Source: Akkermansiaceae bacterium (GTDB taxonomy: Bacteria > Verrucomicrobiota > Verrucomicrobiia > Verrucomicrobiales > Akkermansiaceae). From it: a stretch of DNA of 43,437 nt. The stretch is from contig JARWZU010000022.1 in NCBI GenBank assembly GCA_029866215.1, positions 1 through 43,437 of the forward strand, written 5' to 3'. Below, piece by piece: positions 1 through 43,437 of this stretch (positions within the stretch are counted from its first letter, which is position 1; each line of letters opens with the position of its first letter). Under the pieces are notes generated by a model that ran no database searches, was not told the origin of the DNA, and saw only the letters and a list, made by a program, of their open reading frames with translations. The translations under genes and the position numbers were made by a program.

Positions 1-293
1 TCCTCTCGCGTCCGAAGGTCAATGAGCCTCAGTCCATCCATCTGCTCCGCGGCATCCACCGGACCGAGCCACATCGCCGAATCGTGCTCATGACTGGCCA
101 GCAAATGCGCCAAAACCTCATCTACCGCGATCTCTGACCGCAAACAAAGCTGCTCAAGGGTTTCCTCGTTGGAAAATGCACAACTTTGACACCCCCCAAG
201 GTGATACCGAGCAAATAGCGCACGCCTCGCCCCCGGCAGCGTCTCAATGATGGCGCTCATCGGTGTGGATGATGATAGTTCAGATGGGCTCAT
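1..293 (-). CDS. GGCxSC-domain / rhodanese-like protein (5' part only)
   Basis: This reading frame is visible on the minus strand from ATG at 291-293 and runs off the left edge, leaving about 97 residues. Residues 12-60 contain the stretch ARYHLGGCQSCAFSNEETL, which resembles the small redox or iron-sulfur DUF1858/ScdA-N type fold (a short helical domain with a conserved GCxxC-like loop). The last visible residues, GLRLIDLRTRE, look like the opening strand of a rhodanese (sulfurtransferase) domain. I infer a two-domain sulfur-handling protein; the catalytic Cys loop of the rhodanese would lie outside the window. An alternative start is Met12 at 260. It is divergent from pssA, with 135 bp between them. 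The function is inferred from short motifs only. Confidence 0.55.
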   Translation of the reverse strand, partial: MSPSELSSSTPMSAIIETLPGARRALFARYHLGGCQSCAFSNEETLEQLCLRSEIAVDEVLAHLLASHEHDSAMWLGPVDAAEQMDGLRLIDLRTRE

Positions 294-428
294 GGTGCGT
301 TTTGTGGGTTGGGAAAATCAGTGCCCAACCCCTTGCGCACCCTAATCCGCCAAACCGTCATCCTCAACCCCTTTCCCATGGATTTTTCCGCTGTTTTCAA
401 ACCGAAATCCATGTCATAAGCTACCCCC

Positions 429-1319
429 ATGCCGAGGGAACGCGACCCAGACGAACCGAAAATCTATTTCCTGCCGAACCTCATGACAGCGCTGAACCTG
501 GCATGCGGGTTTTTCGCTGTGCTGATGATCTTCAAAGGCATCACCGAAGCCCGACTGTTCGAGGTTCAAAAAATGACCGGAACCGCCAAACTCCCCCCGA
601 AGGAGTATTATGAAATTTCCAAAATCTACTACGAGTACGCCATTCTCCTGATTTTCGGCTCATGCCTCTTCGACCTGCTCGATGGTCGACTGGCCCGCCT
701 CGGCGGCCAAGAATCCCCATTTGGCCGTGAATTTGATTCCCTCGCCGACATCATCTCGTTCGGAATGGCACCCGCGATGCTCCTATCAAAGGCGGTGCTT
801 TTCCCACTTGGAAATATCGGCTGGGCGATCGCACTCATCTATCTGGTCTGCGGCGCCATGCGCTTGGCACGATTCAACTGCCTAGCCGCGATCCCCAAGA
901 AACCTAACGACTCAAGCGACTTCCGAGGCTTACCGATCCCGATGGCAGCAGGTTTCATCGCATCGCTGACATTCCTACTGATCGATCTCTATCAGAATGA
1001 CCATGAACTCGGCCCATGGAAATACATACTCGCTGGCGCGATGTTAGGCCTCTCACTCCTCATGATCAGTGACGTCCGCTATCCAAGCTTCAAGAAGGTT
1101 GGCTTCAACACCCGCGGAACCTTTGGAGCCATCGTCATCACCTTGATGCTCGTTTTCGCCACCGTGCAGTTCCGCTACGTGATGCCGGTCGTGCTTTTTA
1201 GCATCTTTCTCCTTTATGGCTTCATCAGGCCATGGATTTCCCAACGCCTGCGCAAGGGGCTCGAGGTCGAAATCGAAGATGATTTAGCCGAACCACCGCC
1301 GAGCCGAGACACTCGATGA
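429..1319 (+). CDS. pssA: CDP-diacylglycerol-serine O-phosphatidyltransferase
   Basis: Transfers phosphatidyl from CDP-diacylglycerol to L-serine, making phosphatidylserine, the precursor of phosphatidylethanolamine, in the inner membrane. The full CDP-alcohol phosphatidyltransferase signature is present: D82-x2-D85-G86-x2-A89-R90-x8-G99-x3-D103-x3-D107. It sits between hydrophobic helices, with further membrane segments at about 125-145, 165-190, 205-225 and 235-270. The N-terminus (YFLPNLMTALNLACGFFA) is the usual opening of the PssA type rather than PgsA. The length (296 aa) is slightly long because of a charged insert at about 40-62 and a charged C-terminal tail. The ATG at 429 gives this conserved N-terminus. 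The stop overlaps the start of the next gene (ATGA), implying translational coupling. Confidence 0.92.
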   Translation: MPRERDPDEPKIYFLPNLMTALNLACGFFAVLMIFKGITEARLFEVQKMTGTAKLPPKEYYEISKIYYEYAILLIFGSCLFDLLDGRLARLGGQESPFGREFDSLADIISFGMAPAMLLSKAVLFPLGNIGWAIALIYLVCGAMRLARFNCLAAIPKKPNDSSDFRGLPIPMAAGFIASLTFLLIDLYQNDHELGPWKYILAGAMLGLSLLMISDVRYPSFKKVGFNTRGTFGAIVITLMLVFATVQFRYVMPVVLFSIFLLYGFIRPWISQRLRKGLEVEIEDDLAEPPPSRDTR

Positions 1320-2227
1320 CACAGCAACCCAAAAGGCGCCCACTCTGGGTCCGATATCTGCTCGTCCTGCTGCCATTGTGGCTCATCGCCTCTGGCGGCT
1401 TGGCCCTCTGGTACTATTTCCATCAAGAAAAACGAAAGGCGCTCGTCGAAGATCAACGCTTTGCTCAGGCGGTATCCACGCCACTGCTCGAAGACGACTT
1501 GAGAAAAATCGTCGCTGTCATCGGCGAAAGAAACCCATCCACCACCACGGCAGCCGCCAATCTATCACGGACGGCCTCAATGATTGACGGTCTGTTAGGC
1601 CCATCGAATTCAGGCTACACGGTCCAAAAAACCGCCGGCCCCAAAAACTGGCCGATCCTCCAAGTCTCGCTGGCGGGACGAAACTCGCGGGATCCCGCAG
1701 TCTGGGTGGCCACCAGCTATGATAGTCGCCCACAATCGCGGGGCGCGGAAGCCAACGCCACCGGCTTAGCCGCCACCCTTGCCGCGGCCCAAGCACTCGC
1801 CGGGGATAAGCCAAAGCGGCCGATCCATTTCATCTTCCTGCCCCATGCGAATGACCTCGGGTCGCCAGTGACCGAAACGGCGGCCAAGCTAGCGGACCTT
1901 GCCCAATCTGGCCAAACTCCCGCTACCGTCCTCTGCGTGGAAGCCATGGGCAGCGGAGAAGCCCTTTGGATCAACTCAAGCGATGCCTCCGCCACTCCGC
2001 TCAACCACCTCCAAGGCCTCGGCACCGCTTATGGGACAGAGTCAGCGCGATCCAGTGACAACAGTCTCTCTACCAGGCTTTTCAACATGCAGCTACCTGC
2101 CGTCCGAGTGGCCACCCGCGCCCCTCTCAAGCTTGACGAGAACGATGACCAACTTCCCTTCGCCCCCACGGTCGCCGCCGCATCCGGGCGCCTCATCGAA
2201 TTGATCCGGCGCTGCTCAGCGAACTAA
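1316..2227 (+). CDS. membrane-anchored M28-peptidase-like protein, metal site degenerate
   Basis: This 303-residue protein has an N-terminal membrane anchor at about 12-33 and an extracytoplasmic domain. The central region reads like the M28 (aminopeptidase/glutaminyl cyclase) fold: VWVATSYDSRPQSRGAEANATG matches the place where active members have HxD and G-A-D-D-N-x-S-G, and HFIFLPHANDLGSP matches the place of the EE-gl-GS segment. The zinc ligands appear replaced: S for H before YD, AEAN for ADDN, AND for EE. It is therefore probably a non-catalytic or strongly divergent member. It overlaps pssA by 4 bp, so it is cotranscribed with it and may act at the membrane with lipid synthesis. The family assignment rests on motif spacing by eye. 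Confidence 0.6.
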   Translation: MTQQPKRRPLWVRYLLVLLPLWLIASGGLALWYYFHQEKRKALVEDQRFAQAVSTPLLEDDLRKIVAVIGERNPSTTTAAANLSRTASMIDGLLGPSNSGYTVQKTAGPKNWPILQVSLAGRNSRDPAVWVATSYDSRPQSRGAEANATGLAATLAAAQALAGDKPKRPIHFIFLPHANDLGSPVTETAAKLADLAQSGQTPATVLCVEAMGSGEALWINSSDASATPLNHLQGLGTAYGTESARSSDNSLSTRLFNMQLPAVRVATRAPLKLDENDDQLPFAPTVAAASGRLIELIRRCSAN

Positions 2228-2324
2228 CGGCACTTTCTAAACATTCTTGTTTGCACATCGCGAGATGTGGTTCAAAATCATTGGTTCGAAAGCACACCGC
2301 CAATCGCGTAGACACCAACGCTCC

Positions 2325-3518
2325 ATGCATCCTCACGACCTCGACCCTCAATTCATCTCCCACACCCCAGGGTACTGGCCGGACGAGGTAACGGACGACT
2401 GGAACGATCACCGCTGGCAACTCAGAAATCGGGTCGGATCACTTGCAGACCTCGATTTACGCCTCAACCTAACCGACGAAGAACGCGCAGGGGTCATTCT
2501 CGCTGGAACCAAGCTTGCAATGTCGATCACCCCCCATTTCTTCAATTTGATCGACCGCGACGACCCGAATTGCCCGATTCGCCGCCAGGTGATTCCGCGA
2601 ATTGAAGAGGCTTGGAACGCTCCGGAGGAAATGGCTGACCCCTGTGGAGAGGACTCACACATGCCGGTGCCCGGGCTGGTCCACCGCTACCCAGACCGCG
2701 TGCTTTTCCTCGTCACCGACCGCTGCGCATCCTACTGCCGATACTGCACCCGCTCACGCGTGGTCTCCGGCGTCGGCGAACAACATCTCGAAACCCAGTG
2801 GGAACCTGCCTTTCAATACCTCGAGAAACACACAGAGGTCCGCGACGTGTTACTCTCCGGCGGTGATCCACTCCTCTTCTCCGACGAGCGCCTTGATAAA
2901 ATCCTCACCCGACTCAGGTCGATCTCTCACCTCCAGTTCCTCCGCATCGGTTCAAGGATCCCGATTTTCCTCCCACAACGGATCACTCCAGGGCTTTGCG
3001 AGATGCTCAAAAAACACCACCCACTCTTCATTTCGATCCACACGAACCACCCGCGCGAACTAACCACTGAGGTCCGCGAAGCCCTCGGCCGCCTCGCGGA
3101 TGCAGGAATCCCACTCGGTAACCAAAGCGTGCTACTCCGAGGGGTCAACGACAGCGTCGATATCCAAAAGGCGCTCGTTCACAAGCTTCTCATGTGCCGA
3201 GTCCGGCCGTACTACCTCTATCAGTGCGACTTGATCACGGGCTCGTCCCACCTCCGAACATCGGTCGCCGAGGGCGTCGCGATCATCGAGAGCTTGCGCG
3301 GCCACACGACCGGATACGCCATTCCACAGTTTGTCATCGATGGTCCCGGGGGCGGCGGGAAAATCCCGATCAACCCGAATTATCTCGTCGACACCAGCAC
3401 CGGTGGGGTCACGCTGCGAAACTTCGAAGGTAACATGTTCGACTACCCCGACCCAACACCCGCACCCAGCGCAGACCTCGAATTTCTCCACCAAAAGGCA
3501 CTCAACCTCTCCAGCTAA
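2325..3518 (+). CDS. kamA: lysine 2,3-aminomutase (radical SAM, PLP)
   Basis: Interconverts L-alpha-lysine and L-beta-lysine using a [4Fe-4S] cluster, S-adenosylmethionine and pyridoxal phosphate. The radical SAM motif is C134-ASY-C138-RY-C141, counted from Met at 2325. The PLP-binding lysine is in PGGGGK (K346). The residues corresponding to those that bind the substrate epsilon-amino group in clostridial KAM are both present: D302 in YQCD and D339 in FVIDGPGGGGK. That favours lysine over glutamate as substrate. The full-length C-terminus argues against the shorter EpmB type. The frame is open back to 2247, but Met at 2325 gives 397 aa, close to family length, and drops a basic extension. 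No ablB acetyltransferase gene lies nearby, so the use of beta-lysine here is unknown. Confidence 0.85.
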   Translation: MHPHDLDPQFISHTPGYWPDEVTDDWNDHRWQLRNRVGSLADLDLRLNLTDEERAGVILAGTKLAMSITPHFFNLIDRDDPNCPIRRQVIPRIEEAWNAPEEMADPCGEDSHMPVPGLVHRYPDRVLFLVTDRCASYCRYCTRSRVVSGVGEQHLETQWEPAFQYLEKHTEVRDVLLSGGDPLLFSDERLDKILTRLRSISHLQFLRIGSRIPIFLPQRITPGLCEMLKKHHPLFISIHTNHPRELTTEVREALGRLADAGIPLGNQSVLLRGVNDSVDIQKALVHKLLMCRVRPYYLYQCDLITGSSHLRTSVAEGVAIIESLRGHTTGYAIPQFVIDGPGGGGKIPINPNYLVDTSTGGVTLRNFEGNMFDYPDPTPAPSADLEFLHQKALNLSS

Positions 3519-3556
3519 ATTCTGAATGGAGCGAGCGGGCCCTGAACTCAGAACCC

Positions 3557-3584
3557 CCAAGCCGCGACGACGCAATCGGCTTGG
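3557..3584. terminator. possible bidirectional hairpin between kamA and sucD
   Basis: An 8-bp perfect inverted repeat, CCAAGCCG (3557-3564) and CGGCTTGG (3577-3584) with a 12-nt loop, lies between the convergent ends of kamA and sucD. No clear T-tract follows on the plus strand (agaaaaatc), so Rho-independent function is only a guess. Confidence 0.35.
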
Positions 3585-3605
3585 AGAAAAATCAGATGCC
3601 GTAAC

Positions 3606-4502
3606 TTATTTGCCCCAGCGAGCAAGCAGCGTGACGGCCATCTCCGCTGGTGTCTCCGCCACCGCAATGCCACACTCCGCGAGAATTCGCTTCTTGGCTT
3701 GCGCAGTGTCTTCCTCGCCACCGACGATCGCACCGGCGTGGCCCATCCGGCGCCCTGGAGGCGCGGTCGCACCTGCAATGAATCCGGCAATCGGCTTTTT
3801 GCAATGAGCTTTCGCCCACCTCGCAGCATCCACTTCAGCTGTACCACCGATCTCACCGATCATGATGATCGCCTCAGTCTCGGGATCGTTGTTGAACATT
3901 TCCAGAACCTCTTGGTGGTTCGTTCCATTGATGGGATCGCCACCGATACCGACACAGGTGCTCTGGCCGTAACCAAGCTGCGTCAACTGAAACACGGCTT
4001 CATAAGTCAAGGTCCCTGAACGAGAAACCACGCCGACATTTCCACGCTTGTGAATATAGCCTGGGGCAATGCCAATCCGGCAGCCACCGTGGGATTTCTC
4101 CCCGTGGCCAGGAGTCACAATGCCCGGGCAATTCGGCCCTACAAGACGTGATTTCGACCCACGCAAGGCCTCTTTCACCCGCATCATGTCCATCACCGGA
4201 ATGCCTTCGGTGATGCAAACGATCAATTCCACGCCAGCATCCGCCGCTTCCAGAATCGCATCGGCCGCAAATGGTGGTGGCACAAAGATGGCCGTGGCCG
4301 TAGCACCCGTCTCGTTCACGGCATGGCTAACCGTGTCGAAAATCGGGACAATATTCTCAAATTTCTGACCGCCTTTGCCAGGGGTCACGCCAGCAACGAC
4401 CTTGGTGCCGTATGCAAGCGAAAGCGATGCATGACGTGCGCCGAAGCTGCCGGTGATCCCCTGAATCAGGAGTTTGGTGTTTTCGTCAATGAGGATGGAC
4501 AT
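3606..4502 (-). CDS. sucD: succinate-CoA ligase, alpha subunit
   Basis: Alpha subunit of succinyl-CoA synthetase, the TCA enzyme that couples succinyl-CoA cleavage to nucleotide triphosphate formation. The N-terminal CoA-binding Rossmann domain starts [16 protein letters not shown]. The phosphorylated active-site histidine is H255 in [13 protein letters not shown], and [12 protein letters not shown] at about 121-132 is also typical. At 298 aa it has the usual length. It follows sucC by 30 bp on the same strand, so the two subunits are made from one transcript. The start ATG at 4502 gives the normal [18 protein letters not shown] opening. Confidence 0.96.
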
Positions 4503-4532
4503 GGGAAATAGTGTTTAGCGATCGATGAAAAA

Positions 4533-5714
4533 TTATTGAACAGCCGCGACAATCTTGCGAGCGGCATCGGACATGTCGTCGGCAGCAACGATGTCGAGTC
4601 CAGAGGCGGCGAGGGTGGCCTTGCCCATCTCGACGTTGTTACCCTCAAGCCGAACGACCAGCGGAATTGGCAATCCCGTTTCCTTGGCCGCAGCAATCAC
4701 ACCCTCAGCGATGATGTTGCAATCCATGATCCCACCAAAGATGTTGATGAGGATTCCCTTCACATTCGGATCGCCCAGAATGATCTTGAAGGCCGCTGTG
4801 ACCTGCTCTTTCGAAGCACCGCCCCCGACATCAAGGAAGTTCGCAGGATCACCACCATAATGTTTGATGATGTCCATGGTCGCCATGGCCAAGCCCGCTC
4901 CGTTCACAAGACAAGCGATATTTCCATCCAGACCGATGTAGTTGAGGTCATACTCGGACGCCGCTACCTCACGAGGGTCTTCCTCGGTCTTGTCACGCAT
5001 CGCGACGATATCAGGGTGACGGTAAAGCGCGTTGTCATCGAAGCCAAACTTAGCATCGAGCGCGAGGACCCGACCATCGGGAGTCGTGACCAACGGGTTG
5101 ATCTCTAACATTGCACAGTCGCAGGAAATGAAAAGTTTGTAGAGGTTTCCGAGAAGCTTCGCGAACTGCTTCGCGACGTCACCCGTCATTCCGAGTGCCT
5201 CCGTGAGCTTGCGCACCTCGTAGGCCTGAAGCCCTAACAGCGGATGAACAAACTGCCGAACGATCTTCTCTGGCGTGTTGTGCGCGACATCTTCGATGCT
5301 CATGCCACCCTCAGTAGAAACCACGATGACAGGACGGCAAGTCGCACGATCCATTAAAATCGCAAGGTAATACTCGTGAGTGATGTCAACCGCTTCGGCG
5401 ACCATCACCTTGCTCACCAGTTTTCCCGCCTCACCGGTCTGCACGGTCACCAAGGTCTGATTGAGCATCTTTCCAGCAAATTCAGCCGCCTGCTCGGGCG
5501 ACTCGATCAAATGAACGCCGCCTTGAAAACCATTGGTAAAATGCCCCTTGCCCCGACCACCCGCGTGCACTTGGGCCTTGATCACCAACTTGGCACCGCT
5601 GAACTGGAGAGCTGCCGCAGCGGCTTCCTCCGGCGAACTGGCAACAGCTCCCCTCGGACTTGGAACTTGGAAACGGTCGAAAAGCTCTTTGGCTTGGTAT
5701 TCGTGGATATTCAT
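4533..5714 (-). CDS. sucC: succinate-CoA ligase [ADP-forming], beta subunit
   Basis: Beta subunit of succinyl-CoA synthetase. The N-terminal ATP-grasp domain begins [18 protein letters not shown]. It carries the lysine- and glycine-rich nucleotide loop ([16 protein letters not shown], about 45-60) and the metal-binding stretch [12 protein letters not shown]. The C-terminal CoA-ligase domain contains [18 protein letters not shown] and FLDVGGGA. At 393 aa it is full length. It is the first gene of the sucC-sucD pair. The 107 bp upstream, back to malQ, would hold its promoter; no clear boxes were recognised. Confidence 0.96.
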
Positions 5715-5821
5715 GATGACGACTGGAGTCTTGCGCTGACACAGAGAACCGCGCGGACCCTATTCCCCGACCCCACACCGGGTCAAGGCATCGTCGCGAA
5801 AAAATCCATTCTAGACCCACT

Positions 5822-8500
5822 TTACCGCCCTGCATCGGCGATCAACCGCCCCACACGACGATTGAACTCATCAGCACCCTGAAGTTCACTCATGCTGAGA
5901 TGCATTCGATAACGCCAATAAAACGGCATGATCGCCGGAACATTGATCCTCTCAGCTTCCGGATCTGGATGGCGCAGCCTCTCGTCGATCGCTAACAAAT
6001 CCTGCAGCGGGAAAACCGCCCACATCGCTGGAGACCCCAAGTGCTGCTTGAGGATCTCGCTGGCCATCTCGCCAGAAAGCTCAGGCTCAGCGGATAACCC
6101 CTCAAATGACTCGCGCACGAATCTAGCCACCACCGCAGGGTCCTCTCTCCACCAAGCTCTCAAGGTCGACATGTCATGGGTCGATGGACTGACCACGCTC
6201 ATGTAAGGCGCACTCCGCAAATCCACGAACTCGGTCTTGCTGGATTTCGGCATTCGCTGAATCTCTAGAGAAAGAATTCCAAGCTCCCTCAGCACTCCCG
6301 GCACACAGGCTGGCACCATTCCCAAATCCTCACCGCAAAGCAGCATGGGACTGGCGCGGCGCATCGACGGCAACTTTTCGAAACCTCGCGCCTGCCAGAA
6401 ATCTTCCTGGCGGCGATAGAAATAGTCGTTGTAAAGATCCTCAAACCGCTGACGAACCTCCACGTCCAATGCTTGGAAGGAACGCGTCATCTGCATCAAA
6501 CAACGCGGGTGAAAAAATGCTCCATCCGATCCCTTAACTTCGAAAAAAAGCACCTCGCTCACGCAATCCAATAACCCCTGTTGGATCTCTATTTCATGCG
6601 GGCGAGCGCTAAAATAATCCACCAATCGACGCTGCGTAGAAAATGCCTCCAAAAGCTCGTACCCTCCATCACCCAGCTCGCGAAAGAAGCGTTCTTTCAC
6701 CTCACCTTCCCGCTCCCCAAAGCGCTCTAACAAACAAGCATCACGAACATAGGGTTTGCAATATCGCTCAAGCTTAAAAGGAATCCCTCGCTCACGCATT
6801 TCCGCGATTGAAATCGGTTGCGCCGGATCAAAATAGCCCATGATGCCTTCAACCTGATCGGATGGAACCTGCCAAATCCGAAAGAACCCAAGAATGTGAT
6901 CAATCCGATAGGCATCAAAATACCGACTCAGCCGCGCAAACCTCGCCCGCCACCACGCATAGCCATCTCGCCGCATCATCTCCCAGTCGTAGGTGGGAAA
7001 TCCCCAGTTCTGCCCCTTGACCGCGAATGCATCTGGCGGTGCACCCGCCTGCGCATCCATCTTGAACAAATGGGGTGCAGACCACGCTTCGACCGATTGA
7101 CGATCAATCCCAATCGGGAGATCACCCTTAAGCGCCAGCCCACACGCGTGAAGATGCGCCACCGCATCATCCAACTGCCGATCGAGCTCAAATTGCAGCC
7201 AAAAGTGATAGAACATTTCGTTCGAATACTCATTACCCTCATCCAGTATCGCCTCAACCCGCCCACGCTCATAAACCGCCCATCCATCCCACTGCCCGAA
7301 ATCAGCAGTGCCATACGCGTCGCGCAACACACAAAAAGCCGCATACGGAACAAGCCAAGTGAAATTATCTGCTAGAAAATCACGGAACCCTGCCCCTCCC
7401 CGAATCTCAGCCGAGTTAACCTGGTAAATGTCACGCGTCAGTCGTGATTTCAACCGCATCACTTGCTCGTAATCGACTTTTCCCAACAAATTAAGCCCCG
7501 CACGTATTTCATCGATCTGCTGCAAAACCTCTTGAGAAACCACGACGCTGAGTTCGTCGATCCGCAAATAAATCGGATGCAGCGCAAACACGCTGATGGC
7601 CGAGTACGGATAAGAATCCGTCCAGTCCCATGACGAGGTCGTGTCGTTGATCGGCAGAATCTGAATGAGCTTTAAACCAACTGCCTGGGCCCAATCTGCC
7701 AGTCCCTTGAGATCGGCGAACTCACCTACCCCAAGACCATCATCGCTGCGCAACGAAAACACCGGAATCGCCACCCCGGCACCGCGAAACAATGTCGCCG
7801 GATCACGTGCGTATGATTCATCACTCACCTGCGTCCATTGGCATTCCCCAAAAGCATGCGCGACCAAAATTCGGTTCACACCCTCTTCTAGACTAACGAC
7901 GTGGCTCGACCCTCGCTCGCTCAAACCATACTTGTACTCGATCTCCTTGCCCTTTGCCAAATCAAGGCTGGCTTCCCAGACATTCGGTGCCACTTCGAAC
8001 AAGGGCACAGACGCATTTCGATCCCAGTCACCCAGCTCCCGAGTATTCCCTAACAAACAAGGGGCCAATCCATCTGGGACCGCAGCCATCCTCAGCCGAA
8101 ATGTATGGTTAGCCTGCGGTGGCCGATTCACATTTTGAAAACCGCCATGCGAAGGCTGCATTGCACGAAATGCTTGAGTCTCAAAACTATAATCCACAGT
8201 GCCCGCTGAACACCAAGTGTCCATCAGGATAACCACATCGTTTTTCATTAGATCAACATCGACGAGCCTCGGACCTTGCCACTCGTCGAGCGCTACGCCA
8301 TTCGATTCCTGTCTCATCTGATAGAGATACTCGATCAACATTCGACCCGTTCCATCAACTTCGATCGCCCCCTCCCACTGCGACTCGTTCAGCCAGTGAA
8401 GCTCCAAATGCCGGTCCACACAACCCGCCTGCGTCGAATACCTGATCCACACCGATTGACCAGGAACTGTGCGGTAATTGATGCGAAAAATGACCTTCAT
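5822..8500 (-). CDS. malQ: 4-alpha-glucanotransferase, DPE2-like (two CBM20 + GH77)
   Basis: Moves alpha-1,4-glucan segments between maltodextrins and glycogen-like polymers in the cytoplasm. At 892 aa it is much longer than ordinary MalQ because two starch-binding CBM20-like modules precede the GH77 barrel, at about 1-105 (FRINYRTVPGQSVWI) and about 131-225 (TFRLRMAAVPDGLAPCLLGN, GDWD). The GH77 catalytic residues are present: nucleophile D534 in YRIDHILGFF, acid/base E724 in CGEDLGMVP and D776 in PSTHDMSTL. The substrate loop APPDAFAVKGQNWGFPTYDW is also intact. This architecture matches plant DPE2 and Bacteroidetes homologues. It lies 36 bp downstream of trpD on the same strand, an unexpected partner. 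Start at ATG 8500. Confidence 0.92.
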   Translation of the reverse strand: MKVIFRINYRTVPGQSVWIRYSTQAGCVDRHLELHWLNESQWEGAIEVDGTGRMLIEYLYQMRQESNGVALDEWQGPRLVDVDLMKNDVVILMDTWCSAGTVDYSFETQAFRAMQPSHGGFQNVNRPPQANHTFRLRMAAVPDGLAPCLLGNTRELGDWDRNASVPLFEVAPNVWEASLDLAKGKEIEYKYGLSERGSSHVVSLEEGVNRILVAHAFGECQWTQVSDESYARDPATLFRGAGVAIPVFSLRSDDGLGVGEFADLKGLADWAQAVGLKLIQILPINDTTSSWDWTDSYPYSAISVFALHPIYLRIDELSVVVSQEVLQQIDEIRAGLNLLGKVDYEQVMRLKSRLTRDIYQVNSAEIRGGAGFRDFLADNFTWLVPYAAFCVLRDAYGTADFGQWDGWAVYERGRVEAILDEGNEYSNEMFYHFWLQFELDRQLDDAVAHLHACGLALKGDLPIGIDRQSVEAWSAPHLFKMDAQAGAPPDAFAVKGQNWGFPTYDWEMMRRDGYAWWRARFARLSRYFDAYRIDHILGFFRIWQVPSDQVEGIMGYFDPAQPISIAEMRERGIPFKLERYCKPYVRDACLLERFGEREGEVKERFFRELGDGGYELLEAFSTQRRLVDYFSARPHEIEIQQGLLDCVSEVLFFEVKGSDGAFFHPRCLMQMTRSFQALDVEVRQRFEDLYNDYFYRRQEDFWQARGFEKLPSMRRASPMLLCGEDLGMVPACVPGVLRELGILSLEIQRMPKSSKTEFVDLRSAPYMSVVSPSTHDMSTLRAWWREDPAVVARFVRESFEGLSAEPELSGEMASEILKQHLGSPAMWAVFPLQDLLAIDERLRHPDPEAERINVPAIMPFYWRYRMHLSMSELQGADEFNRRVGRLIADAGR

Positions 8501-8536
8501 CGATTCGATCTCATGCCATTCAAAACTTGCGACGCA

Positions 8537-9589
8537 TCACACTGCCGATTGCGATACCTTTTGCATTAACTTCAGGCGATGCAATGCCGCACCGCTCGAG
8601 ATCATTTCACGCGAAATCTCAATCCCTTGCGAAATGTCGTTAGCAAGACCAGCACATGCAATCGCCGCGCCGGAATTGATCAACACCATGTCACACTTTG
8701 GCCCAGTTTCACGCCCCGATAAGATGTCAGTTAGGATTAAGGCATTTTGTTGAGCATCGCCTCCTTGGAGGTCATTCACCTCACAAGGCGTCAACCCAAA
8801 ATCCCTCGGCACCACCTCAACCTCCGTCCAAGCCTGCGATACACCACCTTTGACGACCCGCGTGGGTCCCATGAGACTCACCTCGTCAACCGCGCGACCA
8901 TCGGCGGTGGTTCCATGAACCACCCACGCACTCTGCCGGCCAAGCCGCTCAAGAATCTCGGCGAAAACTGGGCATAGATCACTCGAAAAAACCCCAACGA
9001 GTTGGCATTGAGGCTTCGCTGGATTGAGCAAAGGACCGATTAGATTAAAAAGAGTCTTCACCCCGCGAGCAGCAAGAGCTTTTCTAGCAGCAACGACCGC
9101 CTTAAATGCTGGGTGATAGTTCGGCGCAAACATAAAACCAAGCCCAGCCACTTCGACACCGCTCCGAAATTGATCGACGCTGAGGTCAATGCGCACTCCG
9201 AGAGCCTCCAAGACATCCGCCCCACCGCTTTTCGAGGTGATCCCACGATTCCCGTGCTTCACGACCACCGCGCCCGCTGCCGCAGCAATGAACATGGCGG
9301 TGGTCGAGACATTGAAAAGATCAAGCTGGTCTCCCCCAGTGCCACAGACATCTAACGTCGGCCCATTAAACTCAAGTCCACCCAGACGAGGATCCACCGC
9401 ATGATGTAGGAAAACTTCGACGAATCCCGCAATTTCCGCAGGGGTCTCGCCCTTCACCGCTAAAGCTTCGAGCAGACGCATTTTTTTTTCGTCAGATAGG
9501 CCCGGATCTAATAACTGCTCGGCTGCAGCCTCGACCTGCACCGGGGCCAGTTCTTGCTTTTCTTCTAAATGGCGGATAAGGGCGTCCAT
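8537..9589 (-). CDS. trpD: anthranilate phosphoribosyltransferase
   Basis: Joins anthranilate and PRPP in tryptophan synthesis. The diagnostic motifs are DVCGTGGD (about 80-87, diphosphate loop), NVSTTAMFIAAAAG, KHGNRGITSKSGGADVLEALG (111-131, PRPP and anthranilate sites) and GPLLNPAKPQCQLVG. At 350 aa it has typical length. It is not beside other trp genes here; malQ follows it by 36 bp. The upstream 213 bp is shared with a divergent sulfatase gene. The HGAV-type anthranilate loop is not obvious as such (VVHGTTADGRAVDEVS is the corresponding stretch), but it is acceptable for the family. Confidence 0.94.
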   Translation of the reverse strand: MDALIRHLEEKQELAPVQVEAAAEQLLDPGLSDEKKMRLLEALAVKGETPAEIAGFVEVFLHHAVDPRLGGLEFNGPTLDVCGTGGDQLDLFNVSTTAMFIAAAAGAVVVKHGNRGITSKSGGADVLEALGVRIDLSVDQFRSGVEVAGLGFMFAPNYHPAFKAVVAARKALAARGVKTLFNLIGPLLNPAKPQCQLVGVFSSDLCPVFAEILERLGRQSAWVVHGTTADGRAVDEVSLMGPTRVVKGGVSQAWTEVEVVPRDFGLTPCEVNDLQGGDAQQNALILTDILSGRETGPKCDMVLINSGAAIACAGLANDISQGIEISREMISSGAALHRLKLMQKVSQSAV

Positions 9590-9802
9590 GCGGCAAACCT
9601 TAGGCCCGCAACAGAATCAGGGCCAGAAAGATCCATCAAATCACACATTCAGTCTCAAATCGGTCCAACAACCGAACCAAAAAGCCCCGAATTCTCGCCC
9701 AATCGGACCAAATGAAGTAAGAATTATTCCATGCCGCCGTAACAAAGAACTGAAGCATGCCATAGTTACTAGCTACGAGTACATCCCATCACCGAAAAAT
9801 CC

Positions 9803-11257
9803 ATGAACCGATCAGCCCTTGCACTCATCGCGACCTCGATCCTAACCAGCATCACCCCTCTTCGCGGCGCAAATGCATCGGTGCCAAGTCAAAAGCCTAA
9901 CATCATTCTGATCTTCATGGATGACTTGGGTTACGGCGACATCGGCCCATTCGGTTCGACTAAATCTCACACGCCGAATTTAGATCGCATGGCACGCGAG
10001 GGCATGAAACTCACTTCGTTTTACGCCGCACCCGTTTGCACTCCCTCAAGAGCTCAAGTCCTCACCGGCTGCTACGCCAAGCGTGTCTCACTCCCCGAGG
10101 TGATCCACCCGAAATCCGCGATCGGCTTGAACCCAAAAGAACATACGGTTGCTGAATTGCTAAAATCATCCGGCTACGCCACCATCTGCATCGGCAAATG
10201 GCATGTCGGCGACCAACTCGAATTTCTACCCACACGACATGGCTTCGATCACTACTTCGGATTACCCTACTCGAACGACATGGGCGGCAGCGAAGAAGGC
10301 GCGAAGTTAAGAAAAAATCCACCACTTCCCCTCGTCCGCGATGAAAAAGTGATCGAGATCATCAACGCAGCAGCGCAAGATAAACTCACCGAACGCTACA
10401 CCGACGAAGCGATCTCATTCATCCGCCAAAACCAAACCAAGCCCTTCTTCCTCTATCTTCCACACACGGCGGTTCACATCCCGATCCATCCAGGAGCAAC
10501 CTTCAAAGGCCACTCGGGAAATGGAATCTACTACGACTGGGTCGATGAAGTCGATTGGAGTGTCGGCCGGATCCTTGATACCTTGTGCGAGTTGAAGCTC
10601 GCGGAAAACACTCTAGTAATTTTCACAAGTGACAATGGACCATGGCTCGGTCTCGGCGAAAAAAGTGGTTCTGCAGGGCCTCTGCGTGGAGGCAAATTCA
10701 CGACGTTTGAGGGTGGAATGCGAGAACCCACCATCGCGTGGTGGCCGAAAATGATCCAACCAAACACAGCGTGTGATGCTGCAGTTGGAAACATTGACCT
10801 ACTACCAACATTCGCCAAACTCGGCGGCGCGGAATTGGCCAAGAACGTGAAGATCGACGGCAAGGACATCACGCCGATCTTACTTGGTAAGTCTCAAGAA
10901 TCTCCTCGGGAAGCCCATTTCTACTTCAAAGGAAACCAGATCGAGGCAGTACGCAGCGGCCCATGGAAGCTCTCCATCATCAACCGCGCCAGCTCCAGCA
11001 AGAATGCGCCCACCCAAGAAACCAGCAGCCCACCGGTTCTTTACAATCTCGAAAATGACATCGGCGAAAGAACAGACGTTGCCACCCAACACCCAGAAGT
11101 GGTGGAGCGCTTACAACGATTCATCGATCAAATGGATGCCGACCTCGGGAAAAATCAACTCGGCCCCGGCGTCCGACCCTCAGGACGGGTAACAAAACCA
11201 TCCGGACTCTTTCTACCAAGCCACGAGCCAATGCAAACTAAAGAGCCAACGCATTGA
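9803..11257 (+). CDS. exported sulfatase (formylglycine-dependent)
   Basis: Sulfate ester hydrolase of the alkaline-phosphatase superfamily, exported through an N-terminal signal peptide (about residues 1-26, cleaving near GANA-SV). The metal-binding aspartates lie in FMDDLGYGDIG (about 39-48). Cys79 in VCTPSRAQVLTG fits the C-x-P-S-R sequence converted to formylglycine, and FIGxx-like IGKWHVGD and TSDNGPW supply further active-site residues. It is 484 aa long. A second sulfatase follows 39 bp downstream in the same direction, suggesting a small polysaccharide-desulfation unit. The substrate cannot be read from the sequence. The formylglycine-generating enzyme is not in the window. Confidence 0.9.
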   Translation: MNRSALALIATSILTSITPLRGANASVPSQKPNIILIFMDDLGYGDIGPFGSTKSHTPNLDRMAREGMKLTSFYAAPVCTPSRAQVLTGCYAKRVSLPEVIHPKSAIGLNPKEHTVAELLKSSGYATICIGKWHVGDQLEFLPTRHGFDHYFGLPYSNDMGGSEEGAKLRKNPPLPLVRDEKVIEIINAAAQDKLTERYTDEAISFIRQNQTKPFFLYLPHTAVHIPIHPGATFKGHSGNGIYYDWVDEVDWSVGRILDTLCELKLAENTLVIFTSDNGPWLGLGEKSGSAGPLRGGKFTTFEGGMREPTIAWWPKMIQPNTACDAAVGNIDLLPTFAKLGGAELAKNVKIDGKDITPILLGKSQESPREAHFYFKGNQIEAVRSGPWKLSIINRASSSKNAPTQETSSPPVLYNLENDIGERTDVATQHPEVVERLQRFIDQMDADLGKNQLGPGVRPSGRVTKPSGLFLPSHEPMQTKEPTH

Positions 11258-11296
11258 GCCGTCCGCCCCACACAATAAATCCGCCAAAGCAAATCC

Positions 11297-12943
11297 ATGA
11301 TCTTCAACCTCACATACCTCGTCGCGAAACCGGCAGCATTCATCGCTGCCATCGGCCTATCCATCACCCTGCAAGCCAATGCGGAGGGTCCCACCAAAAA
11401 ACCGAATGTCGTCGTGATCGTTGCCGACGACCTAGGCTACTCGGACCTAGGCTGCTACGGCAGTGAGATTCAAACCCCTAACCTCGATCAGCTCGCAGCC
11501 AGTGGCCTCCGCTTCAGCCAGTTCTACAACACCGCACGTTGTTGGCCCTCACGAGCTGCGATTCTCACAGGTTACTATGCCCAACAAGTTCGCCGCGACA
11601 CCCTGCCCGGCGTAAAGAGCGGGACCTCGGCCAACCGTCCAGCATGGGCAAAGTTGGTTCCAGAATACCTCCGCCCGCTCGGTTACCGATCATATCATTC
11701 GGGCAAATGGCACGTCGATGGAGAGCCCCTCAAAAACGGATTCGACCACTCGTATTCGCTAGAAGACCACGACCGCTACTTCAATCCCGAGCAGCACACA
11801 CTGGATGACAAGCCTCTACCCCCGGTCAAACTCGGCACGGGCTACTACTCGACCACCGCGATCGCCCAGCACGCGATTGACATGCTAGCAGGTCACCAAT
11901 CCGAGCATGCGAATCAACCGTTTTTCCTCTACCTCGCATTCACCGCGCCGCACTTCCCACTTCAAGCACTACCCGAAGACATCGCAATTTATCGCGACCG
12001 CTACCTCGCGGGCTGGGACACCCTGCGCCAAGAGCGCTACGCGAAAATGAAACGGTTAGGCTTGGTCGATGGTCCCCTGCCGCCATTGGACTCAGCGGTT
12101 TGGCCGAGCTACAACCCAACGCCTCAGCAACTCCTCGAAAAGATCGGCCCCGGCGAGGTGGGCCGCGCCGTGCCATGGGACACCCTCTCTTCCGAACAAA
12201 AAAAATTCCAACCCATCAAGATGGCCATCCACGCAGCGATGATCCATCGAATGGACATCGAGATCGGCCGAGTGATCGAACAAATTAGAAAATCTGGCAA
12301 GCTGGACGACACGCTAATCCTGTTTGTCTCTGACAATGGTGCCAGTTCCGAACAAATCATCCGTGGCGACCTCCACGAACCAAGCCTTCCGCCTGGCTCC
12401 GCAAAAACTTTCCTCGGTCTTGGCCCCGGCTGGGCAAGCGCGGCAAATACCCCCCACCGCTTGCACAAGTCCTGGACTCATGAGGGCGGTATTTCCACCC
12501 CTCTCATCGTTCACTGGCCTAACGGAATCGCCGCGCATGGTGAACTAAGAAAAAACCCAGGGCACTTGATCGATCTCGCTCCCACTATACTCGAACTTGG
12601 CGGCGGTCAAATGCCAGCGACCTTCGGTGACCAACCGATGCCTCCATCACCTGGGAAAAGCCTAGTGAATACCTTCACTCATGATAACTCCGTGAGGCAT
12701 GAAGATTTCTGGTGGTTTCACGACGACAACAAGGCGATCCGCCAAGGAAATTGGAAACTAGTCCGCAACCACAGCGCACCATGGGAACTCTACGACTTGA
12801 CCTCAGACCGTTCGGAGACGCGCGACGTCGCTGCCGCACATCCCGACAAGGTCATGGAACTCGAACAACTTTGGAATCAACACCTCGAGAAGTATCGCAC
12901 CGAAGCGACTCAAGAACTCACAAGACCAAAAACTAGCCATTAA
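11297..12943 (+). CDS. exported sulfatase, second of tandem pair
   Basis: A second S1-type sulfatase with a signal peptide (about 1-29, ending QANA). Metal residues are in IVADDLGYSDLGCYG, the formylglycine site is Cys82 in RCWPSRAAILTG (C-x-P-S-R), and later motifs are SGKWHVDGEP and LFVSDNGAS. At 548 aa it is longer than its neighbour, with an inserted stretch at about 165-260. The large sequence difference from the upstream sulfatase (CWPSR against CTPSR, different insertions) argues for different specificities rather than recent duplication. Its stop codon overlaps the stop of the convergent protease gene within the tetranucleotide TTAA at 12940-12943. Confidence 0.9.
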   Translation: MIFNLTYLVAKPAAFIAAIGLSITLQANAEGPTKKPNVVVIVADDLGYSDLGCYGSEIQTPNLDQLAASGLRFSQFYNTARCWPSRAAILTGYYAQQVRRDTLPGVKSGTSANRPAWAKLVPEYLRPLGYRSYHSGKWHVDGEPLKNGFDHSYSLEDHDRYFNPEQHTLDDKPLPPVKLGTGYYSTTAIAQHAIDMLAGHQSEHANQPFFLYLAFTAPHFPLQALPEDIAIYRDRYLAGWDTLRQERYAKMKRLGLVDGPLPPLDSAVWPSYNPTPQQLLEKIGPGEVGRAVPWDTLSSEQKKFQPIKMAIHAAMIHRMDIEIGRVIEQIRKSGKLDDTLILFVSDNGASSEQIIRGDLHEPSLPPGSAKTFLGLGPGWASAANTPHRLHKSWTHEGGISTPLIVHWPNGIAAHGELRKNPGHLIDLAPTILELGGGQMPATFGDQPMPPSPGKSLVNTFTHDNSVRHEDFWWFHDDNKAIRQGNWKLVRNHSAPWELYDLTSDRSETRDVAAAHPDKVMELEQLWNQHLEKYRTEATQELTRPKTSH

Positions 12944-14559
12944 GGAGCGCCCGCAGGAACATAAGTTTCAGCCCGCCGGTCATTGGATGGCTTCACATCC
13001 TTCAAACCCGCAGACAAGCGAACCTGCGATTCGAAATTCATGCCTGCACGGTTCACCTGAGTGATCGGAACCGTCATCACGCGAACCGCATTGACAGGGA
13101 GAGAAGTGATATTCGATTCCACCAATCCGGAGGGAGTGGAAATCCTAACAGAGGTATTCACTAGATTCTCGGTTCCGCGATTTTGAATGAGCACTTCCAA
13201 CTGACCGTATGGGTTTGTTGAATCTGGCGGAATGATCCTCTGCGACGCCACCGCAGCATCATAAATCCCAGGAGTCTTTGCATTCAAAACCCTGCCCAAG
13301 TCCGGCATTCCATTTCCAATCATCGGATCCGTTCCCGCAGCGCCGCCGTCGTTCAAATAGGAAAAAAGCACATCCGCCGCCTGCCGCATGGTCAATTTCT
13401 CATTGCCCGGCCAACTCTTCACGGCAGCAATCGCCCCCAACACGATTGGGGCGCTGAACGATGTCCCGCTCACACTCGCAAATTGATCGCCAGTCCATGC
13501 CGCATTCAATCCGTAGCCGGGCGCTGAGACATCGATCTGACTTCCGCTGTTCGAGAAACCCAGATGATTGCCCAATGCATCGACTGAGCCAACCGCAATG
13601 ACCCCCTCGTTTGCAGCCGGATGGGAAACGCGATCCAGGCCGTTATTGCCAGCCGCTGCGACGATCAACGCACCTGCGGATCTCGCGTACTCGATTGCAC
13701 TTCTAACCAGTGCACTATCGCCGACACTCGCCATGGAAATATTGATGAGCTGCGCGCCCGCATCCACTGCGGCGATGATGCCCTTTGCCAGCATGAAGCT
13801 ATCCGACTGACCAAGGTCATTGGCGATCCGAACGGAAATCACCATCTCCGTCCCCGGCGCAACGCCCGGTGCCATGGGATCTCGCCCGAGGATCATCGAC
13901 GCAACCGCCGTCCCGTGACCATTCTGCAGCGACAGGTCGGCCGGAAGATCCACAAGATTGATCGAGTAAATCTTGCTAGAAAACGCGCTGCTAGACGCAA
14001 CCCCAGTATCCAAGATTGCAATGCGAACCCCATTCCCCCAATTCAGGTTGTCGCCCTTGACCCCTAACCACGCCAGAAGTCGATCACCCAACGGCACCGC
14101 ACCCGGCTGAACCGTGCCATCCTTAGGAACCGGAATATCCACCGGAAAAACAAAGGAAGCCTGCTCACTCCCATCGAGCAATCCCGCCAGATCATCGTAA
14201 CTTGAAAATCCAACCCGCAGGGCATTGAGTACATCGATCCGCCCCATCACCCGAACGGAGCCACCCGCCCGCTTCAAGAAATCCTCAAGTGCCTTCCGGT
14301 CTTTGAAAACCAAAATCCTCTCCCCCGGCAGCGCGCCCTCCAGCACCGCCTCACCGTCGCCTCGAGCCTTGGCCGTTCGCTCACCTCGGCGAAACGTCGG
14401 CATCGGTTCGTCCGCAATGACGGTCCGGCGAGGCTTCGCGCCCGAATCATTGACTTGATTCGCACGAGGCCGATGCGGCGCAGCCGTGCCAGCAAGCCAA
14501 TACCCAAGCCACGCCACGAACGCGAAGGCTGGAATCAAAAGCAAATGGCGACGCTGCAT
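12940..14559 (-). CDS. subtilisin-like serine protease (S8), membrane-anchored or secreted
   Basis: The catalytic triad is clear: D184 in RIAILDTGVA, H215 in NGHGTAVAS and S367 in SGTSFSAP, with oxyanion N305 in AAAGNNG. The N-terminus carries a short basic stretch and a hydrophobic segment (residues 5-24) that can act as signal or anchor. About 75-140 (ERILVFKDRKALEDFLK onward) looks like an I9-type propeptide that would be removed on maturation. The C-terminal part after about 430 resembles a CARDB-like beta domain (YGQLEVLIQNRGTENLVNTS). At 539 aa it is complete. It converges on the second sulfatase and is divergent from nuoD, with 208 bp between the starts. Confidence 0.9.
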   Translation of the reverse strand: MQRRHLLLIPAFAFVAWLGYWLAGTAAPHRPRANQVNDSGAKPRRTVIADEPMPTFRRGERTAKARGDGEAVLEGALPGERILVFKDRKALEDFLKRAGGSVRVMGRIDVLNALRVGFSSYDDLAGLLDGSEQASFVFPVDIPVPKDGTVQPGAVPLGDRLLAWLGVKGDNLNWGNGVRIAILDTGVASSSAFSSKIYSINLVDLPADLSLQNGHGTAVASMILGRDPMAPGVAPGTEMVISVRIANDLGQSDSFMLAKGIIAAVDAGAQLINISMASVGDSALVRSAIEYARSAGALIVAAAGNNGLDRVSHPAANEGVIAVGSVDALGNHLGFSNSGSQIDVSAPGYGLNAAWTGDQFASVSGTSFSAPIVLGAIAAVKSWPGNEKLTMRQAADVLFSYLNDGGAAGTDPMIGNGMPDLGRVLNAKTPGIYDAAVASQRIIPPDSTNPYGQLEVLIQNRGTENLVNTSVRISTPSGLVESNITSLPVNAVRVMTVPITQVNRAGMNFESQVRLSAGLKDVKPSNDRRAETYVPAGAP

Positions 14560-14698
14560 CCCTTATATATAAACCCAGAAACACCCGAGCGTCACAAAAA
14601 AAATAATTTCCACCGACCACGAAACCGTGAAATCCCATGCATCACGTCGATCGCGGCCTCAAGCCAGTCGACCCCAGGGGATCGCCCGAGCCCTCGGC

Positions 14699-14716
14699 TT
14701 GTGAAAATTTTCACAA
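14699..14716. promoter_or_regulatory. perfect 18-bp palindrome upstream of nuoD
   Basis: TTGTGAAAATTTTCACAA is perfectly self-complementary. It sits 51 bp before the nuoD ATG, inside the 208-bp region that also carries the promoter of the divergent protease gene. It looks like the operator of a dimeric repressor or activator, but I cannot name the regulator. Confidence 0.5.
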
Positions 14717-14767
14717 ACCCCTTGCGAAACCGCTCACTTTGGGCGCTTATTTCTTCGGCAAAACGGC

Positions 14768-16027
14768 ATGAGTACCACAACCAAAAAATTCGACGCCCCA
14801 GACAACATCGCACGTACTGCGCGCGCTGCGGATCATTACCATGCAGAGACTGACGATCTTGTCGGCGAGCGGATGGTGTTGAACATGGGCCCATCCCATC
14901 CAGCCACTCACGGCGTGCTGCGCCTGATCTTGGAATTGAATGGTGAAATCATCGACTCCGCCATACCCGACGTTGGATTCCTCCACCGCGGTGACGAGAA
15001 AATCGCCGAAAACATGCACTACAATCAGTTCGTGCCCTACACGGACCGCTTGGATTACCTGGCCCCGCTCGCGAACAATGTGGCCTATGCCTGCGCGGTG
15101 GAAAAACTGATGGGCTGGACTCTACCACCCCGCGGCCAGGCGCTCCGCGTGCTCTGCTGCGAACTCGCTCGGATCTCATCTCACATGCTCGGCGTCGGCG
15201 TCTGCGCCATGGACGTGGGTGCCATGACCGTTTTCCTCTACACGTTCACCGAGCGGGAAAAGGTCTACAACCTCTGCGAACAACTCACCGGCGCTCGCTT
15301 CACCACCTCATACACCCGCGTCGGCGGACAACTCCGCGACATGCCCGCCGGATTCGAAGCATCGGTCCGCCAGTTTCTCGATGAATGCTCGGTGACGATC
15401 GAAGAAATCGCCAAGCTACTCGATAAGAACAAAATCTTCCTCGACCGCATGGTCGATGTCGGCGTGATCAGCCGCGAGTCGGCCATCGCCTGGGGAATGA
15501 CCGGTCCAAACCTCCGCGCCTCCGGCGTCGCTCGCGACCTCCGCAAGGATAGCCCTTACCTCGGCTATGAAAAATACGATTTCGATGTGCCCATCGCCGA
15601 CGAAGGCGACTGCTACTCACGCTACCAGTGCCGGATGGAGGAAATGCGGCAAGCGATCCGGATTTGCCGCCAAGTGCTCGACACCATGCCGGACGGCCCC
15701 GTGAATCTCGCCGATTCCAAGAGCATGCTGCCCGACAAGGAACGCGTCGCGATGTCGATGGAAGAACTCATTCATCACTTCATCATCTCCACCCAGGGCA
15801 TCAACGCACCAGCCGGCGAGGTCTATTTCGCCGCCGAGAACCCCAAGGGAGAACTCGGGTTCTTCATCCACTCAAAAGGCGGCGGCGTTCCCTACCGCCT
15901 CAAAATCCGCAGCCCCTCGTTCTGCAATCTCTCAATCACCTCCAGCCTACTTCCCGGCCACATGGTCTCAGACATCCCTGCCATCCTCGGCTCGCTCGAC
16001 TTTGTCATGGGCGAGTGCGACCGCTAA
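14768..16027 (+). CDS. nuoD: NADH-quinone oxidoreductase subunit D
   Basis: The 49-kDa subunit of complex I, which forms part of the quinone-binding pocket with NuoB. Diagnostic stretches are NMGPSHPATHGVLRL (residues 38-52), GFLHRGDEKIAEN and YTDRLDYLAP, with the C-terminal GSLDFVMGECDR typical of the family. At 419 aa it is full length. The start at 14768 precedes a poorly conserved N-terminal tail. nuoE follows after 48 bp. nuoA, nuoB and nuoC are not upstream (a divergent protease is), and nuoF is not downstream. The complex I genes must therefore be dispersed in this genome. Confidence 0.96.
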   Translation: MSTTTKKFDAPDNIARTARAADHYHAETDDLVGERMVLNMGPSHPATHGVLRLILELNGEIIDSAIPDVGFLHRGDEKIAENMHYNQFVPYTDRLDYLAPLANNVAYACAVEKLMGWTLPPRGQALRVLCCELARISSHMLGVGVCAMDVGAMTVFLYTFTEREKVYNLCEQLTGARFTTSYTRVGGQLRDMPAGFEASVRQFLDECSVTIEEIAKLLDKNKIFLDRMVDVGVISRESAIAWGMTGPNLRASGVARDLRKDSPYLGYEKYDFDVPIADEGDCYSRYQCRMEEMRQAIRICRQVLDTMPDGPVNLADSKSMLPDKERVAMSMEELIHHFIISTQGINAPAGEVYFAAENPKGELGFFIHSKGGGVPYRLKIRSPSFCNLSITSSLLPGHMVSDIPAILGSLDFVMGECDR

Positions 16028-16075
16028 GGATCTTCTCGATATCTCACGGATCAATCCTCTTCACCTCATTCACCG

Positions 16076-16651
16076 ATGTCCCAACACACGCTCGAAGAAT
16101 CCGTCGCCTCGCACGAGACACCCGGAAGCCAATTTTATCCGCCATTCGCGGTCAGCCGAGCGCTCGAAGCCGAGGCCGACGAACGGATCTCGCATTACCC
16201 AGAGAGCAAGCGCGCCGCGACGCTACCACTCCTCCACATCGTCCAGCATCACTTCGGTTACATCTCGGCCCCGTCGATCGAATGGGTCGCTGCAAAGCTG
16301 TCGATTGAACCCATCAAAGTGCTCGAAGTGGTGAGCTTCTACCCAGGGTTTCGCCAATCAGCCCCGGGCAAGTTCCACATCCGCGTTTGCCGCACGCTCT
16401 CCTGCGCCATGGGCGGGAGCTACGAACTCATGGATCGCCTCTGCGAACTCACGGGAATCGACCGCAGCGCCAGCGATTCTCACCACCATCCGATCTCAGT
16501 CTCACCTTGTGGCAAATTCTCAGTCGAGTTCGCCGAATGCCTCGCCTCCTGCGGCAGCGCACCCGTCTGCATGGTGAATGACGACTTCCACGAAGCCGTA
16601 GCCCCTGCGAAGGCAGAAGCTCTTCTCGACTCGTACTCCGCCAAAGCCTGA
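16076..16651 (+). CDS. nuoE: NADH-quinone oxidoreductase subunit E
   Basis: Thioredoxin-like [2Fe-2S] subunit of the NADH dehydrogenase module of complex I. The four cluster cysteines follow the family pattern C-x4-C (RVCRTLSCAMGG) and C-x3-C (AECLASCGSAP). The N-terminal helical part (PLLHIVQHHFGYISAPSIEWVA) is also typical. At 191 aa it has about the expected length. Its normal partner nuoF does not follow; the RNase P RNA does. An alternative in-frame start close by is not needed. It is presumably cotranscribed with nuoD. Confidence 0.93.
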   Translation: MSQHTLEESVASHETPGSQFYPPFAVSRALEAEADERISHYPESKRAATLPLLHIVQHHFGYISAPSIEWVAAKLSIEPIKVLEVVSFYPGFRQSAPGKFHIRVCRTLSCAMGGSYELMDRLCELTGIDRSASDSHHHPISVSPCGKFSVEFAECLASCGSAPVCMVNDDFHEAVAPAKAEALLDSYSAKA

Positions 16652-16746
16652 GCACGTCTCTGGAGCGAGCCCATCCGCGCTTCTCCGACTTCCGCCCTGC
16701 CCGGATTGATTTTTAGTTTGAAAATCGTGGCGACGGGTGCACCTTG

Positions 16747-17150
16747 TGAGTGCCGCTCCCTGGACGGTCGCAGTGTTGCGCAAGCAAGGCTGAGGAAAGT
16801 CCGGACACCACAGGGCAACGCGCCTCATGAAAGTGAGGGACAGGAACCGCGAGGGACCTGGACGGAAAGTGCAGCAGAAAGAATACCGCCGATGGCCCCA
16901 CGCAAGTGAGGCACAGGTAAGGTTGAAATGGTGGAGTAAGAGCCCACCGCGTTTTGGGGTAACCCAAACGGCTCGGTAAACCCCGCGTGGTGCAAGACAG
17001 AACAGGGGAAGGACTGCCCGTCCGCTCATCCCCGGGTATTAGTCGCATCCTGCGCAAGCAGGGCGCTCCGCCTCGGCGGAGTGAGAGAAATGGCCGTCCA
17101 GCCCCGCAAGGAGTGGACAGAATCCGGCTTACAGGGGAGCGGCACCCCCT
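16747..17150 (+). ncRNA. rnpB: RNase P RNA, bacterial A-type
   Basis: Catalytic RNA that trims the 5' leader of pre-tRNAs. The 5' core is recognisable as GAGGAAAGTCCGGAC at 16791-16805, followed by CACAGGGCA. The 3' core is ACAGAATCCGGCTTACA at 17117-17133. The ends pair as helix P1: GTGCCGCTCCC at 16750-16760 with GGGAGCGGCAC at 17135-17145, an 11-bp perfect match. About 400 nt is normal. The exact 5' and 3' ends are approximate by a few bases. It lies between nuoE and nrnA on the same strand. Confidence 0.93.
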
Positions 17151-17258
17151 CCAAGCCTCAGGCTTTCTCGACTCGCAATTCTTCCGCACGTGGAGGTTTA
17201 TTCTTGCGCGATGGGTACCGGCGGAAAGAATCCACACCCCGCGCTGCGGTCCAACCCC

Positions 17259-18281
17259 ATGAGCGATCTCCAACATCATCACGACAACGCGAGCTTCGAC
17301 CAAATCGGTGAAGTGCTGCACGCCCACTCGTCATTCGTCATTCTCAGCCACATCCGTCCCGACGGCGACGCGATCGGCTCACAACTCGCCCTAGGACACG
17401 CCTTGCTGGCCGCCGGAAAAAAAGTTCGCCTCATCAACGAGGATGGACTGCCCGACAATCTAAAATTCATGGCTGGCTCCGAGAAAATCGAGCTACCACC
17501 CACAACCCCGCTCGATGTGGAAGTCGCCATCGCGCTGGACACGGCCACCAAACCCCGCCTCGGCGAGAAGTCACTCCACGCCGCTTCTCAGGCGAAGATC
17601 TGGCTAAACATCGACCACCACATTTCCAACCCCCGGTACGGCGATCTCAATCGGGTCGACCCAACCAGCCCCGCAACCGGCCAGATCATCTACCAATTGA
17701 TCACCGCCCTCGATCTGCCACTCCCGCCTGAAACGCGTGACGCCATCTACGTCGCGGTCTCGACCGACACGGGGTCATTCCAATACCCTTCTACCACCGC
17801 TCTGACCTACACGATGGCGGCAGATCTCATCAACCGCGGGCTTGATGTGGGAACGATCAACTCAAACATCTACGACAACTACCCCTTCCGACGCGTCGAG
17901 TTGATGCGTGCACTACTCAACACCCTGGAAGTCTCCCACGACGGCCTGGTCGCTCATTGGACGATGATTGATCAACTGCGCACCGATCTAAATTTACTCC
18001 CTGAGGACAGCGAGGGGCTCATCGATTTCATCCGCGCGATCCGCGGTGTCCAACTTGCGGTGTTCTTTGAAGAACTCCCCGATGGCAAAATCCGCGTCTC
18101 CATGCGGTCGAAAGATCGTCAACTCGATGTCTGCCAGATCGCCTCAACCTTCGGCGGCGGCGGTCATCCACTGGCCGCCGGCATCCGCATGAATGGCCCG
18201 CTCGGTGAAGCCAAATCGTTGGTGCTTGCCGAGATCCACCGCCACATCCAAGCGTCCAAAATCGAATCTAAGAAATTATGA
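17259..18281 (+). CDS. nrnA: DHH-family phosphoesterase, NrnA-like oligoribonuclease / pAp phosphatase
   Basis: Probably degrades short oligoribonucleotides (nanoRNA) and may hydrolyse pAp. The manganese-binding residues are H31, D35 and D37 in SHIRPDGDAIGS, D94 in IALDTATKP and the D119-H120-H121 triplet in NIDHHISNP. The C-terminal DHHA1 RNA-binding domain ends with GGGGHPLAAGIRM. The frame is open to 17190, but that would run back towards the RNase P RNA. Met at 17259 gives a 340-residue protein of family length. Its last 4 bp overlap truB (ATGA), an arrangement that places it in an RNA-metabolism operon. Confidence 0.88.
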   Translation: MSDLQHHHDNASFDQIGEVLHAHSSFVILSHIRPDGDAIGSQLALGHALLAAGKKVRLINEDGLPDNLKFMAGSEKIELPPTTPLDVEVAIALDTATKPRLGEKSLHAASQAKIWLNIDHHISNPRYGDLNRVDPTSPATGQIIYQLITALDLPLPPETRDAIYVAVSTDTGSFQYPSTTALTYTMAADLINRGLDVGTINSNIYDNYPFRRVELMRALLNTLEVSHDGLVAHWTMIDQLRTDLNLLPEDSEGLIDFIRAIRGVQLAVFFEELPDGKIRVSMRSKDRQLDVCQIASTFGGGGHPLAAGIRMNGPLGEAKSLVLAEIHRHIQASKIESKKL

Positions 18282-19012
18282 GAAACAATCCCATGGAGTC
18301 CGACGGCCCGAGCGGCGTGCTTTTGATCGACAAAGCGCAGGACATGACTTCCCACGACGTGGTCGCCATCGCGCGCCGAGCCCTCAACACCAAAAAGATC
18401 GGCCACTGCGGCACGCTCGATCCGATGGCCACCGGGCTGTTGATGCTCGTGATCGGTCGCGCCACCAAGATCCAAGACCTCCTCATGAGCGAGGACAAAG
18501 AATACGTCGGCACGCTTACGCTAGGCGCCACCACCAGCACCCAAGACCGCCAAGGTGAGATCTTGGAAACCAAGCCGGTCGACGCGTTTTCCAAGGATCA
18601 AATCCACGCGGCCTTTGATGGATTTGTCGGGCCATTCGATCAAATCCCACCCATGGTTTCGGCCATCAAAAAAGACGGTGTGCCCCTCTACAAACTGGCT
18701 CGCAAAGGCATCGAGATCGTCCGCGAACCTCGCAAGGTGCATGTGACCTCCTACGAGGTTTCACGCATCGAACTGCCCGAGGTGGATTTCACCGTGAATT
18801 GTTCCAAGGGGTTTTATGTGCGCACCTATGCTCACGAGATCGGCGCCCAACTCGGCTGCGGAGGCCACCTCAGCGCCCTGCGCCGCACCCGCTCAGGGAA
18901 GTTCACCCTCGACCGCGCCGTGACCGTGGCAGACCTTAAGTCCGCCCCGCGCGAGGACCTCATCAAGGCGCTCATTTCCCTCGCAGAAATCTCGCTAATG
19001 CGCGGCGCTTGA
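18278..19012 (+). CDS. truB: tRNA pseudouridine(55) synthase
   Basis: Isomerises U55 in the T-loop of tRNAs. The catalytic aspartate is D48 in GHCGTLDPMATGLL, and the family start GVLLIDKAQDMTSHDVV is at residues 13-29. The motifs TLGATTSTQDRQGE and SKGFYVRTYAHEIG are also present. At 244 aa it belongs to the short form without a long PUA domain. It overlaps nrnA by 4 bp and is translationally coupled. Met6 (18293) is an alternative start. Confidence 0.94.
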   Translation: MRNNPMESDGPSGVLLIDKAQDMTSHDVVAIARRALNTKKIGHCGTLDPMATGLLMLVIGRATKIQDLLMSEDKEYVGTLTLGATTSTQDRQGEILETKPVDAFSKDQIHAAFDGFVGPFDQIPPMVSAIKKDGVPLYKLARKGIEIVREPRKVHVTSYEVSRIELPEVDFTVNCSKGFYVRTYAHEIGAQLGCGGHLSALRRTRSGKFTLDRAVTVADLKSAPREDLIKALISLAEISLMRGA

Positions 19013-19051
19013 TCGGATTCACGAAACGAGCAGTCCGACCACGCCAACGTC

Positions 19052-19271
19052 TCAGCGGCGACGCCTTGCAAGTCCCAGCAAGGCGAGCCCGCCAAGGATT
19101 GCCAACGAGCTTGGTTCTGGGACCGCGGTCCAATTCAGCGTGACATCTCCGCTGTTAGACGCGAGCGCCCAACTGCCATAGCCCGAACTACTACCCGCAC
19201 TGGTGGCATCGAGGATGAAATTCCCACTGGAACTCCCCCCACCCGTGAACTCATACCATCTCGCACAAATA
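19052..19271 (-). pseudogene. 3' end of PEP-CTERM protein gene, cut off by IS630 insertion
   Basis: This minus-strand frame encodes about 70 residues ending in a textbook PEP-CTERM sorting tail: VPEPSSLAILGGLALLGLARRR and stop, meaning a VPEP motif, a hydrophobic helix and a basic end. Before it, SSSGNFILDATSAGSSSGYG and LNWTAVPEP are typical of the last beta domain of verrucomicrobial autotransporter-repeat proteins. The frame is separated from its 5' part (20384-21868) by the IS630 element. Joining the two across a single TA leaves them one base out of frame, so an extra indel exists near the junction or the original border was different. Confidence 0.8.
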
Positions 19272-20386
19272 AAGTGACGTCTCTGCGGCCGTCTGATAGC
19301 CGTCGTCATGTCAAAAACAAAACTGCGACTTGGCAGGCCCGATGTGGCTGCCGTCATTGACGAGAAACACGCCGCCGAAAAGGACGGATGGCGCAAAACC
19401 CGACTCCTGGCCATCAAGCTCGCCGCCCGGGGTGATTACACTTCCGCAGAAGTCGCTGATCTTTGCGGTATTGCCCGCGGTCATCTCTTCCGCTGGTTGG
19501 CAGCCGTTAGGAAAGGAGGTCTCGAGGCATTGCTCACGCGTGACAAGCCCGGTCCCAAAGAGGGTTCACCACGGGGTGTCTCCCCTGCTCTCCTTGACGA
19601 ACTCAGGGCGAAGCTCGATGCCGGGGATTTCGTCACGGGAGTCCAGGCCCAGCGGTGGCTCGAAGAAAAGCACGGTATTTCGCGCCCCTACAAAACGGTT
19701 TGGCGTTGGTTAAAAAAAGCCGGAGGAGTCCTGTTGGTGCCGCGCCCCAGCCACTCCAAGAAAGATCCCGCGGCAGCCGAAGTGTTCCGGCAAGAACTCG
19801 CAGTCTATCTGGAAAACCTTAAAATCGCCAAGGGCAGCAGGGTGAAATTATGGATGATGGATGAGGCCCGGTTCGGCCTGCACACCGAGATACGGCGGCT
19901 TTGGGCCTGCAAGGGCAAACGTCCCGTGGTGACGCGCCAGATCAAATACGAATGGGACTACCTCTACGGCTCACTCGATGTAATCGGAGGCCAGGCTCAC
20001 TTCTGTCAGGTCCCGGCGGTCAACCAGGAATGGGACCACCGCTATCTGGAAGACCTTGCCCGAACCGACCCTGACGCGGTCCACGTCGTAATCCGCGACC
20101 AAGCAGGGTTCCACCTGCGCGACGGCGACGCGAGGTTACCCGATCGGATCCGCATCATCGACCTGCCTCCCTACAATCCTGAGCTCAATCCATGCGAACA
20201 GCTGTGGGACATCATCAAGGACGAGATCGGCAACCGGGTCTTCGAAACCGTTGAGGAATTGAGGGATGCGACGATCCCGGCCTTGAAGCGCTACTGGGAT
20301 GATGCCGCAGCGGTACTGCGGTTAGTAGGTCGAAGCTGGATGCTCGATCAAGTAAACGCTTCGAACAAACCAGTGGTGTCACATTA
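19270..20386 (+). mobile_element. IS630-family insertion sequence, apparently complete
   Basis: The element proper spans 19272-20384 (1,113 bp) and is flanked by a duplicated TA (19270-19271 and 20385-20386), the target typical of IS630/Tc1-mariner elements. Terminal inverted repeats are imperfect, 10 matches in 14: AAGTGACGTCTCTG at 19272-19285 and, read inward from the right, ATGTGACACCACTG at 20384-20371. It carries one transposase gene on the plus strand. It is inserted in a minus-strand PEP-CTERM gene. The exact borders are read by eye; a TA at 20390-20391 is the other possible right border but fits the repeat less well. Confidence 0.82.
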
Positions 20387-20387
20387 A
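19308..20387 (+). CDS. IS630-family transposase
   Basis: A DDE transposase of 359 aa. The N-terminal helix-turn-helix region covers about 30-75 (ADLCGIARGHLFRWLAAVRKGG) and a second winged-helix part about 90-140. The catalytic residues are D185 in WMMDEARFG, D264 in VVIRDQAGFH and E297 in PPYNPELNPCEQLW. The gene appears intact with no frameshift, so the element may be active. Its TAA stop uses the TA of the right-hand target duplication plus the next flanking A, so termination depends on what the element lands beside. Confidence 0.92.
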   Translation: MSKTKLRLGRPDVAAVIDEKHAAEKDGWRKTRLLAIKLAARGDYTSAEVADLCGIARGHLFRWLAAVRKGGLEALLTRDKPGPKEGSPRGVSPALLDELRAKLDAGDFVTGVQAQRWLEEKHGISRPYKTVWRWLKKAGGVLLVPRPSHSKKDPAAAEVFRQELAVYLENLKIAKGSRVKLWMMDEARFGLHTEIRRLWACKGKRPVVTRQIKYEWDYLYGSLDVIGGQAHFCQVPAVNQEWDHRYLEDLARTDPDAVHVVIRDQAGFHLRDGDARLPDRIRIIDLPPYNPELNPCEQLWDIIKDEIGNRVFETVEELRDATIPALKRYWDDAAAVLRLVGRSWMLDQVNASNKPVVSH

Positions 20388-21868
20388 TTTAGCGATTTGG
20401 TATGAATCACCGAAAAACTCCTCGATGAGGACCAAGCGAGGTCAGAATAATCAACCCCTGCTCCTGCCAGCATTCTGAGCGTCGCACCCGACGCAATCGC
20501 TAGATTGCCTCCTGTAACGTCGATCCCGTCGTAATCCGTTCCACGGAGGCCTAAGGAATTCCCCATAAACTCCCAATCCAACGATGACGAGGAACCGTAA
20601 CTGAGACCCGCCGAAAACGTCTGCAGGCCAGGGCTATTTCCCGCAGCATGAATGCCCGCAATCTCGGTGGAAACATTGACCATCCCCGAACCCTTCAAGG
20701 TCGCGCCCGATGAAACGCTGAGCTGACCATTGCCCGATAAGGATCCATTGATCGAAAGAGCTCCCTGAGCGACTTCGGTTGCACCGTTGTAACTTGCATT
20801 TCCAGATAGGAAAACCGTGCCGCTTCCGACCTTCCGAAGACCTCCCTCGCCGGTGATGTCACCCCCAAGCACACCGCCACCATCCAAAAGAGCATTGCTG
20901 CCGGAAGCCCCAAGCGAAACGGCGTTCGAAACGGTCGCAGCATTGCTCAAGGTCAATTTCACGCCATCTCCCGCTACTTCAAGTCGACCCGTGCTGCCCA
21001 GCGCACCACCATCGGCAATTTCGACCTCTCCATTGTTAACACTCACCTTGCCACGGAAATCGGCGGAAGCACCCGCGAGAGTCAACCTCCCAGAGCCAGT
21101 CTTGTTCAGCTCACCGCTTCCCGCGAGGCCACCCGAGAGACTCAAATTATTCGAAATTTCCGCCGTAACCCTCGATTCACCACTTCCATTCACCGCAAAT
21201 GATGCCTTCACCTCCCGATTCGTGGCGCCATCGACGTCGGACAACTTTCCACCCTCACCCAAATCCAAGGTGCCTGTTTCTGCAGCGGACCCAGACATCT
21301 GAACCGTCCAGCTATTCAAGCGGCTTGCACCGCCTTGGCGAACGTCTGCGACCATCAAACTCCACCTGTCACTCGCCAACCACGCACCATTCAAAGCCGC
21401 CAAGCCATGAGTCACGGAAGAAAAATCATAGGCAGAGGCAGTCGCGTATGGGTCGATTCCGGGTCTACCATCGGCTTTGTAGGTTCCCGAGCTTGACTCA
21501 ATCCCGAACACATTGCCCGCATCACCAGAGTCATCAAATTTTAGGTTTATTGAAGAAAGCGAACTTCCCCATGGAGTGGTCGCTGTCGCCCCTTCCCGGT
21601 TCAACAATACCGCGACGCGCTCATCCTCAGAAGCAGTTCCATGAGTAAGGGTCGCATACAAGTCGCCAAGGCGCATGACGTTGCCGGTAGCACTTGTGAG
21701 CACGAGATCAACGTTCACATCACTCACGGCCGAAAGCCCAGTGTTTGAAATCGTTCTCACGTCGACATACTGCCCACGATCTGGAATATCCGCGCCAACC
21801 GAGAAGGTCTTTTCAATACGAATCTGAGCCTGGGCCTGTCCGGCAGAAAGAGCCGCAGTCAAAAACAA
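20384..21868 (-). pseudogene. 5' part of PEP-CTERM / autotransporter-repeat protein gene, interrupted by IS630
   Basis: About 494 codons of a secreted beta-rich protein. Residues about 15-190 look like a proprotein-convertase P-like beta sandwich (FSVGADIPDRGQYVDV, LNSWTVQMSG). Then come autotransporter-associated beta-strand repeats (GSGELNKTGSGRLTLAG; GEGGLRKVGSGTVFLSGN; NGSLSGNGQLSVSSGATLKGSG). It stops at the IS630 junction, and the sorting tail lies beyond the element at 19052-19271. The 5' end is also odd: the frame reads KKLSW-LFLTAALSAGQAQA, a plausible signal peptide, but no ATG precedes it, only a TTG at 21868. Two in-frame stops lie just upstream, next to a run of seven A. The gene is most likely dead. 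Confidence 0.82.
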
Positions 21869-21936
21869 CCATGAGAGCTTTTTTTATTAAATCGTTGGGG
21901 TGAGTGATTGAATCATCGATCGCCTAAATTCTACCA

Positions 21937-24900
21937 TCAGCGCTTCGCTCTGAAGAACTGATGGGCGTTCCAAGCTGCCGCCTCGTCTCCCGCACGGCTG
22001 AAGTTGACCGAGAAAGAGCCGGTTGCACCGGTCGAAACCGAACCCGCAGCAACCCACGTGGTGAGATCCGTTGAGTACTCGATCTGATAGGTCTGGCCCG
22101 GGACACCGATGAAGTCATGAGAAACTCGGGTCGTGGTTCCATCGAAAGCTGCCGTCCCCTTTTTGACGAGTTGCAAGGTGATCGGCGGCAGGCTTGCCTC
22201 GGCAGTCAAGGTGACCGTGCCGTTGGCGGAGTTAGTTCCATCACTAACCGCATAGGTGAAGGTGTCAGATGCTCCGCTGGAAGGGGTAAAGAAAATCCAA
22301 CCTGCATCTGCCCCGGTCCCCAGCACCACCGAATTTCCGGCACCAGCGGTCACCCCAGTAATCGTCAACCCTGAAGCGCTGACTGCCCCGAGGCTGGTGA
22401 TCCTTGAATCATTCGCGAGCAACTCTGAAACCCGGATACTGATCGCCGAATGATCCGCAGGCTTGGTGAGGCTATCATCTCCTGCGATCACCCCGGCGAT
22501 GAAATAACTATTTTCCGCACTTCCGGTGTAGTTTGAATCGGTGGAGGTCGCCGTCACCTTGTAAAGTCCCGGGGCAGTAGGTGCTGTGGACGATGTCGAA
22601 TAGGTCGTTCCATCGCGTCCGACGTAGCTGTAGGAGAATCCAGAAACGCCGTTAGAGACCGTCACCACCCCACCCGAGAACGTGAGAGATGGCAGGCTCG
22701 CGGCACTCACGGTGACATCCACAGTCGTGGATACGGTATTGTAATTGGTAGAATCCGTCGGAGTAAAGGTCACCTCTTGACTTGCAGTCCCAACACTGGG
22801 TGAAGTGTTCGGCGTGGTGAAGGTGAAATCGCCGCTCACGCTGGCTGTTACACCGCTCAAGGTAGAATCCGCTAAGGTCTGACCATAGGTGATTCCTGTC
22901 GCTGCAAGCGTACCAGAGAGCGTCGGCGTAAGTTTGGAAATTGAGCTTGAAACCGTCGCCACGTTGACTGACGTCGCACTAGGGGATGAAAGTACCACAT
23001 TACCCGACTTGGTGCCTGCGGACGCGCTTGCGGACAACCTCACCGACAAGGTGCCATTGGCAAATCCAGAGGTTTGAGCAAATGTCGCGGTAGCACCATA
23101 GCCTCCCCCACTCGACACCTCGAACCCCGAGGGAGCCGTCGCAGTGATATTTCCCGTCAGACTTCCGCCCGTTACAACGACCGTCGTGGCGGAGGGATCC
23201 GATGCCGTGCCATAGCTCGTACTCAGCGCCGAGAGGCTACCATAAGTTGTGATCGCTGGCACGAGTGGGGTCGTTCCCGTTAGAGCGAGATCATCCAATC
23301 GGAACTGAGGAGAACCAGTATTCGTCCAGCGAAGCCGCAGATTTGACGCGCCAGACGCACCTGATGGAAGACTCACCGAGATAAGGCGCCAAACTGCGCC
23401 TGTAGCCTGTGTGGGTATCGATACCACCTGATAGCTCGATCCGTCCGTGCTGTATTCCAATTTCAACTCTGACATGGTTGAAGCCGTAGTATTCTTAAAT
23501 GCGCCAAAGGACAGCGTCAGATCCGTGTAGCCAACCGTGGAAGCACCCGCGATCTGAAAAGTGACGTTTCCGTTTCCAGTCAAAAAAACATTACCTCCCG
23601 CTGAGGCACCGGAATAAGTCAAAGACGCCGAGGAATTGCGGGTATCACCAGTTCCCGTAAAGGTCAGGTTCGAACTACTCCAACCCGTGTAGGTTCCAAT
23701 CGGCGTCGTTGAGGAAGCAGCACCCACATTCTCCGTGAACAGGGTGGTAATCGTCCCTCCCGCCGCAGCCACGCTCAGCGCCTGACTTGCGCTCGAAGCG
23801 TTCCAATTTGCACTGGCCGCGACGCTGGCAGTGATGGTCGTGACACCCGGGGCGACGAGACTGATGCTTCCCGTGGTCGAGTTCACCGCCGCGACATTCG
23901 GATTCGAGCTCGTGTAAGTCAGGTTCCCGAGCGTGCTGGTGGCACCCGCTAGGAACGCGGCATCCCCCACCTTCTTCCCAGAAGGAAGCGCATTGAAGGT
24001 GATTACAGGAGTACCCATGTCAATTGTACCCGTCAGGCCGGTCGGTGCGGTAAAGTCGTAGTTGCCTGAATCCGAACCCGTGATCCCCATGGAGGTGCTC
24101 ACCTCAATGGAGGATCCCACATTTGCGCTGGCAAACGTGCCGGTAGTTCCACCCGTCAGTGTCACCACGTCTGGTGAAATCACCCCGCTCAACTGAGCAC
24201 CCGTGATCGTTGCCACCGTGCTTCCATCGTATAGCTTCGTCGTCACCGTAGCACCCGTCACGGACAATGAGGCAGCACTGATGTTAGCGGTCAGCGATGA
24301 TGGCTGCGTCAGTGTATAGTTTGTGCTTGGTGCGGTGTAGTCAGACACCGTCACCGGCTTGCCATTCGCTTTTGCCGCCGTGGTGAAGCTGGCCACTCCC
24401 GTTCCGGTCACAGTGAAAGTTTCATCGTTGGCCAATCCAACGTAATAGGGGTCACCGGTGATGCTGGCCGAAAGGCCGCGGTCATAGACCTTGTTGGCAA
24501 TGCCGATTCCCGCGATGGTCAGCGCTTTGGCCGACACCCCATTGCCGCTGGTCGCGGTCGCGACATTGACTGGATCGGCTCCGCCACCCGAAACCGTTAG
24601 GTTCTGCGAGTTATAAGTGCCAGTGACCGCTGCATTAGCGGCGATGCGGGCATAAACGGTGGATTCCGCAACAATCCCGCTGCTGATGGTAAAATCCAAT
24701 GAACCAAAGTAATCGACGCCATTCTTGGAAAGTTCGAATCCTGTCGGAGCGCTCACCGTCAGACTTCCGGCGCTCAGGGTGACTCCGGATACCGTGAAGG
24801 TTTCCGAGGTTGATGGAGTTCCATAGGTGGTGGTCTTTGCTGCCAAGCTCGCTTTGGAGACCGTGATGGTTGGCACAGTTGGGGCCACAGGCGCAGCCTG

Positions 24901-27900
24901 CGTGGTGCTGGTCGGGGTGCCACTTCCAGCAGAATTTACCGCACGAAGCTGGATGTCGTAGGTCGTTCCGTTGCTTAAGCCAGAGATGACCAGTGGGCTA
25001 CTGGTGTTAGCTGGAGAGCGGGCTGTCCAGCTCGTCCCACCATCGGTCGAGAATTCATAATTCATGACCACTGCACCACCGTTCGAGCTTGGTTCCGTGA
25101 AAGCAACGCTCAACTGCCCATTCCCCGCAGTGATCGAACCGATCACTGGAGCCACCGGCACAACGGCCGAAATACTTGCCGACAAGCTAGGTTGCGTGAG
25201 CGAATAATTCGTCGAAGGAACCCCATAACTGCCAGAGCGCAAAAGCGTTTTATTTGCCCCCACCACAGCGTCAGAAAAGGCCCACGTCACGTCACCCGTC
25301 ACGGCAAAACTTTCGCCGTTCGCGAGCCCAGAGTAGGTGGGAGTGCCAGTCACCGCGACATTCGTCGTGTTGTCCCAGTCCTTGTTTGAAGCGGTCAGGC
25401 CGGCGATCGTCAAAGCTTTGGCCGATACCGTACTTGAGGTGGTGGCCACATTCACCGAGTTGGCACCGCTAGAGGAAAGCACAATATTTCCGCTGTAGGG
25501 CGAACCCGCGACAGTAGCGGTTGCAGAGAGCCGGATGTAGACGGGTGTCGAGGCGATCGTACCAGAAGCGCCGACCACTAGGGGAGATCCGTTTGTTCCA
25601 ACCGTCGAAGTGAAGTTAGAAGTGGTTGCTAACTCGTAGCCAGCAGGCGGGGTCAACGTGACCTCATCGGCCATGCTCAAGCCGGAGACTGAGAAGTTTC
25701 CTGGGGTTGCCGTAGCCGTTCCGTAAGTGGTCGAGAGTGCCGCCAATGACCCAGTGGTTGAGATCGTTGGATTCGTCGTAACGATCCCTTGAACGCTGAT
25801 GTCAGCCGCAGTGCTAGCAGATCCGTCATAGAGCGCGAATGTTCCAGAAGTCGCTGTATTGCTATAACCAAGCAAACGTAGGGTGATGGTCTTGGATGAA
25901 TCAACACTCTGCAGGTCGGTGACCGCTGACAAATCGACTTCTGGGGCATCATTCACTCCATTAACTGTCCAAGCCATCTCGCTTCCAACATTGGTGTAGT
26001 TCCCGCCAATGCTGAACTGCCACTGACCTTTCTTAGGACCTGCCGTACTGGAGTAGATTTTTGCTGCGGGAATCTTGGAGAGCGAAACCTTGTACCCCGC
26101 ATTCGCCTTAATCGCGAAAGAGAGATGCGTCCCCGAGCTGATTGCAGCCGTGGCATTTGCGGTGATCGCTCCCATGTAGCCACCCCATTCTCTGGCGAAG
26201 GTGGAACCAGTGAAGGTGATCCCGCTACCTCGCGTGAATCCAGTTACGGTGAGATTGCCTGCGGTGGTCGGAGTCGGACAGTTCGCTGCCGTCATCGTGG
26301 TCGCGGAAACATCCCAAGCCGCAAGACTCTGATTGACCGTGAGTGTTTGAGTGGCACTCGATGCGGCGCTGTAATTGGTATTGCCCGCTTGGCTGACGGT
26401 GATCGTGGTTAGCCCACCACTTAGTACCGTTACCAAGCCGGTGCTTGGATCAACACTCGCGACCGACGGTACCGAGCTACTGTAGCTCAAGGCCAATCCC
26501 GAACTGGCAGTCCCGCCAACCGAGTAGCTCAAATCGCCAACGAGCTTGGTGACCGCAGCCGTCACCCCAGAAATGCTTTGGCTCGCCTGAGTGATGTCAG
26601 CGGAGAGATTGCTCGGCTGGACTATGGTGTAGTTGCTCGCATCCGCACCTCCCAAAGTCAGCGCAGCGGTCACCGTTTTTCCAGTACCTACGGTGGCGGT
26701 GTCAAAAGTTCCGGTGCTGGTGGCGATCGTGACATCATCTGCACCTTGCTTGCCCACCAATACGGCCCCGGTGATGGTTGCGGTCACATTCCCGCTGTAT
26801 GCTTTCGTTTGAGCTGTGGCACCTGTCACCGTCAATTCACGGGTAGTGATGTTGGCCGTAAGCGAGGGCTGCGTGACCGTGTAGTCAGAAGATGGCGCGC
26901 TAAATGAGCCCGTGCGACTCAGAACCTTGACATTACCAACACCCTTGTCCGCAAACGCCCAGGTCACGACATCGGAGGGGGTGAAGCTGTCGCTGTTGGC
27001 GAGGCGAGAATACGTTGCATTTCCCGTCACTGAGACCGTCAAGCCCGCATCGTACATCTTAGGACTCGCCGTTAGACCCGTGATCGTTAGCTCCTTGGCG
27101 GTCACAGTATTTCCACTTGAGATAGTTGTTACATTGCTCTGAGTTGCACCGCCACCGGTCACGGTGAAATTCACCGAGTTGTAGCTCCCCGTCACGGATG
27201 CCGTCGCTTTCAAACGTGCGTAGACCGTCGTGCTACTAACGCTTCCCGAGCTTGCGGTCAGCACCACACTGCCGCCAAAGGACCCACCCGAAGTGGTCGC
27301 AATTTCCACACCGGTGGGAGCGGTAACGGTGAGATCACCCGTGAGTGCCGCACCCGAAACCGTGAAGCTCCGCTCGGCAGAAACCGTTCCGTAGGTCGTC
27401 GCAAGCGCGCCTGAGATCCCGGACACCGTGATCGTCGGCGAGGAGGGAGCTTCTGGCGTTCCGCTCACTCCGTTGCTCGTGCTGCCATCGCCCGCGCTGT
27501 TGACCGCCTTGAGGGTGACGGTGTATTCCACGCCGTTGCTCAACCCGCTAATGACCAAAGGCGAGCTGGTGGTTCCTGCTGAAACATAGGCCCCTCCATC
27601 GAGCGAGTACTTGTAGTCGCTGATCGATGCACCTCCACTTGAGGTTGGAGCCGTGAAGGCCACGCTCAACTGCCCATCTCCCGAAGTGATGCCCGTGATG
27701 GTAGGTGCCGAAGGAGCCACTGCCGTGACGGTGAGGGTTCCGTTGGCTGCACTGAAGGAATAGTTGGTTGCTGTCAGACTGGTGGTGACTGGGGTAATCG
27801 TCGCCACGTTCGCACCAACACTCGTGGAGGTTGTGTAGGTGGTTGTGTAAGATGCGCTCCCACCGATCACGCTTGCTGGGTCACTATTCACAAATCCAGT

Positions 27901-28899
27901 CGGAGTGTAGCTACCAGCTCCGGTAACAGTGTCTACAGCAGTTCCATAATAAATGGTCTGTGCATCTGCGGTGATTACTAACGACTTTTTACTTACTGTA
28001 CTCGAAGCGGTAGCCACGTTCTTGCTAGTCGCCCCACCACCGGAAACCACGATGTCACCTGAATAAGGTGAACTGCCTACCGTAGCCGTTGCTGCCAAGC
28101 GCAGATAAATCGGGGTAGAGCTTATTGTCGCTGAAGTTCCCAAACTAAGACCTGCTGCACTGGTTCCAATCGTAGAAGAAAAATTAGAAGTGGTTGCAAC
28201 CTCAAAGCCAGTAGGAGGTGTAACAATCACGTCTGCAGTACCGTTAAGATTTGATCCAGAAACAGTAAATGTCGTATTAGAGGAAGCCGTCCCGTAGGTG
28301 GTGCTTAATGCAGCGGGCGTCCCGCTAACGACTATCGTTGGAGTTACGGCACCATCGGTTATAGCAACATCATCAACATACATCGTGCCTGCTGTACGAT
28401 AGAACCTCACATATCTAATCGCAGCATTATTAACAGAAAATGAGTATTGGGTAAAGGTAGTGCCCGGAGCCGCAGTACTCCCTGTTTGAGTAAAATTTGT
28501 ACCATCGGACGAAATTTGCACCTGAAGCCCACCCGTACCACTAGACACAGCAGCCCAAATCGTAATCGTACCTACCCCATCGGCAAGAATCGGCGAAGTA
28601 ACTTGAGCTCCTGTGGCACTCTTTAGCTGACATGAGTAAGTACCTGATTTTCTAGTAGTACCCCTGATCACTGAATTTGCTGCGCCCGTCCAGGTTCCTG
28701 ATGTCAAAGAATAAGAAGTGGTACCCCCGTAAGCTGTGGGAAGACCCGATTCAAAACCCTCAGTGATCGCCCCCCACCCCGTCGTCGCCGAGCCGATGAA
28801 TCCGGCGGCCACCGCCATCACCATCGCTGACTTGCGAAGCACCTTCGTCGATCCATCAACGATTGCCTTGCAATGTGCCATCAGTCCTAAGCCCTTCAT
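21937..28899 (-). CDS. giant secreted multi-domain adhesin-like protein (MBG/YDG, FN3, Ig-like modules)
   Basis: An exported protein of about 2,320 residues, numbered here from the longest open start at 28986 (2,349 aa). The signal peptide is near 50-73 (KSAMVMAVAAGFIGSATTGWGA). A jelly-roll-like domain (about 74-212, ending VDDVAITDG) is followed by repeated modules. Five begin with a [AL]xTTYGT/TSYGT motif. Five are YDG-like, beginning LTI/V-x-GxTAxxKxYD. MBG-like TIYYGT modules are also present, plus two fibronectin III domains (PSAPTITGITSGDGQLSVAF; APVIGSITAGNGQLSVAF) and BIG2-like segments. A second sandwich domain lies near the middle-to-C-terminal part. The last about 80 residues (GVPGQTYQIEYSTDLTTW to QFFRAKR) form a tail common in Verrucomicrobia. 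No PEP-CTERM helix is present. Met at 28899 or 28881 is preferred over 28986. Role inferred: surface adhesion or matrix. Confidence 0.82.
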   Translation of the reverse strand: MKGLGLMAHCKAIVDGSTKVLRKSAMVMAVAAGFIGSATTGWGAITEGFESGLPTAYGGTTSYSLTSGTWTGAANSVIRGTTRKSGTYSCQLKSATGAQVTSPILADGVGTITIWAAVSSGTGGLQVQISSDGTNFTQTGSTAAPGTTFTQYSFSVNNAAIRYVRFYRTAGTMYVDDVAITDGAVTPTIVVSGTPAALSTTYGTASSNTTFTVSGSNLNGTADVIVTPPTGFEVATTSNFSSTIGTSAAGLSLGTSATISSTPIYLRLAATATVGSSPYSGDIVVSGGGATSKNVATASSTVSKKSLVITADAQTIYYGTAVDTVTGAGSYTPTGFVNSDPASVIGGSASYTTTYTTSTSVGANVATITPVTTSLTATNYSFSAANGTLTVTAVAPSAPTITGITSGDGQLSVAFTAPTSSGGASISDYKYSLDGGAYVSAGTTSSPLVISGLSNGVEYTVTLKAVNSAGDGSTSNGVSGTPEAPSSPTITVSGISGALATTYGTVSAERSFTVSGAALTGDLTVTAPTGVEIATTSGGSFGGSVVLTASSGSVSSTTVYARLKATASVTGSYNSVNFTVTGGGATQSNVTTISSGNTVTAKELTITGLTASPKMYDAGLTVSVTGNATYSRLANSDSFTPSDVVTWAFADKGVGNVKVLSRTGSFSAPSSDYTVTQPSLTANITTRELTVTGATAQTKAYSGNVTATITGAVLVGKQGADDVTIATSTGTFDTATVGTGKTVTAALTLGGADASNYTIVQPSNLSADITQASQSISGVTAAVTKLVGDLSYSVGGTASSGLALSYSSSVPSVASVDPSTGLVTVLSGGLTTITVSQAGNTNYSAASSATQTLTVNQSLAAWDVSATTMTAANCPTPTTAGNLTVTGFTRGSGITFTGSTFAREWGGYMGAITANATAAISSGTHLSFAIKANAGYKVSLSKIPAAKIYSSTAGPKKGQWQFSIGGNYTNVGSEMAWTVNGVNDAPEVDLSAVTDLQSVDSSKTITLRLLGYSNTATSGTFALYDGSASTAADISVQGIVTTNPTISTTGSLAALSTTYGTATATPGNFSVSGLSMADEVTLTPPAGYELATTSNFTSTVGTNGSPLVVGASGTIASTPVYIRLSATATVAGSPYSGNIVLSSSGANSVNVATTSSTVSAKALTIAGLTASNKDWDNTTNVAVTGTPTYSGLANGESFAVTGDVTWAFSDAVVGANKTLLRSGSYGVPSTNYSLTQPSLSASISAVVPVAPVIGSITAGNGQLSVAFTEPSSNGGAVVMNYEFSTDGGTSWTARSPANTSSPLVISGLSNGTTYDIQLRAVNSAGSGTPTSTTQAAPVAPTVPTITVSKASLAAKTTTYGTPSTSETFTVSGVTLSAGSLTVSAPTGFELSKNGVDYFGSLDFTISSGIVAESTVYARIAANAAVTGTYNSQNLTVSGGGADPVNVATATSGNGVSAKALTIAGIGIANKVYDRGLSASITGDPYYVGLANDETFTVTGTGVASFTTAAKANGKPVTVSDYTAPSTNYTLTQPSSLTANISAASLSVTGATVTTKLYDGSTVATITGAQLSGVISPDVVTLTGGTTGTFASANVGSSIEVSTSMGITGSDSGNYDFTAPTGLTGTIDMGTPVITFNALPSGKKVGDAAFLAGATSTLGNLTYTSSNPNVAAVNSTTGSISLVAPGVTTITASVAASANWNASSASQALSVAAAGGTITTLFTENVGAASSTTPIGTYTGWSSSNLTFTGTGDTRNSSASLTYSGASAGGNVFLTGNGNVTFQIAGASTVGYTDLTLSFGAFKNTTASTMSELKLEYSTDGSSYQVVSIPTQATGAVWRLISVSLPSGASGASNLRLRWTNTGSPQFRLDDLALTGTTPLVPAITTYGSLSALSTSYGTASDPSATTVVVTGGSLTGNITATAPSGFEVSSGGGYGATATFAQTSGFANGTLSVRLSASASAGTKSGNVVLSSPSATSVNVATVSSSISKLTPTLSGTLAATGITYGQTLADSTLSGVTASVSGDFTFTTPNTSPSVGTASQEVTFTPTDSTNYNTVSTTVDVTVSAASLPSLTFSGGVVTVSNGVSGFSYSYVGRDGTTYSTSSTAPTAPGLYKVTATSTDSNYTGSAENSYFIAGVIAGDDSLTKPADHSAISIRVSELLANDSRITSLGAVSASGLTITGVTAGAGNSVVLGTGADAGWIFFTPSSGASDTFTYAVSDGTNSANGTVTLTAEASLPPITLQLVKKGTAAFDGTTTRVSHDFIGVPGQTYQIEYSTDLTTWVAAGSVSTGATGSFSVNFSRAGDEAAAWNAHQFFRAKR

Positions 28900-28986
28900 T
28901 GGCCCATCGGTGATAGGTTGATTGACTTCCGTGGTGGTGGGGCAAGGTAGGATAGGTCTCATTGAATTAGGTTTCGTTAGTCTCAA

Positions 28987-29246
28987 CTCCTCAGGAACAG
29001 CTTTAGCAAACGACGCCAGCCAGATGGCCGCAATTTTGCGATTGTTACGAAATCGTCATTATCAAAGGGCTAATCGGAACTCTGCGGCGCGCTGTCAGCA
29101 TTAGGTCAGCAAAGCTCAGACCAACTTCAAGTACACGGTCCGAAGGGCGACCGATGCTAGGAAAGATCACTAATTCACTAACTCTCAGAGAGTCAGCTAA
29201 TGATTAGCCCTCGCAATTCTAGCGATTTCTCCTAAAATCGGTCAGC
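28987..29246. other. intergenic region with two small hairpins
   Basis: No gene is seen. It separates the start of the giant gene from the end of the CNNM-type gene. An inverted repeat CGATTT-6 nt-AAATCG (about 29221-29240) lies right after the stop of the CNNM-type gene and could help end its transcript. ACTCTCAGAGAGT near 29180 is a short palindromic hairpin. Neither has a T-tract. Confidence 0.35.
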
Positions 29247-30647
29247 TCAAGCTTCCCATTCCATGTTCTCGTCGTCGGCCACTGGGGCCAACTTCCGGAA
29301 ATGCACCTGGCCGACGCGCCGACCATCGGTGCTGGCGATTCGGGCCTCGTAGCCCAAAATCTCAAGGGTCTCACCGACTTCAGGGAACCGCTCGAGCTGC
29401 TGGGTCAGGTAGCCACCCACGGTGGTCACTTCGCCGCTTTCGAGGAACAACTCTGGCACATGGCCGGCGAGATCATTGAGCGTCATGGCCCCCTCGATCA
29501 CAAATTCGTCGTCATTGATGCGGGTGAATGACGAGCGCTCGTTGTCGAACTCATCCTGGATGTCCCCCACCAGCTCCTCCATCACATTGTCGAGGAAAAC
29601 GATCCCAACTGGCGTGCCAAACTCGTCAACCGCCATCGCAAGGTGCGCATGCTCGCGGAGGAAGAACCGCAAGAGGGTATCGAGCGGCATCGTGTCTGGC
29701 ACGATTTTCAACTCGCGCTTGATCCGCATCAAATCCGGCTCGGGCTCCTTGATCAGCTTGAACAGGTCCTTGATATGAATCAGGCCGATCGCATGATCCA
29801 AGTGCCCTTTGACCAAAGGAAACCGCGTATGCTTGCTGCTCATCGCAATCTCCAAGGTTTTTTCGAACGGCTGATCGGCATCGAGGATGACCACTTTATT
29901 CCGTGGGGTCATCACATCACGAACCCAGAGCTCGTTGAGGCCTAAGGCATTGATCAGGATCTCACGCTCCGTTTCAGTCACCTCTTGGGACTTGCCGCTC
30001 TGGGTTACCAGGAGTGCCAACTCCTCCGCCGAGTGGATGTGCTCGCCCTCATTGATTGGATCGATCCGGAAAAGCACCTTGAGGAGCCAATTGGCCGTTC
30101 CATTGAAAAACACAATGAGCGGCTTGAATGCCTTGTAAAAAATATGCAGCGGCCCACAAAGCAACAGCGTAGTCGCGACCGACTTGCGAATCGCGATCGA
30201 CTTGGGCATCAACTCCCCGACCACCACATGCAAGAAGGTGAACGAGGCAATCGCCAACACCAGCGACAGCCAATAGACGACGTTTTGCGGCAGGCCCAAC
30301 TGGAAAAACAACGGCGCCACCAAGGCAGTCACAAAGGGCTCACCCAGGAATCCAAGTGCCAGTGATGAAATCGTGATCCCCAGCTGACAGGCCGAAAGAT
30401 AACCATCCAAATGCGTCACCACATGCATCGCGGTTTTTCCGCTGCGTGAGGACTCCTTGCCGTTGGACTCGATCTGGCTGGGGCGCACCTTTACGATCGC
30501 AAACTCTGCCGCCACATAGAAGGCATTAAGCAGCAGGAAAAAGGCGATCCCGACCAAGTAGAGGACAAACTCCACACCCGTTGGAAATTCGGTCGCGAGC
30601 GTGTGCCCGGACGTCGAGAGTAGAAAGCTGGGAAAAGTTGAGATCAC
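29247..30647 (-). CDS. CNNM/CorC (HlyC)-type membrane protein with CBS domains
   Basis: A member of the DUF21-CBS-CorC_HlyC family, often annotated as hemolysin and now linked to divalent cation (Mg/Co) homeostasis. The N-terminal DUF21 has about four hydrophobic segments (FVLYLVGIAFFLLLNAFYVAA; YWLSLVLAIASFTFLHVVVG). A CBS pair lies at about 230-345 (VRDVMTPRNKVVILDADQPF; HLDHAIGLIHIKDLFKL). The C-terminal CorC_HlyC domain lies at about 365-455 (DEFVIEGAMTLNDLAGHVPE). At 466 aa it is normal length. It starts only 6 bp after the FmdB-like gene, so it is the third gene of an rpsN-led transcript. Confidence 0.88.
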   Translation of the reverse strand: MISTFPSFLLSTSGHTLATEFPTGVEFVLYLVGIAFFLLLNAFYVAAEFAIVKVRPSQIESNGKESSRSGKTAMHVVTHLDGYLSACQLGITISSLALGFLGEPFVTALVAPLFFQLGLPQNVVYWLSLVLAIASFTFLHVVVGELMPKSIAIRKSVATTLLLCGPLHIFYKAFKPLIVFFNGTANWLLKVLFRIDPINEGEHIHSAEELALLVTQSGKSQEVTETEREILINALGLNELWVRDVMTPRNKVVILDADQPFEKTLEIAMSSKHTRFPLVKGHLDHAIGLIHIKDLFKLIKEPEPDLMRIKRELKIVPDTMPLDTLLRFFLREHAHLAMAVDEFGTPVGIVFLDNVMEELVGDIQDEFDNERSSFTRINDDEFVIEGAMTLNDLAGHVPELFLESGEVTTVGGYLTQQLERFPEVGETLEILGYEARIASTDGRRVGQVHFRKLAPVADDENMEWEA

Positions 30648-30653
30648 AACGAG

Positions 30654-30914
30654 TTAGAGCTTTTCATACACCCCTTGGTCACGACGTTCAAGAATCGTGA
30701 ATCCGGCCTTTTTAGCGTCTACCACCGATAGCGGTTTCGTCACCGTGGGGGTATTGATTCGCGAGATCACCTTGCGAACCTTTTTTTTGCAGAGGGGGCA
30801 AACCAGCAGTGGCTCCCGGTCAATGGGGCGCCTCAGTTCGAATCCGCGGGCACAGACGCGACAACAATGCTCCGGATCCTCCGGTGATTCAGAAACGTAT
30901 TCGTAGATTGGCAT
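30654..30914 (-). CDS. FmdB-like zinc-ribbon protein
   Basis: A small protein (86 aa) starting MPIYEYV, the hallmark of the FmdB putative regulatory protein family. Two Cys pairs form a zinc ribbon: CRVC and CPLC. The usual gap between the pairs has an inserted charged stretch, and the C-terminal half (RINTPTVTKPLSVVDAKKAG) is not part of the common family. The function of the family is unsettled. It lies between rpsN (62 bp upstream) and the CNNM-type gene (6 bp downstream). Confidence 0.75.
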   Translation of the reverse strand: MPIYEYVSESPEDPEHCCRVCARGFELRRPIDREPLLVCPLCKKKVRKVISRINTPTVTKPLSVVDAKKAGFTILERRDQGVYEKL

Positions 30915-30976
30915 AAAAAGGACGTGGGAACGATTCAGATTCGTCTCACGTCAGAGTAAGCGAAAACCGTGCCAGA

Positions 30977-31246
30977 TTACCAGCTCGACTTGGTCACGCC
31001 AGGAAGCAATCCAGCAGAAGCCATTTCGCGAAAGGTGATCCGTGAGAGACGGAAGCGGCGCAAGAATGCACGACGGCGGCCGGTGATTTCGCAGCGATTC
31101 ACCAAACGGGTTGGGCTGGCGTCACGGGGCAGCATGGAAAGTCCCACATAGTCCTTCTCAGCTTTCAGCTTGAGGCGGAGTGCAGCGTATTTCTCGACAG
31201 TTTCTTGTTTGCGCGCGTTGCGGGCGATCCAACTTTTCTTAGCCAT
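30977..31246 (-). CDS. rpsN: 30S ribosomal protein S14 (zinc-free form)
   Basis: Small-subunit ribosomal protein. The start at 31246 gives the standard [17 protein letters not shown]; the frame is open further to 31294, but that extension is not conserved. Family motifs are [19 protein letters not shown] and [19 protein letters not shown], with KSSW at the end. At 89 aa, and with only one cysteine, it is the long form that does not need zinc. It is isolated from the S10/spc ribosomal operons and heads a transcript with the FmdB-like and CNNM-type genes. Confidence 0.96.
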
Positions 31247-31373
31247 AATTCGGGGCACAGGTGTTACTGGATTGCCAGACGGATGCAAGCCCAAAGTCGC
31301 CGATTCTAGGAATTTTTCCGCTCAAGCGTCTCAAGCACCGCTCAAACCATCGAAACTTCAGGCCAAAACCGCG

Positions 31374-32534
31374 TCAAACCCTTGCGTTGGCAGCCAACCA
31401 TCTCCGCCGGGTGAATAAAGGCAAGACGCCGAGGCCAGCAAGCAGCGCCGCCTTCGGTTCTGGCACGACCGTGACGATCCCAGTCCCGGAGTCAACGATA
31501 GCAGAGTGACCGCCGGACAAGCCACTGACATTGACCGCTGAGAAGGCTCCCTCGTAGTGGCCAAAGTCGAAGATTTTCACGCTCGTGTTGTGGGAGAAAG
31601 CCTCACCCGGCTTAAAGTGGAGATTCAGCGCACCCCCAAAACTCACCATCTTGGAAAGCCCACCCTTGGCGAGATCGTAGGTGCCGATGCCAAATCCGCC
31701 CGAGGAGAAATCGAAATTCGCGATTGAGCCGGATTGCAGTGCCAAGTTGTGCTCGAACGTGATCGTTCCCAGAAGAGAACCGATCCCGAGAGTTCCGTGG
31801 ATCGTGAGATCACCCGTCACCGAGCCATTTCCGGTGAGGGACTGGCCAGATCCCAGCGAAGCATTTGCCTTTGCGGCGACGTTGAGGTTACCACCATCGA
31901 GTGACACTTCAGAGGTGTTGGCGATCGACCCGCTGGCACCAGTCGCGAGTGCGCCGCCACCGACGATCGTTTTTCTAGAGTAGGTGGTGATTCCATTGAT
32001 CGTTAAGGTTCCCGTCCCCACCTTCTTCAAAGTTCCTCCTGAACTGATGAGACCGGTGGAAAAAGTGACATTTCGGCCGTTGGTATCGAGAGAGTAGGCT
32101 TGACCAGCCGCCGTGCTGAAGCGGTTGGAATAATCGGTGATGTTGTCGCTGGAAAATTGCAAGGTGCCACCGCCGAAGCCGATGCTCCCCGTCGAACCCA
32201 AGGCACCCGCGCTGCCCAGCGCCAAGACGCCCGCGTCGAGTTGGGTGCCGCCCGAATAAGTGTTCGAACCCACGAGGATCACCGTTCCCGCAGTGGACTT
32301 CGTCAACGCGCCACCACCGGCCAAATTTGCGGCGATCGATCCGCTGCGCACGTCGTAGGAGGTACCGATCAGCACACCCGTCGTGCCAGTGATATTTCCA
32401 CTCGAAAGAATCACCGCGCCGACGGTATCGCTGAACGTCTTGAGATCGAGGGTGCCCCCCGAAACCTGAACCGCACCACTCGCAAGCGCGTTGCTCACCC
32501 CGTAGGCGAGCGTGCCCGCCTGAATATCGGGGAG
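31374..32534 (-). pseudogene. 5'-truncated autotransporter-repeat / PEP-CTERM protein gene
   Basis: A minus-strand frame of about 386 codons with autotransporter-associated beta-strand repeats (GGGALTKSTAGTVILVGSNTYSGGT; GGTLKKVGTGTLTING) and a PEP-CTERM tail (VVPEPKAALLAGLGVLPLFTRRRW). The repeats continue in frame upstream of the only candidate start (GTG at 32498) as DIQAGTLAYGV, then hit TAG at 32535-32537. No signal peptide is found. The first part of the gene is therefore missing, replaced by the unrelated sequence that carries the 21-bp array. It may be unexpressed. Confidence 0.78.
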
Positions 32535-33263
32535 CTAGAATGGTCAAAAAGGGGGTCGTGCAAAGTGCATCATTCCAAATGAGAATCAATCGATTTCGTG
32601 AAAAAGCCTCATTGAGCCAGAAACAACCTCTAATCCGCAGTTGCGGATCTTGTCGGTGTTTGAGGACGGAAACGAACGCCCATCGGGTAGAAGAGCACTG
32701 CATTTTAAATTCCTTGAGAGGATTGGAACTTGGCGACCTTCCTAACGAATGGGTCGACGACCGCCCCGATGTCGAGGTTCCCGTACGCCATGTAAGCCCT
32801 CCGTTACTCGATGCACGAACCCCGTTACGCGATGTAAAACAACTTTTACATCATGTTCGGGTGCTTGTGCGCGATGTAAAGTTGCCCGTACATCATGTTC
32901 GGGTGCTTGTGCGCGATGTAAAATTGCCCGTGCACGATGTTCGGGTGCTTGTGCGCGATGTAAAATTGCCCGTGCACGATGTACGGGCACCCGTGCACGA
33001 TGTTCGGGTGCTTGTGCACGATGTAAAACGACCCGTGCACGATGTAAAACGACCCGCGCACAACGGGACGGACCCCTGTGCGCGAGACATGGAAAGGCAC
33101 GTCCGCCGCCACCGCATGGATTCAGATTCAACGAGTCGCACATGAAATAGGTGGAAAATCATCTCGCCGAAGCTCCGTTGCCAGTGCCCGTCACCTGACC
33201 CATCCGCCCGCCCCAGCCGAATTCCAATGGTGGATTCTAGGTTGAAAAGCATGAGTTGACCTT
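32535..33263. other. gene-free insert-like region between truncated PEP-CTERM gene and mutT
   Basis: This 729-bp stretch has long open frames on both strands, but they arise because the 21-bp repeat lacks stops in five frames; none has homology I recognise. It holds a perfect inverted repeat, ATCCGCA-GT-TGCGGAT (32633-32648), the 21-bp array (32771-33064) and about 200 bp of plain sequence before mutT. The abrupt start against the truncated gene suggests a rearrangement or insertion border near 32535. Confidence 0.6.
32771..33064. repeat. 21-bp tandem array 1, 14 units
   Basis: Fourteen consecutive units of exactly 21 bp (294 bp). Each starts GT (one GC), then has a variable window (positions 3-9), then a core close to CCCGTGCACGAT. 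From 32855 to 32980 two subtypes alternate, GTTCGGGTG-led and GTAAA-led, giving a 42-bp higher-order period. Units at the left end are the most diverged, and a further degenerate unit may lie at 32750-32770. Changes do not prefer a third codon position, so protein coding is unlikely. It is not a CRISPR array: there are no spacers. Confidence 0.93.
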
Positions 33264-33293
33264 GTGCTCGATTGCGAGGCAAGTTGCCGGCGG

Positions 33294-33689
33294 ATGATTG
33301 ACGTGGTTTGTGGAGTGATTGAGGATGGAAGTGGCCGGTATTTGGCGTGCTTGCGTCCGGAGGGGAAGCACCTTGAGGGCTTGTGGGAGTTTCCCGGGGG
33401 GAAGGTTGAGGAGGGGGAGTCACCTGAATCGGCGCTCGCCCGTGAACTTCTTGAGGAGTTGGCGGTGGAAGTCGAGGTCGGAGCAGCTCTAAAATCGGTG
33501 ATTTGGAGTTATGAGCTGAGGACGATTCGGTTGTTGCCGTTTCGATGCAGGCTCATCGCTGGCCAGCCCCAAGCGATGGAGCACGAGCGGATCATGTGGT
33601 GCCTTCCGGAGCAATTTGACGACCTCATTTGGGCGGAAGCGGACATTCCGATCCTTCAGGAAATCCGCTCATTGGCGGGTGCTGAATAG
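33294..33689 (+). CDS. mutT: NUDIX hydrolase, MutT-like
   Basis: Likely hydrolyses oxidised nucleoside triphosphates such as 8-oxo-dGTP. The Nudix box runs from G36 with E42, R50-E51 and E54-E55 (GKVEEGESPESALARELLEE); the usual final glycine is alanine. LEGLWEFPGGK just before it is typical of MutT. Met at 33294 gives 131 aa, the normal MutT length; the frame is open ten codons further up. It is convergent with rsmD, and the two 3' ends overlap by 34 bp. Confidence 0.85.
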   Translation: MIDVVCGVIEDGSGRYLACLRPEGKHLEGLWEFPGGKVEEGESPESALARELLEELAVEVEVGAALKSVIWSYELRTIRLLPFRCRLIAGQPQAMEHERIMWCLPEQFDDLIWAEADIPILQEIRSLAGAE

Positions 33690-34222
33690 ATCAGGATCGT
33701 GCTGTTGCCATATTCACGGCGGGCGACGAGCGTGAAATCTTCGGAGGTGGGAGACGCTTGGTGGGATGAAATTTCGGCGACGAGCCAGCCGTCGGGCGCG
33801 AGGCGAGGGTGGATCAAGCCGGCAGTAAGTAGATCTGACAGATGATCCTTGTCGCCGTGGTACTTCCAGTAAGGAGGATCGGCGAAAATCAGGTCGTAAC
33901 GCGCGGCATCACGTTTAAGGAAAGCGGGGACGTCAGATTTCACGGCGTGACCGCCACCGAGTCGGGCTTTGGTCAGATTTTCGGTGATGGTGGTGATTGC
34001 TTGGCGGTGGTCATCGACAAACGTGCAAGAGGTGGCACCTCGGCTCAATGCCTCAAGGCCAAGCGCGCCCGAGCCGGCAAAAAGGTCGAGCACCTTTGCC
34101 TGTTCAAGCCGCTCACCGAGGATCGAAAAGATCGCTTGGCGGACAAAGTCTGTGGTAGGGCGTGCGACGGCTGAAGGCACCTTGATGGCGATACGCCCGG
34201 CTTTTCCCGCGATGATTCTCAT
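33656..34222 (-). CDS. rsmD: 16S rRNA (guanine(966)-N2)-methyltransferase
   Basis: A SAM-dependent methyltransferase acting on 16S rRNA in the assembling 30S subunit. Motif I is VLDLFAGSGALGLEALSRGA (44-63) and the amino-methyltransferase signature DPPY is at 115-118. The start MRIIAGKAGR at 34222 is the conserved opening (188 aa), while the frame is open to 34273. Its end overlaps the convergent mutT by 34 bp. Confidence 0.92.
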   Translation of the reverse strand: MRIIAGKAGRIAIKVPSAVARPTTDFVRQAIFSILGERLEQAKVLDLFAGSGALGLEALSRGATSCTFVDDHRQAITTITENLTKARLGGGHAVKSDVPAFLKRDAARYDLIFADPPYWKYHGDKDHLSDLLTAGLIHPRLAPDGWLVAEISSHQASPTSEDFTLVARREYGNSTILIYSAPANERIS

Positions 34223-34309
34223 GGATTCTGGGTTGGGGGGCTTTGTGGGAAGCTGGTTCGTGGCGAGTGCCAAGGCCTTGGCTTGCGACTGCGGGGGCCG
34301 ATTCTCGTC

Positions 34310-35086
34310 TCAATTCTTCTTGGTGTTCTTCGAAGCGGGTTTAGGGGTCGGCTTTGGTGCGGGTTTGGCCGCTGGTTCAGGATTTTTTGCTGCGCTCGAT
34401 GCGGTGATTGGGAAGCGCACGACTAGGCTGCTGTCGAGCAGGCGGGATCCCTCGGTGGAGGTTTCCTGTGCACGATAGATGACCACTCCGTGGGCATTTC
34501 CAGAAAATCGGCCGAGAGCGACATTTTCCTTCATTTTTCCGAGCACGGTTTCTTCTTCGAATTTCCACTCAAGTCCCGACCACTCGCCAAGGATGCTGGT
34601 GGCGTCGGCTTTGATGTCATCGGCGCGTTTTAGTTCGCCGCTCGGCGAGCGAAAGGTGTCGGTTTTCGCGTTGTAGCGCAGGGTGGTGAGTGAAGAGGCG
34701 CCGCCGGTGGCAAAAAGTGACCATGTGTCGGCAGAACTTTTGCGGAGGGTGAGGACGACCTCCTCACGCGGTTTGAATTCACGCTTGCTCCAGAGCGCGA
34801 GGTAGTCGTCGTATTCGGTTTTGATCAGTCCAAGGCGTTCATCGAATGGCAGGGGAATCCCTGGCTTGGACTGGGCAGAAAATTCGCGGAACCACTTCGG
34901 ATCCTTGCGTGCGGCCGTCTCGACCTTCGCGACCAATTTGTCGATTTCTGGCGGTGGCATGACCACCCCGATTTGGCCTTTCACCGGAACATCTGGCTCA
35001 AAAAGGCCGGAGAAGACTTTTGGGATCTCGGCCGCGGCTAGATTTGCTGCGAAAATGACGGATGCAAGTGAGGCACAAATTTTCAT
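34310..35086 (-). CDS. secreted protein of unknown function with a Pro/Lys/Ala-rich tail
   Basis: Not recognised. It has 258 aa with a signal peptide (residues 1-19, cleaving near LAAA-EI). A mixed alpha/beta body follows (about 25-210; EVVLTLRKSSADTWSLF, GEWSGLEWKFEEE, AHGVVIYRAQE). A low-complexity C-terminus of alternating KPAPKPTPKPASK could bind or span the envelope. The central part, with strands around GxWSGLEWKFEE, suggests a lipocalin- or beta-barrel-like fold, but this is a guess. It lies 91 bp downstream of sdhA, in the place where sdhB is usually found. Confidence 0.7.
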   Translation of the reverse strand: MKICASLASVIFAANLAAAEIPKVFSGLFEPDVPVKGQIGVVMPPPEIDKLVAKVETAARKDPKWFREFSAQSKPGIPLPFDERLGLIKTEYDDYLALWSKREFKPREEVVLTLRKSSADTWSLFATGGASSLTTLRYNAKTDTFRSPSGELKRADDIKADATSILGEWSGLEWKFEEETVLGKMKENVALGRFSGNAHGVVIYRAQETSTEGSRLLDSSLVVRFPITASSAAKNPEPAAKPAPKPTPKPASKNTKKN

Positions 35087-35177
35087 CGTTTGGTCGCATG
35101 TTGGGCGTCGCCCATGGGAAATTCAAGCTGCAATCGTACCCGAGTTTCCCCGAGCAAGTGGGCGCAATGCGTGAGCC

Positions 35178-37154
35178 TCACGCGTAACTGCGGATCGAAA
35201 CGTGGACTTCTTCGTAAGCGAGGGGCTCCTTGTGAAGGGTTGGTGCTTTGCCCTCGCCATTGTATTGCCATGCGGCGACGTGTGAAAAGTCTGCGTCGTT
35301 GCGTCTGGCTTCACCGGCTTGGGTGGTTCCCGCTAGGACTTCTGGGTCATTCTCGAAGAACTGATGTTCCGTGCGGAAGTGTCCACCGCAGGATTCTTCG
35401 CGCTCGAGAGCGTCGTGGCACATGACCTCGCCAAACTCGAGGAAATCGGCGACGCGGCCAGCCTTTTCGAGCTCCATGTTCGCTTGGTCGCCAGAACCTG
35501 GGATGATGATGTTTTGCCAAAATTCCTCGCGGATTTGCGGGATTCTCTCGAGTGCTTCGGTCAGGCCCTCGCGCGAGCGGGCCATGCCGCACTTGTCCCA
35601 AATGATCAATCCGAGCTCGCGGTGGAATGAGTCCACGGTGCGCTTGCCGCGGATCGAGAGGAGCTTGGAAATCCGTTCACGGGTCTCGGCCTCGGTTTGT
35701 TTGAACTCCGGCATTTCAGTGCTCACGCTGCCGGGTTTTTGGTTGACCAGGTAATTGGCGATGGTGGATGGGATGACAAAATAGCCGTCTGCCAGGCCCT
35801 GCATGAGTGCGGATGCGCCGAGGCGGTTCGCCCCGTGGTCCGAGAAATTTGCCTCGCCGAGGACATGTAGTCCGGGGACATTCGACATCAGGTTGTAGTC
35901 CACCCAGAGTCCGCCCATGGTGTAGTGGACGGCTGGGTAAATCATCATCGGGACCTTGTAGGGGTCTTCTCCGGCGATTTTTTCATACATTTGGAAGAGA
36001 TTGCCGTAGCGGGCACGGATGGTCGCCTCGCCGAGGCGTTTGGTGGCATCGCGGAAGTCGAGATAAACTCCGAGGCCCGTGGGGGCGATGCCGCGGCCTT
36101 CGTCGCAGACCTCTTTGGCGGCGCGAGATGAAATGTCACGCGGGGCAAGGTTGCCGAATGATGGGTATTTCCGCTCGAGGAAGTAATCGCGCTCGTCCTC
36201 GGCCACATCGTTCGGGCTGAGTTGTTTGTTGCGGATTTTTGCGGCGACTTCTGCGGATTTCGGTGCCCAGATGCGGCCGTCATTGCGGAGCGACTCGGAC
36301 ATCAGGGTGAGCTTGGATTGATAGTCTCCGCTTACGGGAATGCAGGTCGGGTGGATTTGCGTGTAGCATGGGTTGGCAAAAAGCGCACCGCGGCGGGCTG
36401 CACGCCAAGCAGCGGTGACGTTGCATCCCATCGCGTTGGTCGAGAGGAAGAACACATTGCCGTAGCCACCGGTCGCGAGGATCACCGCATCTGCGGCGTG
36501 GGTGGAAATCGCCCCTGTGTTTAGGTCGCGGACGACGATTCCTTTGGCATGCCCGTTGACGAGCACGAGGTCGAGCATCTCGGTGCGAGGATACATTTTG
36601 ACGCCGCCCTTGTGGATTTCCTTTTCGAGCGCTTGGTAGCAGCCGATGAGAAGTTGCTGGCCGGTTTGGCCACGGGCATAAAACGTCCGTGAGACTTGCG
36701 AGCCACCAAATGAACGGTTGTCGAGCAAACCGCCATATTCACGGGCGAAGGGAACGCCTTGGGCGACGCATTGGTCGATGATCGAGTTGGAGACTTCGGC
36801 AAGGCGGCGGACATTGCCCTCACGAGAGCGGAAATCACCGCCTTTGATGGTGTCGTAAAACAAGCGATGGACCGAGTCGCCGTCGTTTTGGTAGTTCTTA
36901 GCGGCGTTGATGCCACCTTGTGCGGCGATCGAGTGGGCGCGGCGTGGGCTGTCTTGATAGCAAAAGCATTTCACTTGGTAGCCCATCTCGGCGAGTGAGG
37001 CAGCGGCAGAGCCACCCGCGAGGCCTGAACCGACGACGATGATCGTGAACTTCCGTTTGTTCGCAGGGTTGATGAGCTTGGAGTCCGTTTTGTGCTTGGA
37101 CCATTTTTGATCAAGCGGGCCGGACGGGATTTTGCTGTCGAGGACGATGGACAT
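35178..37154 (-). CDS. sdhA: succinate dehydrogenase / fumarate reductase flavoprotein subunit
   Basis: FAD-containing catalytic subunit of respiratory complex II. The dinucleotide fold is [17 protein letters not shown] (residues 36-52), and the FAD-linking histidine region is [17 protein letters not shown]. Substrate-site stretches are [25 protein letters not shown] and [15 protein letters not shown]. At 658 aa it is longer than the alpha-proteobacterial type and matches the Bacteroidetes/epsilon-type enzymes that pair with a single five-helix cytochrome b. sdhC lies 36 bp upstream. The iron-sulfur subunit sdhB is not downstream. Confidence 0.95.
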
Positions 37155-37190
37155 GGTGTGAATGCGGTGGAGTTTTCGACGGAAAAAGAG

Positions 37191-37868
37191 TTAGGCCAAG
37201 AAGCCGAGTAGCACGGAGATGGGGATTGAGATGAAGCCAGCCCAAATCACGAGGCTGTAGGCGATCGAAGACTGTTTGATGAGCCCTTGGGCTTTCTTCG
37301 AGCGCAGGCCAAGCGTTTGGAAGACCGAAGCGACTCCGTGGGAGAGGTGCGAGCAAAGCAGCGTCATGGAAATCACATAGAAGAGCACCACGAGCGGGCT
37401 TTTAAACCCAACGATCACCATCTCATAAGGATCTTCCTCGCCGATTTTTGCCAAGTTCGAATCGACCCGAACCGTGTAATGGAGGATGTGAAAAATCACG
37501 AAAGCAAGGATGGTGAGGCCTGAGAGGATCATGATTCTCGATGATTTCGAGGCTTGGATGGTGGCCTTGTATTCGTAGGCTTGGCGGCTTGCGCGGTTTT
37601 GGCGGCTGAGGGAAATCGTGCCGATCACATGCAGGGCCAGCGTGATGAACAGCACCAGTCGAGCGATCCAGACTCCAGTGCCATGCAGCATCGAGTGGAG
37701 GAATTCAGCGTATTCGTTGAAGGCTTCGCGGCCGACGTACATCAGGAGGTTCCCAGAGAGGTGGCCTGCGAGGAAAACAACAAGGACGAGCCCGGTGACG
37801 GCCACGACGATTTTTTTTCCGATGGAAGAGGACCAGTAGGTGTTGAGGCAGCGGCTGAGAGCGTTCAT
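37191..37868 (-). CDS. sdhC: succinate dehydrogenase cytochrome b subunit
   Basis: A membrane anchor of complex II, of the single-subunit b558 type that binds two hemes. It has five hydrophobic helices (about 18-45, 63-88, 108-130, 152-175, 195-222). Histidines suited to heme ligation sit in each core helix: LAGHLSGN, LALHVIGT, IFHILHYT and CSHLSHGVAS. At 225 aa it fits that family. It is the first gene of the sdhC-sdhA pair. Confidence 0.92.
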   Translation of the reverse strand: MNALSRCLNTYWSSSIGKKIVVAVTGLVLVVFLAGHLSGNLLMYVGREAFNEYAEFLHSMLHGTGVWIARLVLFITLALHVIGTISLSRQNRASRQAYEYKATIQASKSSRIMILSGLTILAFVIFHILHYTVRVDSNLAKIGEEDPYEMVIVGFKSPLVVLFYVISMTLLCSHLSHGVASVFQTLGLRSKKAQGLIKQSSIAYSLVIWAGFISIPISVLLGFLA

Positions 37869-38045
37869 GGCAAATGGTGAGTTCCGAAAGTTTCGCGAAC
37901 CGGCCGAGAAATAAGCAGGGAAGAGCAGGTTTTCAAGGGGAGAGTCGGTCTAGGGTGAAATGAGGCAGTGAATCAGGAGATTTTAAGCATTTATCTGAGG
38001 AAATGAGGGAAATTTAGTGTGTGGCGCTGCGTTGTTTTCCGCAAA

Positions 38046-38930
38046 TTAGCCACGTGGATGGAACTGACGGTGCACCGACTTGAGGCGCTGACGGTCGACG
38101 TGCGTGTAAATCTGGGTGGTGGAGATATCGGCATGGCCTAAAAGTTCTTGAATCACCCGTAAGTCGGCGCCGCCTTCCAGGAGGTGGGTCGCGAATGAAT
38201 GGCGCAGGAGGTGGGGGTAGATATTTTGGTCGATGCCCGCCGCCGCGGCCCGTTCTTTTACGATTTGACGCACGCGGTCGGGTGAAAGTGCGGTACCCAG
38301 GACGCTGATGAAAAGGTGCGACGAGGTTTTCCGGGTGATCAGGTTCGGGCGCTCGTTGCTGAGGTAATCCGCGATTGCCTCTCTGGCCTTGTTGCCGACG
38401 CGCACGACTCGGGTTTTATCCCCCTTGCCGGTCACGCGGATGAAGCCTTCCTCGAAATCGATCATTTCGAGACGCACCTTGCACAACTCGCTCAAACGCA
38501 GGCCAGACGAATAAAAGAGCTCGAGAATCGCAAGGTCGCGCCGTCCGAGCGGGTGGGCGGGGTCGACGGATTCGAGTAGTTTGGTCAGTTCGGAGGCGTG
38601 GAGGGTTTCTGGCAGAGCTTGGTCTGGGCGTGGGGCGAGCAGTGGCTCTGCTGGGTCCATTTCCAAGGTATTCTTTTCCAACAACCAGCGGAAAAAAACC
38701 TTCAGGTGCACGGTCGCGATTCGTAGCGATGCGGCGCTCAAGCCATGATCCTTGCGGTGGCCCAAAAACGCGGCAAGCTCATCGGTTCCGAGGTCGGCCA
38801 TTGCGAAATTTTTCGTCCGCATCCACTTGGAAAGGGAATCCAGCGTCTGTCGCACGGACAACTGATAGGCACTGGAGAGCCCGCGCTCGGTCGCAAGGTA
38901 CCTGATGAATGCGTCGCTGCTGGCTTCCAT
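38046..38930 (-). CDS. xerD: tyrosine recombinase XerD
   Basis: A site-specific recombinase that, with XerC, resolves chromosome dimers at dif under FtsK control. The catalytic set is complete: R145 (SGLRLSEL), K172 (GKGDKTR), H240 and R243 (HLLRHSFATHLLEGGADLRVIQ), H266 (LLGHADIS) and nucleophile Y275 (TQIYTHVD). The N-terminal SAM-like core-binding domain spans about 1-90. At 294 aa it matches chromosomal XerC/D rather than phage or integron integrases. No dif-like site was identified in the window. Confidence 0.9.
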   Translation of the reverse strand: MEASSDAFIRYLATERGLSSAYQLSVRQTLDSLSKWMRTKNFAMADLGTDELAAFLGHRKDHGLSAASLRIATVHLKVFFRWLLEKNTLEMDPAEPLLAPRPDQALPETLHASELTKLLESVDPAHPLGRRDLAILELFYSSGLRLSELCKVRLEMIDFEEGFIRVTGKGDKTRVVRVGNKAREAIADYLSNERPNLITRKTSSHLFISVLGTALSPDRVRQIVKERAAAAGIDQNIYPHLLRHSFATHLLEGGADLRVIQELLGHADISTTQIYTHVDRQRLKSVHRQFHPRG

Positions 38931-39135
38931 AAGACGTCTGAATCATCACTGTGTTACTTCTCCGAGTAAAGCTTCCAGCGCATTTGGATTCAGTCGGGCG
39001 GGCGGCGAACGGCGGAGGAAGTGATCAAAGCTTGTCGTTTGGTTTTCGCTCATTGATTCTAGCGGTGTTATTTGCCAGCGGGACGGTGAAAATGCATCCG
39101 TGGCGGGCACTTGGAATTCTTTATTTTTTCAACTC

Positions 39136-40056
39136 ATGCGGCTCATCTTTATTGCGACTGGCGACATCGCGCTTCCTGCATTCCGGCATTTGCTCGTTCA
39201 CGGTCCAAAGCCATTGGCCTTAGTGACCCAGCCTGACAAACCCACAGGGCGGCATCAGACCATGACGCCGCCTGGCATCAAATTGGAGGCGATCGCTGCA
39301 GGGATTCCGGTCTTTCAGCCCGAGAAAATTGGCGACATTGCCGAGGAATTGGCGGCTTTTGAGCCCGATGTCCTCGTGGTCATGGCCTACGGTCAAATCT
39401 TGCGGAAGAATGTGATCTCCCTGCCGAAACTGGCGATCATCAATCTGCATGCGTCATTGCTCCCCAAGTATCGTGGCGCGGCGTGCATTCAAGCAGCCAT
39501 CGACGCGGGCGATGCGGAGTCGGGGATCACGTCGATGCACGTCATCCGTGAGTTGGATGCGGGCGATGTGATTCTTGCGAGATCCATTTCGATCGCGTCG
39601 GATGAGACCGGGGGGAGCTTGCATGATCGTCTAGCAGATTTATCGCCTCAGGTGTTAGAAGATACGCTCAAGGGCCTTGCTGCGGGATCAGCGCCTCGCT
39701 TTCCGCAGGATGCGGCCGCTTCCAGCCATGTTTCGAAATTGGATCGTGAGGATGGTCGCATCGACTGGTCACAGAGCGCCGTCGCGCTTGAACGGCGCAT
39801 CCGTGCCTACGACCCGTGGCCGGGGACCTATGCAATTTCCACCGAAGAGGGTGGGGCAAAGCGGCTGAAGATTTTCCCACCCACCATCGTGACGGATCAC
39901 TCATTGAAGGCGGGTGAACTCTTGAATCAAGGCAACGAATTGATTGTCGGTTGCGGCCATGGGGCGCTCCGCATCGAGAATGTCCAGCCCGAGGGTGGGC
40001 GGAAAATGTCAGCCGCAGACTACTTGCGGGGGAGGAAGCCGACGGCTTTGCTCTAA
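39136..40056 (+). CDS. fmt: methionyl-tRNA formyltransferase
   Basis: Formylates Met-tRNA for initiation using 10-formyl-THF. The catalytic residues N103, H105 and D141 are visible in IINLHASLLPKYRGAA and RELDAGDVI. The start MRLIFIATGDIALPAF at 39136 is the conserved N-terminus (306 aa); the frame is open 12 codons further up. TQPDKPTGR and the C-terminal OB-like domain (RAYDPWPGTYA) complete it. Its usual partner def is not adjacent. It is divergent from xerD with 205 bp between the starts. Confidence 0.95.
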   Translation: MRLIFIATGDIALPAFRHLLVHGPKPLALVTQPDKPTGRHQTMTPPGIKLEAIAAGIPVFQPEKIGDIAEELAAFEPDVLVVMAYGQILRKNVISLPKLAIINLHASLLPKYRGAACIQAAIDAGDAESGITSMHVIRELDAGDVILARSISIASDETGGSLHDRLADLSPQVLEDTLKGLAAGSAPRFPQDAAASSHVSKLDREDGRIDWSQSAVALERRIRAYDPWPGTYAISTEEGGAKRLKIFPPTIVTDHSLKAGELLNQGNELIVGCGHGALRIENVQPEGGRKMSAADYLRGRKPTALL

Positions 40057-40057
40057 C

Positions 40058-40081
40058 ATTCTAATATTCTAATATTCTAAT
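40058..40081. repeat. three 8-bp direct repeats just after fmt
   Basis: ATTCTAAT is repeated three times without gaps, starting one base after the fmt stop codon. It is AT-rich and unlike the surroundings. An inverted pair CCTTTTT (40105-40111) and AAAAAGG (40123-40129) follows and could form a weak terminator hairpin for fmt. Confidence 0.7.
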
Positions 40082-40177
40082 GGGCCACGTGGTTATCGGC
40101 GAAGCCTTTTTGGTTTCAGCCTAAAAAGGAAAATGGAAAGATCGCAAGCACGCGGCAAGTGATGTAAACTCAAGGTC

Positions 40178-40363
40178 ATGAATGCTCCGGCGAGCTTAAT
40201 TTGTGTTAACCCCGTGGGTGAGTCGAAAAACGCCCCTCAATACCCACCTGAAACTTGGCCTCTGAACACTCCCGGCGGATGCTATTACGCCGAATGGGAC
40301 GACCAAGCACACGCGCCCTCGCGTGTCGGATGGGGCGCCCTCGCCGCATCCATGGTGGTATAG
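40178..40363 (+). pseudogene. short ORF, possibly the N-terminal scrap of a transposase
   Basis: A 61-codon frame. The middle, PPETWPLNTPGGCYYAEWDDQA, reads like a real protein segment and reminds me of the N-terminus of ISAs1/IS4-type transposases in this phylum. The last 17 residues do not continue that resemblance. It is recalled similarity only and not confirmed. It lies in transposon debris upstream of array 2. Confidence 0.25.
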
Positions 40364-40473
40364 TCATAGCGGGTCGAATTCACCGTCCGCGCGTCCCAGT
40401 GAGGGTCTCGGGTAGTTGGAAACGCCTGGCAAAAGCTCATCCTGCCACCCCCCTTGAGAAATCCCAACGGATG

Positions 40474-40767
40474 TCAGAATCTTCCCAAGCGCTGTCAGTC
40501 AAATCCCAGCCGCTGTCAGCTCGTTCCCAAGTCCTGTCAGCTCATTCCCAAGCGCTGTCAGTCAATTCCCAGCCGCTGTCAGCCAATTCCCAGCCGCTGT
40601 CAGTCAATTCCCAGGCGCTGTCAGTCAATTCCCAGGCGCTGTCAGTCAATTCCCAGGCGCTGTCAGTTAATTCCCAGGCGCTGTCAGTTAATTCCCAGGC
40701 GCTGTCAGTCAATTCCCAGCCGCTGTCAGCTAATTCCCAGTCGCTGTCAGAGACTCCCCAAGTCCTG
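40474..40767. repeat. 21-bp tandem array 2, 14 units
   Basis: Fourteen consecutive 21-bp units (294 bp), each made of TCAG, a variable window (positions 5-9), TCCCA (CCCCA in the last unit), a second short variable part (15-17) and (C/G)CTG. A weaker fifteenth unit precedes it at 40453-40473. Units 7-9 are identical, as are 10-11; outer units are more diverged, as expected of an old array growing in the centre. The sequence is unrelated to array 1, but period, copy number and design match. All three plus frames lack stops, so the heptapeptide ORFs seen here are by-products. Confidence 0.93.
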
Positions 40768-40834
40768 TCAGTTGCATCGGCATTTCATAGCAGGCTCAAT
40801 TTCATTCACTTACACCGTATTTCAGGCAATGTGA

Positions 40835-41659
40835 CGCCGCTGTAACAAAGTTTCCCTCGCTACCCAAGAGCAAATCGAAGCCTTCGCCGAGATGGAGCGC
40901 CTCCTCCCCGGTGCCCGCCGCAGTGCCAACCCCGCCTTTCCCGATAACGACGTCCGCCTCCGCAGCGAGTTCCAAGTCGGCATCCACCAACCCGCCGATT
41001 TCGCCAGCGAGATCGAACGCGCAGGAAAAGTCCACGCCGCCCGCCTCGCCCACCCCACCGCACGGGCCGCCAAAGACCAAGCCACCCTCGTCGCCCGCAA
41101 CCGCTTCCTCCTCGACGAGTTCCACCCCGCGACCGCGAGAAACCCGAAGGAAAGCCAAAGATATTTCGGCACCGATCTCACCCTCATAGACGGCATCGGC
41201 CCCGGCGTGATCGTCAGCCTGATGAGCGAGATCGGCAGCCGCGAGCACCTGCTCACCTCCTTCAAAAGCGCAGACGGGTTCTGCGCCTGGCTCGGCCTGT
41301 GTCCCTGCAACGCCATCAGCGGCGGCAAGGTCCTGCGCAGTGCTACCCGCAAAGTCAAAAACCGCCTGAGCGAAGCCCTCCGCCTAGCCGCCTTCGGTCT
41401 GGAGCGATCAAAAACCAAGCTCGGGGAATATTGCCGGAGGATGAAGGGACGGCTCGGCAAAGCAGAAGGCATCATAGCCACCGCCCACAAGCTGGCACGC
41501 ATCCTCTACACCCTAGTCGCCACCGCCGCCTCCTATGACGAAACCCAAGCCTTCCCCGTCAAGCCCGCCACCCGGCAAAAGCAGCTCCGCCAGCTCCAAT
41601 CCCTCGCCAAAAAACTCAACCTCCAAGTCCTCCCCAACCCTGCAGTTACAACAAGTTAG
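40835..41659 (+). pseudogene. IS110-family transposase, C-terminal remnant
   Basis: The frame contains the Transposase_20 (IS116/IS110/IS902) domain: TLIDGIGPGVIVSLMSEIG, then FCAWLGLCPCNAISGGKVL, SATRKVKNRLSEALRLAAFG and AIIATAHKLARILY-like IIATAHKLARILYTLV. The catalytic serine region is usually in this half. The N-terminal DEDD (RuvC-like) domain is absent, because the frame is closed by TGA at 40832-40834, about 65 bp after array 2. The gene is therefore a fragment of roughly 275 codons. No recognisable IS110 ends or bridge-RNA region were seen. Confidence 0.8.
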
Positions 41660-41664
41660 TCAAG

Positions 41665-41681
41665 AGGACTGACCCCGTCCA
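41665..41681 (+). repeat. REP-like element, left copy
   Basis: AGGACTGACCCCGTCCA, 17 bp, is perfectly inverted relative to 43194-43210, and its inner 14 bp is inverted relative to 43167-43180. GGGGTCAG-type repeats commonly accompany RAYT transposases. Confidence 0.7.
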
Positions 41682-41959
41682 GGTTTCTACCAGCATTCTG
41701 GCGAGATTCTCTAATCCCTACGTTGACACCTATGGAGAAAAACCCATTCTCATTACCAAATGAAATTGATCCAGGACAATGCCAAATTCTTTGACTGCGT
41801 AGTTGCGAAGGAAGACTGGGTGTTGGAGCGTGCCGTTTGTGCCACTACTCCGATTTCAACCCATATGGTTATCCAGTGATGCTTTCTAAGCGGCCTTCAC
41901 ACCAACAGCAAATTACTCGCACAAAAATCTACAAACAATCAATTCCGTTACTCAGCATT
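41682..41959. other. non-coding stretch before the lipoprotein gene
   Basis: No gene is recognised. Composition shifts from GC-rich to AT-rich along it. The lipoprotein frame is open back to 41837, but that part lacks signal-peptide or domain character. Confidence 0.5.
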
Positions 41960-43099
41960 ATGATAAAAAATATACAGTCCAACAGAATTCTTTCGAATGC
42001 TTTTTTGATCGCGCTCGCTACGAGCGGATTTATTTTCACCGGATGCTCAGATAAGGAAGCAAAAGCCGAGCAAGAACGGATTCTTGCCGAACACAAATTA
42101 ACTATTGAAAAACAGAAAATTGCTATCGAAGAACAGAGCCAAGCCATGGAGCTCGCAGGCAAGATCAATGAGATCGAAGGGAAAATGATTTTGGCTTCTG
42201 TGGAAGAAAACTCATTTGATTTTATATTACATGCCAATAATCTACAATCCATGGGAAAACTAAAAGATAATTTTCTCAGAGAAAAAATGAATCATGAAAT
42301 GGTGATTAAGGAATATATATCCGGAATTAATACATATCTTGATAATAATTCTAATTCCTCAATGATATCTTCCACAGATACAAAGCCAACTGGGAATCAT
42401 TACCAAGATAGCATTAATTCAACAACAAAAGTATTCAAGGTCCTTAATTCGACAAAGGGATCAGTCGATGAGACAGGAAAAAAACTCAGGGATTTTGGCG
42501 TGAAGTCCAAACTAATTAAAACTTGGACTTCTTGCGAAAACAGGGTCTATCTAAATCAACTCGGCATAATTAAATTTATACTCAAAGTGGACTCTTCAAC
42601 CACTAAGGACAGAATAGATATGCTTTCAAAGCGTGCTGTAATATTTGATGAACTGGCGACACTTAGAGAAGAAAGTCCTTGGGAACTTTGGACAACAGGT
42701 GGAAGCTCAAAAGAATTACAAGATTTATCACCAAAAGATAAAATGTCATTCTGCAGTTTCGAGGAAATCAAGCAAGCCTCTAGAGATTTAAGAGCTCCTC
42801 AATTAGCGTCAATTCAAAAATCTATTACGAACTACTTCGAGGTCCTCGAGAATATTTATGAGTCGATAGAAGCTCCTTCAGCAACGCCATGGGGCAGCTA
42901 TCAAAACTATATTCGTGAACAACGCATTAAAGTAGTAGAATCTGGTCAAAAAGTAGAAAGCGATATCGATAATTTTATCGAAACATTTAAAGATGAAAAA
43001 AAAGATGAGCCAATTGGCAAAACAATGATTGAAGCGCTTCCTGCAGAACTCCGTGGAGATCTTAATAAGAAGTTTGAATTAAACTCAAAAAACAAATAA
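41960..43099 (+). CDS. AT-rich lipoprotein with N-terminal coiled coil, function unknown
   Basis: From Met at 41960 the protein has 379 aa. A basic, hydrophobic signal sequence ends in a lipobox, FTGC, with lipidated Cys29. A highly charged coiled coil follows (about 31-77, KAEQERILAEHKLTIEKQK). The rest is mostly helical with no family I recognise; KDRIDMLSKRAVIFDELATL and a C-terminal KVESDIDNFIETFKDEKKDE are typical stretches. The frame is open upstream to 41837, but only this Met gives a proper lipoprotein signal. Base composition is clearly more AT-rich than every other gene here, with many AAT/ATT/AAA codons, indicating recent acquisition. It is bracketed by inverted REP-like repeats 1.5 kb apart. 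Confidence 0.75.
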   Translation: MIKNIQSNRILSNAFLIALATSGFIFTGCSDKEAKAEQERILAEHKLTIEKQKIAIEEQSQAMELAGKINEIEGKMILASVEENSFDFILHANNLQSMGKLKDNFLREKMNHEMVIKEYISGINTYLDNNSNSSMISSTDTKPTGNHYQDSINSTTKVFKVLNSTKGSVDETGKKLRDFGVKSKLIKTWTSCENRVYLNQLGIIKFILKVDSSTTKDRIDMLSKRAVIFDELATLREESPWELWTTGGSSKELQDLSPKDKMSFCSFEEIKQASRDLRAPQLASIQKSITNYFEVLENIYESIEAPSATPWGSYQNYIREQRIKVVESGQKVESDIDNFIETFKDEKKDEPIGKTMIEALPAELRGDLNKKFELNSKNK

Positions 43100-43166
43100 C
43101 AATATAGTATTTATTCTTCCTGGCGCCACTATTTAAATGCCGGGCGGATTCAAGTGGCTAACACAG

Positions 43167-43180
43167 TGGACGGGGTCAGT
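43167..43180 (-). repeat. REP-like element, inner right copy
   Basis: TGGACGGGGTCAGT is repeated directly 27 bp further on, at 43194-43207. Confidence 0.7.
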
Positions 43181-43193
43181 AGTATCAGATCGA

Positions 43194-43210
43194 TGGACGG
43201 GGTCAGTCCT
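43194..43210 (-). repeat. REP-like element, outer right copy
   Basis: TGGACGGGGTCAGTCCT, the exact reverse complement of 41665-41681. It includes the stop codon of the minus-strand transposase-like gene (GAG GAC TGA read on the minus strand). Confidence 0.72.
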
Positions 43211-43437
43211 CGCATGGTAACATTTTCGAGAATTCTGAGCATAAATTTCTAATCTCTTTACTGTCATTTCCTTGGCGGATGAGGCGGCTCACAGAACGAT
43301 TGTGGCCCATGTCCAGACGTTGTGCCAGCCATTCGTTGCCGACGCTGGTGTGGGCTTTGATCACCGTCGCCAAGGCAACTTTGCGGGGATCTCCCTTGCG
43401 GGTCTGGATCAGCCGTCCCACGGCATCCACCAATCCC
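43203..43437 (-). CDS. C-terminus of a probable REP-associated tyrosine transposase (RAYT)
   Basis: A minus-strand frame entering from the right edge with at least 76 codons. The stretch KVALATVIKAHTSVG and NEWLAQRLDMGHNRSVSRLI matches, from memory, the helical C-terminal domain that follows the Y1 (IS200-like HUH) domain in RAYTs of this phylum. The catalytic HUH motif and Tyr lie outside the window. Its stop codon is inside a 17-bp REP-like repeat, with a second copy 27 bp downstream and an inverted copy 1.5 kb away, the arrangement expected for a RAYT and its repeats. Confidence 0.6.
   Translation of the reverse strand, partial: GLVDAVGRLIQTRKGDPRKVALATVIKAHTSVGNEWLAQRLDMGHNRSVSRLIRQGNDSKEIRNLCSEFSKMLPCED

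Follow-up and report, generated by a model that had tools for sequence, protein, structure and literature searches.

The DNA analysed here, hereafter the window, is a stretch of 43,437 nucleotides (contig JARWZU010000022.1) from the 3.03-Mb draft genome of an Akkermansiaceae bacterium (G000; 88 contigs). It contains a tandem array of 21-bp units, the filling of an element that spans 32627-33241 (615 bp) and is bounded by imperfect terminal inverted repeats. The features of the region are as follows.

31374..32498, minus strand: neighbouring ORF with a PATR (passenger-associated) repeat, from a Pfam scan
32627..32643, plus strand: left terminal inverted repeat CCTCTAATCCGCAGTTG, the same end being found in genus genomes
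32642..32686, plus strand: IS-derived left flank (GATCTTGTCGG..), shorter than in other copies
32768..33061, no strand: tandem array with 14 cores in register and an A/B super-period of 42 bp, from TRF, unit scoring and lag identity
32831..32852, no strand: inverted repeat GATGTAAAA-CAAC-TTTTACATC with 9-bp arms, near the array start
33062..33224, plus strand: right flank of the element, 76-88% identical to other copies
33225..33241, minus strand: right terminal inverted repeat (..GGATTCTAGG)
40482..40750, plus strand: second, different 21-bp array (family F2, TTCCCAGGCGCTGTCAGTCAA, 12.8 copies), from TRF; dispersed

The 14 cores of the window array stand at 32768+21k (k = 0 to 13). An earlier sequence-only reading had described 14 units of exactly 21 bp with a fixed core, and this was borne out. 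The core reads [C/G]ATGT in 13 of the 14 units and GATGC in the remaining one. Self-identity of the array was 0.62 at lag 21 and 0.73 at lag 42; 2000 mononucleotide shuffles gave a mean of 0.249 and a maximum of 0.344 at lag 21. The register was lost just beyond the array (GAATG at 32747, AACGG at 33062). TRF reported periods of 21, 42, 63 and 84. Units fell into two subtypes, A (CTTGTGCGCGATGTAAARTTG) and B (CCCGTACATCATGTTCGGGTG), whose alternation over the first 8 of 11 scored units produces the 42-bp super-period already noted in that reading. Over 75 units from ten arrays of the same family (F1), columns C1, C7 and ATGT (11-14) were invariant, the invariance at the [CG]ATGT positions being by construction because the script demanded that pattern; an eleventh array (L012), whose last unit was off pattern, was left out. 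The remaining columns mostly took two or three states. Positions 3-9, singled out earlier as variable, do differ among units, but the variants form a small set and are not hypervariable. A CRISPR array was rejected, since the variable positions are drawn from a small common set of unit types. Of 10 copies with an anchored left array border, 6 carried the inverted repeat of 32831-32852 without a mismatch.

No gene was found to explain the array, in agreement with the same reading: two of the five ORFs listed across it were scanned, and neither had a Pfam match. ORFs scanned nearby encode the PATR protein, a NUDIX protein and a Cons_hypoth95 methyltransferase. The PATR ORF gives an impression of 5' truncation, in line with the gene lacking its 5' end that this reading placed beside the array, but its called start is 129 bp away from the element, which need not have cut it. 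The F2 array at 40482-40750 belongs to a family that occupies about nine places in this genome and occurs in 4 of 73 genus genomes (this one and three congeners). Downstream of it, 40860-41660 resembles by eye a truncated IS110-type transposase, a candidate assignment.

Set side by side, many copies of the F1 element had in common a left flank starting with CCTCTAATCCGCAGTTG and a right flank stopping near CAACTGCGGATTCTAGG. In the window copy, the left flank (32642-32686) was 87% identical to a copy on contig C4, and the right terminal inverted repeat agreed with the left at 12 of 17 letters (hand count). No target-site duplication was recognised at this copy. Terminal inverted repeats, a length of 615 bp (below 1 kb), dispersed copies and the lack of a transposase gene (that is, of a Pfam match in two ORFs across the window array) are the characters of a MITE. 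Spacer-free tandem units, varying in number among copies, lie between a leader and a tail, as in the BrickBuilt kind of MITE.

The genome was searched with the array, as the sequence-only reading had proposed for the core. The query 32760-33075 returned 20 rows, which merged into 17 places including the window; the right flank returned 17 rows and the left flank 27, rows exceeding copies because some copies were split in two. Among these rows, one copy (L043) holds no array, and another (L166) is a fold-back form. Four of the 17 places are at the end of a contig, and a draft short-read assembly could make F1 arrays appear overly alike. Draft genomes of this group may owe some of their contig breaks to the element. 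Of the 8 F1 arrays in the window and the sampled contigs, 7 had a detectable IS-type end beside them and L229 had none; elsewhere in the genome, L024 also showed no such flank by eye. At L024 (near position 1475, contig C49), two F1 units stand at the broken end of a transposase that looks IS256-type by eye. Within the family, F1-like arrays were present in 9 of 260 genomes, this one included, and in 2 of 16 genera.

The iterons of plasmids and phages are direct repeats that span about two helical turns, and the 21-bp spacing of the window array is, as had been remarked, noteworthy in this respect. The idea of a single iteron-like locus is nevertheless not supported: the array is one of 17 dispersed places, and most of those examined have transposon-derived flanks. 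Unlike iterons, F1 was not matched (E 1e-5) by any of 72,556 plasmid and 50,697 phage records, and the exact two-unit F1 pattern had no match in viral contigs, plasmids or phages. An iteron origin was rejected on the number of places and on the kinds of neighbouring ORF scanned at the window.

The left end of the element was found in 15 of the 73 genus genomes, its own included. In three congener loci (L175, L177 and, by eye, L179) this end leads into a transposase reading frame. The L177 ORF matched PF13701 over the cut-off (E=2.3e-12), and a second piece in another frame matched DDE_Tnp_1, also over the cut-off (E=1.6e-7); the L175 ORF matched PF13701 below the curated cut-off (E=2.5e-4). 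We take the PF13701 transposase to be that of the IS1380 family. These congener copies are broken, the L177 transposase being split over two frames and that of L175 being short, and no intact autonomous copy was found among the copies seen. PF13701 had no match in the element's own genome, so that the elements there look like orphaned derivatives; in a control, the search gave a match in 3 of 14 genomes, over the cut-off in only one, and decayed copies could escape it. The comparison with a parent IS covered the left end, against broken congener copies. Congener arrays sit in flanks unlike those of the window element, and some F1 arrays have no detected IS-type flank; these observations indicate that the array can exist without the element.

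In the reading that we consider likely, a non-autonomous, MITE-like element, itself an internal-deletion derivative of a PF13701 (IS1380-type) IS, carries the array as its internal minisatellite. A transposase formerly present would have spread the element. The flanks would afterwards have decayed, while slipped-strand replication or unequal recombination, acting in steps of 21 or 42 bp, changed the length of the array and homogenised it. No gene product would be expected. At its left end, the window element shares homology with an IS end that continues into PF13701 sequence; unlike an IS1380-type IS, the element lacks a transposase gene, the array having replaced most of the coding region.

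The closest known system is the BrickBuilt MITE of Porphyromonas gingivalis. BrickBuilt carries spacer-free tandem repeats inside a MITE with a leader, a tail and small inverted-repeat ends; its 23-nt unit has conserved and non-conserved sites, and 19 copies hold 1 to 22.8 units (PMC4596501). Its ends match a full-length IS family of IS5 type, with no transposase remnant (PMC4596501). A second MITE of P. gingivalis, 464/PgRS, has ends nearly those of BrickBuilt and unrelated 41-nt repeats (PMC4596501), so that different arrays within one frame have a precedent. The window element shares the anatomy of BrickBuilt, a minisatellite of varying unit number inside a MITE. It differs in its 21-nt unit, PF13701-type left end and A/B super-period, in a host from another phylum, and in the several further array families of near-equal period in the same genome. 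BrickBuilt and 464/PgRS were the only minisatellite-bearing MITEs found in a limited literature collection. Within that collection, titles on IS1380 MITEs with tandem repeats gave nothing closer than BrickBuilt, and no literature on Akkermansiaceae intergenic tandem repeats was found. The accessible part of a 2024 review (PMC10969869) mentions BrickBuilt and contains no occurrence of IS1380 or Verrucomicrob-. A single array of this sort is ordinary once its element is recognised, the BrickBuilt kind being already known. A minisatellite-bearing MITE that comes from another phylum, and whose parent IS is of a recognisable kind, offers a natural comparison on what determines the unit length of bacterial minisatellites.

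We then compared the steps from one [CG]ATGT core to the next. All 76 steps measured, in the 12 arrays whose borders were usable, were 21 bp; this count left out L015, L016, L019, L022 and L024, whose borders could not be anchored. Exact-pattern positions showed one 22-bp step in L015 (contig C4, near 232k; 43 versus 42 over two units) and one 20-bp step in L019 (contig C79). Core spacings in L016 and L022 remained multiples of 21, and L024 had a single exact-pattern position. Sequence conservation was compared between arrays and flanks, with positions matched throughout. Mean identity was 0.72-0.74 in the left flank (10 copies), 0.82-0.88 at the array start (10 and 9 copies), 0.83-0.86 at the array end (11 copies) and 0.79-0.84 in the right flank (9 copies). 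The corresponding numbers of gaps per mismatch were 0.28-0.45, 0.07-0.10, 0.07-0.11 and 0.16-0.17. F1 arrays are thus more conserved than the left flank and hardly more than the right, and have fewer indels than either. An impression that arrays were far more alike than flanks, gained from six copies with a conserved 22-mer, came from a biased selection; when all anchored copies were used, the difference was moderate on the left and small on the right. The earlier proposal to compare unit numbers could be followed between two species at one locus with sides 93% and 83% identical, where G011 holds 3 units against about 8 for G013. This locus adjoins a gene that looks like dnaJ by eye, and its steps are 21, 22, 23 and 42.

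A constraint at the DNA level probably underlies the strict 21-bp step, acting either on the slippage products formed or, possibly, through protein binding on one helical face. In the second case, the array would be a set of protein-binding sites in which a dimeric regulator, or else a nucleoid protein, occupies a partly dyad-symmetric core in each unit, and selection would keep the 21-bp step. The uniform steps and the low ratio of gaps to mismatches in arrays agree with this idea, as does dyad symmetry: F1 arrays exceeded column-permuted controls at P<=0.065 in 9 of 11 cases and at P<=0.05 in 8 of 11 (arrays that are not mutually independent), and F5 showed an excess at P 0.005. However, recent homogenisation alone gives equally uniform steps, and steps of 22 and 23 bp in the congeners, together with those of L015 and L019, depart from a selected spacing. 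No dyad excess was seen in F2, F3, F6, F7, F10, F11, F12 or the arrays of two congeners, and no binding protein is known. From the sequence evidence, we regard binding sites as a possible but rather doubtful explanation of the array.

A protein was also considered, in which the array would be translated into heptapeptide repeats (P-V-H-D-V-R/K-x). Frame +0 was open in all ten scored arrays, the difference between A and B units (AAA/CGG) leaves a basic residue either way, and the nonsynonymous/synonymous ratio in this frame was 0.42 (P=0.012 for frame +0 alone). However, P rose to 0.079 as the best of six frames, and frame -2 was open to the same extent. The copies share no ATG, and L009 and L017 have no Met ahead of the array in frame +0. 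The two scanned ORFs across the array lack a Pfam match, and steps of 22 or 23 bp in relatives and of 22 bp in L015 break the frame; one family, F11, has a period of 22 bp. No significant coding signal was seen elsewhere (best-of-six P: F2 0.90, F7 0.28, F6 0.43), and coding was rejected as a general rule for these families. For a conserved, expressed protein, which the sequence-only reading had named as the finding that would undo it, the results point both ways, with an open frame and a low ratio on one side and a P of 0.079 across six frames and no shared ATG on the other; we judge it very unlikely.

Folding predictions bear on a further alternative, a transcribed structured RNA of tandem hairpins. 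On both strands, two F1 arrays were predicted to fold more strongly than either control, with z from -3.9 to -7.1 against 60 dinucleotide shuffles and from -1.8 to -3.6 against column-permuted arrays. F5 behaved likewise (z -3.5 and -5.2 against shuffles, -2.0 and -2.8 against column-permuted arrays). In contrast, F2 on the plus strand and F6 on the minus strand beat the shuffles (z -4.7 and -6.8) without surpassing the column-permuted arrays (0.2 and -0.8), G001 beat only the shuffles and on one strand (z -2.0), and F3, F7 and G013 beat neither control. Rfam gave two weak miRNA matches far below the gathering score. Such an RNA appears improbable. Hairpin or dyad units were rejected as a general rule, since F1 and F5 passed both controls and the other families did not.

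The minisatellite of a MITE-like element remains our preferred reading of the window array, and the part that merits work is the period common to several array families. We sampled 843 kb of the same genome (pieces of contigs C4, C38, C48, C1, C73, C65 and C36, plus the window); length guided the choice of contigs, and F1 had been seen beforehand on six of these seven, so that the sample is non-random. Among 28 strong arrays (TRF score at least 80, span at least 60), 21 were reported with periods of 20-22; when F1, with its six arrays, is set aside, the figure is 15 of 22. Four of the 21 (L185, L191, L232:4870 and L233) seem coding or low-complexity by eye or by ORF. The other 17 fall in seven families: F1 (6), F2 (3), F7 (3), F10 (2), F6 (1), F12 (1) and F11 (1). 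The step of F11 is 22 bp, and the period of F7 and F12 is closer to 20.5 (41 per pair). Families F3, F4, F5 and F9 stand outside this count: F3 occurs in the sample at L239 (reported period 43) and also at L038 and L042, and F9 has two units only. F4-F7 came to light through a search with the left end of the element. In congeners, the share of period 20-22 was 0 of 1 in G004 (200 kb), 0 of 2 in G050 (200 kb), 2 of 24 in G055 (300 kb; both heptamer runs) and 1 of 1 in G013 (100 kb, a stretch picked to hold a known array).

One transposon common to all array families was rejected: an IS-type end, present near most F1 arrays, lay near few others. It was found near 1 of 4 F2 arrays (one short array counted) and, weakly, 1 of 3 F7 arrays; in the sampled contigs and the window, it was near none of F3, F6, F9, F10, F11 and F12. 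Monomer similarity between families reached P<=0.01 in 7 of 153 pairs and P<=0.05 in 10, several of them intra-family, which suggests only partial common ancestry (F4-F6, F5-F6, F4-F9). In G059 and G032, adjoining stretches with different unit sequence keep a period of 21 bp (or 42 bp), and in G012 the unit sequence changes along the array (by eye). A mechanism of the lineage that gauges about two helical turns, and that makes or preserves such arrays whatever their sequence, would turn the step into a conserved trait and the arrays into a "library" of period-locked satellites; we think this unlikely. Array families of near one period in the same genome add to the comparison of unit lengths.

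Several other repeats were observed. At congener loci L267, L269 and L271, the unit sequence drifts along the array with the 21-bp period retained (L269 by eye). In an Akkermansiaceae MAG (L051), a 21-bp array has the core GCACGATGTCAG and a different remainder. An exception to the 21-bp rule is the 22-bp array at L237 14838-15121 on contig C73 of the window's genome (12.9 copies, GGAGCCCCAGCGTCCGGGCTAG). On contig C65 (L241, about 13330-13580), CRISPR-like direct repeats TTCACGGGGGGC..GGATTGAAAC were seen by eye beside a short F2-like array. Loci L245-L247 of congener G055 (contig C4) hold dense heptamer runs together with tandem repeats of about 100 bp and 166 bp.
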